Source: Bacteroidota bacterium
GTDB lineage: Bacteria > Bacteroidota > Bacteroidia > Bacteroidales > F082
Assembly: GCA_018830105.1 (NCBI GenBank)
Contig: JAHJTC010000004.1
Span: forward strand, 558,001 to 622,000
Reading direction: 5' to 3'
Length of the DNA: 64,000 nt
Shown: one piece after another, positions 1 through 64,000 of the stretch
How positions within the stretch are numbered: position 1 is the first letter of the stretch
How the letters are laid out: each line of letters opens with the position of its first letter
The notes under the pieces: generated by a model
Databases searched by the model: none
The model's input: the letters and a program-made list of their open reading frames with translations, nothing else
What the model was told of the DNA's origin: nothing
Program-made: the position numbers and the translations under genes

Positions 1-1706
1 TTCTCGTCTTTTAGCCAAACTAAGTCGGGGATCGTTTTTACAAGTGTGCGGAGTTGAGATTCACTCTTTTGAAGGGCCAATTCCGATTGTTTACGAACGG
101 TAGTTTCCCTTATGTTGCACTGAATTACCTTCTTGTTGTTTTCAACGTAGCTATTGCTGATGAACTCCACGCTTATTTTACGTCCGTCAGCCGTTTCAAG
201 TGGCAGGTCGTCATATCGCACGTATTCTTTCTGTTGTAATTCCAGAAATTTCTCTTTATTCTCATAAACATCTTGAAATGAACCTATTTCCCAGATTGAT
301 TTTTCAATAAATTCCTCTCTTGACCAGCCCAGCATTTCAATTAAAAATGGGTTCACTTCTGTTATTTTGCCGGTTTCGGCATCGAGGATTAGAATTCCGT
401 CTTTGGCCGACTCAAACAACCGACGATAGCGGGTTTCAGAAAAATTCAGCGCATCCTCTGTAAGTTTGCGACTGGTTATATCCTGCGAAATTGTTGCAAT
501 AATATTTTTTCCTTCCTCATCAAGAATACGCGATGAAGTCCACAAAACGGTTTTGATGTCATTATCTTTTGTTAAAATATCTATTTCAACTACTCCTTCT
601 TCATCGGCAATATGATTTTTTAGCAAATCGAGTGTTGCCGTAATTTTTTCTTTTGGAAACAGCAGATCAATTTTTTTACCGATCACTTCAGCCGAATCAT
701 AACCGCTCAGCAGTTCAAATTTGCGGTTAAATCGCCTTATGATCATTGAAGTGTCCCAAATAATAATTGGGGCATGCATAAGGTTCAGCAGTATGTTTAA
801 AGAATTACTTGTTGCACGATGTTTTTCTTTTAAGGTATCTTCCTTGCCTTTTCGTTCCGTAATGTCTTCAATGGCCAAAAGAATGACCTGCTCTTTTCCA
901 AATGCCCGTTTTACCTGCCGCGCATTTAAAAGCATCACCCGTCTGCCAATGGTAGAAAAGTGGTGTTCAACCTCGTAATCATCAAAGGAATTTTTCTCGG
1001 GAATGATTTCCTCCAGCAATTCTTTCAGTTTGGGGATGTCCCATTGATGATTTCCTAATTCATAAATAGGCTTACCTATTGTTTCTTCGGCCGTTACTTT
1101 GAAAAATTTATAGAATGAACGGCTGGCTTTTATTACTCGTAAGTCTTTGTCAATGGCAAGTAGCGGCTCAGCTACTGTGTCAATGATGTCTTCAGTAAAT
1201 TTATTTAGTTCATCAGCAGATTTTTTAATCTCCGCGAGTTCATTAGCAGTTTTTTCAAGAACTGCTTCTGCCTTTTTCCTTGCTGTGATATCGCGTATAT
1301 GGCATTGAATAACTTTATTATCGTTTACCAAATACACATTGCTAACGAACTCAACATGAATTACACCTCCGGCCGAAGTTACCAGCGGCAACTCATCATA
1401 GCGCACATATTCTTTTTGTTGCAATTCCAGAAATTTCTCTTTATTCTCGTAGATATCCTTAAAAGTGCCTATTTCCCAGATTGATTTTTCAATAAATTCT
1501 TCTCTTGAATAACCCAGCAAATCAATCAAAAATGGATTAACGTCAACGATCTTCCCGGTTTTGGCATCGAGAATTAGAACGCCGTCTTTTGCTGATTCGA
1601 ATAAGCGAAGGTAGCGAATCTCAGAAGCAACTAACTCTTTTTGTAAGAGTGATTTTGTCTTCCTTGAATTGCTCTCCTGATTGCCAGTATCTGTTGACTT
1701 ACTCAT
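1..1706 (-). CDS. Multi-PAS sensor protein, N-terminal part (C-terminus outside window)
   Basis: The reading frame opens at an ATG at 1706 and stays open to the window edge, about 568 codons. The N-terminus is short and charged with no signal peptide, so this is probably a cytoplasmic sensor. Tandem PAS/PAC units follow: PAS1 at about residues 25-140, a second PAS with the PLLAIDKDLRVIKASRSF pattern, a third beginning near HAPIIIWDTS, a fourth at about 430-540, and the start of a fifth (TIPDLVWLKDE). PAC endings such as DITARKKAE, DITERKGKE and DITSRKLTE separate them. PAS1 and PAS4 are near-copies (FESAKDG.LILDA.TGKI, IWEIG.F.D.YENKEKFLEL). The output domain is not visible; a histidine kinase is most likely by analogy with multi-PAS proteins of this phylum, but that is inference. 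Confidence 0.85.
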   Translation of the reverse strand, partial: MSKSTDTGNQESNSRKTKSLLQKELVASEIRYLRLFESAKDGVLILDAKTGKIVDVNPFLIDLLGYSREEFIEKSIWEIGTFKDIYENKEKFLELQQKEYVRYDELPLVTSAGGVIHVEFVSNVYLVNDNKVIQCHIRDITARKKAEAVLEKTANELAEIKKSADELNKFTEDIIDTVAEPLLAIDKDLRVIKASRSFYKFFKVTAEETIGKPIYELGNHQWDIPKLKELLEEIIPEKNSFDDYEVEHHFSTIGRRVMLLNARQVKRAFGKEQVILLAIEDITERKGKEDTLKEKHRATSNSLNILLNLMHAPIIIWDTSMIIRRFNRKFELLSGYDSAEVIGKKIDLLFPKEKITATLDLLKNHIADEEGVVEIDILTKDNDIKTVLWTSSRILDEEGKNIIATISQDITSRKLTEDALNFSETRYRRLFESAKDGILILDAETGKITEVNPFLIEMLGWSREEFIEKSIWEIGSFQDVYENKEKFLELQQKEYVRYDDLPLETADGRKISVEFISNSYVENNKKVIQCNIRETTVRKQSELALQKSESQLRTLVKTIPDLVWLKDE

Positions 1707-1721
1707 TGGGTTATATTGTTA

Positions 1722-1805
1722 AAGCAGCGCCGAATTTGTCAGCGCTGCTATTTAATTTGCTTCCTTTTGTATTCGGGTTTACGGCATAATCCGGAAATCA
1801 TGCCG
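1722..1805 (-). other. Two hairpins between CHRD gene end and PAS gene start
   Basis: An 8-bp perfect stem (AGCAGCGC at 1723-1730 with GCGCTGCT at 1742-1749) and a 6-bp stem (CGGCAT at 1782-1787 with ATGCCG at 1800-1805) lie in the 126-bp gap. On the minus strand they follow the CHRD lipoprotein gene and precede the PAS gene, so they may terminate the former. Neither is followed by a strong T-run, so the terminator reading is weak. Confidence 0.35.
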
Positions 1806-1832
1806 AAATTTAAGATGCTATTTCACAGAACC

Positions 1833-2648
1833 TTAGTCCACATTTGAACCTATATTTCCATGGCATATGATGTTATCATATAAGGGTGCTGTTTGGTAAA
1901 TATTGATATACCCATTATAAACCAACCAGTTGTCGTAAGTGATATCCAGTCCGTTATCCAGTTTCCGGATAGTGGTGTAACTTTTACCGGTGGTTCCATT
2001 CACATTGCTCAGTGTTTTTGTCACCGGGCCACCGCCAATGGTTGCAATCGAACTCAGGTTAATGGTTGCAGGATAGATTTCGCCGGCAATAGTTCCATTA
2101 AGATCGATGGTTAAAAGTGTGTTTCCGTTCTCTCTTTTTTCAAACAGCGCTGTTCCCGAAACACCAAAATCTGCAATGGTTACAAGCGGATAAGAAATAT
2201 TGATGTCAGTAATCACGTTTCCGCCAATATCGCCCTGTACAAGAACGACATCAGGTTCGCTACTACTTTTAGTTACTTTAATAAAGCCATCGTAGGCGAT
2301 CAGTTGTTCGTAAGTTAACGAATTTACACTGGTAGTGCTGGAACCGGAGGCATCCACCGGATTTAGTGCAACAACAACTGCACCTCCTTCGGCTACCGTA
2401 TTCATATGTAAGGCCGCCGGATGCGTTCCTGAAGGAGCGCCATTAAGCTGCAATCTAATGGTCGATGCAGTTTTACTTGATTCAATAAAAGTGGCAGTAC
2501 CTGTAACTCCTAAAACATCCTGCACCTTCAGGGTGTAACTTGTCTCTCTGTTAGGCTCTTCATCTTTTTTGCAACCGCTAGACGGCAATATTAAAATTAC
2601 CGCAACGGCTATAAAAAGTGCTGTGTATAATCTTCTCGTTTTAATCAT
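1833..2648 (-). CDS. Lipoprotein with two CHRD-like domains
   Basis: 271 residues from an ATG at 2648. A signal peptide ends in the lipobox LPSSGC with Cys at about 26, followed by KKDEE, so the protein should be lipid-anchored and surface- or periplasm-exposed. Two similar halves follow (about 38-145 and 155-271). Each has G-TGTATF or GVSGTALFEKR, an L-L-G---G--PA segment, a central Y-.-L-I-YDGFI or NWLVYNGYI, and an ending VLVQGDIGGN or IICHGNIGSN. This matches the CHRD (SOD-like, chordin) pattern in bacterial lipoproteins, although the usual His positions are partly replaced. Function is unknown. No T9SS tail is present. It lies 67 bp downstream of the Thivi_2564-type gene. Confidence 0.7.
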   Translation of the reverse strand: MIKTRRLYTALFIAVAVILILPSSGCKKDEEPNRETSYTLKVQDVLGVTGTATFIESSKTASTIRLQLNGAPSGTHPAALHMNTVAEGGAVVVALNPVDASGSSTTSVNSLTYEQLIAYDGFIKVTKSSSEPDVVLVQGDIGGNVITDINISYPLVTIADFGVSGTALFEKRENGNTLLTIDLNGTIAGEIYPATINLSSIATIGGGPVTKTLSNVNGTTGKSYTTIRKLDNGLDITYDNWLVYNGYINIYQTAPLYDNIICHGNIGSNVD

Positions 2649-2715
2649 TATTTTATGGTTTAAATATTTCCCGCATCTGGCGGGGCAGTTTTAAATGATT
2701 TCTTTACAGTTTTAA

Positions 2716-2901
2716 TTAAATTTGAACATTCTGTAAAGTGTCCAGTACACCAAATACCTTCAGCAGCCATATCACGAGAATGATGATAACCACTGCATTC
2801 AGAATACTTTTTACTGTTCGGTGCATGGGAATAAAGCTGTTGATCAGCCAAAGTATCACTCCAACACCAATAATGACGATAAGGATTGTTAAAATGGGCA
2901 T
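2716..2901 (-). CDS. Small two-helix membrane protein, Thivi_2564 family
   Basis: 61 residues with two hydrophobic helices (about 2-22 and 33-52) separated by NSFIPMHRTVKS. The opening MPILTILIVI, the LWLINSFIPM turn and the VIWLLKVFGVL ending fit the Thivi_2564 family of tiny inner-membrane proteins, whose function is not established. Despite its size the gene is convincing: family match, ATG start at 2901 and its own promoter element 44 bp upstream. It is one of four genes in the window preceded by the paired TTACA promoter element, which suggests stress or envelope induction. That regulatory link is inference. Confidence 0.8.
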   Translation of the reverse strand: MPILTILIVIIGVGVILWLINSFIPMHRTVKSILNAVVIIILVIWLLKVFGVLDTLQNVQI

Positions 2902-2944
2902 AATGGTAAATTTTGATTTACTTTAAATTATTGATTTAATCCAA

Positions 2945-3000
2945 CAAAGGTCAGGATCAATCGCTTAAAAAATATTACACAATTCTGCGTAAGAGTTACA
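2945..3000 (-). promoter_or_regulatory. Paired-TTACA promoter element of the Thivi_2564-type gene
   Basis: On the plus strand, half-sites TTACACAATT at 2975 and TTACATGTTT at 2996 start exactly 21 bp apart. A 22-bp spacer then leads to CAAAGGTC at 2945-2952, which reads GACCTTTG on the minus strand and resembles the Bacteroidota -7 box TAnnTTTG. The start codon follows 43 bp later. The same spacing recurs at 6589-6644, 12579-12634 and 38086-38141. Confidence 0.65.
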
Positions 3001-3028
3001 TGTTTCACACATTTTGGGAATTTCGACA

Positions 3029-6000
3029 TTAGGGTGAGAGCAGTCGTTTTTTGCTAAATGAGTCGAGTGTGAAAACAAAACGAATCCTGTTTTTGAAGGC
3101 TCCGTTCGCCAAATCAATGTTTTTGGATACCAGCAGTGGAACATAAATTTCAAGCAAATTCCAGAAACCTGCTTTTATACCCGCTTCAAAGAAAAGGGGC
3201 GTATTGTTTACATGACCCAAACCTTTATCGTTCAAAAGCATATTGACAAAAGGCTTCACTGGCAACCAGCTGATTTTTCCGGGCAAACTGCTTGTAAATG
3301 AAAGAGAAACAAGCCAGCTGCTGTAGCCCAGGCTATCGTTTATAGGAGAAACCAAAGCTCCTTCGGAAAGACTCATTTGCCGCGACCATAAATTGGATGG
3401 AAAAATGGCAAATCTGTCGGGATAAGTCCCCTGGTAAAGATAAAGCTCATGGCCGCTTCTTCCGGCCGGTGATAAGGCATAAAAAGGAATTTCCAAATCT
3501 TCTTTCAGCATGGTTCCCGCAAATAAACGGATATCCAAGCCTTTATCCTTTCCAAAGTAACTCATTCTGTAGTTGAATTCAAGTGAAGTTTTTTGGTAGG
3601 ATTTTCCGGATTCAAAAGCTGCCTGTAGCCTAAACGGATTGATGGCACTTTGTTTCTCTAACTGATATCCAAATTGGATCATTGAATTCATTGCTGCATT
3701 TTCCTGAAGTTCAAGCTGATAAAGATTGGATGCGGTGGTGTATTTTCCATAGACTTTTTGTGAGATCGGGGAAGTCATGTCCCTTTTTCTGAAATACAAA
3801 TCAATTCCTGTGTTCAGTTTTTGGTAGTTTTGATTGCCCGGTGCGCCAAATTGGGATCCTTCCACGGAAATAGCGGCCAGCCTGATCAATTTATCATAGG
3901 GAGTGATATTGTAGGTTATGCTACCAAAACCAGCCAAATCTTTATTGCCGAATGCATAAAACGGCATCACGAAATATTCAACAGGTTTAGGGATAATAAA
4001 GCCGTTATGGAGTGCCACGCCCGCCATAAAACCATTTTCGCGGGTCCAGTTCACAACCGGCATAACCATCAGTGAATGTTTTTCGGGATCATCAACGGTA
4101 ATTAAGAGTTGGGTTTTTACAGGATCTGCCTTGGGGAAAACACCGGATTTTTGGATGTTATTATTTATCCTGAAAATTTCAGGCATTATATGGCCGGGGT
4201 CGATTTGTATTGTTGTATAATCACCTTCGGGCAGTTCAATCCATTGCTGTCCCTCAAAGCCATCCACCCATTTCTCGAAAAAGATTGAATCAGCGGTCAT
4301 ACCGGCGATGAGCAAAGGCGAAACCAGCTCCGCATTATTTTCGACGAGCAGTTGATTGTTTTTCACACGAACCATTTTATAATCCAGGCGTTTGGTCGTG
4401 CCTATTAAATCATCAAAAAACCAGGACAATTCTTTGTCGGTATGGTATTCAAAACTGCTGCGCAAGTCCTTTGGCCGCGGATGCCTGAACATCCAGTTGT
4501 GGTAATAATCGCGCATGGCTGCATCGAAAAGCGAATCGCCAAGGGATGCCCGCAGATAATTAAAAGCGATAGAGGCTTTGTTGTAGAGGATAACGCCATA
4601 ATTAATGTCGCTGAATTCGGTTGCCGGCAGTTTAATTGGCTGTTCGCGATTATTGCGGGCCTGCGCCAGCCATTCCAGCTCCTGCATCCGTTCCACAGGC
4701 AAATGGTCGATATTGAAAAAGCGGGCCAGTTTCCAGTTTTTAAAATAAATCTGCCAAAGCTTTTTCAAGGGATATTTTTCCTTCATATATCGGGCTGTAT
4801 AAGCGCTCGTTAAACCTTCGTCCATAAACGGATTCGTTCGCTCATTGGATGCCAGTGCGCTGTAAAACCAGTTATGAATAATTTCGTGCGTAAGCACTTC
4901 GTCAAGCGAGTAAGCGTCCTCAGCAATGCCAATTACCGTTATGCCCGGATATTCCATACCGTAACCAGCACTCAGAGCACTTTGAACGGCTGTAAATTGC
5001 GAATAAGGATAGTCTCCAACTTTTGTTGAGGTCCACAAAATCGCGTCATTCACATCATCCAGGGCGTGCTTCCACAGGTTCGACTGCCTGTTGGTAAACA
5101 TCACCCGGGTGGTTACTTCCCTACCCGAAGCAGGAAGTTTTACTTTTCCCTGCATTACATTAAACCGTTTATCGGCAAACCAGGCAAAATCGTGCACCCC
5201 AACAGCTGTGTATTGCAGTGTTTTCAGCTGTTTTGATGAAGCCGGGAAAGGAACTCTTCCAAGGTGTGAAGCATTGAGCCAGGAGCTGTCGGCAGCAAGT
5301 TTTTCAAGCCTGTCGATCTCTTGCTGGTTTTGCAGGTTTCCGCTTGCTCCCACAGTGTAATTATCGGGCAATGTTATACTTACATCAAAACTTCCAAATT
5401 CAGCATAAAACTCTCCCTGATCGAGATACGACATGGGATGCCAGCCATCCTGATCATAAACTGCCGGCTTGGGATACCACTGCGATATTTGATAGGATTC
5501 GCCGATATGGCCTAACCTCGATGTCACGCCCTTTGGTATTTTTACACGGAAAGGTGTTGTAATAATTAAAGTATCGCCGGCTTTCAGGGCTTCGTTCAGC
5601 TCGATGCGGCAAATGTCGGGCTGTTCGGGTAAGCTATTCCATTGAACCTGCTTACCGTTTACCTTAAAGTCCAATGAATCAATAAACCCATTCAATTCCG
5701 GATCGTCAAATAACTTTGACTTTCCATTGATCCGGAATACCTGTTTGGCTAATGGTGTGGCATTGTTTGAGTAAGCATTCGGCCACAGATGAAACCAAAT
5801 AAAATGAAGGGTATCGGGCGAATGGTTGATATAGGCTATTTCTGTGAATGCATCCAGTTGATGGAGCCTATCGTTGAGCGTAACATCAATTTTGGTTTTG
5901 ACCTCCTGCTGAAAATACTCCTGAGAAAAAACCGGAAGGCCAGAAGCGATAACAAAACTAAAAATGAACAAAACGCTCCGGGCACAGCAGGTGCCGGAGC

Positions 6001-6049
6001 GTATTTGCAACTTGTTTTTGAATGCATGTATTCTTGCCATGATTAGCAT
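3029..6049 (-). CDS. M1 family metallopeptidase with C-terminal outer-membrane-like domain
   Basis: An open frame reaches a GTG at 6103, but the ATG at 6049 (or 6040) gives a sensible signal peptide (SVLFIFSFVIASG..VFSQ), so I start there; about 1006 residues. The gluzincin zinc site is HEIIHNWF, with the second Glu ligand in NPFMDEGLTSAY, and GYGMEYPG replaces the usual GAMEN loop. This makes it an aminopeptidase-N-like peptidase acting outside the cytoplasm. From about residue 640 the sequence changes to alternating, aromatic-capped strands and ends in an IRFVF-type strand, resembling an outer-membrane barrel. It stands alone between two small stress-type genes. Confidence 0.88.
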   Translation of the reverse strand: MLIMARIHAFKNKLQIRSGTCCARSVLFIFSFVIASGLPVFSQEYFQQEVKTKIDVTLNDRLHQLDAFTEIAYINHSPDTLHFIWFHLWPNAYSNNATPLAKQVFRINGKSKLFDDPELNGFIDSLDFKVNGKQVQWNSLPEQPDICRIELNEALKAGDTLIITTPFRVKIPKGVTSRLGHIGESYQISQWYPKPAVYDQDGWHPMSYLDQGEFYAEFGSFDVSITLPDNYTVGASGNLQNQQEIDRLEKLAADSSWLNASHLGRVPFPASSKQLKTLQYTAVGVHDFAWFADKRFNVMQGKVKLPASGREVTTRVMFTNRQSNLWKHALDDVNDAILWTSTKVGDYPYSQFTAVQSALSAGYGMEYPGITVIGIAEDAYSLDEVLTHEIIHNWFYSALASNERTNPFMDEGLTSAYTARYMKEKYPLKKLWQIYFKNWKLARFFNIDHLPVERMQELEWLAQARNNREQPIKLPATEFSDINYGVILYNKASIAFNYLRASLGDSLFDAAMRDYYHNWMFRHPRPKDLRSSFEYHTDKELSWFFDDLIGTTKRLDYKMVRVKNNQLLVENNAELVSPLLIAGMTADSIFFEKWVDGFEGQQWIELPEGDYTTIQIDPGHIMPEIFRINNNIQKSGVFPKADPVKTQLLITVDDPEKHSLMVMPVVNWTRENGFMAGVALHNGFIIPKPVEYFVMPFYAFGNKDLAGFGSITYNITPYDKLIRLAAISVEGSQFGAPGNQNYQKLNTGIDLYFRKRDMTSPISQKVYGKYTTASNLYQLELQENAAMNSMIQFGYQLEKQSAINPFRLQAAFESGKSYQKTSLEFNYRMSYFGKDKGLDIRLFAGTMLKEDLEIPFYALSPAGRSGHELYLYQGTYPDRFAIFPSNLWSRQMSLSEGALVSPINDSLGYSSWLVSLSFTSSLPGKISWLPVKPFVNMLLNDKGLGHVNNTPLFFEAGIKAGFWNLLEIYVPLLVSKNIDLANGAFKNRIRFVFTLDSFSKKRLLSP

Positions 6050-6171
6050 TTGACGAGGTATGGCATTTTTCTTGTTTTCAGATGATTTGGATACTTTTTG
6101 CACGCGTTATTTAACGCTTTGGCAAGCTTAAGAAATCCTATTTCCTGAGCAGTAAAGTATTCTGGAATTAA

Positions 6172-6210
6172 AAAAATTGTGCAATAATGAAACAGTATTG
6201 CACAATTTTT
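6172..6210 (-). terminator. Strong hairpin terminator, probably bidirectional
   Basis: A perfect 15-bp stem pairs 6172-6186 with 6196-6210 around a 9-base loop (ATGAAACAG). It begins 13 bp after the stop of the 111-residue protein gene, and the stem itself ends in A/T runs on both strands. It should terminate that gene and insulate the M1 peptidase gene downstream. Confidence 0.8.
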
Positions 6211-6222
6211 AAACAGGTTTAA

Positions 6223-6558
6223 TTAAACCAAAAGAATAAGCAGGATGATAATAAGTATCAGCGTAGCGCCACCAATGTAAATGGTTCCTCCGCCTTTCTT
6301 CACCTCTTTTTTCATTTCCTTTAGTTCATTCTTCAATTCAATTTTTTCTTCAGCCGTTAAATCGCTTTTATCCATTTCACGGATTTCATCAACGCGTTTT
6401 GTAATTCTGTCAATCTCTGCATCGGTTAATTTGGTTTCCGTTTTTACGGGAACAGCATTTTTTTCCGCTTCAGACTTTGAATCCAGTTTACTTGCAAATG
6501 CCATTGATGAGCTCAAGGTGAAAATCAATGCGACAATAAAAAAAATACTTCTTTTCAT
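6223..6558 (-). CDS. Small secreted coiled-coil protein with C-terminal membrane helix
   Basis: 111 residues. A signal peptide (MKRSIFFIVALIFTLSSSMAFA) is followed by a strongly charged helical segment, about 25-88, rich in Lys/Glu (TKRVDEIREMDKSDLT, ELKNELKEMKKEVKKGGG). A single hydrophobic helix (IYIGGATLILIIILLILLV) ends the protein at the C-terminus. Similar small proteins are common in Bacteroidota but have no assigned function as far as I know. The gene has its own paired-TTACA promoter and a strong terminator, so it is a monocistronic unit. Its coregulation with the other three genes carrying that element is the best clue to its role. Confidence 0.75.
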   Translation of the reverse strand: MKRSIFFIVALIFTLSSSMAFASKLDSKSEAEKNAVPVKTETKLTDAEIDRITKRVDEIREMDKSDLTAEEKIELKNELKEMKKEVKKGGGTIYIGGATLILIIILLILLV

Positions 6559-6588
6559 TTTATGATTCTTTTAAATTATTTAATGGAA

Positions 6589-6644
6589 TAAAGGTATAGC
6601 TTGATGACACTCCAGATGTTACACAATTTTGAATAATACTTACA
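6589..6644 (-). promoter_or_regulatory. Paired-TTACA promoter element of the small coiled-coil protein gene
   Basis: Half-sites TTACACAATT at 6619 and TTACATTAAT at 6640 are 21 bp apart. A 22-bp spacer separates them from TAAAGGTA at 6589-6596, which reads TACCTTTA on the minus strand. The start codon lies 30 bp further on. The untranslated leader contains the AAATAATTTAAA string seen in related form in the other three leaders. Confidence 0.65.
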
Positions 6645-6885
6645 TTAATCACATATTTTTGGTTGTCGGTTTTTTTGATTATTGTTAGCTGTTTTATCCC
6701 CCATACCTTTGTCATTAAAGGCTTTCAGTCCGATCGAGAATCAAGTAGTGATGAAAAACCAAGCACCAAACCAAAGCTTTTCTGATTTTTTCAGCAATCA
6801 AACAAACCTATATTTCAATTCTCAACGGGAAAAAGCCCAAAGTTTTTGGAGGTTTGGGGGCTACGGGAAAATATAAACCCAAAAA

Positions 6886-6910
6886 AAAAGAGGCCATTAC
6901 GGCCTCTTTT
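6886..6910 (-). terminator. Terminator of the OmpA-family gene
   Basis: A 10-bp perfect stem (AAAAGAGGCC at 6886-6895 with GGCCTCTTTT at 6901-6910) has a 5-base loop. On the minus strand it is followed by a run of nine T (6881-6889), giving an intrinsic terminator 35 bp after the stop of the OmpA gene. Confidence 0.85.
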
Positions 6911-6944
6911 ATCGAGAAGAACTAAATAATTATTAAATCAAAAA

Positions 6945-9008
6945 TTACTTTGCAGGAATGATATCAATGATAACCGTCCTGTTGTAAAAACGTTCTTCCG
7001 GGAATCTGTTTTCGAATGGTGCTAAATTTTCATCTTCACCAAATCCGTAAACTTCAAATGTAACATCGTTCCTGTTTGCTTTGGCCAATGCTTTTTGCAT
7101 AATTTTTTTAACATCATTTGCCCGTGCAGTAGATAAATTCAGGTTGAAATCTTCACCTCCGATAATATCGGTATGGCCGTGTATAATAACCGTTCCGTTT
7201 TCAGGAATCTTGGGGGTCACTATTTCGGTCAGATATTTATCATACATGGCAATAGCATCAGCAGTATTGAATTCATAAATTATGCTGAACCGCATCATTT
7301 CTTCTTCTTCAGGTGGAGTCCAAAGTACAAGGTTAGCAGTAGTTTCTTTACTAATCAGCTTTCCGCTCTTTGTTTGACCCGTCATTCTTATGTTGTAGTT
7401 ACCATCAGGGTTTGTGCCCAAAATGGCTTTGCCCGGAATACTAACAGTCTCACGACTATAGGGACCAAAGGTTTGAACCATTCCTTTTTTGTCTTCCAGT
7501 TCCATTGTCCATGAAGTAAAGGCGGTATCAGCACCTGCGACCTGGAAAGTAACATAACTGTCGATTGGCGCTTCCTGAATATCAGTGATTTCAACTGGTC
7601 TAAGTGGTATATCATTGCCACTATGGAACTCCATCAGCAGTTCAGGAGAGCCGCTTGCGATTGTAACCCTGCGGTCTTCTTCGCGAAGCAAAACCAATTC
7701 GAGTTTGCCACCTGGTTGCTCTGAAGGGGTCGTAGGTTTTAATTGGCCATCAGTACGAATCCTCGACGGAGCAATTTCAAATACATCTGTCAGGTATTTC
7801 TTTGTGGCTTCAGCCATTGCTTTGCCATCTTCTACACCTGTTCTTGATGAGCCGGTCAGGGCAATGCTTGTGTTCGGGTATTCCAACATGCGGTCGCCAA
7901 GGATGTTCAGCAGATTATAGTAGACTGTCATCTGGCGTTTTGAGCGGCCTGTCAGTGTTTTAGGTGTATATACTTCCAATTGATCTTCGCTGAAGTCTTC
8001 TACCTGATCTTTCTCTAGCAATACATAGCGGCTCGGGATTTCAACAGATCCTTGGTTGAAGAATACGTAATTGCGAACCGGGAATGTTTCCCTTACGCTA
8101 CGCTCTACCGGAATGTTTTCAGGTGATTCAACAATAAAGGTCACATCAGGTTCAACTATCACCATAGGAACAAAAATTTCTTCTCTTACTGCTATTTCAT
8201 GGCCACGGCCGATCTTAAGTGCCAGGCCTGCTCTTATTGTGGTTATATTCCACGATTCGATTGAGCGTGGTTCTTGACCAAAATAGGGATGAAAAGAAAC
8301 AAAAGGAGAAAGCAAGACTTTAGTTTGTTTCGTATCCGCTGAAAGCGGGATGTCGTATCCGGCACCGATTTGCATCGAGATGATTGATTTTTTTACTTCA
8401 CTAAAATCACCTTCCACATCAGGTCGGGCAGGTACGTTAGGATAATCCGGGCTAATACCTTCCTGATACAGGAAGTCTTTATCCAGATTGAAAGCCACAC
8501 GTGGCCCGAGGAAGATGAAAAAATTTGATTTAAAGGGTGCGATACGCAGGCTTGGCTCAATCGTGATGTACGAAAGGCCGGTCTCTAAATCTGCCGGACA
8601 GTTGCAAGGTGTTCGTACCTGATCCCAGGTACCTTTGCGGCTGTCGTATCCGGCCTGAAGCATGAATCCCAAAACTGTTCCGGGACGATGATACGCTATA
8701 ACCGGGGCGGCAAAAAGCCCGACTCCCATTGCATCACCAAAAGCTGTCCCAACCATAAAGTCGTTGGAAAGCTGTTGTGTCGTTCCCTCATGAAAGTTGA
8801 AATTAGCAGCAGCTGCTACACCAAAACGCCACGAAGGTTGTGTATAGGTTACTTCCTGAGCTTCCTGGGCTTCCTGTGCTTGAAGTGTTGAAAAAGTTGC
8901 AGCCATAAGAAAGGTGCAGGCTATAAAACTTTTAACAATCAGGTTATAAGGGAACCACGCCTTGCGCGATTCCTTTTTAACATTTGCTTTAAATATTGAA
9001 TTTTTCAT
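6945..9008 (-). CDS. OmpA-family outer-membrane protein with N-terminal barrel
   Basis: 687 residues from an ATG at 9008. A long signal peptide ends near TLQAQ and is followed by EAQEAQE, a short internal repeat. Residues about 45-280 look like an outer-membrane beta-barrel (alternating strands, GxGLFAAPVIAYHRPG, GAGYDIPLS). A central region carries a second OmpA-like fold remnant (about 340-450). The C-terminal OmpA peptidoglycan-binding domain lies at about 560-687, with EFNTADAIAMYDKYL, IHGHTDIIGGEDFN and LSTARANDVKKIM. The protein should bridge outer membrane and peptidoglycan. A hairpin upstream and a clear terminator downstream suggest it is transcribed alone. Confidence 0.88.
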   Translation of the reverse strand: MKNSIFKANVKKESRKAWFPYNLIVKSFIACTFLMAATFSTLQAQEAQEAQEVTYTQPSWRFGVAAAANFNFHEGTTQQLSNDFMVGTAFGDAMGVGLFAAPVIAYHRPGTVLGFMLQAGYDSRKGTWDQVRTPCNCPADLETGLSYITIEPSLRIAPFKSNFFIFLGPRVAFNLDKDFLYQEGISPDYPNVPARPDVEGDFSEVKKSIISMQIGAGYDIPLSADTKQTKVLLSPFVSFHPYFGQEPRSIESWNITTIRAGLALKIGRGHEIAVREEIFVPMVIVEPDVTFIVESPENIPVERSVRETFPVRNYVFFNQGSVEIPSRYVLLEKDQVEDFSEDQLEVYTPKTLTGRSKRQMTVYYNLLNILGDRMLEYPNTSIALTGSSRTGVEDGKAMAEATKKYLTDVFEIAPSRIRTDGQLKPTTPSEQPGGKLELVLLREEDRRVTIASGSPELLMEFHSGNDIPLRPVEITDIQEAPIDSYVTFQVAGADTAFTSWTMELEDKKGMVQTFGPYSRETVSIPGKAILGTNPDGNYNIRMTGQTKSGKLISKETTANLVLWTPPEEEEMMRFSIIYEFNTADAIAMYDKYLTEIVTPKIPENGTVIIHGHTDIIGGEDFNLNLSTARANDVKKIMQKALAKANRNDVTFEVYGFGEDENLAPFENRFPEERFYNRTVIIDIIPAK

Positions 9009-9044
9009 TTTTTCTTTTTTTAAAATGTTTTAAATGCTTTGGAA

Positions 9045-9063
9045 AATCCCCCCGAAGGGGATT
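9045..9063 (-). terminator. UUCG-type hairpin after the ice-binding lipoprotein gene
   Basis: On the minus strand AATCCCC (9057-9063) and GGGGATT (9045-9051) pair around TTCGG, a stable UUCG-like loop, about 28 bp after the stop at 9092. Only a short TTTT follows, so termination may be partial, with some readthrough into the OmpA gene. Confidence 0.6.
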
Positions 9064-9091
9064 AACCTATTGTCTATTTCCTGTTTTTAAT

Positions 9092-12000
9092 TTATGGTGC
9101 AACTACAGTACTTGCATTCAAGGTAACAGCGGTCTGTGCCAATAATCTGCCGGTAACAGTTGCTCCTGTATTGAGTGAAATAAGTGTAGCACTTAAAATA
9201 TTTCCAAATAATTCGGTTTCTGTGCCAAGAACTGCCTGACCAGTTACTACCCAGGTAATATTGCTGGCTTGTGCGCCTCCTTGTAATATAACTTGTGAGC
9301 TAGCCATTAATGCAAGATCTTGAGCAATCTGGAAAACCCATGTATCGTTTTCATTACCTGATAAAGTTACGGTGGCGTCGGAATCTAATAATACTCCGGT
9401 ACTCCATTTATATAATCCGGGAGCTAATGTGAGTCCGCTGATATTTCCGGCACCCATATCTATAATCGGCGCAGGGACTACCAGACCATTGGCTGTAGTG
9501 AAAGCAGTTTCCATATCGGAAACAGCTGCTGTTAACATAGCCGGGGTTGGTGGGGCATAATCTGCAGCATAAACATTTCCTGTTACAAGTGTTGGAATTG
9601 TAGTATGCGATGAGGCGCCATCGGTATTCATTATTAATGCGAATCCGGTTATAGCTGTTGATGTTGCAGGACTTACGCCGATATTGCCTTCAATAGCAGT
9701 AACTCCAGTTGTTGAAATTCCTGATTTAGTTAAGATGGAGAAAAAGCCGGCACCTCCTAAATCAATTTGTCCAGGCCCAATCGGGTCATTTTCTTCAAAG
9801 TTGGCTACCAATACCCGATCGCCTGTTATAATAAAGGTGTATTCCAGATTACTTGATAAAATATTGGTTCCCTCCGACCAGTTCAGGAAAGTGTAACCGA
9901 CATTTGCAATAGCAGAAACGGTTACTGATGCACCTTCATCGTAAGTTCCTGCACCATTTGTATTTCCGCCTTCAGCAGGATTGCTCGATAATTCAACATT
10001 ATATTGCATAGAGCCATCTTCTGTAAAGTTAGCTACCAATATCCGGTTATCAGTAATTGTAAAGGTGTATGCTGCATTCGTAGAAACGATATTGGCTCCT
10101 TCTGTCCAGTTAAGGAAGATGTATCCGATATTTGCATTGGCCGAAATGGTTACTGATTCTCCTGAATCATAGGTGCCTGCTCCGCTTGTTGTTCCGCCTT
10201 CAGCAGGATTGCTTGACAATTCAACGTTATATTGCACGGAGCCATCTTCTGTAAAGTTAGCTACCAATATCCGGTTATCAGTTATTGTAAAGGTGTATGC
10301 TGCATTCGTTGAAACAATGTTGGTTCCTTCTGTCCAGTTCAGGAAGGTGTATCCGGTATTGGTATTGGCAGATACGGTTACTGATTCTCCTGAATCATAG
10401 GTGCCTGCTCCGCTTGTTGTTCCGCCTTCAGCAGGATTGCTTGACAATTCAACGTTATATTGCACGGAGCCATCTTCTGTAAAGTTAGCTACCAATATCC
10501 GGTTATCTGTAATTGTAAAGGTGTATGCTGCATTCGTCGAAACAATGTTGGTTCCTTCTGTCCAGTTCAGGAAGGTGTATCCGGTATTGGCATTGGCAGA
10601 AACGGTTACTGATTCTCCTGAATCATAGATGCCTGCTCCGCTTGTTGTTCCGCCTTCAGCAGGATTGCTCGACAAATCAACAATATACTGCACAGGGCTA
10701 TTATCTATAAAATTGGCTACGAGTTCACGATTTTCGGTTATTGTAAAAGTGAAAATCGCATTTTGAGAAACAATGTTTGCGCCCTCGGTCCAGTTCAAGA
10801 AAGTATATCCTGGATTTACATTGGCTAAAATAGTCACCGATGCTCCTGAATCAAAGATTCCTGCTCCACTTGTTGTTCCGCCCTCAGCAGGATTGCTTGA
10901 CAAACCAACACTAAACTGCTCGATGACAATTTCTGTAAAATTCGCCACCAATGTCCGGTTTTCAGTTATTGTAAAACTGTACGCTGCATTTGCAGAAACA
11001 ACATTTGTTCCTTCAGTCCAGTTCAGAAATTCGTATCCTACATTTGCTTGGGCTAATACCGTTACTGATGCATTCAATTCAAAGGCACCACCTCCTAATG
11101 TGGCTCCGCCTTCAGCCGGATTACTGGACAAACTTACAATATACTGTGCTGCCACATTTTCTGTAAAGTTGGCTACTAATACCCGATTATCGGTTATCGT
11201 AAAGGTATACTGTGCATTCTGGGAAACAACATTTGTTCCTTCAGTCCAGTTTAAAAATTGGTATCCAACATTTGCACCGGCCGAAACGGTTACTGATGTT
11301 CCTGAATTAAAAGTACCTTCTCCGATTGTGTTACCGCCTATAATCGGATTGCTGGACAAACCAACCGTATACTGTGTAGTGACAATTTTTGTGAAGTTGG
11401 CTACTAATGTCCGGTTTTCAGTTATCATAAAGGTGTAATTGGCATTCTGAGAAACAACGATATCTCCTTCGGTCCAGTTCGAAAATTCGTATTCTGCATT
11501 TGCACTGGCAGAAATGTTAACCAACGCATTTAAATCAAAGATGCCTCCTCCAATTGTATTTCCACCTTCGGTAGGGCTGCTGGACAAATCAACGGTAAAT
11601 TGCAAGACGCCATTTTCTGTAAAGTTGGCTACGAGTTCGCGATTTCCTGTAATCGTAAAGTTATAATTAGCATCCTGAGAAACCACATTTGTTCCTTCAG
11701 TCCAGTTCAAGAATGTGTAACCTGCGCTTGCAATGGCCGATACAGTAACTGATGCATTCAAATTATAAATACCTCCTCCGGTTGTCATTCCTCCTTCAAC
11801 AGGATTAGATGATAAGGTCACAACATGTTGTAAGGTGAAGTTAGCTACCAAATCTCTGTTCCCGTCCATAGTAAAGTGATAATCAGGATTGGTTGAAACC
11901 ACAACTCCGTCCTGAGTCCAGTTAACAAACGAATAACCAAAATTGGGGGTAGCAACTACATTTATTAAAGAATCTTGAATAAATGTGCCTGCCCCACTGG

Positions 12001-12550
12001 TTGTTCCACCTTCCTCTGGAATTGAGGATAGCGTTATCTCTGCATTGGTTGTGAATGACCAATGATAATCTTCCATTAAGCCCTGGCCGATTTGGTCAGT
12101 GGCTTTTGTCGTAACAGTAGCTAAATAAAGCACATCCGGCAAAAGTGGAACCGAGGGCGAAAAGCTTGCCGTTAATCCATTATAGGTAACAGCCCCGGTT
12201 ATTAATGTACTGGCTTGTTGAAGGCCAGAAGATTCCTGCGTGTTTGACTTAGCTTCCTTATTACCTTTACTACGTACAGCAATTCCGTTATTTGGAACTG
12301 GTACGGCTTTAGATGCTTCGCCTTGTAAAACGATAAATGATTCCTGATTGATCGTTGCAGAATCCATTTCCATATTAAATGTTGCTGATATAATCTGATC
12401 AAGAGGCACATCAATAGCATTGTCAACAGGGATTGTTGAAATCACTAGCGGGCATAAGAATTCCTTGGGTTCAAATTCGTCCTTTTTGCAACCGTTAAAA
12501 AAGACAACTATTGCCAAAGCAATAATTGGTAAAAGTAGTAACTTTTTCAT
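9092..12550 (-). CDS. Giant lipoprotein: SbsA Ig-like domain, ten InlB-B-type repeats, C-terminal DUF3494 ice-binding domain
   Basis: 1152 residues. I start at the ATG at 12550 (MKKLLLLPIIALAI) because the -7 box at 12579-12586 lies inside the longer frame that opens at 12616. The lipobox VFFNGC gives a lipid anchor. Residues about 25-175 match a Big_5/SbsA Ig-like domain (VISTIPVDNAIDVPLDQIIS). Ten repeats of about 76 residues follow, each with LSSNPAEGGTTSGAG, FLNWTEG and LVANF, typical of the divergent InlB B-repeat. The last 230 residues (from GQIDLGGAGFFSILTKSG) have the DUF3494 hallmarks: GNIGVSPA, GNVYAADY, LAPGLYKW, TWVFQIAQDL and LGTETELFGNIL. DUF3494 proteins bind ice or act as surface adhesins. 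The repeats probably act as a stalk holding the domain away from the cell. Confidence 0.88.
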   Translation of the reverse strand: MKKLLLLPIIALAIVVFFNGCKKDEFEPKEFLCPLVISTIPVDNAIDVPLDQIISATFNMEMDSATINQESFIVLQGEASKAVPVPNNGIAVRSKGNKEAKSNTQESSGLQQASTLITGAVTYNGLTASFSPSVPLLPDVLYLATVTTKATDQIGQGLMEDYHWSFTTNAEITLSSIPEEGGTTSGAGTFIQDSLINVVATPNFGYSFVNWTQDGVVVSTNPDYHFTMDGNRDLVANFTLQHVVTLSSNPVEGGMTTGGGIYNLNASVTVSAIASAGYTFLNWTEGTNVVSQDANYNFTITGNRELVANFTENGVLQFTVDLSSSPTEGGNTIGGGIFDLNALVNISASANAEYEFSNWTEGDIVVSQNANYTFMITENRTLVANFTKIVTTQYTVGLSSNPIIGGNTIGEGTFNSGTSVTVSAGANVGYQFLNWTEGTNVVSQNAQYTFTITDNRVLVANFTENVAAQYIVSLSSNPAEGGATLGGGAFELNASVTVLAQANVGYEFLNWTEGTNVVSANAAYSFTITENRTLVANFTEIVIEQFSVGLSSNPAEGGTTSGAGIFDSGASVTILANVNPGYTFLNWTEGANIVSQNAIFTFTITENRELVANFIDNSPVQYIVDLSSNPAEGGTTSGAGIYDSGESVTVSANANTGYTFLNWTEGTNIVSTNAAYTFTITDNRILVANFTEDGSVQYNVELSSNPAEGGTTSGAGTYDSGESVTVSANTNTGYTFLNWTEGTNIVSTNAAYTFTITDNRILVANFTEDGSVQYNVELSSNPAEGGTTSGAGTYDSGESVTISANANIGYIFLNWTEGANIVSTNAAYTFTITDNRILVANFTEDGSMQYNVELSSNPAEGGNTNGAGTYDEGASVTVSAIANVGYTFLNWSEGTNILSSNLEYTFIITGDRVLVANFEENDPIGPGQIDLGGAGFFSILTKSGISTTGVTAIEGNIGVSPATSTAITGFALIMNTDGASSHTTIPTLVTGNVYAADYAPPTPAMLTAAVSDMETAFTTANGLVVPAPIIDMGAGNISGLTLAPGLYKWSTGVLLDSDATVTLSGNENDTWVFQIAQDLALMASSQVILQGGAQASNITWVVTGQAVLGTETELFGNILSATLISLNTGATVTGRLLAQTAVTLNASTVVAP
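9960..10680 (-). repeat. Near-identical 228-bp tandem repeats inside the ice-binding lipoprotein gene
   Basis: Repeats 7, 8 and 9 of the InlB-B array are almost identical at the DNA level and recur with a 228-bp period; for example GCCTGCTCCGCTTGTTGTTC recurs at about 10177 and 10405, with a near copy at 10632. Outer repeats (1-5) have diverged. This pattern shows recent unit duplication in the centre of the array and predicts length variation between strains. Confidence 0.85.
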
Positions 12551-12578
12551 TTTGTGATATTTATAATTATTTATGGAG

Positions 12579-12634
12579 CAAAGGTAGAGCCGGAGGTATC
12601 CATATATATTATACAATTATGAATATAAGTTACA
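12579..12634 (-). promoter_or_regulatory. Paired-TTACA promoter element of the ice-binding lipoprotein gene
   Basis: Half-sites TTATACAATT at 12609 and TTACATAGTT at 12630 are 21 bp apart. A 22-bp spacer leads to CAAAGGTA at 12579-12586, which reads TACCTTTG on the minus strand and is an exact TAnnTTTG -7 box. Transcription should begin near 12572, which fixes the translation start at 12550. Confidence 0.7.
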
Positions 12635-12639
12635 TAGTT

Positions 12640-13077
12640 CACACATTGCTGTTTGTGACATTTTGGTTTTCAGGGCTCAAAATTCAAGGGTATAAGAATC
12701 AACTGAAATCACACAGGTGTTGACAAGACTAACTTATCACATCATTACTCCACTCACAGAATCGTTTTTGGGTTTCGGCTTTGCGACTTTTACGCGGGCA
12801 AGATGTCGGAGTAGTTTAAAGGGACAGCAAAATAAACGACCCCGGAATTTCCCAAACCGTTAGGCTAACAGCAAAATACTTTTTTATTATAAGCTCTACA
12901 GAGGAAAGGACATCGAATGGTTTTAAGGTTGTTTTTTAGTGTGACCGTTGGTAAAAGCAAAATCTGCCAATTCAATTTGTAATAAATGGCTTTGGCTATT
13001 TGGGTTATTAAAGAAAAAAACGAGCTTAAAGCTGTGACCCTAATTTTTTATTGATTGACTAAATTTTTAAAGCCAAG
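12640..13077. other. Intergenic region without a recognisable gene
   Basis: About 440 bp between the promoter of the ice-binding gene and the stop of the PorT-like gene. I see no credible coding frame, RNA gene or long repeat. A near-palindrome GTTAGGCTAAC occurs at 12859-12869, but nothing supports a specific role. Confidence 0.6.
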
Positions 13078-13785
13078 CTAAAACCGATAAAACAATCCCG
13101 CTTGTACCCCAATCGTATAGAGCTTTTCGGTGATGGGAGTATCGGTTGTTTTAAACAGGTCATGTGCGTAATACATGCGGAATTTTGAGTAAAGTTTTTC
13201 ATTTACAGAAAAAGTTATTCCAATAGCCAGAATGCCTTCTAATCCTAATGCGTTTTTTTCGCTGCTTATCCTACGATTTGAAATATCATGCTTGCCAGAG
13301 AAATTAACCAAGTCAAGATAATGCATTTCTTTGACGAAAATATTCGCTGCTAATCCGGCTGATATAAAGGGCTTTACATATATTGAGCTAAGACTAAAAG
13401 AAGCCAAAATGGGAACATCTATGAAATGATACGTATTTCTTGCTTTATAACTTGAAAGGACGTTTCCTTCACCGTCTATGCCTTGCGCTGTGGAATTATA
13501 ACCCCTTGTAGCATATTCTATTCCAGACTCCAACAACCAATTGTCAGTAAGGTGGTAACCAAAGTTTAATCCACCAGTAAAACCATAGGCTGGTGATTCA
13601 GCTTCGTTACGCATTTCAATTATATAATCCAATGACCCTTCCAAATTGCGGTATGCATAAACACCGCCAAATACCGCTCCAACTGATAATTTGCTGGCTG
13701 TCTCCTGGGCATTGAGTTTGCTCAAAGAATTAAAAAACAATATGACAATAATTCCAAAAGATAAGAAATGCTTAAATTTACTCAT
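13078..13785 (-). CDS. PorT-like outer-membrane beta-barrel protein
   Basis: 235 residues with a signal peptide (GIIVILFFNSLSKLNAQ). The mature part is made of alternating polar and hydrophobic strands with glycine/tyrosine-rich turns: GAVFGGVYAYRNLEG, GLNFGYHLTDNWLLESGIEY, YHFIDVPILASFSL, KPFISAGLAANIFV. It ends in a terminal aromatic strand with final Phe (IGVQAGLFYRF). This is the PorT/OMP_b-brl_2 small barrel pattern of Bacteroidota. The ligand or partner is unknown. It is divergent from the VOC lipoprotein gene, and the two -7 boxes are about 67 bp apart. Confidence 0.8.
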   Translation of the reverse strand: MSKFKHFLSFGIIVILFFNSLSKLNAQETASKLSVGAVFGGVYAYRNLEGSLDYIIEMRNEAESPAYGFTGGLNFGYHLTDNWLLESGIEYATRGYNSTAQGIDGEGNVLSSYKARNTYHFIDVPILASFSLSSIYVKPFISAGLAANIFVKEMHYLDLVNFSGKHDISNRRISSEKNALGLEGILAIGITFSVNEKLYSKFRMYYAHDLFKTTDTPITEKLYTIGVQAGLFYRF

Positions 13786-13810
13786 GATGAAATACTGGTA
13801 ATGAATTTAG

Positions 13811-13818
13811 CAAAGTTA
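13811..13818 (-). promoter_or_regulatory. -7 box of the PorT-like gene
   Basis: CAAAGTTA reads TAACTTTG on the minus strand, matching TAnnTTTG, 26 bp before the start codon at 13785. I find no good -33 TTTG at the right distance. Confidence 0.5.
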
Positions 13819-13861
13819 AAAAAGCAGCTTTAGAAATCCACCATAAAAATCTGGTTGAAAA

Positions 13862-13892
13862 CTTGTTCTCAACTGCTTACTGCTTATCTTTG
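13862..13892 (+). promoter_or_regulatory. Bacteroidota-type promoter of the VOC lipoprotein gene
   Basis: CTTG with TTG at 13863-13865, a 19-bp spacer, then TATCTTTG at 13885-13892, which fits TTTG-N19/21-TAnnTTTG. The implied transcription start is near 13899. This excludes the upstream ATG at 13855 and supports the ATG at 13912. Confidence 0.75.
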
Positions 13893-13911
13893 CGACCTAA
13901 TTATAGTTATC

Positions 13912-14457
13912 ATGTTAAATTACAGCTGGTTATATTTTATCATAATGATATTAACCATTGGGTGTAGCACAAAAAATAATAATACCATGAAAGACGAACA
14001 GAAAAACGATCCAACTATTCAAAACAATACCGAACAGGATTCAACGCCAAGAGTAACAGGCATTGGAGGGATTTTTTTCTTTTCGGATAATCCCGAGAAA
14101 ACCAGAGAATGGTATGCTAATCATCTCGGTTTGGCAGTAAATGAATGGGGATCATCCTTTGAATTCAGAAATGCCAATCGCCCTAACGAAATCAATTACC
14201 TGCAATGGAGTCCGTTTAAACAAGGCTCTGAATATTTTCAGCCTTCCGAGAAGGAATTTATGATTAATTACAGGGTGCAACATATCGAAAAGCTTGTTGA
14301 AAACCTGCGCAGCAAAGGGGTGACGATTCTTGATTCGATTGAAACTTTCGATTATGGAAAATTTGTCCATATCATGGATGCCGATGGGAATAAAATTGAA
14401 CTCTGGGAACCCGTCGATCATGTATTTACTGAAATGGGTGGCGAAACCACTAAATAA
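13912..14457 (+). CDS. VOC (glyoxalase/bleomycin-resistance fold) lipoprotein
   Basis: 181 residues from the ATG at 13912, chosen because the promoter lies at 13862-13892. A hydrophobic leader ends in ILTIGC, a probable lipobox, and is followed by an Asn/Asp/Gln-rich linker to about residue 50. A single VOC domain follows: GIGGIFFFSDNPEKTREWYA, HLGLAVNEWG, INYLQWSPF, FMINYRVQHIEKLVENLRSKG, FVHIMDADGNKIELWEP. The final Glu in KIELWEP is the usual metal ligand. Most VOC proteins of this type are cytoplasmic, so an exported, lipid-anchored version is unusual; internal start sites at the later Met codons would make it cytoplasmic. Substrate is unknown. Confidence 0.8.
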   Translation: MLNYSWLYFIIMILTIGCSTKNNNTMKDEQKNDPTIQNNTEQDSTPRVTGIGGIFFFSDNPEKTREWYANHLGLAVNEWGSSFEFRNANRPNEINYLQWSPFKQGSEYFQPSEKEFMINYRVQHIEKLVENLRSKGVTILDSIETFDYGKFVHIMDADGNKIELWEPVDHVFTEMGGETTK

Positions 14458-14501
14458 AGGGTTTACTGCAATTTTGCGGGCAAACACTTTTAGAATTAAG
14501 A

Positions 14502-14547
14502 CTGAGGTTAAGGCTGAGAAGGATAATCTACTCAACCTTAATCTCAG
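14502..14547 (+). terminator. Inverted repeat after the VOC gene
   Basis: Arms of 17 bases (14502-14518 and 14531-14547) pair at 15 positions around a 12-base loop, 45 bp after the VOC stop. Only TTTG follows, so this may be a terminator or just an RNA 3-prime stem. Confidence 0.5.
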
Positions 14548-14626
14548 CCTTTGATAGCTTGATTTTCCGAAAATACATTGCAACTTTCCACGCTATTCGC
14601 TGTATAACCCAAATAAATAATAGAAT

Positions 14627-14956
14627 ATGGCTACTTCAGAAGATTTTATGCAGTTTGTACTCGATCAGTTAAATGCGCTTGAAGGAATTTCGCACCGTAA
14701 AATGTTCGGTGAATATGGTGTTTACTATCAAGGGAAAATATTTGGTCTGGTATGCGACAATCAATTGTTTATCAAACCTACCGAAAGCGGTCGAGCGTTC
14801 ATTGGCTCAGTTCAGGAGGCTCCACCCTACCCCGGTGCTAAAAATAGCTTTCTGATCACCGAGCAACTTGAAAATAGTGCTTGGCTTCAGGAACTTGTTA
14901 AAATTACGGCGGCAGAACTACCCGAACCCAAACCAAAAACGAAGAAAAAACGATAA
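14627..14956 (+). CDS. TfoX N-terminal-domain protein
   Basis: 109 residues, ATG at 14627. The sequence FMQFVLDQLNALEGISHRKMFGEYG, YYQGKIFGLVCDNQLFIKPT, EAPPYPGAKNSFLI and LVKITAAELPEPKPK matches the stand-alone TfoX N-terminal domain family. These proteins share the domain with the competence regulator TfoX, but stand-alone copies have no firm function. The C-terminal tail is lysine-rich (KPKTKKKR), which could suit nucleic-acid binding. It is convergent with the DUF2271 gene, which stops 5 bp away. Confidence 0.85.
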   Translation: MATSEDFMQFVLDQLNALEGISHRKMFGEYGVYYQGKIFGLVCDNQLFIKPTESGRAFIGSVQEAPPYPGAKNSFLITEQLENSAWLQELVKITAAELPEPKPKTKKKR

Positions 14957-14961
14957 CCCAT

Positions 14962-15714
14962 TTAAGGAATGACAATTTTTTTTGCAGAAATGCTTCCTTC
15001 AGCAGTGATCACAATAATGTAAATACCTTTGGACAAGTGAGATAGATTCAGTTTATTTTGATTGGAAGCCAGTAGCAAGTGACCACTTAAGTCATAAACT
15101 GCTATTTCAAAATAGCCGGGATACGACACATTTACGATATGATTGTTTTGATCCAAGCCAAAGAAATCCTTATTCCGGCCGAAATCGTCAAGCCCCACAC
15201 TGTTATCAGGTTGCCACTGTATATTGATCGCTGTAAAGCTTGGTAAATCAAAGGGATTAATAAGTTGTGCCTCATTAGTTTTTGAAAAACCAACTGATCC
15301 GAAATTACCGGTGCCGTTTTTATCCGTGAGTTCAAACCAGAGTTTATATTCCCCGTCAGGAACCACATTACCGTTAAAGTCTGTTGCATCCCACATTGCG
15401 CTTCGGTTTGCGTGACTGTTGCGTGTTGCACCTGTAATGGCATCAGTAACATCGAACTCAGATCCTGCTGCGGCAGTACTTGCTTGCCAGGTATTCAGAT
15501 GCGTGCGCCTGTTTTGTGCATATGCCATTAACGTTTTGACAAAGTTTCCGTCGGCATCCTCGATCCAGATAGCCAGAATGTTTCTGGGAGCATAATTGCC
15601 GCCGGCAGACCCTGTTGTAGCTGTAACAGCCAATTCACCGGGAGTTTGAGCCTGAAGATCCGGAGATAAGCCTAATGCAATTAGCATTGTTAGCGTAAGT
15701 AGAAATCTCAACAT
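14962..15714 (-). CDS. DUF2271-domain secreted protein with T9SS sorting tail
   Basis: 250 residues. A signal peptide (FLLTLTMLIALGLSPDLQAQ) precedes a DUF2271 domain at about 25-165, seen in NYAPRNILAIWIEDADGNFV, KTLMAYAQNRRTHLNTW, DAITGATRNSH and VPDGEYKLWFELTDKNG. DUF2271 proteins are periplasmic and are often found near flavin or PepSY systems; no such partner is seen here. The C-terminal 70 residues (FEIAVYDLSGHLLL, LSHLSKGIYIIVI, AKKIVIP) are a type A T9SS sorting domain, so the protein is predicted to be exported across the outer membrane. It is probably monocistronic. Confidence 0.82.
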   Translation of the reverse strand: MLRFLLTLTMLIALGLSPDLQAQTPGELAVTATTGSAGGNYAPRNILAIWIEDADGNFVKTLMAYAQNRRTHLNTWQASTAAAGSEFDVTDAITGATRNSHANRSAMWDATDFNGNVVPDGEYKLWFELTDKNGTGNFGSVGFSKTNEAQLINPFDLPSFTAINIQWQPDNSVGLDDFGRNKDFFGLDQNNHIVNVSYPGYFEIAVYDLSGHLLLASNQNKLNLSHLSKGIYIIVITAEGSISAKKIVIP

Positions 15715-15782
15715 AATGATAGTTTTGAAATGTTAGTTATTAAGGCTAAAATACACTTTTTAATGCAACAGCTATCAATCTA

Positions 15783-15808
15783 TAAAAAAAACAGCGACTG
15801 CTGCTGTT
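15783..15808 (-). terminator. Terminator of the T9SS/PID-CTERM operon
   Basis: On the minus strand AACAGC (15803-15808) pairs with GCTGTT (15790-15795) and is followed by a run of T (15783-15790). It lies about 190 bp after the stop of the 81-residue protein, somewhat far, so there may be a 3-prime untranslated region. Confidence 0.45.
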
Positions 15809-15994
15809 GAGGCTGTTTTTTACAAGCCTAATCTTCATACCAATATAGCCTTAGTGCGATAAAATTTAGTGCATTTTAAAACACTATCATTGATAATAAG
15901 ACACCTACAACCGCACTTAATTAAAGGAGACAAGTCAGGGCTTATGTCCAAAACCATCAAGAATGCGAATACAGAAGAAGTTAAAAAGGCACAG

Positions 15995-16240
15995 TTAATC
16001 TTCCATTTCTTCTGTTACGATTTTCTTTGAGTCGAAAAATTTTTTTGCACCGTAGGCTGCCCCCATAGCAATCAAAAAAAATGTGCCTCCACCAATTGGA
16101 GCTCCATTACCCGTTTGATTATCCTCTGTGTTTTCAGAACCCTGAGCACCTCCCGGAGGCTCTGGTGGCCCCTGAGGAAAGGAGGTTTGAGCACCAAACA
16201 ATAAGAAAGTGAAGATAATGGCTGTTATTAACGTTTTCAT
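15995..16240 (-). CDS. Small PID-CTERM-like protein
   Basis: 81 residues. A signal peptide (MKTLITAIIFTFLLFGAQTS) leads into a Pro/Gly/Asn-rich segment (GPPEPPGGAQGS). A C-terminal module follows: GNGAPIGGGTFFLIAMGAAY, then GAKKFF and an acidic tail. This is the arrangement of the PID-CTERM sorting domain (A-P-I-D-G-G, hydrophobic helix, A-A-Y-G-x-K-K), here with PIG in place of PID. Such small proteins are common in Bacteroidota; the processing enzyme is not encoded in this window. The gene starts 10 bp after the T9SS cargo gene and is almost certainly cotranscribed with it. Confidence 0.7.
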   Translation of the reverse strand: MKTLITAIIFTFLLFGAQTSFPQGPPEPPGGAQGSENTEDNQTGNGAPIGGGTFFLIAMGAAYGAKKFFDSKKIVTEEMED

Positions 16241-16250
16241 AGTGTTTTGT

Positions 16251-19073
16251 TTAATTTCTTCTAGGTAGTATTACTTTTTTTGACAATGTCCCGGAGGGTT
16301 TAACCACTTTAACTATGATGAAATGGCCAGAACAATTCAATTGAATTGAAAATTGATTACCGGGTTTTATATGTTGCTCGTCAATTATCTGGCCTAAATT
16401 GTTATAAATGAAAACAAAACCCGTCTCTAAAGCCAATTGACCATGTGATAATATGATAAGGCTTTTATCTGTCGCATAAACATCAATATCGGAGGTTTCT
16501 CCGTATCCTTCCACAACACTAAATGTTTTCTTGTTGACATGAACAATAAACCTGTCGGTTTGATCTTCAGGATAAGCCAAAAAATTATACGGCTTATCAA
16601 TTGTAAAATCATGAAAAATATTGGTCTTTTTATCTTCCAGTATTATTTCAACATCCTCCAGGTTCATGCATTCCTCCAATTTGATAGTGTATTGACCCGC
16701 AATAACTTGAGATAGAAAAACGGGAATGGCTTGACCATTTTCATCAACCAGAGCTCTTTTATTTGTTGAAAGCTCAATATTATTTTCTTTCGTAAATAAT
16801 TGAGGCGAAGAATTACCAGATATTAATTTATGGACATCGCCTGGTACATCGAAATACTCAGATCCTTCATTCGAAAACGAGATAAATAAATTATTTATAA
16901 AAGACTCATGGTTCAGCATTAACTTTAAATATGAAGTTTCAATCTGTGCATTATTTTTATAAAAATCCTGGTTATCATGTATTCTAGCGTCTGATGGAAT
17001 AGTAAGTGTTCCAGCAGATTCTGCCTTTACAAAAAATGCTTGTCCAAGTGGTATAATACCATCGATCAAGTCGCCTGTTTCTCCATTCCAGGTTAGGTAT
17101 TCACCATCAGCATCAAAATCATTGTCCCATACATACACCGCACCTGTAGTTATTCCCGGTTCAACATAGTCCCAATCCAAGGCAGAGCTAAAAGGGTTTC
17201 CAATCAAGTTAAAACCATTAACATCGTTTGTAAGGGCAACATCAAGATCGGTGGTTTGAAGCGCACCGGTCATTTCCGAAACAACATTAGCCTTCAATGT
17301 ATTGTCTACCCACACAGAATACCCTTTGCCTACTTGCAGGTTTTGCGAACCGTCCAATATATAACTCCATGGGTCAGCCGCATTGGTTTCATCATATTGC
17401 GTGAGCCAGGATGCGGGTGATCCTTCCCAATTAAAGTCTGCTGCTGTTGCATTGGTAGTGGGAGGAGAAACAAAGTGCCAGCAGTCGTCAGTTAAATAGC
17501 GTTGTACTGTTACCTGGCCATCTGATAGGCTTTCAGCAATTAGGGATCCGCTACCTGAGGCATCTGATTCTATTGTTAAAGAGGCGCTTGCACTGATGTC
17601 AATGTCTTTGCAGCTTGCATGTATGTCTGGAGCAATTACTGGGTCATTTGCCACATCAGGGATGATGACGTTGATTGAAGCGGTAGGTGCCCCCATGCCG
17701 CCTGACCAGTTGTCCCTGTTTTGCCAGGCAGAGCTCACTGCACCAGTCCAGGTTTTTTCAGTTTCCTGCCACGCTAAATATGGATAGCTACTTCCCTCGT
17801 TTATATCCCAAATATTTTCATTTTCAATATCATCATTTGGATTACCAACAAAATCCCAGGCATTGTCGAGACCAGTAGTTGTAAGATCTGTAAAAGTAGA
17901 AACACTTTGCATTTCTGCATGTGATTTTGCTGTTGCAGAGCCACTCTGCCCTTCAGTGTCCTGATTAGAAACAGTGGCATCAAAGAAATTATCCGACAGA
18001 TAAAAAAATGAACCTGAGGCATCGCCCAGAAAGCCTTTATCAGTAAAATGACCTATCTCATCGTGGTCGTTATAAACGCTGCCTGTACTATAGCAATAAT
18101 AGATATGTGAATTATAATTATTACCACAAAAACCACCAAAAAGCTGATCGTAGGTGCCTTCGGCAATTTGATGCACATTTCCTGTTGAATAAGAGTTAGT
18201 TATCCTACATCCATCCTGATTATTATCTCCTACCAGGCCTCCAACGCGATCATCCCCTTTAACCGTTCCGGTTGCAAAACAAAAATTAATATCAGAATCA
18301 TCCCAGTTTAACCCTACCAGTCCACCGACTTTTTCTCCTGAGGAATAGACATTTCCTGTGGCATAGCAGTTTTTTATTAAAGCATTGTAACAATTCCAAC
18401 CAACAAGGCCTCCTACTTCATCATGTCCGCCAGTCACATTGCATGTTGAATAACAATTGGTCAATTCTCCGTTTCCGGGGGAACCCGAATTGGAATGTGC
18501 CCCAACAAGACCTCCAACATAACGCGATGTGCCGCGAACCTGCCCTTCAGTATAACAATTGTTAAATATTACATTGGAAGAAGAACCTGCGAGGCCACCA
18601 ACGTATTTTTCTCCTAAAATATTAAGGTTTGTAAGGCCAAGGTTTTCAATAGTTACATCATTAACATAACCAAACAGCCCAATATAAAGCGTAGTGCTCC
18701 TGTTAATTGTTAAGCCGTCAATAACATAACCATCGCCATTAAAATATCCTTCAAAGGCGTTTGTGACATTGCCTATTGGGCTGAAGCCTTCGTTATTGTC
18801 GTCGCTTGTGGCATCAAAAGGATCGTTATACAAATCACCATCGGTGTTATCATCCGTGTCATCCCAATATTGGGTTTGACTTGCATCAATATCAGCAATA
18901 AGGATAAAATGTTTATCCCAGTCACCTGAGGTCTGACAAAGCTCTGAGAGGTCAGCAAGTGTGCCTAACTGGTAAGGATCTGAAGAAGAACCATCTCCTC
19001 CGCTATACGTTCCCGCTGAATTTATCAGTGGAAGCATGAATGCAATTATTAATAAAAGGATATTATTTCTCAT
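16251..19073 (-). CDS. GLUG-repeat secreted protein with T9SS sorting tail
   Basis: 940 residues with a signal peptide (LLLIIAFMLPLINSAG). Residues about 18-440 carry repeated GLUG-type units such as VGGLVGWN, NCYATGNV, VGGLVGLN, FCFATGTV and VGGLVGDN, which usually form a parallel beta-structure found in bacterial adhesins and proteases. Residues 445-700 hold a WTGAVSSAWQNRDNWSGG motif and a domain typical of Bacteroidota surface proteins (ESLSDGQVTVQRYLTDDCWH). The tail (about 865-940, VFIYNNLGQIIDEQHI, KPSGTLSKKVILPRRN) is a type A T9SS sorting domain. Predicted to be exported to the cell surface. Cotranscribed with the PID-CTERM-like gene. Confidence 0.82.
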   Translation of the reverse strand: MRNNILLLIIAFMLPLINSAGTYSGGDGSSSDPYQLGTLADLSELCQTSGDWDKHFILIADIDASQTQYWDDTDDNTDGDLYNDPFDATSDDNNEGFSPIGNVTNAFEGYFNGDGYVIDGLTINRSTTLYIGLFGYVNDVTIENLGLTNLNILGEKYVGGLAGSSSNVIFNNCYTEGQVRGTSRYVGGLVGAHSNSGSPGNGELTNCYSTCNVTGGHDEVGGLVGWNCYNALIKNCYATGNVYSSGEKVGGLVGLNWDDSDINFCFATGTVKGDDRVGGLVGDNNQDGCRITNSYSTGNVHQIAEGTYDQLFGGFCGNNYNSHIYYCYSTGSVYNDHDEIGHFTDKGFLGDASGSFFYLSDNFFDATVSNQDTEGQSGSATAKSHAEMQSVSTFTDLTTTGLDNAWDFVGNPNDDIENENIWDINEGSSYPYLAWQETEKTWTGAVSSAWQNRDNWSGGMGAPTASINVIIPDVANDPVIAPDIHASCKDIDISASASLTIESDASGSGSLIAESLSDGQVTVQRYLTDDCWHFVSPPTTNATAADFNWEGSPASWLTQYDETNAADPWSYILDGSQNLQVGKGYSVWVDNTLKANVVSEMTGALQTTDLDVALTNDVNGFNLIGNPFSSALDWDYVEPGITTGAVYVWDNDFDADGEYLTWNGETGDLIDGIIPLGQAFFVKAESAGTLTIPSDARIHDNQDFYKNNAQIETSYLKLMLNHESFINNLFISFSNEGSEYFDVPGDVHKLISGNSSPQLFTKENNIELSTNKRALVDENGQAIPVFLSQVIAGQYTIKLEECMNLEDVEIILEDKKTNIFHDFTIDKPYNFLAYPEDQTDRFIVHVNKKTFSVVEGYGETSDIDVYATDKSLIILSHGQLALETGFVFIYNNLGQIIDEQHIKPGNQFSIQLNCSGHFIIVKVVKPSGTLSKKVILPRRN

Positions 19074-19216
19074 AATAAAACCATTTTGGTAATTTATTAG
19101 GTTAAAATACTATCTTCTCACGCTCTCTGGCAACACAAATCTATTATGTGGCTGTTTCCTATAGTAACTGGCAGGTTTAGTTTAGAGTTTGGGGTCTAAT
19201 AGCTGATTTTTATTTT

Positions 19217-19248
19217 TTTGCTTTCTTTCTGTTCTTTTGATATCTTTG
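19217..19248 (+). promoter_or_regulatory. Bacteroidota-type promoter of the TPR sensor kinase gene
   Basis: TTTG at 19217-19220, a 20-bp spacer and TATCTTTG at 19241-19248 fit the phylum consensus closely. The start codon at 19275 follows 26 bp later. Confidence 0.8.
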
Positions 19249-19274
19249 TTATAGGTATTCCTATTCATTAAATT

Positions 19275-21206
19275 ATGAATGCATTTTGCAGTTATTTTTT
19301 GTTAGGTTTCTTACTGATTTCGAGTAGCATTGCTGCTGATGAATCAGACAGTCTGGCTTTTAAACTGAATACCGCCAAAGGAGAAGACCGCTTCGATATT
19401 TTACTCGATCTTGCATATTATCATTTGCAAAGAACCCCACAGGCAACAATTACTTATGGGATGGAGGCTCTTGCTTTTGCCAGAAATAATGGTGACGATT
19501 TGCTTAAAATGAAAGCGCTGAACACCATCGGACAAGGATATCAGTACACAGGAAATCTGGATTCAGCACTCCTTTTAATAAATCAAGCTTATGCGTATGC
19601 AAATATAATTGGATCCACCAAAGCAAAAGCTGCCATATTATATAATCTCGGCACAATTAATACAGATAAAGGAGATTACAGGAAAGCACTTGAAAATCAC
19701 CTTGCTTCTCTCAAGCTGGAAGAAATGATGAATAATGACAGAGGTGTAGCAATCTCATTACTTGAGATCGGGTCATTATACTATCATCTTGACGAACCGG
19801 ATATAGCCTTAGATAATTACCTTAATGCGCTTGATTACGCCCAAAAAACAGGTGATGAATTAATGATATCACAAGTGTATCATAATGTTGGAATTGCCTA
19901 TCAGCTTCAGGGCAAAAAAGATAGTGCACTGATTTATATGTTTCGTTACCTTCAATTTGCAAAAGATTATGGTGAACACATACAATTAGCTAAGGCATAC
20001 AACAACATAGGTAATCTGTACCATGAATTAAAACAATATAATAGAGCCGAAGAGTATTATCTGAAATCTATTGAATATAGTATGAAGGCTAAAAACCTTC
20101 AATCACTTCCAAATACTTACAAAAACCTAGCTGTGCTATATACTGATCTTGGTAAATATCAACAAGCTGAAAAGTACATCATTGAAGCGATAGAAATCAG
20201 TAGTAAAAATGGCACGAAGCAGGTTTTACAGCAAAGCCTGCATCAGCAAGCCATTATAAATGCTGCAAATGGGAATTATAAAAAAGCGTATGAAGTAATG
20301 GAGCGCCATTTGGCATTGAAGGATTCGATTTTCAATGAAAACCTGGCACAAGCTACTTCCGAAATGCAAACCAAATTTGAAACAGAAAAGAAAAATCAGG
20401 AAATCACTAAACAGGCACTTTTAATAGCACGTCAGGATGCAGACTTAAGATTGCAATGGTTCGTTATAGGAAGTATACTTGCGGCAGTTATTATCGCTTT
20501 TCTGATTTTTGTGGTTTTCTTTAACAGATACAAACACCATCAGCTTGAGCGTCAATCCGAACTTAAAAAACGGGCTATTGAAACAGAGCAACGACTCCTA
20601 CGTTCGCAGATGAATCCTCATTTTATTTTCAATGCAATGATGTCGGTACAGCAGTATATTTCTACTGATGATAAGCAAGCAGCTATGCTTTTTTTGTCAA
20701 AGTTTTCAAAGCTAATTCGCGATATTCTTGTCAATTCCAGGCATAAAACAATTGCTTTATCAGAAGAGCTGAAAATGCTAAGACTTTATGCCGAATTAGA
20801 ACAACTGCGCACAGAAACCGCATTCGAGTTTAGAATCGAATCTTCTATTAATACAGATGAGGAACAGGTTTATATCCCTCCAATGATGGTTCAGCCCTTT
20901 TTAGAAAATGCTATAAAGCATGGAATTAGAGGGGTGAAAGGCGGTTTCGTGGATGTCGTTTTTGACAAAAAACAAGATGTGATTTGTTGTCGTTTAGTGG
21001 ATAACGGCGTGGGAATTATCGAAACGAAGTCCCAAAAAAAAGGCAAGGAAAAATCTCTTGCCATGGAAATTATTGCAGATCGGCTTGCTGTATTGCAGGA
21101 GGTTTACGGACAAAAACTGAGCCTCCGGATTGAAGATCGAAAGTTGATTAATAATCAACAAAGCGGCACTCAGGTGAATATTACGCTTCCATTTGAAATA
21201 GATTAA
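19275..21206 (+). CDS. TPR-containing LytS-type sensor histidine kinase
   Basis: 643 residues. A signal peptide (FCSYFLLGFLLISSSIAAD) is followed by about eight TPR units (30-365; e.g. AILYNLGTINTDKGDYRKAL, AKAYNNIGNLYHELKQYNRA). Next come a short coiled coil, one membrane helix (about 395-417), and a LytS-like cytoplasmic kinase. The phospho-acceptor His is in RSQMNPHFIFNAMMS (about 449), the N-box is VQPFLENAIKHGIRG, and the G-box is DNGVGI. The external TPR domain presumably senses a protein or peptide partner. The kinase is paired with the LytTR regulator 91 bp downstream. Its strong own promoter suggests constitutive expression of the pair. Confidence 0.92.
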   Translation: MNAFCSYFLLGFLLISSSIAADESDSLAFKLNTAKGEDRFDILLDLAYYHLQRTPQATITYGMEALAFARNNGDDLLKMKALNTIGQGYQYTGNLDSALLLINQAYAYANIIGSTKAKAAILYNLGTINTDKGDYRKALENHLASLKLEEMMNNDRGVAISLLEIGSLYYHLDEPDIALDNYLNALDYAQKTGDELMISQVYHNVGIAYQLQGKKDSALIYMFRYLQFAKDYGEHIQLAKAYNNIGNLYHELKQYNRAEEYYLKSIEYSMKAKNLQSLPNTYKNLAVLYTDLGKYQQAEKYIIEAIEISSKNGTKQVLQQSLHQQAIINAANGNYKKAYEVMERHLALKDSIFNENLAQATSEMQTKFETEKKNQEITKQALLIARQDADLRLQWFVIGSILAAVIIAFLIFVVFFNRYKHHQLERQSELKKRAIETEQRLLRSQMNPHFIFNAMMSVQQYISTDDKQAAMLFLSKFSKLIRDILVNSRHKTIALSEELKMLRLYAELEQLRTETAFEFRIESSINTDEEQVYIPPMMVQPFLENAIKHGIRGVKGGFVDVVFDKKQDVICCRLVDNGVGIIETKSQKKGKEKSLAMEIIADRLAVLQEVYGQKLSLRIEDRKLINNQQSGTQVNITLPFEID

Positions 21207-21297
21207 AGCTATATTTGTATGGTAGAGAGATTGAATACAGTACCTGGTTGGGTTTTAAAGAGATGCCAATTAACTTGAAAAGGTAAATTTATTGCGA

Positions 21298-22035
21298 ATG
21301 AGAGCACTAATTATTGATGATGAAAAAAGCTGCAGGCAAACCTTAAAAAGTCTGTTGCATGACAATTTCCCTGAGATTATAATTGCTGGGGAGGCTTCTT
21401 CGTTATCGGAAGCCAGGAAAGCTATCGCTGATTTTCACCCCGACTTAGTGTTTTTGGATATACAGCTCACTGACGGTTCTGGATTTGAGCTTCTCGAAAC
21501 AATCCCCTCATATGAATTCCATGTAATCTTTGTGACAGCGTTTGACCAATTTGCAATACAGGCTATCCGCCATAGTGCCATCGACTATATCATGAAACCT
21601 GTTGATAATGAAGAGTTTGTTAGAGCGGTAAATAAATCGAAGCAAATGAACTTGAATATTGATTTGTTGACACGACAGGTTAAAGTTTTACTGAAAAATA
21701 AAGACAATTTTCATCGTATTGCCTTACCAACACTCGATGGCTTACGATTTATTGACCTTGATGAAGTCTTATATTGCAAATCTGAAAGTAATTATACATG
21801 GTTTCATTTGCAAAACGGAGAGAAAATCATGGTTACACGCACTTTGAAAGAATATGATGAAACCTTATCAGAAAACAGGTTTATAAGAATCCACCAGAGC
21901 TATCTTATTAATATCCGGTACGTAGATCGCTATTTAAAAGGCAAATCTGCTTATGTTGTCATGAGTAACGGACAGGAGATAAATGTGTCGCGCCGAAAAA
22001 AAGAATTGTTCCTTAAAAAAATGGAACAACGATAA
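21298..22035 (+). CDS. LytTR-family response regulator
   Basis: 245 residues from the ATG at 21298; a TTG two codons earlier is also in frame but less likely. The receiver domain (1-120) has the acidic pair IIDDE, phospho-acceptor Asp at about 54 in LVFLDIQLTDG, the conserved TAFD and the Lys in IMKPVDN. The LytTR DNA-binding domain occupies about 145-245 (FIDLDEVLYCKSESNYTWFH, RTLKEYDETL, FIRIHQSYLINIRYV). LytTR proteins bind direct repeats about 21 bp apart. That is the spacing of the four TTACA promoter elements in this window, so this protein and the one at 22223 are candidates for binding them. That link is inference. Confidence 0.92.
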   Translation: MRALIIDDEKSCRQTLKSLLHDNFPEIIIAGEASSLSEARKAIADFHPDLVFLDIQLTDGSGFELLETIPSYEFHVIFVTAFDQFAIQAIRHSAIDYIMKPVDNEEFVRAVNKSKQMNLNIDLLTRQVKVLLKNKDNFHRIALPTLDGLRFIDLDEVLYCKSESNYTWFHLQNGEKIMVTRTLKEYDETLSENRFIRIHQSYLINIRYVDRYLKGKSAYVVMSNGQEINVSRRKKELFLKKMEQR

Positions 22036-22119
22036 ACTGGTTTCACTCTGAAACATTTTCCCCAAACAGCCTCTTTTTTCTTTTACATAATTTTTCAATG
22101 AGGTTTTCTTACAAACGAC

Positions 22120-22214
22120 TTAAACCAACCCTTAAACCCGTCAACTCATAAACCCATAAACTCATAAACCCATAAACCCTTAAACCCATAAACTCATAAA
22201 CCCTTAAACCCATG
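22120..22214. repeat. Degenerate 8-bp tandem repeat array, copy 1
   Basis: About ten units of an octamer that reads GTTTATGR or GTTTAAGG on the minus strand lie between the convergent stops of the two LytTR regulator genes. Units vary at the fourth, sixth and eighth bases but keep the 8-bp register. The array ends 9 bp before the stop of the minus-strand regulator gene. A related array is at 60502-60603. Confidence 0.8.
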
Positions 22215-22222
22215 ATCTCAAA

Positions 22223-22987
22223 CTATTGATTCAACCATTTCTTAAATGCACCCGACCGGTCGATACTGACGATGGTCTCAAACTCATCATCGGCCTTTGG
22301 ATTAAGCTCTAACTTGACACGACCACGTGAGTAGGCCACCATATTGGTAATCGATGAAATATTGATCAGGTACTTGCGGTTAATACGAAAGAATGAAGCG
22401 GGATTGAGCATCTCTTCCAACTTATCGAGTGTGAAATCGACACTGAAGTTATTTCCTTGTGTTGTGCGCAGGTAAACGCCATTATCCATCACAAAAAAAT
22501 AGGCAATATCAGCGACTTCAACCATCTTAATTTTTGTGCCAACAGAAATGGAGAAACGCTCCCTGTACTTTTTTTCGGTAGTGGTTAGCAGCTTATAAAG
22601 TGATTGAAGGTCGATGGAGTCGCGATGTAACCCGCTAAACTGCTCGTACTTTTTGAGTGCAGCAGCAAGTTCTTCAGGAACGATAGGTTTAAGCAGGTAG
22701 TCGATACTCTTGAGCTTAAAAGCTTTTATGGCGTATTCATCAAATGCAGTCGTAAAGATTACGGGGCTCGAAATGTTCACCTGCTCAAAGATTGCAAAGC
22801 TGAGATCGTCCTCAAGGTGGATATCGAGAAATAGGAGATCAGGTTCGGGGTTTGCCTTGAACCATTTTACCGATTCAGCAACCGATTCGAGCTCGGCCAG
22901 GATTTCAATTTCAGGATTGTAATTCTGAATCATCTTTTTCAAACGTAAAGCGGCAAAGGCTTCGTCTTCTATAATTACGACTTTCAT
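22223..22987 (-). CDS. LytTR-family response regulator (second system)
   Basis: 254 residues from the ATG at 22987 (MKVVIIEDEAFAALRL). A longer frame begins only with a TTG at 23014 and is rejected. The receiver domain has IIEDE, phospho-acceptor Asp at about 55 in LLFLDIHLEDD, TTAFDEYA and the Lys in LLKPIVPEE. The LytTR domain lies at about 155-254 (KIKMVEVADIAYFFVMDNGV, FFRINRKYLINISSI, GRVKLELNPKAD). It starts 13 bp after the stop of the PAS kinase gene, so the two are cotranscribed and should form a pair. The 8-bp repeat array follows its stop codon. Confidence 0.92.
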   Translation of the reverse strand: MKVVIIEDEAFAALRLKKMIQNYNPEIEILAELESVAESVKWFKANPEPDLLFLDIHLEDDLSFAIFEQVNISSPVIFTTAFDEYAIKAFKLKSIDYLLKPIVPEELAAALKKYEQFSGLHRDSIDLQSLYKLLTTTEKKYRERFSISVGTKIKMVEVADIAYFFVMDNGVYLRTTQGNNFSVDFTLDKLEEMLNPASFFRINRKYLINISSITNMVAYSRGRVKLELNPKADDEFETIVSIDRSGAFKKWLNQ

Positions 22988-23000
22988 TTTAGTAGTATTG

Positions 23001-25127
23001 TTATGCTGTTTCAATTTTTTCCGATTTTAACAAAGGAAGTTTAGCAATAAAATGCTCCGAAGTTTTAAAAAATTCGGGTTTTTGATCCGACACCAGCGCA
23101 TATCTGCGGGTGATATTTTCGAGGCCAACTCCCGTAGATACAAATTTTGTCTCCCTCAAATTCAGGTTGTTAATGATATTTAATCGAAGTTGCTCATCCA
23201 CAAAAATTTCAATCTTCAAAGGTTGAGCCTTCGAGAAAGTATTATGCTTGATCGCATTCTCAATAATTAGCTGAATGGCAATGGGCAAAATTTGATAATC
23301 GTAGGTTGCTTTATCGATATCAATCGCAATAATCAGTTTCTTCATAAACCTGATTTCCAGAAGGAAAAGGTATGCGTTCAGGAATTCCAACTCAGTGCTG
23401 AGGCTCACCAAATCCTTCTCCTTGTTTTCGAGCACATAGCGGTAAACCTTCGACAGCCTTTCGGTAAACGACTCGGCCAAATCGGGATCAATCTTTATCA
23501 GCGAAGTCAGCACATTCAAACTATTGAATAAAAAGTGCGGGTTCACCTGCTGTTTAAGCACCTCGAACTGCGATTGCAGATTTTCCTTCTGCACTTTAAG
23601 CAGCTGAGTGTTTGCCTCGGTAAGCTGTTTGGTTCGCTCAGAAACCCGCTGCTCAAGCGTATTATTTATTCGTTCCAAATCTTCTTTTGCTTTAACTAAT
23701 TTTAATTCCTGTCTTTTCCTTTCCGAAATATCCACAATCATCCCTCTTCGGCCAACAATCTCACCATTACGGATTATTGGGTTACCAAATACCATAACAG
23801 GGCAATGACTTCCGTCAATTTTTATGGCAGTAAACTCTCCCGGTTCAGTGGTGATACCCTGAGCTGATTTTTTGAAATTTTCAACAATGCGAGGTCTGTC
23901 CTCCGGAATAAAACAATCAAGAGCAGATTGCTTTTTATCGGGCTCATTCGGCAATGGACCAAAAAACGCGTCACCGGCTTTATTGCTCAGCATAACCTCG
24001 CCCTTGAGGTTGAGCTCAAACACAGGCTGAGGAAGCAAATCCAACAAATCTTTATACTTTCTTTCAGTATCCTTTACCTGAATCTCAGCCAACTTTCTTC
24101 GGGTGATATCTATAATTATTCCGTCCAAAAACTTTAGCTCTTCGCTTTCGCTGTAAATCCCTTTGCCATTTTCATTCACCCAAACCACTTGACCATTTTT
24201 ATGGATTATGCGGTATTCAAACTCGTAATGCCTCTTTTCGCTGGTAGCTTCAAGGATGCTTTTTCGGCACAGTTCCCGGTCATCAGGGTGAATAATGGAA
24301 GCATAGCTGAGCTTGTCATTTTCGATAAATTCGGAAGCATGATAACCCGAAATATCAAATATCTTTTCGCTGATATATTTCATCGTATAATGCTCATCAA
24401 GATAGCATCGGTAGGCCGCACCAGCAAGATTTAATAAAATGCTATCGAGTTGCTCCCGATTTTCGTTAAGCTGAATTGTAATGGCTTCACGCTTTTTCAT
24501 TTCCTCTTCCAGATGTGTATTGAGCCTCTTTTCCTGTTCAATAAGCTGTCGGGAATATTTGTTCTGCTCCTCCTCTATCTTTATCTGTGCCTCATACATA
24601 GCGCGGTTGGCAGCCTCTTTGATCAGTTCCTGTTGTAGCTTTTCAGATCTAAGCTTTTCTTTAATGCTCTCATCTAGATAGATCCACGCCTCAAGGATCG
24701 ACATAAAAAACGCATTCACAACACAGTAAATCAAGGCATTATTAAACAGCACATTCTGCAAACCCTGTGGATAACTGCTTACCCAATGCGCAAAAGTTGT
24801 TATGAGAGAAGAAACAGCAATGGCAATGACGAGCATCAACGAGAATTGAATGATGGCTCGTTTAAGCACGCCCCTACTCCACTGGAATTTTCTATTAAGA
24901 AATTGAATCACAAAAAGATCGGGATAAACGATGGCAAAACCTGCTATCATGCTGTACGAAATCCCTCTGATTAACCTTATTACAAACCCGCCAAAATCAT
25001 TCAACTCATGATAACCGCTAAAATGGTTGTAGGATATTATTACCAGCTGCAACACTAACGCCATTCCAAACACAAGCCTAAACAGCTTTTTGAAAGGTAA
25101 AAGATGATGTATTTGCCTGATTATCAT
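23001..25127 (-). CDS. Membrane PAS-domain LytS-type sensor histidine kinase
   Basis: 708 residues, ATG at 25127. Four membrane helices (about 18-38, 50-70, 88-110, 125-147) lead into a coiled coil (165-225). Two PAS/PAC units follow (about 230-345, ending GIIIDITRRKLAE, and 355-470, ending GMIVDISERKRQE), then a second coiled coil. The kinase core has a phospho-acceptor His in KQQVNPHFLFNSLNV (about 533), the N-box in QLIIENAIKHNTF and STGVGLENITRRYAL. The membrane part has no obvious ligand pocket, so the signal could be internal and sensed by PAS. It is cotranscribed with the LytTR regulator downstream. Confidence 0.92.
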   Translation of the reverse strand: MIIRQIHHLLPFKKLFRLVFGMALVLQLVIISYNHFSGYHELNDFGGFVIRLIRGISYSMIAGFAIVYPDLFVIQFLNRKFQWSRGVLKRAIIQFSLMLVIAIAVSSLITTFAHWVSSYPQGLQNVLFNNALIYCVVNAFFMSILEAWIYLDESIKEKLRSEKLQQELIKEAANRAMYEAQIKIEEEQNKYSRQLIEQEKRLNTHLEEEMKKREAITIQLNENREQLDSILLNLAGAAYRCYLDEHYTMKYISEKIFDISGYHASEFIENDKLSYASIIHPDDRELCRKSILEATSEKRHYEFEYRIIHKNGQVVWVNENGKGIYSESEELKFLDGIIIDITRRKLAEIQVKDTERKYKDLLDLLPQPVFELNLKGEVMLSNKAGDAFFGPLPNEPDKKQSALDCFIPEDRPRIVENFKKSAQGITTEPGEFTAIKIDGSHCPVMVFGNPIIRNGEIVGRRGMIVDISERKRQELKLVKAKEDLERINNTLEQRVSERTKQLTEANTQLLKVQKENLQSQFEVLKQQVNPHFLFNSLNVLTSLIKIDPDLAESFTERLSKVYRYVLENKEKDLVSLSTELEFLNAYLFLLEIRFMKKLIIAIDIDKATYDYQILPIAIQLIIENAIKHNTFSKAQPLKIEIFVDEQLRLNIINNLNLRETKFVSTGVGLENITRRYALVSDQKPEFFKTSEHFIAKLPLLKSEKIETA

Positions 25128-25149
25128 TCGAAGTATTTTAGTTCAAATT

Positions 25150-25167
25150 TTGAATAAAAGTATTCAA
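25150..25167 (-). promoter_or_regulatory. Palindrome over a possible -7 box of the PAS kinase gene
   Basis: TTGAATA and TATTCAA pair perfectly around AAAG, 23 bp upstream of the kinase start. On the minus strand the centre reads TACTTTTA, a TAnnTTT-like box. The palindrome could be an operator; evidence is limited to the sequence symmetry. Confidence 0.4.
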
Positions 25168-25284
25168 GCTTGTTCACAAAAAAAAGAATAATACGCTAAA
25201 GGTGATAAAAATAGCGTTGAAAGTGCTGAATCGCTGTTTGAATATGTTACCAAAGTTGTGATTAACTCACTTTATGGACAGGCA

Positions 25285-26430
25285 CTAACTATTGTCTGAT
25301 TGCTTAATATCCATCCGCAAAACATCTTTCTCCAAAATTTCCCTGAACCGCTCGGGCTCTTCAAACAAAGGGCCATGAGCCGAATTTTCGAAGGTGTAAA
25401 ACCCTTTCAGAGGTGCATCAAGTTGATTGTAATACTCCCTTGACAAATCAACATTGACAGTTAAATCATGCTTCCCGCTTATAAAATAGATGGGAACATC
25501 GATTTTAGGAAAAGCTGTAATAAAATCTGTGGTCAGGGTTTCGTTTTTCAGATTTGTCTTAGGAAGGAATATTATCTTCGACTTCCAGATCTTAAATTTT
25601 TCCCCCAACGTATAGGCCCTGCAAGTCCATACAGGCAGAAAAATATCCTTGAAAACCGATTTCATGCTTCGCATCGTTCCAATCCCCAGTTCGTGCATCA
25701 GGTAGTCGCGGGTTGCTGAGTTGTAAAAAGAGATCAAATCGGTTTCTGTTGCCAATTGATTAAACTTCTCCAATTTCTTTACTGAGCTTTGGTCATTCAG
25801 TGCAGTGAGTTGCCTGAGCATAAAGTCGTAGGCAATTCTTTCCGATTCACGCTGCCGGGTCAACTGCCCCATGGCGATATAGGCATGAAAAAGCTCTGGC
25901 GCTTTTGATACCGCAGGCAAAGCAATTGTAGTTCCTCCCGACCAGGCAAGGATGAAGATCTTCTCTTTAGCAAAACGCTCTCGCAAATAGTTAGTCACCT
26001 CAAGGGCATCAGAGGTAAGTTGCTCAAGGGTCATACTTTCGAGGGTTACCTCAGAAGTATAGGAAAGTCCTCCACCCCTTTGCTCCCAATAGCATACGGT
26101 AAAATAATCTTCAAGTCCCGGCTTGAATTTTTCGATCAGGAAGTAATTTGGAAAGCCCGGGCCGCCATGTAAAAATAGTAAAACAGGGTTTTCAATATTT
26201 TTACTTCGGATAAACATTCCTTGTTTCACTCCGCCTATGCGGACGAATATTTTCTCGGAAATGGCTCCTTCAATGATGTTTCCCTGCTCATCCCTAAAAG
26301 ATTCTGGTTTGCCCGGACTAATCAAAACCAAATAGACCACAAGTGACATCAATAGCCCGAAAATGATCAGTATTGCAAAAATCATGGTTTTGCCTCCCCT
26401 GCTTTTAGTTAATATTTTTGTTATTTTCAT
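25285..26430 (-). CDS. Membrane-anchored alpha/beta hydrolase (proline iminopeptidase-like)
   Basis: 381 residues. One N-terminal membrane helix (about 15-37) is followed by an alpha/beta hydrolase fold. The oxyanion loop is LLFLHGGPGFPNYF, the nucleophile elbow is LAWSGGT (Ser), the acid is in SGKHDLTVN and the His in FENSAHGPLFEEP. HGGPG and the VCYWEQRGGG segment are typical of the proline iminopeptidase S33 group, but related proteins hydrolyse many esters and amides, so the substrate is open. It begins a row of minus-strand genes for membrane proteins upstream (26467-29269); spacing to the next gene is 36 bp. Confidence 0.85.
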   Translation of the reverse strand: MKITKILTKSRGGKTMIFAILIIFGLLMSLVVYLVLISPGKPESFRDEQGNIIEGAISEKIFVRIGGVKQGMFIRSKNIENPVLLFLHGGPGFPNYFLIEKFKPGLEDYFTVCYWEQRGGGLSYTSEVTLESMTLEQLTSDALEVTNYLRERFAKEKIFILAWSGGTTIALPAVSKAPELFHAYIAMGQLTRQRESERIAYDFMLRQLTALNDQSSVKKLEKFNQLATETDLISFYNSATRDYLMHELGIGTMRSMKSVFKDIFLPVWTCRAYTLGEKFKIWKSKIIFLPKTNLKNETLTTDFITAFPKIDVPIYFISGKHDLTVNVDLSREYYNQLDAPLKGFYTFENSAHGPLFEEPERFREILEKDVLRMDIKQSDNS

Positions 26431-26466
26431 TTTATAGTTTGTCCTAACGACAACATATGTATTACT

Positions 26467-26886
26467 CTAACTTGTTGTTAATCCGGGTAAAAATATTTCC
26501 TTTACTTTTAGCCCTCCTCTTAGTGCAAATGCAATATAAAGTGCTAATAGCGTCCCATCTATTATTCCGGTAAACCAGAATGTAGATGGAAAATCTTTCA
26601 CAAAAAGCATAAAATAATAAAGGATTACTACATAGAAAAGCCTTCCAAAAACCAGACAACCTACGTTAATTGCATATCGCCTGATGTTGAAGGATGAAAT
26701 TATTTGCAGGTAGGCAAAGCATAAAAAGAAAGAACCCAAAAAAATTGCGTAAAAAGGATCCATTGAGGGATTATCAATTGCACGGCCCGTGCCAATTACA
26801 ATTAGGTAAAGGAAACCTGCGATGGTGTCCCATATACCACCAATAGCAAAGCTTATGGCCAGGGGTTTTAGTGATTTAGGTTTCAT
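26467..26886 (-). CDS. Four-helix membrane protein of unknown function
   Basis: 139 residues with four hydrophobic segments (about 12-34, 45-67, 76-100, 105-125). KPLAISFAIGGIWDTIAGFL near the start and AFALRGGLK near the end are typical of small integral membrane proteins, but I do not recognise the family. No catalytic motif is evident. It lies between the CPBP protease gene and the hydrolase gene on the same strand, possibly as part of one transcription unit, although the 171-bp gap upstream leaves room for a promoter. Confidence 0.65.
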   Translation of the reverse strand: MKPKSLKPLAISFAIGGIWDTIAGFLYLIVIGTGRAIDNPSMDPFYAIFLGSFFLCFAYLQIISSFNIRRYAINVGCLVFGRLFYVVILYYFMLFVKDFPSTFWFTGIIDGTLLALYIAFALRGGLKVKEIFLPGLTTS

Positions 26887-27057
26887 AAGTTCTTTTAATA
26901 ATTAATTGCATAATCATTGTATTTACAATCACCTCTTGTTGTTTAACTTTTTCATAAGCTGCCAGATAATTATCTTTACTAAAAACATCCGCAAGAATCA
27001 ATTTTACCAGCCTCATATCTAGGTAGTTAATACTTATAAATAGAGTATAGTAATGAA

Positions 27058-28005
27058 TTAATTTATGTTCCATGTATTTACAAATTCGGCAAGGCCTGGT
27101 AGTAAATCAACAAAAGCATGAATGGTAATTACTAACCACAAATTCTTAGTCCTGCTCCATATAGTTGCCAAAAAGAAACCAGCCACAGATAATACTAGAA
27201 TACTATATCCAACAGATGCGAAAAGGCTTGGGTTCACGCCAAGGTTATCAAGTGCACCACTGCCCCTAAGATACAAACCGGGGGCATGTGCCAGTCCAAA
27301 AAAAAGGCCGCTTAAAAATATTCCACCAAGATCTGATCTGGTTAAAACTGCAAGTCTTGATTGAATTAATCCCCTGAAAAAAAACTCTTCTACTAGTCCA
27401 ACTTCAACAATTAGCCAGATGTATAATAGTGGCAAGCCGATATAAAGCTGCCTATTTGATATTAATCCATTACGAATAGGGCTGGCTCCATTTCCAAGAA
27501 AAAATTGAAAAGCAAATAGAACTGCAAACATTGAAAGCAAAATGATGATGTTCTTTCGGGTAAAAAATTCTTTTAGCTTAACATCCAAGCCAAAATCGCG
27601 CAAATTGAATTTATATAGCAATTTATACACTACGAAAGGGATGAATACAAAGAAGATTAATTTGTAGGATAAACTAATTAATTCCTCTGACCTTGAAGTT
27701 TTTACAACAAATTGGAACAGGAAGGTTTTTATCGAGTCGAAGCCAAAAGAAAGCATCAATGTTATATAAACCAGAAAACCCACTATTATAGACAATTCAT
27801 TAGCCTGAATGGGTTTACTTTTAATTAATGGTTTGGATGATTTTGTTGCTAAATGTGCGATGAACGTAAAAAATACACCAATTATCAGAAGTACGGCAAT
27901 AGATTGGCTTACAGGAAAGTCCTCGATTAAAGCCATTAATACTAAAGTTAAAATATATAAAGCCGAATAACCAATAAAATATTTGTTCCTAAGTAGTTCT
28001 TTCAT
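27058..28005 (-). CDS. CPBP-family intramembrane metalloprotease
   Basis: 315 residues with about eight membrane helices. The CPBP (Abi/CAAX protease) motifs are present: motif 1 EEFFFRGLIQSRL with Glu-Glu and Arg, motif 2 FGLAHAPGLY, and motif 3 ITIHAFVDLLPG. These are the intramembrane catalytic and metal-coordinating residues of the Rce1/CPBP superfamily. Bacterial members include processing proteases for bacteriocins and immunity proteins; no peptide substrate gene is visible nearby. It begins 16 bp downstream of the membrane/lipoprotein fusion gene, so cotranscription is likely. Confidence 0.88.
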   Translation of the reverse strand: MKELLRNKYFIGYSALYILTLVLMALIEDFPVSQSIAVLLIIGVFFTFIAHLATKSSKPLIKSKPIQANELSIIVGFLVYITLMLSFGFDSIKTFLFQFVVKTSRSEELISLSYKLIFFVFIPFVVYKLLYKFNLRDFGLDVKLKEFFTRKNIIILLSMFAVLFAFQFFLGNGASPIRNGLISNRQLYIGLPLLYIWLIVEVGLVEEFFFRGLIQSRLAVLTRSDLGGIFLSGLFFGLAHAPGLYLRGSGALDNLGVNPSLFASVGYSILVLSVAGFFLATIWSRTKNLWLVITIHAFVDLLPGLAEFVNTWNIN

Positions 28006-28021
28006 AAGTTTTAATTTACTG

Positions 28022-29269
28022 TTAATAACCAGCTTCCTTGCTTGTATTTATACTTAAATGCAGAGAAATCGAGCCTTCCCCTTCCAAACTCTTATATTTC
28101 AACTTCCAATTTCCAGAAATAGCTGAGAAAGACTCATTCACTTGTAAGCTGCCAGGAAAATTGTAATAGCTTGAAAAGACAGTTTCTCCTGTTGGATCAA
28201 TCAGTTCTATTAAAACTTTTCCCTCCGCCATCGAATATTCACCTGTTAGTTTAATTGTATCAGCACAGCAGCCTATATGCATTATCGTTAAGCCCTGTGA
28301 ATTTTTGCCAAAATCGGTATCAAAACCAAATCGTCTTATCGGTTCTTTTTGGCACGAACTGACGAGAAACGCCAGTAATAAAACAGCTGGAAGATTTATA
28401 CTTTTCTTATAGCTATAAACCAGGCTTACAATGGCTCCAAAGAGCAGCATTGAAGTGGTGGTCTCAATAAAGTGTGAAATTCTAACCATCTCGGGAAGTA
28501 AAGGATTAGGTAAAACAATCTGAAATCCAAATCCTCCAAATATTAGCGCCATAATAAGTGCCTTTTTGCTTCTTGAGCATTTTAAAATTTTATGGAACAT
28601 ATATCCAGCAAAACCAAATAGAATCCCTCTGAAAATATGAACAAATACAAAGGCTGGGTTACTAATATTCTGCCACATAGCCTCAAAAAAGTCAAGCTTT
28701 TCAATAACTCCGGTGTAAAATACCCTTGTGGCTTCAAATTGCCAGGCAATAAAATATCCGAAAAGGTTGTAAACAATAAAATATATTAGGCCTATAACAA
28801 AGATTTTAGCAGCTAGCTGTGGATAATTTATCAGCTGTTTTGGAACATGATCATTCGAGCTTATCTTCTTGGAAAGCAAAGACAAAAAGCCCGTAAACAA
28901 GCTGAAAGTTATCAGGAACCTTAAAAATATTCTAATAAACTCATTGATATCAACCGCTTTGAAAGCCTCACCCCAAAAAAGCGATTCCAACAGCCCCATA
29001 AGGGGATACATGATGAAGTGTGCGAGCAGCAGTTGGATAAAGAGTATACTTCTTTTTTGCTCAGTATTTCTAAGGAGCAAAAAATAGGTAACGGACATGT
29101 ACAATGAGTAGAGCATCAACAAAGGAAAGAACGATTGCATTTCTTGAGGATTGATACGTTCAAGCAGATCATCCGAAACGGGTATAATCAGCGTTGGGAT
29201 CATAAAGAAAATCACGAATACGATGGCTATTGCCACTATTATCAGGATAGATTTAAGTTTATTTTTCAT
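28022..29269 (-). CDS. Polytopic membrane protein with lipoprotein-like C-terminal domain
   Basis: 415 residues, with no family recognised. Residues 1-300 form about eight to nine membrane helices. The last one, VLLLAFLVSSCQKEP at about 298-312, has exactly the form of a lipoprotein signal peptide with lipobox (VSSC). It is followed by a soluble domain of about 100 residues (GFDTDFGKNSQ, IHIGCCADTIKL-like region, LQVNESFSAISGNWKLKYKS, SISLHLS). The junction looks like two ancestral genes, a membrane protein and a short lipoprotein, joined in frame. The C-terminal half would face the periplasm. It is linked to the CPBP protease gene downstream (16 bp) and follows the LRR gene (10 bp). Confidence 0.7.
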   Translation of the reverse strand: MKNKLKSILIIVAIAIVFVIFFMIPTLIIPVSDDLLERINPQEMQSFFPLLMLYSLYMSVTYFLLLRNTEQKRSILFIQLLLAHFIMYPLMGLLESLFWGEAFKAVDINEFIRIFLRFLITFSLFTGFLSLLSKKISSNDHVPKQLINYPQLAAKIFVIGLIYFIVYNLFGYFIAWQFEATRVFYTGVIEKLDFFEAMWQNISNPAFVFVHIFRGILFGFAGYMFHKILKCSRSKKALIMALIFGGFGFQIVLPNPLLPEMVRISHFIETTTSMLLFGAIVSLVYSYKKSINLPAVLLLAFLVSSCQKEPIRRFGFDTDFGKNSQGLTIMHIGCCADTIKLTGEYSMAEGKVLIELIDPTGETVFSSYYNFPGSLQVNESFSAISGNWKLKYKSLEGEGSISLHLSINTSKEAGY

Positions 29270-29279
29270 TTCTTTATTG

Positions 29280-30200
29280 CTAATTACTGGGGTTATTATT
29301 CAAATCTAATTCAACCGTTACTTGAAGTCCTCTTAGTTGTTCAACCTGCTTTTTGTCCACCCTGGTTCCACTAAGATTCACGTATTCAAGCCAGGGCAAG
29401 TTTATAATGGGCAAAATATCATCGATATTGTTATTTGATAAGTTTATTACCTTGAGGTTTTCCAGGTTGCTTAGCACATCAATATCCGTGATTGTATTGT
29501 CTGACAGATCAAGCTCTTCCAACAAGGAGAGCCCAAAAAGCGGAGTAAGGTCATAAATGTGATTGTTGGATAGATCCAGTGTTTTAACATGCTTGCAGTA
29601 TTCAATCCCGTCCAGATCGTTAATATCAGAGCAAGCCAGCTCAAACTCATCGATATCCTCAAGATAATAAGATGGATACTCCATTTTGGTATTGCCAAAC
29701 ATTCTAAGCTTAACAGCGTCGTAAAAGTTGTAGAATTGAACCGTAGCCTTTTCCTTGAATTTTCTTTCTTTGAAAGTTTCAGAAGTGGCTTTGTCATCAA
29801 TAATTGTGAAACCCTCGGTGCTAAAATCCCATTCGTAAATGGGAGCATAATCAATTTCCTCGCAGTTTACAAATGATGCTGCAACCTCATCGATACGCGA
29901 AAGCAAAAGAATATGCGAATACTCCAGCAAGCCATCGTAACTCCCTTTGGACGCCAGCTCGTTGATCTCGTTGATATGACAACTGGCCCTATCAGGATGG
30001 TAAAGCATCATGAACCTGGAGAAGCCCTTACCATCTTCGTCTATCTCAATTCTTACGGATTCGCTAACAATAGCAGCAATTTTACGAAGAATTGAGTATT
30101 GCTTATTCTTGTAGAATGTTAATAAAGTGGTAGCGATTACGTTTAGACTAACTGGCGAATAAGCCTCAATCAGCCTGTTGTGAAGTTCTACTATTGTCAT
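29280..30200 (-). CDS. Cytoplasmic SDS22-like leucine-rich-repeat protein
   Basis: 306 residues, ATG at 30200, no signal peptide. The N-terminal 180 residues are helical with no recognised domain (VELHNRLIEAYSPVSLNVIA, KIAAIVSESVRIEIDEDGKG). The C-terminal part carries about five SDS22-type leucine-rich repeats of 21-22 residues: HVKTLDLSNNHIYDLTPLFG, LLEELDLSDNTITDIDVLSN, LKVINLSNNNIDDILPIINL and LEYVNLSGTRVD. These repeats are protein-binding scaffolds. Its stop is 10 bp before the start of the membrane-fusion gene, so the genes may be cotranscribed. Function is unknown. Confidence 0.75.
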   Translation of the reverse strand: MTIVELHNRLIEAYSPVSLNVIATTLLTFYKNKQYSILRKIAAIVSESVRIEIDEDGKGFSRFMMLYHPDRASCHINEINELASKGSYDGLLEYSHILLLSRIDEVAASFVNCEEIDYAPIYEWDFSTEGFTIIDDKATSETFKERKFKEKATVQFYNFYDAVKLRMFGNTKMEYPSYYLEDIDEFELACSDINDLDGIEYCKHVKTLDLSNNHIYDLTPLFGLSLLEELDLSDNTITDIDVLSNLENLKVINLSNNNIDDILPIINLPWLEYVNLSGTRVDKKQVEQLRGLQVTVELDLNNNPSN

Positions 30201-30302
30201 TACTCGGGATTATTGTTTTTGGAACCCAACTTTTTAAAATCTTCAGTATTTGTTCTGTCGTGAACAAGCCTTAAACAAGTCTACGACAGCATAAAATGGT
30301 TT

Positions 30303-30890
30303 TTAGAATCTCTTAAGAAAACCAATCCTTAGCGACAAGTAGTTGTGGTTTAGCTTAGTTGTAACACCTTCCATTTCAACATCTCTTGATAGAGAGTTGA
30401 ATTTTATACCAGGCGTAATGCTCCAGTTCTTGCCCAAAGCATAATCGATTCCGGCAGCAAGCTGAAAACCCAAACCATGACCGGTATCGCCAATAATATT
30501 ACCTGCGGCATTTTCTATCTCGATATGATTATAAAGACCACCGGCTCTTAAGAAATACGAAAGCGGCATAGTTCCAATGGGATGTTTGAATTGAAGGCCA
30601 AAGACATAGCCGGTCTCCTCGAAGCACACATCAGCACCTGCAAATGAGTTGTCGGCACCAAAACGATTCCATCCCCAGCCCGCATAAGCATCGGTATGTG
30701 TTGCCAAACGATAAAGGAAGATGCCCTCAAATCCAAAGCCTGTATTAAGCTGGGTATTGCCAGGTTTACTTGTGGCCATTGATGCTCCTGTACTCAATTC
30801 TAGGCCAAAACGTTTTTCGTGTAATTGCGCAAAGCTGGTTACTGACATTAAGGTAATCAGCAATAGTGTTAATAATACTTTTGTTCTCAT
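30303..30890 (-). CDS. Small outer-membrane beta-barrel protein
   Basis: 195 residues with a signal peptide (KVLLTLLLITLMSVTSFAQ). Alternating strands and aromatic ends characterise an eight-stranded barrel: RFGLELSTGASMATSKPG, YAGWGWNRFGADNSF, PLSYFLRAGGLYNHIEIE, GLGFQLAAGIDYALGKNWSI, NYLSLRIGFLKRF. The terminal Phe is typical of outer-membrane insertion. It resembles the OmpW/OmpA-like barrel families of Bacteroidota; ligand unknown. It has a possible -7 box upstream and is likely monocistronic. Confidence 0.78.
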   Translation of the reverse strand: MRTKVLLTLLLITLMSVTSFAQLHEKRFGLELSTGASMATSKPGNTQLNTGFGFEGIFLYRLATHTDAYAGWGWNRFGADNSFAGADVCFEETGYVFGLQFKHPIGTMPLSYFLRAGGLYNHIEIENAAGNIIGDTGHGLGFQLAAGIDYALGKNWSITPGIKFNSLSRDVEMEGVTTKLNHNYLSLRIGFLKRF

Positions 30891-30928
30891 GATTAAAAAT
30901 TTAATGGTTAAGTAAATTAATTTCGGAA

Positions 30929-30936
30929 CAAAAGTA
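30929..30936 (-). promoter_or_regulatory. -7 box of the small barrel gene
   Basis: CAAAAGTA reads TACTTTTG on the minus strand, a TAnnTTTG match 39 bp before the start codon. No convincing -33 element is seen. Confidence 0.5.
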
Positions 30937-31147
30937 GTTGTCGGGAATCCGAATAGAAAAAATAGGTTATCGAAGGTGTACTTTTTCTATTTGAAGCTGT
31001 ATATCTTTGAGCTGAACGTGTTTGCCTGGGATAACTTCAAGAAGTAATCATTCAGTGAATAGCAGTTTTTACTCGTTATCGCAGGCATTTATCTTAATAT
31101 CGCAAACTTTATGAAATTTGATTCCAAAAGTCAAATTTCCAGGGGAT

Positions 31148-32401
31148 TTAAAATGTCAGATTTTTCCCTTCCTGATTCATGACAGCCTGGATCTCCTTTA
31201 GCTGTTGTCGTTCTGCAGCAGTCAGTTCAAAAGGATTATCTCCTAAAATTAAAAGATTCAACTGTTTCATCTGGAGTAAATGCCATGGAAAATAACCAAT
31301 CAGGTTAGCCTGTAAATCAAGATCTGTAAGGTTTACCAAGCCGCTTAAATCGGGTATGTTTGAAAGGACGTTAAACCCCAAATCGAGCCGTTCCAGCTGT
31401 GTCATTTTCGCTATCCAATCCGGAAATACAGGCAGCCTGTTATGATGAACATAAAAATACCGAAGTGATTTGAGTCGCTGAATTTCGTCCGGCAGCGCTT
31501 CCAATTGGTTATAAGCCAGAAAAAGTTGCTTCAGTTGACTCAAATTCACAATTTCTTTAGGGATGATTTTTAGTTTATTGTGGTAGAAATCCAGTTCCTG
31601 CAACTTGGTTAGCTGAAGAATTTCTTCAGGAAAAGTGTCAAAATGGTTTTTGTAAAAAATTACACTCCTGAGGTTATTTAAATCTGAAAAAGCAGGAGGT
31701 AAATCGCTGAGCTGATTATCACCCAGATTTAATCGTTCAACACCATGCATAACATCTATGTTGTTAGGAAGTTGACTGATGTTGTTGCCTCCTACAAGTA
31801 CGCGCTCGATATGGGCTAATCGTCGGGCAGTTCTTCTATTAAAATTAAGCTGGTTGTGATTGAGGTTGATCTCCTGGAGACTATCCAAACGCTTGATAAA
31901 ACGCGGGATATGTTTAATCTTATTATTTGAAAGGTCAAGCACTTTCAGCTGTTTTTGTTTTCTGATTGAAGATGGAATTCGTTTCAATTCATTCCGGTGC
32001 AGCGAAATAATGTCCAAACTATCAAACTTGCGTAGTCTTACTTTTTCAAGTTTGTTACTTTCCAGGTTTATATGTTTCAGGTTTTGTTTGAAGTTTCGTC
32101 CTAGTTTTATGGTCGAAAATGCATTATTCGAAAAATCGATCTTTTCAATGGCTTTGAATGCAGTTAGATCTGGAATTTTGTCCAAGGCAGCTGAACGAGC
32201 ATTCAAAACAGTTAAACTATCAGGCTTGATTGTGTCGAGCATTTGAAAAAGCATGCGCTGATTTTCGAGCGCCATAAGGTGCCATTTTTTTTGCCAGGCT
32301 AAGAATGTAGAATCCTTCTTAAACTGCTCATGTTCTGATAAGTTTTGCGTGAAAGCTGTACACGAAAATAATAGAATAATCAACACGATAAGATTTCGCA
32401 T
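31148..32401 (-). CDS. Secreted leucine-rich-repeat protein
   Basis: 417 residues. A signal peptide (NLIVLIILLFSCTAFTQ) could be cleaved after FTQ, or the internal Cys in LLFSC could act as a lipobox. About 14 leucine-rich repeats of 22-23 residues fill residues 70-400 (LKVLDLSNNKIKHIPRFIKR, LQELDFYHNKLKIIPKEIVN, LERLDLGFNVLSNIPDLSG). They are the same class as plant/bacterial LRR proteins with the LxxLxLxxNxLxxIP pattern. No transmembrane helix or sorting tail follows, so the protein is periplasmic or surface attached. It has no similarity to the cytoplasmic LRR gene at 29280 beyond the repeat itself. Confidence 0.82.
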   Translation of the reverse strand: MRNLIVLIILLFSCTAFTQNLSEHEQFKKDSTFLAWQKKWHLMALENQRMLFQMLDTIKPDSLTVLNARSAALDKIPDLTAFKAIEKIDFSNNAFSTIKLGRNFKQNLKHINLESNKLEKVRLRKFDSLDIISLHRNELKRIPSSIRKQKQLKVLDLSNNKIKHIPRFIKRLDSLQEINLNHNQLNFNRRTARRLAHIERVLVGGNNISQLPNNIDVMHGVERLNLGDNQLSDLPPAFSDLNNLRSVIFYKNHFDTFPEEILQLTKLQELDFYHNKLKIIPKEIVNLSQLKQLFLAYNQLEALPDEIQRLKSLRYFYVHHNRLPVFPDWIAKMTQLERLDLGFNVLSNIPDLSGLVNLTDLDLQANLIGYFPWHLLQMKQLNLLILGDNPFELTAAERQQLKEIQAVMNQEGKNLTF

Positions 32402-32483
32402 GGCTGAGACTTTTTTTACAAACTAAATCTTTAGTTGTTTTAGTATGAATTATTCAAAATATTTTTGAATTTTCTTACTAAAT

Positions 32484-32657
32484 TTATTCTCCCCTTCGTA
32501 ATTTTAATTTTATGTTGTTGTTAGTATGTGAACCAGTCAAGGTACCTATATAAATACCTTCAAGAATAGGCTCGTTAGCTTTTTTTTCGTTACAACATGC
32601 TGTATACAATAACAATACAATTGCACCTAATCCTGAAATTTTTATTAAATATTTCAT
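32484..32657 (-). CDS. 57-residue lipoprotein after the copper ATPase gene
   Basis: ATG at 32657 and TAA at 32484-32486 define 57 residues. The signal sequence MKYLIKISGLGAIVLLLYTA ends in a lipobox with two cysteines (YTACC), followed by NEKKANEPILEGIYIGTL and a basic ending (KLKLRRGE). It starts 20 bp after the stop of the Cu-ATPase gene on the same strand, so it is probably the last gene of that operon. The signal peptide, lipobox and position support a real gene. No function is recognised; a role in metal handling at the envelope is inferred from position only. It could also be the truncated front of a longer lipoprotein. Confidence 0.65.
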   Translation of the reverse strand: MKYLIKISGLGAIVLLLYTACCNEKKANEPILEGIYIGTLTGSHTNNNIKLKLRRGE

Positions 32658-32677
32658 AAACTTTGATTTTAATCAAA

Positions 32678-35554
32678 TTACACTTTTCTTAATCGCAATG
32701 CATTGGCAATTACCGACACGGAGCTAAAACTCATGGCAGCTGCTGCAATCATGGGACTCAGAAGAATACCAAAAAACGGGAATAAAATACCGGCTGCAAC
32801 CGGGACGCCCAGCGAATTATACACAAATGCAAAAAACAGGTTCTGTTTAATGTTGCGCATCACTTTATGACTTAATTCCCGCGCTCTAACAATACCATTC
32901 AAATCGCCTTTTACAAGCGTAATTGAGGCGCTCTGCATAGCAATGTCGGTTCCGGTGCCCATGGCGATTCCTACATTGGCCTGTTCCAGCGCCGGAGCAT
33001 CGTTAATTCCGTCGCCGGCCATCGCCACTATTTCTCCTTTCTCCTGTAGTTCTTTTACCTTTTTGTATTTATCGTCGGGCAGGCAATCTGCTTCAAATCC
33101 GTCCAGATTTAGCTCTTCGGCTACCGCTTTGGCTGTATATTTATTGTCGCCGGTAAGCATGTAAACTTTCATGCCCATCTGCTGCAACGCTTTGATTGCT
33201 TTGGCTGAAGTTGTTTTAATGGTGTCGGCCACACTTACAATGCCCTCCACTTTGTTGTCAATCAGCAGGTACATCACGGTTTGTCCGGTTAACTGCCACG
33301 CTTTCACTTCTTCATTCTGCTTTTCCGATAGGCTTGCATCAAAATCTTCCATCAGGCGGTTGTTCCCGAGGGCGATTTGTTTCCCCTCGTAAAACCCTTT
33401 TACGCCTTTGCCTGTTACTGACTCAAAATTTTCAACGCCGGAAATTTTAATTCCCTTTTCTTTTGCCCCGGCTACAATGGCTTCAGCCACAGGGTGTTCG
33501 CTGTGAGCATCAACCATCGCAGCAAGGCGGAGAATTTCGTCATCAGCCAGCTTTCCAAATGATTTGTAAGATTTCAACGCCGGTTTTCCTTCGGTAATGG
33601 TTCCTGTTTTGTCGATAATCAGCGTATCTACTTTGTTCATTTCTTCGATGGCGCGTGCATCTTTCACCAGTACTCCCGACTGTGCCATTCGTCCAGAGCC
33701 AACCATAATGGACATGGGCGTTGCCAGCCCCAACGCACAGGGGCATGCGATGATTAGAACCGCAATGGCATTTACAAACGCATAAACATATGCCGGCTCG
33801 GGACCCCAAATGGCCCAAACGGCAAATGTAATTATGGCAACACTTACCACAATCTGCACAAAATATTTGGCTACCACATCGGCCAGTTTTTGTATGGGTG
33901 CACGAGAGCGGCTGGCCTGATTGACCATTTCAATAATTTGTGCCAACAACGTGTTTGCGCCCACTTTTTCTGCTTTCATAACAAAGGAGGTTTTGCCGTT
34001 GATGGTTCCCCCGGTTACTTTATCGCCGGTTGATTTATCGGCGGGGATAGGTTCGCCGGTTATCATACTTTCGTCGATAGTTGCCGATCCTTCTGTTATG
34101 CTACCGTCAACCGGTACTTTTTCGCCGGGTCTTACCCTCAGCAAATCGCCTGTCTGAACTTCCTCCAGCGGTATCTCTTTTTCTTCTCCGTTGTGGATAA
34201 TCCGAGCAATCGGTGGAACAAGGTTCAGCAGAGCCTTAATGGCCGAATTTGTTTTGCTGTGTGCACGCAGTTCGAGCACTTGCCCCAACAATACCAATGT
34301 TAAAATTACGGCGGCGGCTTCAAAATAGAGGTGTACGTTCCCGTTTGCATCTTTAAACTGATCAGGGAATGCGCCCGGAATCAGTAAGGCAAATACACTA
34401 AAAAGGTAAGCTGCACCGACCCCGATTGAAATGAGCGTCCACATGTTTGGCATCCATCGTAGTATGGAACTCCAGCCGCGTTTGAAGAATTGCCAACTGG
34501 AGTAAAAAACAACCGGTGTGGCCAATGCGAACTCAATCCAGCCCAGAATTTTTTTTGAGGCGATTGCTTCGAGGTTAAGAAAACTGACCATATCCGACAT
34601 GGCAATTACAAAAACCGGAACGCTTAAAATCACCGCAACCCAGAATTTTTTAGCCATTTTCTTGTAGGCTTTTTCATCCTCACTGGTTTCTTCTGCTTTT
34701 TCAGGAACCAAATCCATTCCGCATTTTGGACAACTTCCGGGTTTATCCTGTTTGATTTCGGGATGCATCGGGCAGGTGTAAATGGTTTTTCGGGCGCCGG
34801 GTATTGGTCGCGCTTCTTCCTTTTTCAAGTGCATTCCACACACCGGGCAATCGCCAGGCTGATCGTATGTTTTATCGCCTTCGCAACGCATGGGGCAGTA
34901 ATAGTTGCCACCATTTTTCCCATCGGCTTTCGCTTCATGATGTTCGTGTTTGTGCACATGTTGATGATCAGGATGCTGATTTCCTTTCGCCGAAGAATGG
35001 CTGTGATTTCCCTTGTCCTGTTCTTCTACCGGAACAAGATGCATATTACAGACGGGGCAATCGCCAGGCTGCTCGTAGGTTTTATCGCCCTCGCAACGCA
35101 TGGGGCAGTAGTATTTGCCACCATTTTCCCCATCGGCTTTCGCTTCATGATGTTCGTGCTTGTGCACATGTTGATGATCAGGATGCTGATTTCCTTTCGC
35201 CGAAGAATGGCTGTGATTTCCCTTGTCCTGTTCTTCTACCGGAACAAGATGCATATTGCAGACGGGGCAGTCGCCGGGCTGATCGTAGGTCTTATCGCCT
35301 TCGCAACGCATGGAGCAGTAATATTTGCCATCACCTTCTGAATTGGCATGTTGACTTTGTTCATGCTTGTGTTTTTTGTGGTGGTGGTGTTCGTGTTCAT
35401 GTTCTGCATGATGATGCCGACCATGTTCGCTACCCTCACTACTTACGGAGATCAGTTTCATGTTGCAAACCGGGCAGCTCCCGGGTCGGTCATAAACCTT
35501 GTCGCCCTCACATTTCATGGGGCAATAGTATTTGTCTTGCGCTTTGCTTTGCAT
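32678..35554 (-). CDS. copA: Copper-exporting P1B-type ATPase with five heavy-metal-binding modules
   Basis: 958 residues. The N-terminus (1-285) holds five short metal-binding modules. Four are variants with C-P/S-M-R/K-C at the front and CPVCNM or CPVCGM at the back; the last is the standard YTCPMHPEI..CPKCGMDL. Linkers are very His-rich (HHHAEHEHEHHHHKKHKHE). The ATPase core follows: membrane helices from about 305, intramembrane CPCALG, DKTGT phosphorylation site, SEHPVAEAI with the HP motif, and GDGINDAP. This is the Cu+ P1B-1 pattern, pumping Cu+ from the cytoplasm to the periplasm. It ends the copper island and is preceded directly (1 bp) by the permease gene. Confidence 0.93.
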   Translation of the reverse strand: MQSKAQDKYYCPMKCEGDKVYDRPGSCPVCNMKLISVSSEGSEHGRHHHAEHEHEHHHHKKHKHEQSQHANSEGDGKYYCSMRCEGDKTYDQPGDCPVCNMHLVPVEEQDKGNHSHSSAKGNQHPDHQHVHKHEHHEAKADGENGGKYYCPMRCEGDKTYEQPGDCPVCNMHLVPVEEQDKGNHSHSSAKGNQHPDHQHVHKHEHHEAKADGKNGGNYYCPMRCEGDKTYDQPGDCPVCGMHLKKEEARPIPGARKTIYTCPMHPEIKQDKPGSCPKCGMDLVPEKAEETSEDEKAYKKMAKKFWVAVILSVPVFVIAMSDMVSFLNLEAIASKKILGWIEFALATPVVFYSSWQFFKRGWSSILRWMPNMWTLISIGVGAAYLFSVFALLIPGAFPDQFKDANGNVHLYFEAAAVILTLVLLGQVLELRAHSKTNSAIKALLNLVPPIARIIHNGEEKEIPLEEVQTGDLLRVRPGEKVPVDGSITEGSATIDESMITGEPIPADKSTGDKVTGGTINGKTSFVMKAEKVGANTLLAQIIEMVNQASRSRAPIQKLADVVAKYFVQIVVSVAIITFAVWAIWGPEPAYVYAFVNAIAVLIIACPCALGLATPMSIMVGSGRMAQSGVLVKDARAIEEMNKVDTLIIDKTGTITEGKPALKSYKSFGKLADDEILRLAAMVDAHSEHPVAEAIVAGAKEKGIKISGVENFESVTGKGVKGFYEGKQIALGNNRLMEDFDASLSEKQNEEVKAWQLTGQTVMYLLIDNKVEGIVSVADTIKTTSAKAIKALQQMGMKVYMLTGDNKYTAKAVAEELNLDGFEADCLPDDKYKKVKELQEKGEIVAMAGDGINDAPALEQANVGIAMGTGTDIAMQSASITLVKGDLNGIVRARELSHKVMRNIKQNLFFAFVYNSLGVPVAAGILFPFFGILLSPMIAAAAMSFSSVSVIANALRLRKV
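34828..35540 (-). repeat. 210-bp tandem repeat encoding metal-binding modules of the copper ATPase
   Basis: The region encoding modules 2-4 repeats at a 210-bp period: AGATGCATATT at about 35038 and 35248, with a diverged copy near 34828. The two inner units differ at only a few bases. Each unit encodes one cysteine module plus a His-rich linker, so module number probably changes by unequal recombination. Confidence 0.85.
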
Positions 35555-35555
35555 T

Positions 35556-36866
35556 TTATTGTAATTCAGTTAATTCTTTTCTTCTTTTTAAAAACCACTT
35601 TTCTCCCGCAAAAATCATAATCATCAGTGCAAGGGATAGCCATACGACCAAAAGGTCAGAAGAGGCTTTGATCCACAGAAAGGCTGCTAAAACCACTCCG
35701 TCAATTACCAGTGCAGTTGTCACAATTATCGGATTTGCATTCACATCTTTGCGTAAATGTTTCAATACGCCCCAATGAACCACCATATCCATCACGATGT
35801 AAAAGACAGCGCCCAGCGAGGCGATGCGGGTCAGGTCAAAGAAAATGGTAAGAACAATGGCGATGGCAACGATATAAACCAGCATGTGCTTCTGAATTCT
35901 TCCCGGCATACCCAGGTGACTGTGCGGGATGAGTTTCATTTTGGTCAACATGGCAGTCATGCGCGAAACGGCAAATAAACTGGCAACTATACTTGACACC
36001 GTGGCCAGAATAGCGATGCCTACCGTAAACCACAAACCATAATTGCCAAATGCAGGGCGTGCGGCTTCGGCCAGGGAATAGTCTTTGGCCTCTATAATTT
36101 TGGGAACAGATAAATTAACAGACACTGCCAGGGCTACGAATACATAAACCACAGCACAAATCGACAAAGAGATGATAATAGCCCGTCCAATGTTTTTATG
36201 TGGATTTTTTACTTCTGCACCACTATTGGTGATGGTAGTAAATCCGGCATATGCCAGAATTGCAAGAGCCAGAGCACCGAGGTAGCTGGCGATGGAATAA
36301 TCTTCAGAAATTTCTGAAGGAGCAGCGCCCTCAAAAGAAAAACCGGCTGCCCATAAGCCGCCAATGGCAAAAATGGCAATGCCGCCCACTTTCAAAATGG
36401 CCATAACAAAGGCCGATTTCTGTATGAAATTGTTGCCGGCTATATTGATCAGAAAGGTTGCAATTAACAGCAACACTCCAAGTATCGGTATCCAAAAGCT
36501 ATTGTTCCCCACATTAAATAACTGCATGGTATAAGAACCAAAAGTCCGGGCCACCAGGCTTTGATTGATGATCATAGCAAAAGCCATCAGCAGTGCTGAA
36601 CCGGCAGTGACGGTTGATTTGCCATAGGCTTTCTGCAAGATCATTGCAATTCCTCCAGCCGATGGATACTTATTTGAAACTTTTATATAAGAATATGCGC
36701 TAAATGCTACAATTACGGCTCCAACCAAGAATATGAGGGGAAATAAAGCACCGGAAAGTTCAGCCACCTGACCCAACAAGGCAAAAATGGCTGCACCGAT
36801 CATTACCCCGGTGCCTAACGAAACGGTTCCCGTTAAGCTTAAGCTGTTTTTTTTGTATTCACTCAT
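35556..36866 (-). CDS. APC-family amino-acid permease
   Basis: 436 residues from the ATG at 36866; a TTG two codons earlier is not used. Twelve membrane helices with the APC signature near the start (GTGVMIGAAIFALLGQVAELSG) and a KVSNKYPSAGG segment. The unwound TM1 region GVMIGAAIF is the substrate site in this family. The substrate is not predictable and may be an amino acid or small cation. It lies inside the copper island, 20 bp after the SHOCT gene and 1 bp before the Cu-ATPase gene, so it is almost certainly cotranscribed with them. A transporter of histidine, cysteine or another metal ligand would fit, but that is speculation. Confidence 0.85.
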   Translation of the reverse strand: MSEYKKNSLSLTGTVSLGTGVMIGAAIFALLGQVAELSGALFPLIFLVGAVIVAFSAYSYIKVSNKYPSAGGIAMILQKAYGKSTVTAGSALLMAFAMIINQSLVARTFGSYTMQLFNVGNNSFWIPILGVLLLIATFLINIAGNNFIQKSAFVMAILKVGGIAIFAIGGLWAAGFSFEGAAPSEISEDYSIASYLGALALAILAYAGFTTITNSGAEVKNPHKNIGRAIIISLSICAVVYVFVALAVSVNLSVPKIIEAKDYSLAEAARPAFGNYGLWFTVGIAILATVSSIVASLFAVSRMTAMLTKMKLIPHSHLGMPGRIQKHMLVYIVAIAIVLTIFFDLTRIASLGAVFYIVMDMVVHWGVLKHLRKDVNANPIIVTTALVIDGVVLAAFLWIKASSDLLVVWLSLALMIMIFAGEKWFLKRRKELTELQ

Positions 36867-36886
36867 ACACAACTTGTATAAAAATC

Positions 36887-37108
36887 TTACAATAAATTTT
36901 TCTTTCGCTCCTCAAATTCCTCTTTGTCAATCTCGCCCCGGGCGTATCGTTCGTTTAGTATATCAAGGGCAGATTTACCGGAGGGCAGCTTGCCACGGCT
37001 GTTTGTATTCATTGATTTTACTACCATCCAAACAACACCAATTACGATAATCAGACCAATGATCCACCACCAGCCCATACCCCAGCCGTGTCCGTATTCT
37101 CCCATCAT
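36887..37108 (-). CDS. Small SHOCT-domain membrane protein
   Basis: 73 residues. A His/Trp/Gly-rich start (MMGEYGHGWGMGWWW) leads into a single membrane helix (about 15-33). After a short linker comes a SHOCT domain (SALDILNERYARGEIDKEEFEERKKNLL region, 45-73). SHOCT proteins are small, often in metal-resistance operons; the function of the domain is unknown. The start codon at 37108 is followed by two Met, either of which may be used. It lies between the DUF302 and permease genes and is cotranscribed with them. Confidence 0.82.
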   Translation of the reverse strand: MMGEYGHGWGMGWWWIIGLIIVIGVVWMVVKSMNTNSRGKLPSGKSALDILNERYARGEIDKEEFEERKKNLL

Positions 37109-37131
37109 AATTTACTCCTTTCTTTTTTAAA

Positions 37132-37518
37132 TTAAAGCGATGCAATAACCCGTTCAAGTTTTGTCTTAATCTCTCCGGCGATAACAGAAAGCTGTTTGTT
37201 CTCAACCGAAATCATAGAAGCAACCGGATCAACGGCTGCTACTTCAACCTGATTCTCGCCAATTTCCTGCACGATTACATTGCATGGCAGCATGGTGCCA
37301 ATTTTATCCTCCTGCTGAAGTGCTTTATGGGCACTGGGTGGGTTACAGGCTCCCAGGATTGTATATTTCCTGAAATCAACATCCAGTTTTTCTTTTAACT
37401 TTTGTTGAATATCAATTTCTGAAAGTATTCCAAAACCTTCTGTTTTTAATGCTTCTGTTACAAGGGCTATTGCCTGATCAAAATTTGCTGTTATTGTCTT
37501 GTTGATGTAATAGTTCAT
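37132..37518 (-). CDS. DUF302 protein
   Basis: 128 residues, ATG at 37518, no signal peptide. The sequence NYYINKTITANFDQAIALVT, LKTEGFGILSEIDIQQKLKE, FRKYTILGACNPPSAHKAL, GTMLPCNVIVQE and VAAVDPVASM matches DUF302. Two conserved Cys (GACNP, LPCNV) and the DP motif are present. DUF302 proteins are commonly found in copper- and other metal-resistance clusters; a metal-binding or thiol role has been proposed but not established. It starts 12 bp after the Met-rich gene and is read with it. Confidence 0.88.
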   Translation of the reverse strand: MNYYINKTITANFDQAIALVTEALKTEGFGILSEIDIQQKLKEKLDVDFRKYTILGACNPPSAHKALQQEDKIGTMLPCNVIVQEIGENQVEVAAVDPVASMISVENKQLSVIAGEIKTKLERVIASL

Positions 37519-37530
37519 GATTGATAAATT

Positions 37531-38040
37531 TTAATGTTTATAATTTTCGTGATGTGATTTTTCTTTAGGGTTCATCATTTTTCCGCCGGGATTCATCCTG
37601 CCTTTTTCTTTCATTTTCTGCGTGCACATGTTCATCATTTCAGGATGCTCTGTCATCATATTTACCATTTGATTGCGCATTGCAGTATCTTTTTCACACA
37701 TTTGCATCATTTTACCCATCATTTTTTGCATCATTTCAGGATTGTCTTTCATCATACCCATCATTTGATGTTCATCATTCATGTCCGCCATGCTAGCTTT
37801 TTTCGCCTCCATTTCAATCCTTTGGTGGTTCTCTGCATTGCTCATCATCATTGCGCTATGGTCATATTCTTTAGCCACTTTCATAAATTCCATCATCAGC
37901 TGATGGTTGCTTGCAATGGTCTTAAAAATTTCTGTACGTGTCTCCTGCTTATCAAGTAAGCCTTTTACAGCTGTGCTTTGGCCGTTTACGTTAAAAACCA
38001 AAACTGTAAGCATTGAAATTAAAATTGTTATTGTCTTCAT
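37531..38040 (-). CDS. Met/His-rich secreted protein
   Basis: 169 residues. A signal peptide (ISMLTVLVFNVNGQ) precedes a helical mature part (20-169) with extreme Met content: EMMQKMMGKMMQMCEK, HQMMGMMKDN, NMMTEHPEMMNMCTQKMKEK. A His-containing tail follows (KEKSHHENYKH). Methionine clusters of this kind bind Cu+ in periplasmic copper chaperones and CusF-like proteins, so a copper-binding function is likely though unproven. It begins the gene run DUF302, SHOCT, permease, Cu-ATPase and carries its own paired-TTACA promoter, which gives the run an entry point separate from the Cus genes. Confidence 0.8.
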   Translation of the reverse strand: MKTITILISMLTVLVFNVNGQSTAVKGLLDKQETRTEIFKTIASNHQLMMEFMKVAKEYDHSAMMMSNAENHQRIEMEAKKASMADMNDEHQMMGMMKDNPEMMQKMMGKMMQMCEKDTAMRNQMVNMMTEHPEMMNMCTQKMKEKGRMNPGGKMMNPKEKSHHENYKH

Positions 38041-38085
38041 GGTATTAATTTTAAGTGATTAAATTATTTAATTAGATATAAACCT

Positions 38086-38141
38086 TAAAAGTAACGGATG
38101 TTATTCGTTGCCATGTTACATCTTTTAATGAATCATTTACA
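38086..38141 (-). promoter_or_regulatory. Paired-TTACA promoter element of the Met-rich gene and copper-ATPase operon
   Basis: Half-sites TTACATCTTT at 38116 and TTACATAATT at 38137 are 21 bp apart, then 22 bp to TAAAAGTA at 38086-38093, which reads TACTTTTA on the minus strand. The start codon follows 45 bp later. The leader contains AATTAAATAATTTAA, close to the leader of the 6558 gene. This is the only copy upstream of a metal-resistance gene. Confidence 0.65.
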
Positions 38142-38317
38142 TAATTCATAGATTGTTAATTGATTTATGTTTTTGTTCTTTCATCTGTTTATCTCTGTTT
38201 TATATATGCTTTTATTAATCTGATACTATTTCCTATAAAGGTTTAACAAATCATTTGCTTAACGATGATAATTTAATGATTATCACAATTTATAGTTTGA
38301 TGAATATAGCACAAATT

Positions 38318-40114
38318 TTATTTAATTTCTTTAGTGACTTCTCCACAAGTGAGCATCGAACTCCCAAAGTATGGGTTTTTGATATCTTTTTCCTTACTCA
38401 GCCAGTCGGCGCCTTTGTTGCTGTCTGCCATTGGGCAGTGCTGCACATAAATAGTTTCGCCAAGAGGCGTGAATGCATTTGTCATTTTGATCATAGTAGC
38501 AGAAACAGGCTGAAAAGCTTTTCGCAATTGCGCTATGTCAGCAAAATGCTGCGCGTGTTCTAAACTTTTGCTCAGGTTATCTTGAAAGCCCATCCAGATG
38601 CTGTGGGCATCTTCTTTGAAAAGGCTCATATTGATTTCATCCAATGCTGATTTCATATTGATTGCCATTTTTTGTGCTGCTTCGAAATCATCGTTGGTCA
38701 GGGCATCTTTCCAGTGCAGGTAGGCGGTATATAAAGGCTGTAAAGCCTTTTTAGCTTGTTCGTCAACAGATAAAGCTTGCGAGATTGCTGCTTTTGGTTT
38801 TAACTCAGGCTCTTCTTTTGATTCACTTCCACCCATATCCATTCCACTGTGCCCAGTCATGGGCTTTCCGCCTTCGGGGCTCATCATACTGGTTTTTCCG
38901 GCTAACTGTGCCGCAGCATCTATGCTAAATGTGCCGTTTACCGCAATTTCTTCTCCTTCCATTAAACCCTCTTCAATTATATAACTTTCGCCTAAAGCAG
39001 GGCCCAAAAGCACTTCCCGCATGATAAAATTCACGCCCTGGTCCGAATTTGTTTTTACGTAAACTACCGAGCGTTTTCCGGTCCACATTACGGCGGATTT
39101 AGGCACAACAACGGCTTCATTATCCCCGGATAATTGGGCTTCCACCACTCCCGATGCAAACATTTCGGGTTTTAGTGTCAGGTCTTGATTTGACACCACA
39201 ACCCGGGCTTTTGCCACACGCGTTTTCGGGTCGATCACCGGATCGAGGAATGAAATTTTCCCTTCGAATGATTTACCCGGCAATGAAGTGAGGGTAAAGC
39301 TAATCGCATCGCCCCGTTTAACCCACGGCATTTCCGATTCATATACATCAAAAAGTACCCAGACTCTTGACAGGTCGGCAATTTTGTAGATTGCCTGGCC
39401 GCGGCTGACATAATCGCCGGTATTCACCATTTTTTCGGTTATGTATCCGGAAACATCCGACTGAATACTAAACGTTTCAATGGTTGCTTCCGATTCCAGG
39501 ATCCGTTGAATCTGTTCCTCCGTTAGTTTCCAGTTTTTCAGCTTCTCTTTGGCCGCCTTGAAAAGTGCAGGCTGAGATTCCCTGATTTTTTGGGCTTCAA
39601 ACAGCTCTTTCTGCGCGGTCACCAAATCGGGCGAATAGATTGACGCGATTACCTGTCCTTTACGTACATACTCTCCCGTAAAATTTACCATCAGGCTTTC
39701 TATCCTGCCGGGAATGTGCGATGACTGCGAGTAAACCAAGCGTTCGTCGGACTGCACTTTGCCGTTCAGCCTGACCTTTTTTACCGGATCCATATTCCCC
39801 ACAACTGCCGTTCGAATATTTGCCAGTTGCATTGCTGTTGGCGACATGCTAATAGCATTGGGATCGAGCCCTTCATTATCGTTTTCATTTCCCAGCGGTA
39901 TTAAATCCATTCCGCATATTGGGCAATCGCCCGGTTCTGATTGGCGAATCTGTGGGTGCATGGAGCAGGTCCAGGTGGTTTCTTCTGCCAGTTCTGTATC
40001 GTGCAGGTGTTCGGCAGCAGGTTCAGTACCCGAACCGCCGAAAATCAGCCATCCCAGTAATAATCCAATAACCAGGGTGACAATAGCTGTGATAATTGTT
40101 TTTGTATTATTCAT
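38318..40114 (-). CDS. cusB: CusB-like RND periplasmic adaptor with HMBD and DUF3347 domains
   Basis: 598 residues. An N-terminal membrane anchor (IITAIVTLVIGLLLGWLIFG) is followed by a His-containing linker and a heavy-metal-binding module (TWTCSMHPQI..CPICGMDLIP). The adaptor core (about 80-420) has KKVRLNGKVQSDERLVYSQS, the helical hairpin and the barrel RRGDAISFTLT-like segment. The tail (455-575) is a DUF3347 domain (QPLYTAYLHWKDALTNDDFE, FQPVSATMIKMTNAF) ending in a Cys/His-containing segment (YVQHCPMADSN). It should deliver Cu+ to the RND pump CusA. It overlaps the CusC gene by 8 bp. Confidence 0.92.
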   Translation of the reverse strand: MNNTKTIITAIVTLVIGLLLGWLIFGGSGTEPAAEHLHDTELAEETTWTCSMHPQIRQSEPGDCPICGMDLIPLGNENDNEGLDPNAISMSPTAMQLANIRTAVVGNMDPVKKVRLNGKVQSDERLVYSQSSHIPGRIESLMVNFTGEYVRKGQVIASIYSPDLVTAQKELFEAQKIRESQPALFKAAKEKLKNWKLTEEQIQRILESEATIETFSIQSDVSGYITEKMVNTGDYVSRGQAIYKIADLSRVWVLFDVYESEMPWVKRGDAISFTLTSLPGKSFEGKISFLDPVIDPKTRVAKARVVVSNQDLTLKPEMFASGVVEAQLSGDNEAVVVPKSAVMWTGKRSVVYVKTNSDQGVNFIMREVLLGPALGESYIIEEGLMEGEEIAVNGTFSIDAAAQLAGKTSMMSPEGGKPMTGHSGMDMGGSESKEEPELKPKAAISQALSVDEQAKKALQPLYTAYLHWKDALTNDDFEAAQKMAINMKSALDEINMSLFKEDAHSIWMGFQDNLSKSLEHAQHFADIAQLRKAFQPVSATMIKMTNAFTPLGETIYVQHCPMADSNKGADWLSKEKDIKNPYFGSSMLTCGEVTKEIK

Positions 40115-41348
40115 TGTTTGTATTTTTTGCAGTTATATAATCCAATCTTGCTGTTGCGGTGTGGTATTGGGCAAGCGCTTTTACCATCAGTTTTTCGTAT
40201 TGCAGCAGTTTTTGCTGCATACGCAACACCTCTTCGAACGCTTTTCCGGAATTGCCATACGAACTGAACAGCAGGTTAAGCGACTGCTGTGTTGTGGCAA
40301 TCTGCGCCCGGTACAACTTCAATAATTCAAGTTGTTGGGAAATTTCGAACAGCGTTCGGTCAAATTCCGAAGAGAGTAAATTGAGCGCATTTTCCTTCTG
40401 TAGCGTGTAACTTTCCTGCATAAATTGCGCTTCTTTTTCAGCCGCTTTGTATTTCTTGCGGAACAGCGGAATGCTTACCGAAACCATGGGCATCAGCGCA
40501 TCCTTGCCGGCATCGGCAACCGACATGCCCGAAGATTCTCCCACAACTACATAATCCAGTCCAACTCCAATATTTGGCAATCCCTGTTTCTGTGCCACAA
40601 TTTCATTAGCCTGGCTTGCCTTCATTTTTAAATCGAACGCATTGATTGCCGGATTGCGCAACAGCAATGCATCTTTTGCTGCTTCCAGTTCAACAGCCGT
40701 AGCAGGGAGCATATCGGAAACAATCACATCTTCATTTTCGTCTCGGTTCAGTAAATTATTGAACGTGGAAACCAGCATGTGTTTCTTTTTATTCAGAATC
40801 TCGAGGCTGGTTTGTGCCTCTTTCAACATGATATCCACACGCAGCACATCCACCATGGGAGAAGCGCCGTTCTCAAATTTCCCGGTAGCAATTGTTTTAT
40901 AAGATTCCAGGATTTCTAAGTTTTCCCGCTCAATTTTCTGCGTCTGTTGTAACTCGTACAGCGGAAAATAAGCAGTAGCCACATCAAAATACAGTTTGTT
41001 CCGGGCTTCCAGAAACGACTGGTATTTGGCTTCGGCCATCAAGGCTGCGACATCTCCTTTTGCTTCCAGCGTTCCGAACCACGGAAACATCTGGCTTAAA
41101 GAAAACTTGGCACGTTGCGGACCGACCCGCGTTTCTACCGGCGAAAGAAAATAGCCGAAAGAAAACGAAGGATCGGGCAGCGCATTTACCTGTGGAATTT
41201 TCTGCAGAGCTGCCTCAAACTCCTTGTATTTCGACTGCAGTCCCGGATTATTTTTGGCCGCCATTTCAAGATAGCTATCCAGTGTTTGTGCCTGCACAAC
41301 ACTTATCCCTGAAAGGAATAGGATTATTATAGTTATTAATTTCTTCAT
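40107..41348 (-). CDS. cusC: CusC/TolC-like outer-membrane efflux channel
   Basis: 413 residues with a signal peptide (ITIIILFLSGISVVQAQ). Two TolC-type repeats of long helices (LEMAAKNNPGLQSKYKEFEA, AALMAEAKYQSFLEARNKLY, NKLYFDVATAYFPLYELQQT, LLFSSYGNSGKAFEEVLRMQ) form the periplasmic tunnel and outer-membrane barrel. It completes the CusA-CusB tripartite pump. It overlaps both neighbours (4 bp with CusA, 8 bp with CusB), so the three genes are translationally coupled. Confidence 0.9.
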   Translation of the reverse strand: MKKLITIIILFLSGISVVQAQTLDSYLEMAAKNNPGLQSKYKEFEAALQKIPQVNALPDPSFSFGYFLSPVETRVGPQRAKFSLSQMFPWFGTLEAKGDVAALMAEAKYQSFLEARNKLYFDVATAYFPLYELQQTQKIERENLEILESYKTIATGKFENGASPMVDVLRVDIMLKEAQTSLEILNKKKHMLVSTFNNLLNRDENEDVIVSDMLPATAVELEAAKDALLLRNPAINAFDLKMKASQANEIVAQKQGLPNIGVGLDYVVVGESSGMSVADAGKDALMPMVSVSIPLFRKKYKAAEKEAQFMQESYTLQKENALNLLSSEFDRTLFEISQQLELLKLYRAQIATTQQSLNLLFSSYGNSGKAFEEVLRMQQKLLQYEKLMVKALAQYHTATARLDYITAKNTNNE

Positions 41349-44300
41349 GACTGACTCCTTTTTAATTTTCGCTCTTCGCGATAGCTGTAAAGCACCGGCA
41401 CGATAAAATAGGTAACGGCGGCAAAAATCATCCCCCCGAAAGCCGGGATGGCCATCGGAATCATGATGTCGGCACCTCGGCCGGTTGAGGTCAAAATTGG
41501 CAGCAATGCGATAATCGTAGTTGCAGAAGTCATTGCCGCAGGTTTAATCCTTCGGTAGCCCGCTTCAACAACTGCCCTGCGGATTCCTTTCAGATTATCG
41601 GTTTTGTTGCGGGCAAAACTCTGGTCTAAGTAAGTCGCCATCAAAACTCCATCATCGGTTGCTATTCCAAAGAGCGCAATAAAGCCAACCCAAACCGCCA
41701 CACTCAGGTTGATGGTATTCATCTGAAAAAGCTCCCGCATATTGGTTCCAAATAGTGAGAAATCGACAAACCAGCCCTGCCCATAAAGCCATATCATCAT
41801 AAAACCACCGCTAAAGGCCATGGCAATGCCGGAAAAAACCATCATGGAAGTGCTGACTGATTTAAATTGAAAGTAAAGTATCAGAAATACAATGACTAAT
41901 ACCAGGGGAACAATAATGGAAAGGCGCTTTTCAGCCCGTATCTGGTTCTCGTAACTGCCCGAAAACTTGTAGCTGATTCCTGCGGGAACGTTTAATTCCC
42001 CTGAGTCAATCCGGGCTTGAATTGTATGCTGCGCGTCATTGACCACTCCTACTTCTGAATAACCCGCTCTTTTATCAAATAAAACATAACCCACCAAAAA
42101 AGTTTCCTCACTTTTAATGGCTTGTGGACCTCTTACGTATTCAAAGTCAATAACTTGGGAGATAGGTATTTGTGCCCCAGTTGGTGTTGGAATTAAAATC
42201 TTCCCTAACGATTCAGGGTTATCCCGAAGTTCGCGGGGGTAGCGTACCCTCACCGGAAAACGTTCGCGGCCTTCAACCGTTGAAGTAATTTTCATTCCAC
42301 CAATGGCCGTTTCGATGGTTTGCTGCACATCTTCGATAGTTAACCCATAACGCGAAATCTCATCGCGGTTGATGTTGAGATGCAGGTAAGGTTTGCCTAC
42401 AATCCTGTCGGCAAACACCGCTTCAGCTTTTACTGAAGGTACTTCTTTTAATATGCCTTCCAGTTGCATCCCAAATGCTTCAATGGTGGGCAAATCAGGG
42501 CCATATACTTTAATTCCCATGGGGGCACGCATGCCGGTTTGCAGCATCACCAGCCGCGTTTCAATGGGCTGAAGCTTTGGTGCAGAGGTAACCCCCGGAA
42601 TTTTAGCCACTTTTACAATTTCATTCCATATATCATCAGGCGATTTGATTTCAGGTCGCCAGTTGCGGTAATAGTTTCCACGGCTATCTGGAATTAAATC
42701 TTCACGCAAAACATCCCGTTCCAAAGCCTTTTCGTTGGAAAGTGTATCTCCCGAAGCAAGAATAAACCGGTCGTCCCTGTCCACTTTAAAACGCACGCGA
42801 TGTCCGCGCTCATTGAGCATGTATTCCGGTTTGTAATTAATCACATTTTCATACATTGAAATGGGTGCCGGGTCCAGTGCCGATTCTACCCTTCCTAATT
42901 TTCCCACGGTAATTTCCACCTCAGGGATGTTGGAAATTAGCATATCCAGTTGACCTAAAACTTTTCGGTTGTACTCAAAACCTGAATGGGGCATGGAAGT
43001 GGGCATCAGCAAAAAGCTTCCTTCGTTGAGTGAAGGCATAAATTCTTTTCCAATGGCAGGGAAGGAATGGGTTAATCCGGACCATACTTTGGTGGTGCGG
43101 ACATTCCATCCAACGGTATCAAAACCTTTGGCAACAAAACCAAAGATGTTGTTGAATCCCATCCAGGTAGTTAGCCCGAAAAGAATCAGGAAGGTAGGAA
43201 TCAGAAGGAAGGCGACCTTATGATTTAAGCACCATTTGAGTATTGGCTTGTAGAAATACTCCAGAATTGTGAAGAACCCTAAAATGAGCGTCACCATCAA
43301 GGCAACAAATAGCACATTCACCACCAAACTTTGGGCAGGTCCCAGCGGAAGCCAGTACTTGGCCAGCAGCCAAATCACACCAATAACCACAATGATTATT
43401 TCGGCATGGTCAAGAATCCATTGGGCGAATGATTTTATTTTTTGTTGAATTGAGGTATTGCGAGAAGCAGTGTCTTCGGCTAACTTTACTCCTCTAAACT
43501 CTTTTAACACGCCAACTAATCCAAAAGCCAGCAGCATCAATCCACCCCAGGTTTGTCCGAATAAAAGGGCGGCAATTCCAAGGGGAATAAGTGTGATATT
43601 CAGCCATTTTCTAATTTTTTGATTTTTGATTTTTGCACCAAAAAACCAGTGGGCGAGCATGGGCAAAATGAACAAGGAAACAATCAGTGCTGCTATCAGT
43701 GCAAAGGTTTTGGTAAAAGCCAGGGGTCCGAACAGTTTTCCTTCGGCGGCCTGCATGGTAAATACCGGGATAAAGCTTACGATAGTAGTTGAAACCGCAG
43801 TTAATATTGCAGAACTAACCTCGGAAGCGCCGTTGTAAATAGTGGTTATCAATTTCTGTCCAGGCGAAGCTTCATCAACATGCTTGATGATATTCTCTGA
43901 AAGAATCACCCCCAAATCGACCATCGTCCCAATAGCAATGGCAATACCCGATAATGCCACAATGTTAGCATCAACGCCAAAATAGCGCATGGCAATAAAA
44001 ACCATCAGCACGGCAATGGGCAATAAGCTGGATATTAGAAACGAAGCCCGCAGATTGTAAACCATTACAATGACCACAAGTATGACAATTAAAATTTGTA
44101 GCGAAATGGCCTCTTCCAGCGTTCCCAGTGTTTCGTAAATGAGACCTGAACGGTCGTAAAATGGCACTATTGTTAACTGGCTTACCACCCCATTGGCCAA
44201 AGTCTTTTTGGGTAGTCCGGGCGAAATTTCTTTGATTTTGTCCTTCACGTTATTGATAACCTGCAATGGATTGGCTCCGTAACGGGCAACGACAACACCT

Positions 44301-45205
44301 CCAACCACTTCAGCACCATCTTTGTCCAGGGCGCCGCGCCGGGTGGAAGGACCTAAACTTACCACGCCTATATCCTGAATACGGATGGGCACATTTTCCT
44401 GAACAGCGACAACGGCTTTTTCAATATCTTCCACACTTTTGATGTAGCCTAGTCCGCGCACCAGGTATTCCGCCTGATTGATTTCGATCGTTTTGGCGCC
44501 AACGTCTCTGTTCGATTCCCGGACAGCCTGCATCACACTGTGAAGCGGAATGTTGTATGCTTTAAGGGCGTCAGGATTAACATCAATTTGGTATTCCTGC
44601 ACAAAACCCCCAATGGAAGCTACCTCAGAAACACCTTCTGTTGCATTCAGCCCGTATTTCACATAGAAGTCTTGAACAGTGCGTATTTCGTGCAAATCCC
44701 AACCGCCGGTCGGATTCCCATCGGGGTCGCGGCCTTCGATGGTGTACCAGTAAACCTGGCCAAGGGCGGTGGCATCGGGCCCAAGCGCCGGCTGCACTCC
44801 TTCGGGTAACAAGTCGGATGGTAACGAAGCCAGCTTCTCCAATATCCGGGATCGCGACCAGTAAAACTCTATATCCTCCTCAAAAATGATAAAGATGCTC
44901 GAGAATCCGAAAATGGAAGTACTACGGATGGATTGCACACCCGGGATTCCCAGCAGATAAGTGGTTAGCGGATACGAAATTTGGTCCTCAATATCCTGCG
45001 GCGAACGGCCCATCCATTCGGTAAAAACGATTTGCTGGTTTTCACCGATATCAGGAATGGCATCCACCGGAACCGGATCAGAAGGCAACGCGCCCATTTG
45101 CCATCCAAATGGTGAGGTAACAATACCCCATGTTACCAATCCCACGAGAACAAGTACAGTCACCAACTTATTCTCCAGGAAATATTTAATGATTTTATTG
45201 AGCAT
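41345..45205 (-). CDS. cusA: CusA-like copper/silver RND efflux pump
   Basis: 1286 residues, larger than the about 1040 of E. coli CusA. RND hallmarks: the opening MLNKIIKYFLENKLVTVLVL, DAIPDIGENQQIVFTEWMGR, and charged residues in TM4 (GIAIAIGTMVDLGVILSENI). Met motifs of the porter domain are seen in LLMPTSMPHSG and MLQTGMRAPMG. The extra length is mainly an insert of about 170 residues after TM6 (540-700), with four to five added membrane helices (WLNITLIPLGIAALLF, ILDHAEIIIVVIGVIWLLAK, LVVNVLFVALMVTLILGFF). It exports Cu+/Ag+ from the periplasm, powered by protons. Confidence 0.93.
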   Translation of the reverse strand: MLNKIIKYFLENKLVTVLVLVGLVTWGIVTSPFGWQMGALPSDPVPVDAIPDIGENQQIVFTEWMGRSPQDIEDQISYPLTTYLLGIPGVQSIRSTSIFGFSSIFIIFEEDIEFYWSRSRILEKLASLPSDLLPEGVQPALGPDATALGQVYWYTIEGRDPDGNPTGGWDLHEIRTVQDFYVKYGLNATEGVSEVASIGGFVQEYQIDVNPDALKAYNIPLHSVMQAVRESNRDVGAKTIEINQAEYLVRGLGYIKSVEDIEKAVVAVQENVPIRIQDIGVVSLGPSTRRGALDKDGAEVVGGVVVARYGANPLQVINNVKDKIKEISPGLPKKTLANGVVSQLTIVPFYDRSGLIYETLGTLEEAISLQILIVILVVIVMVYNLRASFLISSLLPIAVLMVFIAMRYFGVDANIVALSGIAIAIGTMVDLGVILSENIIKHVDEASPGQKLITTIYNGASEVSSAILTAVSTTIVSFIPVFTMQAAEGKLFGPLAFTKTFALIAALIVSLFILPMLAHWFFGAKIKNQKIRKWLNITLIPLGIAALLFGQTWGGLMLLAFGLVGVLKEFRGVKLAEDTASRNTSIQQKIKSFAQWILDHAEIIIVVIGVIWLLAKYWLPLGPAQSLVVNVLFVALMVTLILGFFTILEYFYKPILKWCLNHKVAFLLIPTFLILFGLTTWMGFNNIFGFVAKGFDTVGWNVRTTKVWSGLTHSFPAIGKEFMPSLNEGSFLLMPTSMPHSGFEYNRKVLGQLDMLISNIPEVEITVGKLGRVESALDPAPISMYENVINYKPEYMLNERGHRVRFKVDRDDRFILASGDTLSNEKALERDVLREDLIPDSRGNYYRNWRPEIKSPDDIWNEIVKVAKIPGVTSAPKLQPIETRLVMLQTGMRAPMGIKVYGPDLPTIEAFGMQLEGILKEVPSVKAEAVFADRIVGKPYLHLNINRDEISRYGLTIEDVQQTIETAIGGMKITSTVEGRERFPVRVRYPRELRDNPESLGKILIPTPTGAQIPISQVIDFEYVRGPQAIKSEETFLVGYVLFDKRAGYSEVGVVNDAQHTIQARIDSGELNVPAGISYKFSGSYENQIRAEKRLSIIVPLVLVIVFLILYFQFKSVSTSMMVFSGIAMAFSGGFMMIWLYGQGWFVDFSLFGTNMRELFQMNTINLSVAVWVGFIALFGIATDDGVLMATYLDQSFARNKTDNLKGIRRAVVEAGYRRIKPAAMTSATTIIALLPILTSTGRGADIMIPMAIPAFGGMIFAAVTYFIVPVLYSYREERKLKRSQS

Positions 45206-45305
45206 AATGGCATGATTTTAAATTGAAAAATAATTAAATATTGGAGCACAATGCACCAACTTCCGAACTGCAAAAGCAGCCTGGAACTAATTATTCATTT
45301 TAAAA

Positions 45306-45734
45306 TCAAAGCAGGAAAGTCTGAAAAAGCACCTGAATGTCTTTTTCGAGAGGCGGAGGATTGCTTACCGTATAAAACTGATGAGTTGAACTTTGCAGGA
45401 AGTTTAATTTCAGTGCATTATAAACATATGCAACTGCAAATTCAATATTAAAAAAAGGTTGAGCAGCATCTTTTACAAATTCATTGGTTAGCTGAAAGAC
45501 TTGGTATTCATTTTCGCAGCAAGGAACTTTATTAAGGCAAAGCCCATTTTCACCGGAATTTTCAGAATCATTGCAAGGTTCTTCCATTACCATCATCCCA
45601 CAATCCAGATGAGTTTCGCCCAACATTATCTTTGTCACTATGGCTTCATCTCCGCAGAAATGCGTACCCATTGTCCAACTCATGTGACTTGACAACAGAA
45701 TAATCGCTAATACTATGGAGAAAACTTTTTTCAT
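45306..45734 (-). CDS. HYC_CC_PP-family small exported protein
   Basis: 142 residues from the ATG at 45734; a GTG just before it is in frame. A signal peptide (VFSIVLAIILLSSHMSWT) precedes a Cys/His-containing mature part: MGTHFCGDE, HLDCGMMVMEEPCND, LNKVPCCENEYQVF, and a PP motif near the end (SNPPPLEKDI). The conserved H-Y/F-C, CC and PP elements fit the HYC_CC_PP family, small proteins found next to metal efflux genes in Bacteroidota. The function is unknown; the cysteines suggest metal binding in the periplasm. It is transcribed directly upstream of CusA and could be the first gene of that operon. Confidence 0.82.
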   Translation of the reverse strand: MKKVFSIVLAIILLSSHMSWTMGTHFCGDEAIVTKIMLGETHLDCGMMVMEEPCNDSENSGENGLCLNKVPCCENEYQVFQLTNEFVKDAAQPFFNIEFAVAYVYNALKLNFLQSSTHQFYTVSNPPPLEKDIQVLFQTFLL

Positions 45735-45778
45735 CACTACTTAAAACACAAATCTATACAGAATGTTCTAATGATCAA

Positions 45779-46048
45779 CTATTTTAATCTTTTTAAGTCT
45801 TTTTTAACAATTAATTTTACAATCAGCACAACGCTTGCATTTTGCCCTGCATCAGCCACAGCTATGGATAAGTGTTCATCTACCATTGATTATCTTTTTT
45901 CTTTTAGTTCTTTGTTTTGTGTTTTTCCTTCTATTGCACCATGTTGAGTGGTGTGTGCATAAATTGCACCTACCACTTCTTCATTCAGCTCGCCCGAATC
46001 AAATAATTTTTTCAAGTGTTTGGCAATTTCTGACCTGTCTTTTTCAAA
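45779..46048 (-). pseudogene. Decayed coding remnant between the CDF and HYC_CC_PP genes
   Basis: Reading the minus strand, a 52-codon open stretch at 45890-46048 (DRSEIAKHLKKLFDSGELNE, VVGAIYAHTTQHGAIEGKTQ) begins after an in-frame stop with no start codon. A second short frame starts at ATG 45886 and encodes 35 residues (MVDEHLSIAVADAGQNASVV..KKDLKRLK) in another frame. The composition is protein-like and the two pieces lie head to tail, as expected from a frameshifted small gene. I do not recognise the family. It could instead be a chance open stretch. Confidence 0.35.
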
Positions 46049-46115
46049 TCAATGTGCAGGGCAAAAGCGTCTGCGAAGATTTTGGTTGTCGCATATGAAT
46101 GGGCGATAAATAGGT

Positions 46116-46913
46116 CTATTTCCCTAATTTTAAAATCCTGACAGCCCCTCTTACCACAACCAAAAACACAATAGCTCCAACAATCAAATCGGGGTATTTA
46201 GATTGGGTGAGCATAACTAAAATTCCTGCAACAATTACACCCGAATTAATGATGACATCGTTGGAGGTAAAAATCATGCTGGCTTTCATGTGGGCTTCCT
46301 TGCTTTTCGACTTTTGAAGCAGGTAAAGACAAACGGAATTAGCAATAAGGGCCAATACAGACACGCCAATCATAATGCGGAAATCCGGAATTTCTTCCAT
46401 CCCGATAAACCTTCGGATAACTTCTATCAAACCAATTGCAGCAAGCGCCAACTGAAAATATCCGCTTAGCGTGGCCACTTTCTTCTTACGGGCAACTGCA
46501 GCACCCACAGCCCACAAGCTCATTCCGTAAACAGCGGCATCAGCCAGCATATCCAGCGAATCGGCAACCAATCCCATGGAGCGTGATATTAAACCGGTAG
46601 TCATTTCAACAACAAAAAAAACAAAATTTATTAGCAGCACGGTCCACAATAACTTGGATTGACCGGCAGTGCTTTCGTTATCGAGCTTTGACTCATCAGC
46701 TTTTTCTGTTTCCACCAGTTTTGACCCAAGTTTGAGACTTTGCAGTCGCTCTGTGATTTCTGATTCATTACCGAAATGAAAGACAGAAAGTTTGCGGTTT
46801 TCAATGTCAAAATCCAGCTGTCGGATCCCCTCAACACCATCCAACTTCATGCGGATAAGGTTCTCTTCGGAGGGGCAATCCATTTCCGGGACATTGTATG
46901 TGGATTTCTGCAT
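46116..46913 (-). CDS. Cation diffusion facilitator (CDF) with N-terminal metal-binding domain
   Basis: 265 residues. An HMA-like N-terminus (1-65; VPEMDCPSEENLIRMKLDGV, LDFDIENRKLSVFHFGN) uses MDCP as the metal loop. A linker leads to the CDF membrane domain (about 85-265) with six helices. The TM2 acidic motif is GLVADSLDMLADAAVYG. The TM5 site reads FTSNDVIINSG, differing from the classic H/D-x3-D pairs, so metal specificity is uncertain. The C-terminal cytoplasmic domain of usual CDFs is absent, as in the short form of this family. It exports a divalent ion from the cytoplasm. Its first 91 bp after codon 10 are repeated at 47733-47823. Confidence 0.85.
   Translation of the reverse strand: MQKSTYNVPEMDCPSEENLIRMKLDGVEGIRQLDFDIENRKLSVFHFGNESEITERLQSLKLGSKLVETEKADESKLDNESTAGQSKLLWTVLLINFVFFVVEMTTGLISRSMGLVADSLDMLADAAVYGMSLWAVGAAVARKKKVATLSGYFQLALAAIGLIEVIRRFIGMEEIPDFRIMIGVSVLALIANSVCLYLLQKSKSKEAHMKASMIFTSNDVIINSGVIVAGILVMLTQSKYPDLIVGAIVFLVVVRGAVRILKLGK
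46795..46885. repeat. 91-bp direct repeat, copy A (inside the intact CDF gene)
   Basis: This stretch matches 47733-47823 with two mismatches at an offset of 938 bp. It encodes about residues 11-40 of the CDF protein. The toxin-antitoxin pair lies between the two copies. Confidence 0.95.
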
Positions 46914-46931
46914 TACTTTTTATTAGTAAGT

Positions 46932-47357
46932 TTATGTGTTGGCGATAATTGACTTAATATACGATTCCGGGGTCAATACACCAATTTCACTTTTACTAAA
47001 ATCCTTTACATTTCTTGTCAGAATTACATCAATTTCACCATGTTTCATCGCAGCAAAATTTTGTAAACTATCTTCAAAATCTTTAAATCCGGAATTAAGC
47101 GCCTCACTCACCACTTCTTTATCCATTAGCAGAACATCCGTAATCATTAACAGTTGTTTAAGCTTATCAATCACTTTTTCATGACTTGCAGTTTGGCGTA
47201 ACAGATAATAAACATTACTATAAATCACCGGACTGGCATATCCTTTTATTTTTCCGGCCTCGCATAAGCCCATCACCTGAGCAGCATATTCAGCAAAAGG
47301 TTGCCTGTCAAAAAAGAAATCCAAAATAACATCTGTGTCAATCAGTACTTTATCCAT
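46932..47357 (-). CDS. PIN-domain toxin (VapC-like RNase)
   Basis: 141 residues from the ATG at 47357 (MDKVLIDTDVILDFFFDRQP); the frame extends further upstream but the antitoxin gene overlaps it. PIN residues are visible: first Asp in LIDTDVILD, Glu/Asp in the middle (AEYAAQV, SGFKDFEDSLQNFAA) and the ending AVILTRNVKDF-type segment (DVILTRNVKDFSKS). PIN toxins cleave RNA in vapBC modules. The start overlaps the antitoxin stop by 8 bp. The pair lies between the intact CDF gene and its truncated copy. Confidence 0.88.
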   Translation of the reverse strand: MDKVLIDTDVILDFFFDRQPFAEYAAQVMGLCEAGKIKGYASPVIYSNVYYLLRQTASHEKVIDKLKQLLMITDVLLMDKEVVSEALNSGFKDFEDSLQNFAAMKHGEIDVILTRNVKDFSKSEIGVLTPESYIKSIIANT

Positions 47358-47607
47358 TTTGCAAGTATTTTTTAGATAATCCCTTTGATAACGCCTTTTT
47401 ATACTCAAAATCTTTGGGAGCCTTGAACGAACCTCTAAGGGAAGAAGCAATTGGTGTTGAAACTGTTACCCTGGTTTTTTCCTCCTTTATGATCACTTTA
47501 AAGTAATTTTCTACGATATCAGAGAGGCTTCTCCCTTCATTTTTTGCATACTGCTTGGCCTTTTCAATTAAAGACTGCTCTATGGTTAATGTAAGTTTTG
47601 TATTCAT
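47350..47607 (-). CDS. Ribbon-helix-helix-type antitoxin (DUF6364-like)
   Basis: 85 residues from the ATG at 47607 (MNTKLTLTIEQSLIEKAKQY); an upstream ATG lies within the promoter region and is rejected. The N-terminal ribbon-helix-helix (about 1-45; TLTIEQ, IEKAKQYAKNEGRSLSDIVE) binds DNA. The C-terminus (TRVTVSTPIASSLRGSFKAP) wraps the toxin. It probably represses its own promoter, which overlaps CACGT palindromes. The gene and the PIN toxin gene overlap by 8 bp, the usual arrangement for translational coupling. Confidence 0.85.
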   Translation of the reverse strand: MNTKLTLTIEQSLIEKAKQYAKNEGRSLSDIVENYFKVIIKEEKTRVTVSTPIASSLRGSFKAPKDFEYKKALSKGLSKKYLQNG

Positions 47608-47639
47608 GACACGTCTTTTTGAAGATTTAATTACACGTA

Positions 47640-47693
47640 CAAAGATATTGCATTTTCCATGCACGTGCAAATAAATATTAAATTACACGTATT
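47640..47693 (-). promoter_or_regulatory. Promoter and operator-like repeats of the toxin-antitoxin pair
   Basis: On the minus strand, TTTG at 47668-47671, a 20-bp spacer and TATCTTTG at 47640-47647 form a good Bacteroidota promoter. ATTACACGTA occurs directly repeated at about 47630 and 47682, and the palindrome TGCACGTGCA at 47660-47669 overlaps the -33 region. These three CACGT sites are likely operators for the antitoxin, by analogy with ribbon-helix-helix autoregulation. Confidence 0.75.
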
Positions 47694-47707
47694 AATTTTG
47701 TGTTTTT

Positions 47708-47851
47708 TCAGAAACAAAAAACATTCATACTCCGGTTTTCAATGTCAAAATCAAGTTGTCGGATCCCCTCAACACCATCCAACTTCATGCGGATAAGGTT
47801 CTCTTCGGAGGGGCAATCCATTTTACTGATATGATATACTGAGCTGTTCAT
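47708..47851 (-). pseudogene. Truncated second CDF gene, 5-prime remnant
   Basis: ATG at 47851 gives MNSSVYHISKMDCPSEENLI and continues through DGVEGIRQLDFDIENR in agreement with the intact CDF protein. It then departs (SMNVFCF) and stops at 47708, only 47 residues in total. The first ten residues differ from the intact gene while the next 30 are nearly identical at DNA level (91-bp repeat, copy B at 47733-47823). The remnant sits 18 bp after the TolC-like gene, where the next operon gene would be, so this is the original position of the CDF gene and the break was caused by acquisition of the toxin-antitoxin pair. Confidence 0.8.
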
Positions 47852-47869
47852 TGTTGCTCTTTTATGTGG

Positions 47870-49048
47870 TTATTTTGTAAACTGATTCAGCTCTGCATTC
47901 AACTTGCTCAGCTCGCGTTCGGTGACTAACAAATTGTTGATACTTTCGTAATAAAACGAAAATTCGTTGATGTAATTAATCAATGAAATTTCTCCTTTGT
48001 CGAGTGCCGTTTTCAAAAATGCTGTGTTGTAATACTGGCTAAGACCCTCGCGGTAACCTGCCACATTTTGCTGTAAATCTGCCGCTTTGTTATATAGTGC
48101 TTTCAATTGAGTGTAAAACTGCAACTTATTATCTGTCGCCAAACTTTCAAGAGCCAATGAGTTGGCTTTTGCATATTTCACCCGATTCTTGTTTTCCCAT
48201 AGCGGAATGCTCAGACCGAATGTAACACCTTGAAATTGCTCACCCACAAGCGATTCGCTCATGTATCCGGCCTGAAGTTTGGGAAATCCCATAGCTTTAT
48301 TTAAGCTTTCCTGTTTCCGGCTAATTTCGATTTCCTTTTTAATCCAGGCGAGCATCGGGTTTTGCTGTTCGGCCTGTAATATCCACTGATCGAAACCGGA
48401 CGCAAGCATTACAGGCTGAAACTTCTTTTCATTCATTTCAATCTTAATTCCGCCATTTAAGCGGCTAAGTTCAGCCAATTGCGCATTAAGCTCAACTTCT
48501 TTTGATTCAAGCGTTTTGCTTGCATTCAATAAGTTCAGCTGTGCTTTGTTATACTCCAGAATATTGGTTTCGCCTGTATCGAATTTTGTTTGATACGACT
48601 GCGCAATCTGCCGGGCATGGCTTTCTCTTCTAGTTAATTCTTCGATTAATGCATTGTAATAAATCACATCGAAACAAAGCTTTTTAGCCTGTAATCGAAT
48701 GGCATACAATGCTTTTTGGTATTCAAGCAGGACTTGTTCATTCTTCAAATCTGAAATCTGATTTTTAAACCGATAAGCTGTCGGGAAATCCATACTTTGT
48801 TTAATACTGAAATCGGTTCGGTTCCCAATATTGCCCGGGCTTCCCCATAAATAGTTAAACTCAGCTTCAGGATCTGGAATGGTTATGCCACTTTTATTCC
48901 CGATAGTTTCAGCTTCAGACCTCTTTTTTAAGGCCATCAGTGTAGTATTGTTTTTTTCAATTTCTGCTATTACAACTTCAATTGAGTTTTGAGCCTGAAG
49001 CCCTAACACCATCAACAGCAGCAAATTGAACAGGATTATTTTTTTCAT
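47870..49048 (-). CDS. TolC-like outer-membrane efflux channel (second pump)
   Basis: 392 residues with a signal peptide (ILFNLLLLMVLGLQAQ). TolC-type helical repeats (EVVIAEIEKNNTTLMALKKR, ALYAIRLQAKKLCFDVIYYN, LSIPLWENKNRVKYAKANSL) mark it as the outer-membrane channel of a metal RND pump. It overlaps the CzcA-like gene by 4 bp. The CDF remnant begins 18 bp downstream. Distinct in sequence from CusC at 40107, so not a recent copy. Confidence 0.88.
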   Translation of the reverse strand: MKKIILFNLLLLMVLGLQAQNSIEVVIAEIEKNNTTLMALKKRSEAETIGNKSGITIPDPEAEFNYLWGSPGNIGNRTDFSIKQSMDFPTAYRFKNQISDLKNEQVLLEYQKALYAIRLQAKKLCFDVIYYNALIEELTRRESHARQIAQSYQTKFDTGETNILEYNKAQLNLLNASKTLESKEVELNAQLAELSRLNGGIKIEMNEKKFQPVMLASGFDQWILQAEQQNPMLAWIKKEIEISRKQESLNKAMGFPKLQAGYMSESLVGEQFQGVTFGLSIPLWENKNRVKYAKANSLALESLATDNKLQFYTQLKALYNKAADLQQNVAGYREGLSQYYNTAFLKTALDKGEISLINYINEFSFYYESINNLLVTERELSKLNAELNQFTK

Positions 49049-52000
49049 TCTTTTTTAGTTTTAATATTTCCACGGGAATTTAAAATACTGTAAACAATTG
49101 GTACAATATAAATATTGAGGATGGTAGAGGTTAGCAATCCACCTAAAATCACTTGGGCCATAGGGCTTTGAATTTCGTTGCCCGAAAGATTTCCGCGAAA
49201 TGCAAGTGGGATGAGTGCCAAAGCGGCGGTTAGCGCTGTCATCAGGATGGCATTCAAGCGGTCTGATGATCCTCGTGTTACTGTTTCGAGCAAGGGGATG
49301 CCTTGTAGCCCCAAGCGCTGATAATTTGAAATAAGCAAAATACCATTCCGTGTGGCAATGCCGAACAAGGTTATAAAGCCGATTATAGCAGGAATACTTA
49401 AAATGCCCGATGTTACCCAAATGGCAAACACGCCACCAATCAATGCCAGCGGCAGGTTGAGCAAAATAATGCCGGCCAGTTTAAAGTTTTTGAATTCCTG
49501 ATAAAGCAAGAGAAAAATGATGATGATAGCCATTATCGACGTGAATAAAAGCGTTTTCGACGCCTTTGCTTCACTTTCAAACTGACCACCATATTCGATT
49601 CTGTAGCCTTCGGGCAGGGAAATCTTTTGATCGACATTGGCTTGAATTTCCTGAACGACGCTTCTTAAATCGCGTTCGGCGACGTTGGCCGAAATGACAA
49701 TTTTACGCTGCACGTTTTCCCTGCTGATGGAACTTGGTCCGGCCACTGAAACAATTTCGGCAACCTGTTCCAGCGGCACTTTCTTGCCATCATAGGTGTC
49801 GATCAAGGCAGTTTTTATCCCATCGATGGTTTGTGTATAGTCTTTGTTAAGCCTAAGCACCAAATCGAAACTGCGCTGCCCTTCATAAATATCTGCCAGC
49901 TTTTCGCTCCCAAACGACAGTTCCACAAACGCATTAAAATCCTCGATGCTAATGCCATACTGTGCAAGCAGGTTTCTGTTGGCCCTGATTTGAATCTGGG
50001 GAATCTCTATTTGCTGGTCAACATTTACATCAACAAGCCCTTCGATATCTATTATGACACTTTTAATTTCGTTGCCGGTGGCAAACATGCTATTCAGGTC
50101 AGTGCCAAACAATTTGATAGCGATGTTGGCTCTTGTTCCGGAAAGCATATGGTCGATGCGGTGCCCCAGCGGTTGCCCAACTGTGAAGGCAATTCCAGGA
50201 ATACGCGCCAGTGTTTCCCGAACATCTGACATAAATTCAGGCTGACTTCGTTTGTCCAGCTTATAATTAACATCGATTTCGGCACTATTGGTGGTTTGCG
50301 AATGTTCGTCAAGTTCGCCCCTTCCTGTTCGGCGTGCTGTGCTAATAACCTCCGGGATTGCGAGCAGTTCAACCTCTACAAGCTTACCAAGCTGGTTACT
50401 TTCCTCGAGTGAAGCGCCTGGTTTTGTGACAACTGACAGTGTTAAAGCACCTTCGTTAAATTCCGGTAAAAAGCTTCGTCCAAAATTTGAAAACACAAAT
50501 AATGAAACCAGAAACAAACCCAATATCGGGATCAAGACAGCTTTTTTGTGTTGCAAGGCCCAAACCAGCGATTGCTCATATTTTTTGGTGAGATTGCGTA
50601 CCAGCCACTTCTCCTTTTCGTTTTTTAATAGGTATTTGTCATTCGAAAGCAACATTTTCGACAAAAGTGGGGTCAGTGTCATTGCTACCACAAGCGACAT
50701 AAATAGCGAAACGATAAAAGCGATCCCCAGCGGTTGTAGCATTCTCCCTTCCATTCCTGAAAGAAAGAAAAGCGGAAGAAATGCAACCATAATGATTAGT
50801 GTAGCATTGAAAATGGACGCCCTGATTTCTATGGAGGCCTCATAAACAACAGTAAAGGATGAAAGCCTTTCCCCTTCGGGCAGCAAGCGATTTTGCCTTA
50901 GCCTTTTATACACATTTTCAACATCGATAATGGCATCGTCAACCAGCGAACCAATGGCAATGGCCATTCCTCCCAAACTCATGGTGTTGATTGTCATTCC
51001 CAATCCCTTCAATACCAGAATGGCACTTAGCAGCGACAAGGGTATGGCAAGCAGCGATATGAGCGTTGTTCGAAAACTTCCCAGGAAAAGAAACAAAATG
51101 AGTATCACGAAGATTCCTCCCTCGATGAGTGCATTTTGTACATTTTTTACAGAAGTCTCAATAAAATCAGCCTGTCTGAAGATTTTTGTATTGATTACCA
51201 CATCGGGTGGAAAAGTTTTTTTCAAGTCTTCCAGGTTTTTTTCAATCTGCTGCGTTACTTCGAGTGTGTTGACATTGGGCTGTTTTGATATTGAAATGAT
51301 TACGGCAGGTTTGGCATTGCCCGAAGCGTAGCCCATTTTGGGTGCACTTCCGATTATCACCTCGGCCATATCAGCAACTCTTATCGGTTTGCCGTTGACC
51401 ATTTTCACGAAAGTATTTCCGAGCTCCTCTGTTTCTGAAGTACGGGCAATGCCACGCACCACATATTCATTGCCAAACTGCCTAACAACACTGCCGGTTG
51501 AATTTTGGCTAATGCCCTTACAAACTGCGGCTAATTCATTCATCGAAACATTAAAATATTTCATTTTTTGTGGATCGGCCAAAACCTGATACTGCTTGTA
51601 ATCGCCACCGATGATGGTTACCTGCGACACGCCGCCTGTGGCCAATATCAAAGGTTTTACGTCCCATTCTGCCATCGTTCGCAGTTCCATCATACTGGTA
51701 CTGTCCGACTGCATTCCAACAAAAAATATCTCCCCCATCACACTTGATTGCGGAGCCAGTACTGGCTGTCCGACACCCAATGGCATTTGTGATGAAACGC
51801 TGATGAGCTTCTCGCTAACAATCTGTCGCGCTTTAAAAATATCGGTTCCCCAGTCAAACTCAACCCACACAAATGAATAGCCTTGTGCTGATGACGAACG
51901 TACGCGGCGAACATCAGTAGCGCCATTTACAGCCGATTCGATAGGATAGGTTACAAGCCGTTCCACTTCTTCAGAGGCCATTCCATGTGCATCGGTCATA

Positions 52001-52146
52001 ACCACCACCGTTGGAGCGGTTAAGTCGGGAAACACATCAATATCCATATTTGTGGCGGTTCTTGTTCCAAAAACCACCAGAATTACTGAACTGAGCAAAA
52101 TCAAATATTTGTTGTTCAGCGAAAATCTGATTAATTTATTTAACAC
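49045..52146 (-). CDS. CzcA/CusA-family heavy-metal RND pump (second pump)
   Basis: 1033 residues, the usual family size. The start codon is GTG at 52146, supported because the protein N-terminus MLNKLIRFSLNNKYLILLS matches the family. RND motifs are present: FPDLTAPTVVVMTDAHGMASE, the TM4 charged stretch MAIAIGSLVDDAIIDVENVY with Asp-Asp-x-x-x-Asp-x-Glu (DDAIIDVE) typical of heavy-metal pumps, and VTKPGASLEESNQLG. No Met-triad like that of CusA is evident, so a divalent metal (Zn/Co/Ni/Cd) is more likely than Cu+. It functions with the adaptor at 52556 and the channel at 47870. Confidence 0.9.
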   Translation of the reverse strand: MLNKLIRFSLNNKYLILLSSVILVVFGTRTATNMDIDVFPDLTAPTVVVMTDAHGMASEEVERLVTYPIESAVNGATDVRRVRSSSAQGYSFVWVEFDWGTDIFKARQIVSEKLISVSSQMPLGVGQPVLAPQSSVMGEIFFVGMQSDSTSMMELRTMAEWDVKPLILATGGVSQVTIIGGDYKQYQVLADPQKMKYFNVSMNELAAVCKGISQNSTGSVVRQFGNEYVVRGIARTSETEELGNTFVKMVNGKPIRVADMAEVIIGSAPKMGYASGNAKPAVIISISKQPNVNTLEVTQQIEKNLEDLKKTFPPDVVINTKIFRQADFIETSVKNVQNALIEGGIFVILILFLFLGSFRTTLISLLAIPLSLLSAILVLKGLGMTINTMSLGGMAIAIGSLVDDAIIDVENVYKRLRQNRLLPEGERLSSFTVVYEASIEIRASIFNATLIIMVAFLPLFFLSGMEGRMLQPLGIAFIVSLFMSLVVAMTLTPLLSKMLLSNDKYLLKNEKEKWLVRNLTKKYEQSLVWALQHKKAVLIPILGLFLVSLFVFSNFGRSFLPEFNEGALTLSVVTKPGASLEESNQLGKLVEVELLAIPEVISTARRTGRGELDEHSQTTNSAEIDVNYKLDKRSQPEFMSDVRETLARIPGIAFTVGQPLGHRIDHMLSGTRANIAIKLFGTDLNSMFATGNEIKSVIIDIEGLVDVNVDQQIEIPQIQIRANRNLLAQYGISIEDFNAFVELSFGSEKLADIYEGQRSFDLVLRLNKDYTQTIDGIKTALIDTYDGKKVPLEQVAEIVSVAGPSSISRENVQRKIVISANVAERDLRSVVQEIQANVDQKISLPEGYRIEYGGQFESEAKASKTLLFTSIMAIIIIFLLLYQEFKNFKLAGIILLNLPLALIGGVFAIWVTSGILSIPAIIGFITLFGIATRNGILLISNYQRLGLQGIPLLETVTRGSSDRLNAILMTALTAALALIPLAFRGNLSGNEIQSPMAQVILGGLLTSTILNIYIVPIVYSILNSRGNIKTKKE

Positions 52147-52182
52147 TTTTGAAATTTTAAATTTTGAATTCTGAATATTGAA

Positions 52183-52530
52183 TTAATTGGCCTGCGGACT
52201 CTTTACAATCGCGGTAAGAATATTCACACCAGGCTCAATCTCATCAAGGTATTTTTTAACGTTAGCTTTTGCAATTTGGCTTTTATCAATTGATCTGAGC
52301 CAGTAGCGTGTTTCCCGGGCTTCTTTGGATGCAGTTGATATTTTTGCAGCATAATCTTTTTTAGAATATCCGGCTGAAGCTACTTCAATATTAGCACCTA
52401 TGCTCGTTCCGCTTCGAAGTATTTGTTTCGACAAAACAAATTCCTTTTGTTCGATCATTTGCCTATACAATTCAATTATTTTCAGTGCAAACTCAAAACT
52501 TCCTTCGCGCATAATATTGTCCTTTTTCAT
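52183..52530 (-). CDS. Four-helix-bundle (S23/IVS-type) protein
   Basis: 115 residues, ATG at 52530. The sequence FEFALKIIELYRQMIEQKEF, SKQILRSGTSIGANIEVASA, GYSKKDYAAKISTASKEARE, TRYWLRSIDKSQIAK and DEIEPGVNILTAIVKS matches the four-helix-bundle protein family, formerly called S23 or 23S rRNA intervening-sequence protein. Its biological role is unknown. It sits between the adaptor gene (25 bp downstream of it) and the pump gene (36 bp ahead), separating two genes that are normally adjacent. It is therefore probably a mobile passenger inserted into the operon without breaking it. Confidence 0.9.
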   Translation of the reverse strand: MKKDNIMREGSFEFALKIIELYRQMIEQKEFVLSKQILRSGTSIGANIEVASAGYSKKDYAAKISTASKEARETRYWLRSIDKSQIAKANVKKYLDEIEPGVNILTAIVKSPQAN

Positions 52531-52555
52531 TGCTTTATCATTTAAAATTCAATAT

Positions 52556-54064
52556 TTAATGGACGTGACCTGAATGCGCATCCAAAGTTCCGGTGGCCTG
52601 AGCCAGTTTAATCATCATGGAGCCAAGGGTTACAATTCGTTCGTTCGTGTGAAGTCCTTTCACAATTTCTATTTGAACACCGTCGGTTTTGCCTTTAGAA
52701 ATTAGGCGTTTTTCAAATAATTCAGGGGTGACCTGAACCCAAACAAAAAAACTGCCTTGTTCTTCGAGAAGTGCTGAAACTGGAATCGTAAGTGCTTCTG
52801 CATTGCTGAGTGTTTTTAGATAAACCTCAACAAAACTGCCTGGAATGAAGTTATGGATATTATCAATTTGCAGGGTAATGGGAACTAAATAACTACCTGC
52901 TTCGGCTGATTTGCCATAAGCCAGCACCTTGCCATTTAGCTGGTCGAAAGTGTAAGTTTGGTTATCGTGCGGTGTCCGGATATTCGCCGATTGAATGGTG
53001 CCAAGCGCGGAAGCATATTTCAATGGCAAATCAGCAGTAAGCGTCAGTGTGCGGTTTTGCGAAACTGTTAATATTGCCTGTCCGGCTTCAACATAGGTCC
53101 CGTTTTTTACAAAGACCTGTTTCAAAAATCCACGCATCGGGCTTTTAACGATTTGCCCGTCAGAGCTAAAATTCTTGTTCAGGTTTTGGTAGTTGGCTTT
53201 GCTGTTTTCAAAGTGATTTTTAGCTGCCATTAAATCCTTGTCCGACACAATTTTGTCTTTTGCCAGCTCCTGTGACCTTTCGTAATCAGCCTTCGCCCTT
53301 TCGAAATTGTTTTGTGCCTCGGCAAATCTGACAGAGATATTGTTTTCAGCCATATTGCTGCCTGTTATTGTGCATAGCGACTGACCGTTTGTAACTTCTT
53401 TACCTTCAAGCAGGCTGTTGTTAGAAATATGAACGATTCCGGCGGTTCGAGCCGAAACCACAAGCTCGCTGCCCTGAGATGCTTGCACAATCGCTGTGGT
53501 TTTAATTACCTCGCCAAAAGGGCCAATTATAGGATAGCCTGTAGAGAAATCAATTTTCCAGGATTGTTCTTTAGTAAATACAGTAGTATTTGTCCTCTGC
53601 ACATCCTCTGCTGCAGCTGCTTCATGAGCTCGCTGTTGTTCCGTAAAAACTGTTACCTGTGGCACCGAAACTTCAAAACTTCCATTTTCGTTGTTTATTT
53701 CAAATGTGAGCGACCCTGTGCCGGAAGTTTCAGGTTTGATATCAAAACTGTAAATCCCTTTTCTTGTAGGTTTTTCAAGTGTTTGACTGGTTTCTTTTCC
53801 ATTCACGGATAAAACCAGTTTAATGCTCCCGCTTTCAAGTGCTTTAAAATCGGGTAACAGCGAAAAATGGGACAAAACATTTGCCGTTTCGCCTACGACA
53901 AACACATCAGCCTCGGCAAAAAGTTCAAAATCGTTGCTGTAAGCTGTATATTGAAATTTATAGTCTTCGTGTTCGGCTGGTAACAAGGCCTCTGTTTTGT
54001 TTTGCTGGTTACAGGCAGCCAGCATTATTGCAAAGATTGCAATAATTATTATCCTTAAATTCAT
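52556..54064 (-). CDS. CzcB-like RND periplasmic adaptor
   Basis: 502 residues. A lipobox in IFAIMLAAC suggests lipid anchoring. The N-terminal 140 residues form an extra beta domain (ADVFVVGETANVLSHFSL, LVLSVNGKETSQTLEKPTRK) unlike E. coli CusB. The adaptor core runs from about 165 to 450: VSARTAGIVHISNNSLLEGK, helical hairpin (NNFERAKADYERSQELAKDK), GFLKQVFVKNGTYVEAGQ and GSFVEVYLKTLSNAEALTIP. The C-terminus is HSGHVH, a possible metal contact. It works with the RND pump at 49045; the four-helix-bundle gene between them does not break the operon. Confidence 0.88.
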   Translation of the reverse strand: MNLRIIIIAIFAIMLAACNQQNKTEALLPAEHEDYKFQYTAYSNDFELFAEADVFVVGETANVLSHFSLLPDFKALESGSIKLVLSVNGKETSQTLEKPTRKGIYSFDIKPETSGTGSLTFEINNENGSFEVSVPQVTVFTEQQRAHEAAAAEDVQRTNTTVFTKEQSWKIDFSTGYPIIGPFGEVIKTTAIVQASQGSELVVSARTAGIVHISNNSLLEGKEVTNGQSLCTITGSNMAENNISVRFAEAQNNFERAKADYERSQELAKDKIVSDKDLMAAKNHFENSKANYQNLNKNFSSDGQIVKSPMRGFLKQVFVKNGTYVEAGQAILTVSQNRTLTLTADLPLKYASALGTIQSANIRTPHDNQTYTFDQLNGKVLAYGKSAEAGSYLVPITLQIDNIHNFIPGSFVEVYLKTLSNAEALTIPVSALLEEQGSFFVWVQVTPELFEKRLISKGKTDGVQIEIVKGLHTNERIVTLGSMMIKLAQATGTLDAHSGHVH

Positions 54065-54161
54065 TTCAAATGCTGTTTAAATTGTTAAAAATCAACCAAT
54101 AAAAATGATATCACACTCAGTTAAAAACTGTGATGGATATGATATCTTGAAAATTGCCAAT

Positions 54162-54566
54162 TTAAACTAAGGGAGGAGCTCTGAGTGATTGAGCAAAGGA
54201 AAGGTATTGTTCTATGAAAGCAACAGGATAGCCAAATATTATAGCAGAAATATTTTTGACAGAAGGAGTCACAAGTTCAACATTGATTCCGGCTAAGTAA
54301 AAAATGAAAAAGTCAGAAAAAAATTGATTTAAAGACGAAATCAGTGTCCTTTCAGCTATTAAAACATTAAATGCATGACAATGAGCAAAAGGATCTTCAC
54401 TGCTTTTCTCATGGGTATGGTTTTCACAGCTTGATTCCTGCACTGAAGCATGGGTCGGCTCATAATGATGGTGATGCGGCACAACCGCATGAGCCAAAAT
54501 AATCAGCCCTGCCAAAAAAGTAAATAGCCTTCCTAAATGTTGTCCTTTCAAATTCACCAAATACAA
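54162..54566 (-). CDS. Exported His-rich protein (DUF6769-like)
   Basis: About 131-134 residues with no ATG near the start: candidates are TTG at 54566, TTG at 54560 or GTG at 54557. GTG at 54557 is the most plausible (NLKGQHLGRLF). A hydrophobic leader (LFTFLAGLIILAHAVV) is followed by a His/Cys-rich stretch: PHHHHYEPTH, ESSCENHTHEKS, FAHCHAFN. The remainder ends PLV. His clusters of this kind bind transition metals, and the position upstream of the Czc-like adaptor supports a metal role in the periplasm. It resembles a small uncharacterised Bacteroidota family (DUF6769-like). The -7 box at 54595 is its promoter. Confidence 0.7.
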   Translation of the reverse strand: MYLVNLKGQHLGRLFTFLAGLIILAHAVVPHHHHYEPTHASVQESSCENHTHEKSSEDPFAHCHAFNVLIAERTLISSLNQFFSDFFIFYLAGINVELVTPSVKNISAIIFGYPVAFIEQYLSFAQSLRAPPLV

Positions 54567-54594
54567 ACTTAAAAATCAATCAATAGAATAATGG

Positions 54595-54602
54595 CAAAGA
54601 TA
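54595..54602 (-). promoter_or_regulatory. -7 box of the second metal-efflux operon
   Basis: CAAAGATA reads TATCTTTG on the minus strand. The predicted transcription start near 54588 lies 22-31 bp before the possible start codons at 54557-54566. No -33 element at standard spacing is obvious, which fits an activated promoter. Confidence 0.6.
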
Positions 54603-54633
54603 TAAAAATGCTGATGCAACCAGGTTGCAAAGT

Positions 54634-55047
54634 TTATGTGTAGCAATTGGAGCAAACTCCTTTCACCACCATGTTCACATTTTCAAGTCTAAATTTTGCA
54701 GGAAGATTAATTTTAGGAACCGGAATATCGTTAAGACAATAGGTGTGCTCACATACGGTGCATAAAAAATGAACGTGAAGGTCTTCGGGATAACATTCAC
54801 AGCTTTCCCGGCATAAGGCATACTTTACAGAAGCTGTACCATCGTTTATACTATGAATGAGTTTGTTTTCTTCAAAAGTTTTTAGTGTACGATACAAGGT
54901 GGCTTTGTCTGCTTTTTCAAATTTAAGTTCCAGTTCCGGTAAACTTATGGCTGTTTTCTGGTCGGTCAATACTTTCAAAACCAACTCACGCATGGCCGTT
55001 GGTTTGATATTTCGGGAATGGAGTTGTTCGTCAATACGATCTTTCAT
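54634..55047 (-). CDS. Fur-family metal-responsive transcription factor
   Basis: 137 residues, ATG at 55047. The winged helix (1-80) has TAMRELVLKVLTDQKTAISL, LELKFEKADKATLYRTLKTF and ENKLIHSINDGTASVKYALC. The dimerisation/metal part has HVHFLCTVCEHTYCLNDI, VPKINLPAKFRLE and the closing CSNCYT, with two CxxC pairs that hold structural Zn. The family includes Fur, Zur and PerR; a Zur-like role at a Zn/Co efflux operon is plausible but not proven. The gene precedes the His-rich exported protein and the second RND operon on the same strand, so it probably controls them. Confidence 0.92.
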   Translation of the reverse strand: MKDRIDEQLHSRNIKPTAMRELVLKVLTDQKTAISLPELELKFEKADKATLYRTLKTFEENKLIHSINDGTASVKYALCRESCECYPEDLHVHFLCTVCEHTYCLNDIPVPKINLPAKFRLENVNMVVKGVCSNCYT

Positions 55048-55073
55048 CTGTATTTATCAATTTCGTACTGCCT

Positions 55074-55081
55074 CAAAAGTA
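55074..55081 (-). promoter_or_regulatory. -7 box of the Fur-family gene
   Basis: CAAAAGTA reads TACTTTTG on the minus strand, a TAnnTTTG match 26 bp before the ATG at 55047. The surrounding sequence is AT-rich and could hold a Fur-type operator, but none is clear. Confidence 0.55.
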
Positions 55082-55393
55082 ATAATTATTTATCTGAAAA
55101 ATAAAGACTAACTTTTCATTGCTGGTACAGCCTTTTCGAAATTGGACGAAACAATTTTATCGTATGCAACGATATTCGTTCATTACAACAGTTTACCATA
55201 ACTTAAATTTTTACTGCACCTAAAGAGTAGTCCCAAAATGCCTTTAGCCTATTTGTAGAGCTTCAATATTTTGTACGAATACCCGAGTCCTTCCGCTGAC
55301 GGCCAGGCAGGCTCGAACGCGAACATTATGAACTAAACACTCACTTTATGTTCGGATACTAAATAGTTAATGAATTAAATAATCAAATCCCGA
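55082..55393. other. Intergenic region without recognisable gene
   Basis: About 310 bp separate the Fur promoter from the stop of the 323-residue protein gene. I see no credible frame. A GGCCAGGCAGGCTCG stretch at about 55304-55318 resembles the palindromic repeat at 58823-58841. It may be a degenerate copy of that element. Confidence 0.55.
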
Positions 55394-56365
55394 TCATCTT
55401 TCTTTCTGTATGGTAATTACAGTTTCAGCATGGCCATCAACCATGGTATTTTCCTGGATTGTCAAACCTTCATCCGGAACAGGTAAGGCTCCTTTAAGCG
55501 CCAGGATATAACCAAATCCACTGTCAAAAGCTTTCTTGTTCAGCTTTTGCTCATAAAAAGCTGCAACCTTTTTTGCACCGTCTGATGTTGTGAAGACAAA
55601 GTATTCATAGTCTTCATTTAAGGACATGCCTGCAGATAGCTCGGGTCTGAAATTCCATCCCGGATAAAAAGGAATACCCAGACTTTGAGCTGTAGGAGGA
55701 TTGCCGGACAATGAAGCTATTTTTTGTTCATAGGCTTCATCCAACCGGTCATCCTCTTCTTCATCCTGGTTTTCTTCTGACTTTTCTATTCGGCTTACAA
55801 TGGTCAGTATTGTCTTATCCGAAATTATTCTTGCTCTTGTATCATAACTGTCGTCTATAATGTCGATCGAAAAGCGTTTTATATCACCATTGTCTAGCAG
55901 AACAGTCCATTCAAAAATTGCTGATGCTAACCATTTTCCGGGTTCCCATTGTTTTCGTTTCGCTACAGCGGTTTTTAACCATTTACCATCCCAAATTTTG
56001 GTATCAAACTCCCATTGCTCCTCGAAATCGCGCTCTGAAAAATAACTCACTTCGTACCAGGGCTTGGTGTTCACTCCATCATCATATTCCGGAAAACCCT
56101 CCTTAGCGCCCAGTTTTTCAATATAAAAGCGACAAACTTTACTAGGTTCAACCTTTGCGGTATAAACACTTAATCGTATATCACGAATAGGTTCTCCTTC
56201 GTGTGTTTCCAGATAATCTTTCAGTGCCTGTTTTTGTTCCGGCAGATTGCGTTCTGCTCCGGGAAAAACAGGAATTTCCTGTTCCGAACGTGGAATGGTT
56301 TGCCCGTAGGCTACTGAACAGATGATTAAACCTAAAATTGATAATCCCTTAAATAGATTTTTCAT
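55394..56365 (-). CDS. Secreted protein with two related domains, function unknown
   Basis: 323 residues with a signal peptide (LFKGLSILGLIICSVAYGQ). The mature protein has two similar segments. The first (about 28-150) contains VFPGAERNLPEQKQ, VYTAKVEPSKVCRFYIEKLG and WYEVSYFSERD. The second (about 220-320) contains PFYPGWNFRPELSAGMSL, YEYFVFTTSDGAKKVAAFYE, QKLNKKAF and ALPVPDEGL. Both share P-x-Y/F-PG, a Y/F-x-V-x-T-x-D/E-x-x-K-V segment and a FYE/FYI--L core, so it is an internal duplication. A charged linker (KSEENQDEEEDDRLDE) separates them. I do not recognise the family. The OmpA gene is 12 bp upstream and cotranscribed. Confidence 0.72.
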   Translation of the reverse strand: MKNLFKGLSILGLIICSVAYGQTIPRSEQEIPVFPGAERNLPEQKQALKDYLETHEGEPIRDIRLSVYTAKVEPSKVCRFYIEKLGAKEGFPEYDDGVNTKPWYEVSYFSERDFEEQWEFDTKIWDGKWLKTAVAKRKQWEPGKWLASAIFEWTVLLDNGDIKRFSIDIIDDSYDTRARIISDKTILTIVSRIEKSEENQDEEEDDRLDEAYEQKIASLSGNPPTAQSLGIPFYPGWNFRPELSAGMSLNEDYEYFVFTTSDGAKKVAAFYEQKLNKKAFDSGFGYILALKGALPVPDEGLTIQENTMVDGHAETVITIQKER

Positions 56366-56377
56366 AACGTGTATTTT

Positions 56378-57457
56378 TTAGCGTTTCTCAAATTCCACCC
56401 TGCGGTTTTTGGCTTTTCCGAAAGGTGTAGCATTTGAATCTATCGGCATGCTTTCGCCTTTGCCATCTGTTTCGATGCGGGAAGCATCTATTTTAAATTG
56501 ATCGACAAGGTAATCCTTAACACTTTTGGCCCTGCGTTTGGAAAGATCAAGGTTCGAGACATCGTTTCCGTCGCTGTCGGTGTGTCCTGTTATGGCAATC
56601 TTTAGTTCTGGATTTTCGTTCATTACATTGGCTATTTCTTTGATAGAAGCGTATGATTCGGGCTTAACCACAGCCTTGCCTGAGTCGAAATAGATACCGT
56701 ATGAGATGAGCTTGCCTTCGGTCAATAATTTACTTCGTGTATCTGGTGATGCTGTGGTAATTTTTATATTGCTGATGTAAGGTAAGCTTGCCCTGTCCCA
56801 GCCCGAAAATCTAAGGCGATTGAACTGTGTTCCGGTGTAAAAATTGGTGCCCATATCCAAGGCTTTTTCGCCTTTATGGTAAATCCGCACCCGGCGTTTT
56901 TGAACCCAAATAATAATGTGATTAACTTCTTCTCTCTCAACGGGTGCTTTTCTGCCCATCCCAACAAGCCATTCATCATTTTCAATATCATAGCCCTTGG
57001 TTTCCCAGTTTTCACTTCCTATTACCAAATGCAGCCCACCGCTTCCGGGAAAGTTATCGTCATTGAGTTCCCTGTTTTCAGTATCCTGGTAGAAAGTTAA
57101 AATTGTTCCATCTCCGTAATCAGCATCCGGAATAAAATCGAATTCCATGATGAAGTTTTCAGGAAAGGCAATGTCTTTGGTGTAAGCATACACGGCATCT
57201 TCGCCATTCATGTGTAACCATTTTCCATCGGCGATGTTTATGGTTTTAACCTCACCACTTCCGCTGCTGACCCAAAGTGCCGGCATATCTCCAATATTAT
57301 CCTGCGAAAAGTCTTCGTATAGAATGATCTGATCGCCCGGAACAAAGTCGTATTTGGACTGCGAAACAAGCTTGCCTGTTTTACTGTCCTGGCCAAAAAT
57401 TGAATTTGACAGGCATAAAATACAAATCCATGTCAAGGTTAAGAGTCTGTTTTTCAT
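56378..57457 (-). CDS. OmpA-family protein with N-terminal jelly-roll-like domain
   Basis: 359 residues. A signal peptide (LTLTWICILCLSNSIFGQ) leads into a domain of about 215 residues with repeated strand motifs (DQIILYEDFSQDNIGDMPAL, KGEKALDMGTNFYTGTQFNR, LRFSGWDRASLPYISNIKIT), typical of concanavalin-like folds that bind sugars. The C-terminal OmpA domain (about 250-358) has GIYFDSGKAVVKPESYAS, ITGHTDSDGNDVSNLDLSK, RRAKSVKDYLV and AKNRRVEFEK, which bind peptidoglycan. It connects the outer surface to the wall. The downstream 323-residue protein gene is 12 bp away. Confidence 0.85.
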   Translation of the reverse strand: MKNRLLTLTWICILCLSNSIFGQDSKTGKLVSQSKYDFVPGDQIILYEDFSQDNIGDMPALWVSSGSGEVKTINIADGKWLHMNGEDAVYAYTKDIAFPENFIMEFDFIPDADYGDGTILTFYQDTENRELNDDNFPGSGGLHLVIGSENWETKGYDIENDEWLVGMGRKAPVEREEVNHIIIWVQKRRVRIYHKGEKALDMGTNFYTGTQFNRLRFSGWDRASLPYISNIKITTASPDTRSKLLTEGKLISYGIYFDSGKAVVKPESYASIKEIANVMNENPELKIAITGHTDSDGNDVSNLDLSKRRAKSVKDYLVDQFKIDASRIETDGKGESMPIDSNATPFGKAKNRRVEFEKR

Positions 57458-57486
57458 TGGTTTATTCTTTTTAATTAGAGTTGATT

Positions 57487-58728
57487 TTATTTTTGTACTG
57501 TTTGAAATAGCTTTTTCCAGAATTCGCTATCCGAATAGATTGACAAGAGTTTATTGTCCGTTATAAATCCTGAATCCTCACTCACGGTAGAGCTTCGCGG
57601 CTTATCAAATGCTTCATCAAGCAAATTCCAATGGATACTTAGCAGTTGTATTTTTTCAGGAGACGCATCGACCAAATCCGGATTAATCCTGACCAAAGCA
57701 TCACCAACGGCTTTATGGCTTTCAGGCATCAATCCGGAAACATTGTTAAACATTTCAAAGGCGTTTACATCATATATTCCCTGCCTTGCGCGTTCTGCCG
57801 GGCTCATTGCTGCAAGTTCTTCTTTGAGACTAATAATCTGCGATTGCGCAAACGAAGCTGCATTATCAAATACTGTTTCATCATGGGTTTCGCTCAGATT
57901 CAACGCTACGATTTCGTCATAGGTTTTTTTTAAGTCCGCGGCTGCCTTTTTATCATATTTTAGCAATTCGTTGTAGGTATGTTCGAAATCCTGTTTTTGC
58001 CTTTGTTTTTCCACGCTTTTTATTTCGTCATTTGTATTAGCCATATAATCAGTCTTTTCAGCCTTTTCCTCACTAATATTTTGTTCCCAATAAGCCATAA
58101 CAACATGGATAAAGTTCTCCTGCGAAACTGGTATAAAAAGCGGTTGGCCGGAGAAATTAATAATGGTGACTTCTTCCCGGTTTGTAGCATAGACTGCATG
58201 GCCATGAAAATTATCAACTTGTTGCGGACAGGTGTAGATGTCTGCCATCAATGGAGTTCCGGCTATTACATAAGGGTTATTAAGGTAGATTTGAAAAAAA
58301 GTCGAAAATTTCCAATTTACCGTTGGATTGCCATTCTCCAGATAATAGGGCGAAAAATAAACTTCAATCCACCCTGTTGTTTTAGGGTCATCCTTAGGGA
58401 AAAAGAAAGCAGGTTTTGAGGGTTTAGTGATGGTTGCCATCCTTTTTTGAAATTTTGCTTCAAAACCTGTGGGCGGATTCAGCACATGATGTTGTTTAAA
58501 TGCCGAAATAAGTTGATCAAATTTCTCTTCATACAAGTTAACAGTATGTTTTGGGAGTGTGTTTATGAATCCCTGATCGTAAAATTCCTCTGTGGCGCAA
58601 CTCCCTGTTTTGTATGGCAACATTTCCACTCCATTACTGCTAAGGACAACTTTCTCAGGGCTAGTTTGTGCTAAAGAGGATTGGATTCCAAAAACAGCCA
58701 GAAACATGATCAGGACGATACATCTCAT
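57487..58728 (-). CDS. Secreted protein of unknown function
   Basis: 413 residues from the ATG at 58728 (MRCIVLIMFLAVFGIQSSLA); a longer frame begins upstream but lacks a signal sequence at its start. The signal peptide is cleaved after SLAQ. The mature chain has an N-terminal beta-rich half (EVYFSPYYLENGNPTVNWKF, TPLMADIYTCPQQVDNFHGH, EVTIINFSGQPLFIPVSQEN) and a C-terminal helical half (KKAAADLKKTYDEIVALNLS, FAQSQIISLKEELAAMSPAE). No domain is recognised. It lies 29 bp upstream of the OmpA gene on the same strand, so all three genes (57487, 56378, 55394) may form one operon. Confidence 0.7.
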   Translation of the reverse strand: MRCIVLIMFLAVFGIQSSLAQTSPEKVVLSSNGVEMLPYKTGSCATEEFYDQGFINTLPKHTVNLYEEKFDQLISAFKQHHVLNPPTGFEAKFQKRMATITKPSKPAFFFPKDDPKTTGWIEVYFSPYYLENGNPTVNWKFSTFFQIYLNNPYVIAGTPLMADIYTCPQQVDNFHGHAVYATNREEVTIINFSGQPLFIPVSQENFIHVVMAYWEQNISEEKAEKTDYMANTNDEIKSVEKQRQKQDFEHTYNELLKYDKKAAADLKKTYDEIVALNLSETHDETVFDNAASFAQSQIISLKEELAAMSPAERARQGIYDVNAFEMFNNVSGLMPESHKAVGDALVRINPDLVDASPEKIQLLSIHWNLLDEAFDKPRSSTVSEDSGFITDNKLLSIYSDSEFWKKLFQTVQK

Positions 58729-58822
58729 ACTGTTATGAAAATATCCACTTTCGATATTGCAGCAAAAATTGCAAAACCTCGCATACTTTAGTTTGGCGTG
58801 GTTTAAATTATTTACACACACT

Positions 58823-58841
58823 GCCTGCCCCACAGGCAGGC
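58823..58841. repeat. Palindromic GCCTGCC/GGCAGGC element
   Basis: A 7-bp perfect stem (GCCTGCC, GGCAGGC) around CCACA lies between the lipoprotein gene end (58889) and the start of the unknown secreted-protein gene (58728). Similar GGCAGGC palindromes are dispersed in Bacteroidota genomes; a related half-copy occurs near 55306. No T-run follows, so it is not a typical terminator. Confidence 0.55.
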
Positions 58842-58888
58842 TTGATCCCGAACATATTGAAGCAGCCGCCACAATAGTTTGACATGTG

Positions 58889-59539
58889 CTAAATAATTTC
58901 CGGGAAACTAACATCGCCGGGAAGTTTAAAGAAGGTCTCGTCTATATCTCCCAAATTTATTTCCACAGCTTCCATCAGCACTTTTTGGCCTGCAAAAACG
59001 GCTTCGGTTTTCAATGGGATACTGTTCCAAACCCAAATGGTTGCTTTGGAGGGTTTTTCAATGCTGACTTTCAGGCAGCTTTTGCCCATAAATGCTTCAT
59101 AGCCATGTTTCACGATGCCATAGCGTTCGATGTCTCTCTGTGAAACCTTTTCGTAATCAGTTACTGTTTGAGAAAATTTCATTTTGCGGCCTTCGCTGGC
59201 ATCAAAACTCCATTGGTATTTATAACCATCCAGAACCACAGATTTGTCGCCTGATTTTTGTCCCATGATGATCAGGTAGTTTTCTTCGGCCTGTCGTTCT
59301 CCGTAATTGTCGAAGCGCCATTCTCTGTACAATTCCTGTCCTGCGGCATGGTTTACGAATTTAATGTAGGCTGATTCGATTTCGAAAAGCTGCTTGCTTA
59401 CCGTTGTGCTTTCGGGCAGCTTTTCAACCTCTTCCACAAATGACTCTGCTTCTGTTTTTTCAGTGCTTTGTTCATTGTTATTACACGAAATCAGGAAAAT
59501 TACTGCTAAGCAGTATAATAATTGGATGCTTGTTTTCAT
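58889..59539 (-). CDS. Lipoprotein of unknown function
   Basis: 216 residues from the ATG at 59539 (MKTSIQLLYCLAVIFLISCN); a longer frame that starts upstream lacks a signal sequence at its start. The lipobox IFLISC gives a lipid anchor. The mature part has a charged N-terminal segment (NNNEQSTEKTEAESFVEEVE), then a beta-rich body (FEIESAYIKFVNHAAGQELY, REWRFDNYGERQAEENYLII, YKYQWSFDASEGRKMKFSQT, YGIVKHGYEAFMGKSCLKVS). The pattern resembles small periplasmic lipoproteins of the DUF4412-like kind, but I do not assign a family. It is followed by the palindromic GCCTGCC element. Confidence 0.7.
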   Translation of the reverse strand: MKTSIQLLYCLAVIFLISCNNNEQSTEKTEAESFVEEVEKLPESTTVSKQLFEIESAYIKFVNHAAGQELYREWRFDNYGERQAEENYLIIMGQKSGDKSVVLDGYKYQWSFDASEGRKMKFSQTVTDYEKVSQRDIERYGIVKHGYEAFMGKSCLKVSIEKPSKATIWVWNSIPLKTEAVFAGQKVLMEAVEINLGDIDETFFKLPGDVSFPEII

Positions 59540-59624
59540 AACTTTAATCTTGTAGGTTAAAGTGTATAAAGATACCACAAGCAATAAATGGTTTAATTGT
59601 AAAAAAACCGCATTTTTTTTTCAA

Positions 59625-60506
59625 TTATATTACCGAAACATCTGCTTTAAAAACACCTGAGAGGATTCTACAAAGATCGGAATTATGGTGAAAAAATTGC
59701 TTGGGAGTTTCACCAGTTAACTCTTTGAAATCTTTGATAAAATGTGACTGGTCGTAATAGTTGCCGTCAAACATCATTTTTTGAGCATCAAAACCTGGGA
59801 GGTTGATCATCGCGTTGAAAATATAATTGACCCTGGAAATTCTCATAAGCCTTTTCATGCTCACCCCTACCCGTTTGTTAAAATTCCTTTGCAAGGTGCT
59901 TATCGATTGAAAGTGATTACTGTGAATTGCCTCCAGCTTAAATTCGGTAATATTTTCAGCAATATTATTGTAAATTATATCTACAATATCATACTTATAA
60001 CCCTCATTAGCATAGTTTTGAATGAAATTTGAAAAACAATCAATCCGGCCTTCATCTGTTGCAATCTTATTCAGTTTTTTCCATAATGGAGCAAATATTT
60101 CAAGAGGTAAATCCACGATCATCTGCGATTTTTCAAGCATGTCAAGACCAAAGATTTTAGAAAGCACACTGGCTTTGCATATCACGATAAAACCATCAAT
60201 TGCACCCGCTATCTGCATCTGATTAGGAAGTGAAACAACAGGGGCAACAAAAAAGGGTTTTAGTTTTGCCTCAATCGGCATAATTACTTCTGGAATATTC
60301 TTGAAATGAAAGACCAGCGCCGCATCGGGACGCGGAATAAATTTATCAGAAAGCAATTGGTTTGAATCATCATATCTGATCGATTCAAATTGCTTCACAA
60401 TCCATTGCAGCGCAGGATCAGGCCTGTGAAATCTAACTGTTAGACTATTCTCAGCTTGTGCTTTCAAAATCTCATATTTTATGCCTCTTAACTCATTATA
60501 AATCAA
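59625..60506 (-). CDS. AraC-family transcriptional regulator with DUF6597-like sensor domain
   Basis: About 293 residues. No ATG is available at the start; the first in-frame candidate after a stop is TTG at 60506, inside the last unit of the octamer array. The N-terminal domain (1-150) fits the DUF6597-like cupin-related domain (FHRPDPALQWIVKQFESIRY, FIPRPDAALVFHFKNIPEVI, NQMQIAGAIDGFIVICKASV). The C-terminal HTH_18 domain (about 190-285) has FQSISTLQRNFNKRVGVSMK and YYDQSHFIKDFKELTGETPK. It should bind DNA as a transcriptional activator or repressor; the ligand is unknown. Neighbouring secreted-protein genes may be targets. Confidence 0.8.
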   Translation of the reverse strand: MIYNELRGIKYEILKAQAENSLTVRFHRPDPALQWIVKQFESIRYDDSNQLLSDKFIPRPDAALVFHFKNIPEVIMPIEAKLKPFFVAPVVSLPNQMQIAGAIDGFIVICKASVLSKIFGLDMLEKSQMIVDLPLEIFAPLWKKLNKIATDEGRIDCFSNFIQNYANEGYKYDIVDIIYNNIAENITEFKLEAIHSNHFQSISTLQRNFNKRVGVSMKRLMRISRVNYIFNAMINLPGFDAQKMMFDGNYYDQSHFIKDFKELTGETPKQFFHHNSDLCRILSGVFKADVSVI

Positions 60507-60603
60507 CTCGTGAACTCATCAACCCATAAACTCATAAACCCTTGAACTCATGAACCCATCAACTCATAAACCCTTGAACCCATAAACCCATAAACCCATC
60601 AAC
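60502..60603. repeat. Degenerate 8-bp tandem repeat array, copy 2
   Basis: About 12 units of an octamer that reads GTTYATGR, GTTGATGG or GTTCAAGG on the minus strand fill the whole space between the kelch-like T9SS gene and the AraC gene. The array directly abuts the kelch stop codon (60604) and runs into the AraC start. The consensus is the same as in the array at 22120-22214. Confidence 0.85.
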
Positions 60604-62214
60604 CTACTCCCTCAAAAGTTTCTTTGTCACATAATATTTATCATCAAAAATCACGGTCAAAAAGAGTTGTTCTGGTTTGTTTTTCCTTCTGAACTTAACA
60701 GGGATAGTTTTTTCGCCTTTGGAAAATATTTCCGTGTCAGATTCGAGTATTATTTCACCTAAACTATTGGTAACAAGATAACTTACGCTTGCTTCGTTGT
60801 TTAGATTGAGTGTAACAAAAAACTCATTTTTAAACGGATTGGGAAAAACGGCAACATCAAACGGGTTCTTCCCATCAATTTCAAACTCATTGATTGAAAC
60901 AGGATTAGCGGAAAGCCAGACTTCATAAATGGTATTGTCGGCACTCGTAAGGTTTGTCTGATTATTGGCAAAAGGATTAAGCATATTACTGCTGATACCA
61001 CCATAAATATGACCGATCATCATACTGTCTTCATTTATTTCGCTGAGCTTCAGTACTTCATTGGTGTAATGAGGCAAAGCCAAATTGGTTATAAACTCTG
61101 CGCTGGCGCCCTTTAAGGCTGGCATTTCAATCGGAAGTTGAACCTCAGTTAGATTTCCGTCGGCATCTCGCGTTAGGCGGCTAATTGTGCTGACAAAAGG
61201 CACCAAATCATCCTGTATCAGATTGCCGTTTTGGTAATAATATTGACTCATTCCACCGAAGAATAGGGAGTGCATCCTGTTATCGATGCTATCGTACAGG
61301 CAGGCTACAGCACTGTGATAATTGCTCAGGTATTGATTGAAAGTGGTTATGGGAGTATAGTCGCTGGCTGTTATGTCAACCGGATAAAGAAAAGGCAAAT
61401 CCACATTAATCTGAAAAACACCCGAAGAAATAGTAAAACCTTGTTCGCCATCAGGAAATATTTGAGGTAAAAGGTTATAGTCTCTTCTTCTTAAATGTAC
61501 AGGATCAGTAATTGCTGTGTAATCCCCATAACTCAATTGATCCCCTGAATTGTCGACGGTAAATTTTCTGATTTGATTCGTGTATTCCTGGATATAGGTT
61601 GGATTACCCATGGGATTATACCTGCCGTCGAATCGATGGCCGCCAACTAAATAAAACAGGCTGTTCAGTTTTTCTAAATGTCCGCCTGTAACAGCAAAAA
61701 TATCGTCCTGAATTTGCTTGAAAAAGGGCGTAATAGCTTGATTATCTTGAATGGCGCTGATGAGTTCAGGAACATTTATAGTCGTTAAATGAGGAAAAGT
61801 AATATGGTTGTTTGAACTTTCAGAATATCCATAGCCACCAATAATGTAAAGCGTATCCTTTTCCTGGTGAAAATTCATATTGGTCGACTGCAATTGCTCC
61901 TTGATACTGGTGGGCAAAGCATCAACAGAGGATGACCAGAATTGGGCGTTGGCTATATCCACCACAAAGATATCTGTATTATTTTCTGAGGCCGGAAATG
62001 CATTAAAAGGCTGCCTGGCGTGAAGTCCGTCTTTACGGCCTCCGATGATTAACCATTTCCCTTCGTGCTGGGCAAAAGCATAGGAATGCAATCCCGGCAA
62101 ATCCGGAACAGATACGGGCACAAGTGAAAGTTCATAGTTAAAACTGCTTTGTCCAAAAACATTTAGACTAAGTATGAGTAGGATAAGCGTTGGTATTTTT
62201 AAGTTGATTTTCAT
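60604..62214 (-). CDS. Kelch-like secreted protein with T9SS sorting tail
   Basis: 536 residues with a signal peptide (IPTLILLILSLNVFGQ). The mature part (20-440) has kelch-type motifs: HEGKWLIIGGRKDGLH, DTLYIIGGYGYSES, NSLFYLVGGHRFDG and HSLFFGGMSQYYY, so it forms a beta-propeller for protein or ligand binding. The C-terminal tail (about 455-536; DVAVFPNPFKNEFFVTLN, YLVTNSLGEIILESD, FDDKYYVTKKLLRE) is a type A T9SS sorting domain, so it reaches the cell surface or is secreted. It is followed by the lipocalin-like lipoprotein gene, which ends 10 bp upstream, so the two are probably one operon. Confidence 0.85.
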   Translation of the reverse strand: MKINLKIPTLILLILSLNVFGQSSFNYELSLVPVSVPDLPGLHSYAFAQHEGKWLIIGGRKDGLHARQPFNAFPASENNTDIFVVDIANAQFWSSSVDALPTSIKEQLQSTNMNFHQEKDTLYIIGGYGYSESSNNHITFPHLTTINVPELISAIQDNQAITPFFKQIQDDIFAVTGGHLEKLNSLFYLVGGHRFDGRYNPMGNPTYIQEYTNQIRKFTVDNSGDQLSYGDYTAITDPVHLRRRDYNLLPQIFPDGEQGFTISSGVFQINVDLPFLYPVDITASDYTPITTFNQYLSNYHSAVACLYDSIDNRMHSLFFGGMSQYYYQNGNLIQDDLVPFVSTISRLTRDADGNLTEVQLPIEMPALKGASAEFITNLALPHYTNEVLKLSEINEDSMMIGHIYGGISSNMLNPFANNQTNLTSADNTIYEVWLSANPVSINEFEIDGKNPFDVAVFPNPFKNEFFVTLNLNNEASVSYLVTNSLGEIILESDTEIFSKGEKTIPVKFRRKNKPEQLFLTVIFDDKYYVTKKLLRE

Positions 62215-62224
62215 GCTTTAGGTG

Positions 62225-63022
62225 TTATTTAGTTTGTGTAATCGGCGGAGCAGCCACCTTTTCCATCTCGTACGAAGTGACAAGGTTATTCGCTCTTAGC
62301 CCGGTCCAGCTCATAGTATTTCCGTCAGTATATATATTCCAGCATTCAAAAGCCTGACCGGTGCCACCGCTGATCAGGTCGTTGCTGTAGTTAGAGGCAA
62401 AGAAATCACCATAAAGGAAATAGCGGCCTTCGTTGTCGGATTTCTTTATCCAATTGCCACTTTCATCCTGATAGTAATAATTGTAGTTGCCATCGGCAAA
62501 ATATTCCCAAAAATGGAAGGCGGTATCTGCAGTTCCGGGTGTTGTGCTGCGGCCATACCAAACACCGGTAAACTGATTACTCAGATCTACAGTTACTTTG
62601 CTGCAAGTGTAAGTATTGTTATCGGGAAAGCTTTTTCCATCGATTTTAAATACGGGCACCGTATATTTTAGGGTAGTAGCATCCAGTAATACGATTTGAA
62701 ACTCCATATAATAGGATTTACCCAGCACATCTTTGCCATTTATGGCGATCACGTCATCATTGATGGTATAGGTGTAGGTGTTGTTCTCTTCCCATCGGAA
62801 ATTATTTTCATCCAGTTGAAATCCAACGGCATACATCTCCGTTTTATCTGCTTTTAATTCCATCACAAAAGTGTCATCGGTTAATACAGGCTGATCGTTA
62901 ATCAGGGTATTGATCCAGGTTCCCAGAATAAGTTCATCATTTTGGGTTGACTCATCTTTTTTGCAAGCCGTTAACAGCATGATCATCAGACTCAGGAGTC
63001 CAAATATCTTAAGTGTCTTCAT
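62225..63022 (-). CDS. Lipoprotein with two lipocalin-like domains
   Basis: 265 residues. The lipobox is MIMLLTACKKDE. Two similar lipocalin-like domains follow: the first (about 30-140) begins LILGTWINTL and continues through FVMELKADKTEMYAVGF and YTYTINDDVIAINGKD; the second (about 150-260) begins FTGVWYGRST with HFWEYFADGNYNYYYQDESG. Each opens with the G-x-W motif of the lipocalin-like family, which usually bind small hydrophobic ligands. It begins 10 bp before the kelch-like gene and is probably its operon partner. No T9SS tail is present. Confidence 0.75.
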   Translation of the reverse strand: MKTLKIFGLLSLMIMLLTACKKDESTQNDELILGTWINTLINDQPVLTDDTFVMELKADKTEMYAVGFQLDENNFRWEENNTYTYTINDDVIAINGKDVLGKSYYMEFQIVLLDATTLKYTVPVFKIDGKSFPDNNTYTCSKVTVDLSNQFTGVWYGRSTTPGTADTAFHFWEYFADGNYNYYYQDESGNWIKKSDNEGRYFLYGDFFASNYSNDLISGGTGQAFECWNIYTDGNTMSWTGLRANNLVTSYEMEKVAAPPITQTK

Positions 63023-63311
63023 TGGGTTTTGATTTGATCGTTTGATTTGTAATCTGGTTTTATTTTTATAAAGTGTGCATGGTCTGATTTTATTGAAGAA
63101 CGAAGATCAGCTAGTTTTCTTTCAGCTGTTCAAATATACAATATAATTCATTAGCCATCAGTGATTCTTCCGAACTACTCTTACACCTGTAATTAAAAAC
63201 AATCGAAATTTGGAAAACGTCAAGGCTTATTTTGTCAGCCTACTAAACTATCATCTGTTCACTGTTCTCTGTTCTCTATTCACGCCCACTCCTACCGAAT
63301 CAAAAATCGAC

Positions 63312-64000
63312 TCATGGCTTGTATTTAAACAAATCCGCTCTATGTATTCCTGTTGCATTGAGTTTCTTAACTTCCGCATTAGCTTCTTCCCTATTGAGAT
63401 AAGAATTTGTATAGAGGTATATCTTTTGTTGACCTTCGTCGAAACCAAAATTGACAATCAGATTCCGGTCGCTGTATATCTTGCGATAATTCATGGCTTC
63501 TGCGATATTATTTGCTTTAGCAAGCAGCACATAGTACCGGTTGATTTGCATCATTCCATCGTCGGTGGTTGGATTAAAGGCCGGCTCACTTTTCATTGGC
63601 TGACCAAGGGTGTCGCCCCGATTTACTGAACCTGCCAACACTTTGATCTTTTGCATCTTATACTCGTCTTCTTTGGGCTTTGGCGTAGTAACTTTTTTGA
63701 AATTAATAGCACGGCTCTTTTCAATAACTTCAAAAACAACTTCAATATCGTCTTTTTGTGTTAGCTGGATTTCGATATCGTTATCTCTGATGATAAAACT
63801 TTGCCCGAAAATATTGTTCATACGCACATAATACGTTTGTGATCCAGGCAGATAAAGTGTGAAATTTCCTTCTGAGTTAGTAAAAGCGGAGTAGTTATTG
63901 TCCAGTTTATTGTAGGCCGTTATTTTGATATTCTCCAAAGGAATATTTTGCTCACTGTCTTTAATGAATTTTTGTCTTGCAACAGTAATTTTCCCACTTA
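63312..64000 (-). CDS. CarboxypepD_reg-like domain protein, C-terminal part (N-terminus outside window)
   Basis: The frame is open from the window edge to a stop at 63312; about 229 residues are visible. The true start lies outside, so no start codon is given; an apparent start at 63938 is just a TTG. The visible N-terminal part (SGKITVARQKFIKDSEQNIP, LENIKITAYNKLDNNYSAFT, SEGNFTLYLPGSQTYYVRMN) is a carboxypeptidase-regulatory-like (transthyretin-type) beta-sandwich. The C-terminal third (YYVLLAKANNIAEAMNYRKI, YSDRNLIVNFGFDEGQQKIY, LYTNSYLNREEANAEVKKLN) resembles an SPOR-like segment. Such proteins are secreted or envelope-located in Bacteroidota. Confidence 0.75.
   Translation of the reverse strand, partial: SGKITVARQKFIKDSEQNIPLENIKITAYNKLDNNYSAFTNSEGNFTLYLPGSQTYYVRMNNIFGQSFIIRDNDIEIQLTQKDDIEVVFEVIEKSRAINFKKVTTPKPKEDEYKMQKIKVLAGSVNRGDTLGQPMKSEPAFNPTTDDGMMQINRYYVLLAKANNIAEAMNYRKIYSDRNLIVNFGFDEGQQKIYLYTNSYLNREEANAEVKKLNATGIHRADLFKYKP

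Follow-up and report, generated by a model that had tools for sequence, protein, structure and literature searches.

A conserved promoter element with a 21-bp repeat, mainly upstream of envelope and stress genes in Bacteroidota, as a probable AraC-family operator

Activators of the AraC family often bind head to tail and touch RNA polymerase from a site beside the -35 element. The half-sites araI1 and araI2 are 21 bp apart, and LytTR proteins also use direct repeats with a period of about 21 bp. At araI2, AraC recruits RNA polymerase (PMC4760080), and AggR acts from a site fixed 21-23 bp upstream of the -10 element, with 22 bp being optimal (PMC6392122). The element described here was found in a 64,000-nucleotide stretch (the window) of the genome of a Bacteroidota bacterium. 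Like araI1/araI2 of E. coli araBAD, it consists of two co-oriented half-sites, the proximal of which adjoins the -35 region at a fixed distance; here, however, the half-site sequence is another one, there is no sugar-binding domain, the promoter is of the Bacteroidota TAnnTTTG type and the regulon spans multiple operons. The optimal 22-bp gap of AggR-type AraC/XylS activators recurs as 22 bp to the -7 box, but AggR acts from one site, whereas two half-sites are conserved here, and no virulence link was seen. Given the fixed gap of AggR and the recruitment from araI2, the geometry of the element agrees with that of AraC-family activators. LytTR regulators of the AgrA, YpdB and BtsR type are alike in repeat period, but differ in half-site, and their genes do not follow the distribution of the sites. 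No published description of this regulon was found in the open-access literature searched, an open-licence scope that is not proof of novelty; nor did open-access papers yield anything relevant on CsbD/YtxH with AraC or Bacteroidetes, or on AraC with copper and the HMA domain.

The element in the window and across the genome

The preliminary description had placed four copies of the element at 2945-3000, 6589-6644, 12579-12634 and 38086-38141, and all four are confirmed there, each on the minus strand and each reading TGTAA-N16-TGTAA-N22-TAnnTTT with 0-1 mismatches. Site 1 (2940-3014) scores 54.5 bits with R1 and 49.1 bits with a matrix built without the window sites (see below). Its upstream box TGTGAA lies at 3009-3004, the distal half-site ATGTAA at 3001-2996, the proximal half-site GTGTAA at 2980-2975 and the -7 box, TGACCTTTG, within 2953-2945, with a predicted start near 2940. 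The target (2716-2901, minus strand; 5'UTR 39 bp) encodes a 61-aa membrane protein of the Thivi_2564 family (NCBIfam NF041949, E 1.8e-20) and is followed by a gene for a 271-aa, lipoprotein-like product (1833-2648).

The other three sites have the same layout and are also on the minus strand. Site 2 (6584-6658; 50.4 bits, 43.0 with the window-excluding matrix) has its distal half at 6645-6640, its proximal half at 6624-6619 and its -7 box at 6596-6589. It precedes, with a 5'UTR of 26 bp, a minus-strand gene (6223-6558) for a 111-aa protein that is predicted to be exported and carries a hydrophobic segment near its C terminus; a domain search gave it no confident family. Site 3 (12574-12648, -7 box 12586-12579; 53.4 and 46.9 bits) precedes a minus-strand gene (9092-12550, 5'UTR 24 bp) for a 1152-aa surface lipoprotein-like protein with Big_5, InlB-type and Ice_binding domains (Pfam PF18998, PF11999, PF13205); its ten InlB-type repeats are near-identical, with a period of about 228 bp. 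Site 4 (38081-38155, -7 box 38093-38086; 39.7 and 27.3 bits) is clearly the weakest of the four and precedes a minus-strand gene (37531-38040, 5'UTR 41 bp) for a 169-aa exported Met/His-rich protein, again without a confident family in the domain search. Because its score is weak and it is located within a copper-resistance region, site 4 may answer to a different regulator. The gene behind it lies inside a large minus-strand metal-efflux region (31148-52146) that encodes CusA/CusB-like, TolC-like, heavy-metal ATPase-like and HYC-type small proteins, all named by eye from their translations.

The consensus of 15 sites reads AAATgTGTGAAtnATGTAAcTnTTTccanAAaTTRTGTAAca, followed by about 20 unconserved bases and then TKACCTTTG. 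Conservation among these sites extends to columns that the search pattern left unspecified, namely the upstream AAATgTGTGAA, the AA at offsets 16-17 and the T at 19. A third conserved element, TGTGAA, is present 9 bp upstream of the distal half-site; the proximal half-site is without a clear upstream box. Neither the TGTGAA element nor the numerous sites outside the window had been seen in the preliminary description. Of 38 anchored pairs of half-sites, 36 keep the 21-bp period. Among 126 cases, the -7 box has the expected spacing in 106 and is nearer by 1 bp in 18. This box is the TAnnTTTG of the Bacteroidota sigma-A promoter (columns 49 and 52-55 of the site matrix). As TAnnTTTG occupies -12 to -5 in Flavobacterium (PMC9723704), the half-sites would fall near -60 to -56 and -39 to -35, with the conserved block extending to about -74. 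Two other operator types were considered and dropped: a CRP/FNR palindrome, since the consensus holds no palindrome, and OmpR-type tandem repeats of 10-11 bp, since the consensus has no extra TGTAAC at half the period.

For an unbiased test, a 75-bp matrix was built from 11 sites outside the window and used to scan the window. It recovered just the four sites, the next best match scoring 3.2 bits, and the best scores of 20 shuffled windows did not exceed 8.1 bits. A profile of all 15 first-found sites was applied to the 3.9-Mb genome, with 28 bits or more counted as a strong match; it gave 17 strong matches, followed by a gap down to 17 bits. At least 13 sites therefore exist beyond the four in the window, and many relatives also carry the motif. 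All 17 strong sites are in the correct orientation and 9-43 bp before an ATG, as measured from the predicted start. A search with the simple pattern at two mismatches was too permissive (55 matches versus 37 in a reversed control), and the full-length sequence model was used in its place. The motif is real, conserved and functional-looking. In a same-genus comparison of promoters, illustrative in that the pairs were picked by motif score, the blocks were conserved and the spacer had diverged.

Genes behind the sites

The targets of the 17 sites are mostly envelope or stress genes (CsbD, DUF3185 and the CheB portion of the CheB-CheR-PAS protein were recognized by eye). Among the first genes behind the sites are mlaE, with mlaF and mlaD next in line; tamB, immediately downstream of which a TamA-like Omp85 protein is encoded; three genes for OmpA-domain proteins; and genes for YtxH, CsbD, a B12-binding radical SAM protein (with an M48 protease after it) and lipoproteins, one of them with an lmo0937 peptide gene after it. 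Also found were the Thivi_2564 peptide, a small DUF3185-like membrane protein, an AI-2E-family transporter and a small peptide gene that precedes a gene for a CheB-CheR-PAS protein. The window itself contributes the ice-binding-like InlB-repeat protein, the 111-aa exported protein and the 169-aa Met/His-rich exported protein. Targets that recur in other genomes, mostly recognized by eye, are CsbD, YtxH, lmo0937, MlaE, ice-binding-like, UspA-like and CheR proteins. The four window genes, which the preliminary description held to be unrelated, are not wholly so: the regulon consists mostly of envelope or stress genes, and the copper-resistance region contains site 4.

Judged by gene content, the regulon looks like an envelope and general stress response. 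Its lipid-transport (Mla, TamB), outer-membrane protein and M48 protease genes are comparable to targets of sigma-E and Cpx in Proteobacteria, but neither an alternative sigma factor nor an OmpR-type regulator is implicated here, and homology is not claimed. The CheB-CheR-PAS protein is encoded at G000:C31:532859-536129 (L031/L032) in an operon behind a regulon site, and CheR targets were also seen in G184 and G154. At about 1-1711 of the window, and running into L033 786-3935, is the gene for a hybrid histidine kinase of very large size, which has multiple PAS domains and a receiver domain. It sits between regulon genes, has no site of its own and is a possible candidate for the sensor of the response.

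A candidate AraC-family regulator and its rivals

Outside the window, the same genome encodes an AraC/HTH_18 protein of about 186 aa (G000:C5:82311-82847), with one site at the stop codon of its gene and another about 400 bp further on. Its place in the AraC/XylS family is clear from HTH_18 (73.5 bits, curated cut-off 33.6) and HTH_AraC (55.3 bits, curated cut-off 26.6). In an AlphaFold model (pLDDT 89.7), helices 92-185 form two helix-turn-helix units with a MarA/AraC-like fold, and Foldseek matched the model to the DNA-binding domains of MarA, SoxS, YesN and AraC. Twelve such AraC/HTH_18 proteins, of 172-194 aa, are encoded within motif clusters in the majority of the motif-rich genomes that were sampled first. 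Across 60 relatives, the AraC score and the score of the best site were correlated with a Spearman rho of 0.71, a value that is partly biased, as some of these genomes had supplied the AraC alignment, and that ignores kinship. When the supplying genomes were left out, AraC was present in 4 of 6 site-rich genomes versus 1 of 47 others (p = 2.5e-4, kinship ignored). Among 177 genomes of the class that were drawn independently, a strong AraC was found in 17 of 32 site-bearing genomes versus 20 of 145 others (p = 6e-6, kinship again ignored), and for 12 of 20 AraC genes in this draw a site lay no more than 170 bp away, ahead of the gene's own start or at its stop codon. Sites before the start of the AraC gene itself are likely to reflect autoregulation. 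A set of 80 loci around AraC relatives, drawn from Bacteroidales, Flavobacteriia, Cytophagia, Balneolaceae and a Melioribacteraceae genome, held 121 sites by the matrix and none in shuffled sequence. The araC stop codon falls, in many genomes, within the operator of the gene that follows, the NL-stop end reading AACCTGTGA (for example L144 10552, L150 10552 and L035 8317); with the stop codon within the upstream box, coding constraint adds to conservation at AraC-adjacent sites.

We consider it probable that an AraC-family activator uses the element as its operator. The preliminary description had instead put forward the two LytTR proteins encoded at 21298 and 22223, LytTR-type direct repeats about 21 bp apart being known, and a LytTR response regulator, from this pair or another copy, could in principle bind the repeat. 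The best homologue scores of the two LytTR proteins scarcely follow the sites over the 60 relatives (rho 0.37 and 0.12, as against 0.71 for AraC), and on this ground they were rejected as the regulator. LytTR relatives occur in nearly all genomes, with or without sites, and no LytTR gene adjoins a site in the clusters inspected. The overlap of the window's LytTR proteins with site-rich genomes is not significant. As the preliminary description itself had stated, the half-site fits the published LytTR consensus poorly: TGTAAC departs from it at invariant positions whichever way it is read (a comparison made by eye). Binding by a LytTR protein is thus very improbable, and the AraC gene fits better than the LytTR pair by adjacency, co-occurrence and known promoter geometry. 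What was proposed earlier as one promoter architecture serving one regulon, with an activator beside RNA polymerase, is supported.

A more open alternative is that another regulator binds the sites, with AraC a frequent neighbor or one of several proteins sharing the operator. Sites before typical targets occur in several genomes in which no AraC of the family was recognizable (G040, G058, G177, G213, G150, G184, G121 and G065), and CheB/CheR-PAS sensor genes recur among the targets, so that another signaling path may feed in. Against this, sites are found again and again directly before or after AraC genes in unrelated genomes, and the operator changes along with the AraC branch (see below). 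We regard a different binder as unlikely; missing contigs, a diverged regulator or its replacement are possible explanations for the AraC-less genomes. In these genomes the sites were seen before CsbD, UspA-like, CheR and ice-binding-like genes (L257-L263 for G177, G213, G150 and G184; L228-L232 for G040 and G058). Conversely, at the strict cut-off numerous AraC-bearing genomes gave no site, which is partly due to the training of the model on a single genome and to the strict filters used in scoring. The fixed distance to the -7 box might also be expected of an extended promoter, recognized by a sigma factor or by upstream polymerase contacts and in need of no separate regulator, but the block reaches to about -74, has an internal 21-bp repeat, is confined to some 17 promoters in each genome and follows a single regulator gene, and we give this reading hardly any credence. 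The probability of a chance likeness among AT-rich promoters, which the 55 versus 37 matches of the two-mismatch search would favor, is virtually nil: it is already refuted by the scores of the four sites (27-49 bits versus at most 8.1 in shuffled windows) and by the 121 matches versus 0 in related loci.

A metal-associated sister branch and the proposed response

The N-terminal domain of the modeled regulator has the ferredoxin-like beta-alpha-beta-beta-alpha-beta order of CopZ and HMA copper-binding domains. CopZ (2qif) matches it with a TM-score of 0.66 by target length, at a weak Foldseek E of only 0.12, and the domain does not reach the Pfam HMA threshold; even in the metal branch, sequence similarity to that family is no more than marginal (E 0.31). 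It also differs from CopZ and HMA in lacking the CxxC pair: in the branch associated with stress genes the motif is YMVSxRC, with an invariant Ser at the position of the first Cys. A sister branch of the same build keeps CxxC (NMVCxRC), and its neighbors are HMA-type P-type ATPases and other probable metal-resistance genes. Genes of this branch often have an operator after them that shares the 21-bp repeat and the proximal half, the upstream box being in many cases CCAAAAAT rather than TGTGAA. From these neighborhoods, the CxxC branch appears to control metal-export genes via a very similar operator. That regulator and site vary together between the branches is as expected if AraC is the binder. 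With the first Cys of CxxC lost, the stress-branch regulator probably senses something other than Cu(I). A second, different AraC of the same build, at G000:C19:112011-112520 (L237 7999), has MLCDCC in place of CxxC or MVSxRC.

On the AraC reading, two monomers of the 186-aa protein would bind head to tail at the half-sites 21 bp apart. The distal monomer would contact TGTGAA with its first helix-turn-helix and ATGTAAC with its second, and the proximal monomer, placed just upstream of or over the -33 region, would recruit RNA polymerase, carrying the main Bacteroidota sigma factor, to the TAnnTTTG promoter. The promoters controlled in this way would number at least 17 and belong mostly to genes for envelope maintenance and general stress; the head of the regulator is a copper-chaperone-like ferredoxin fold without the first cysteine of the usual CxxC. 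A broader proposal, which in our judgment could as readily be wrong as right, is that duplication of a copper-sensing AraC gave rise to a regulator that has lost the metal ligand, answers to a new signal through nearly the same operator, and now runs a widespread envelope-stress response in Bacteroidota that includes Mla, TamB, outer-membrane, small-membrane-protein and CheB/CheR-PAS genes.

If the AraC reading is correct, the regulator, its operator and the target list could be tested in cultured relatives such as Chryseobacterium and Dyadobacter. The poorly understood CsbD, YtxH, lmo0937, Thivi_2564 and ice-binding-like surface proteins would gain a single regulatory context, and the family would provide a natural example of a metal sensor repurposed with its DNA site almost unchanged.
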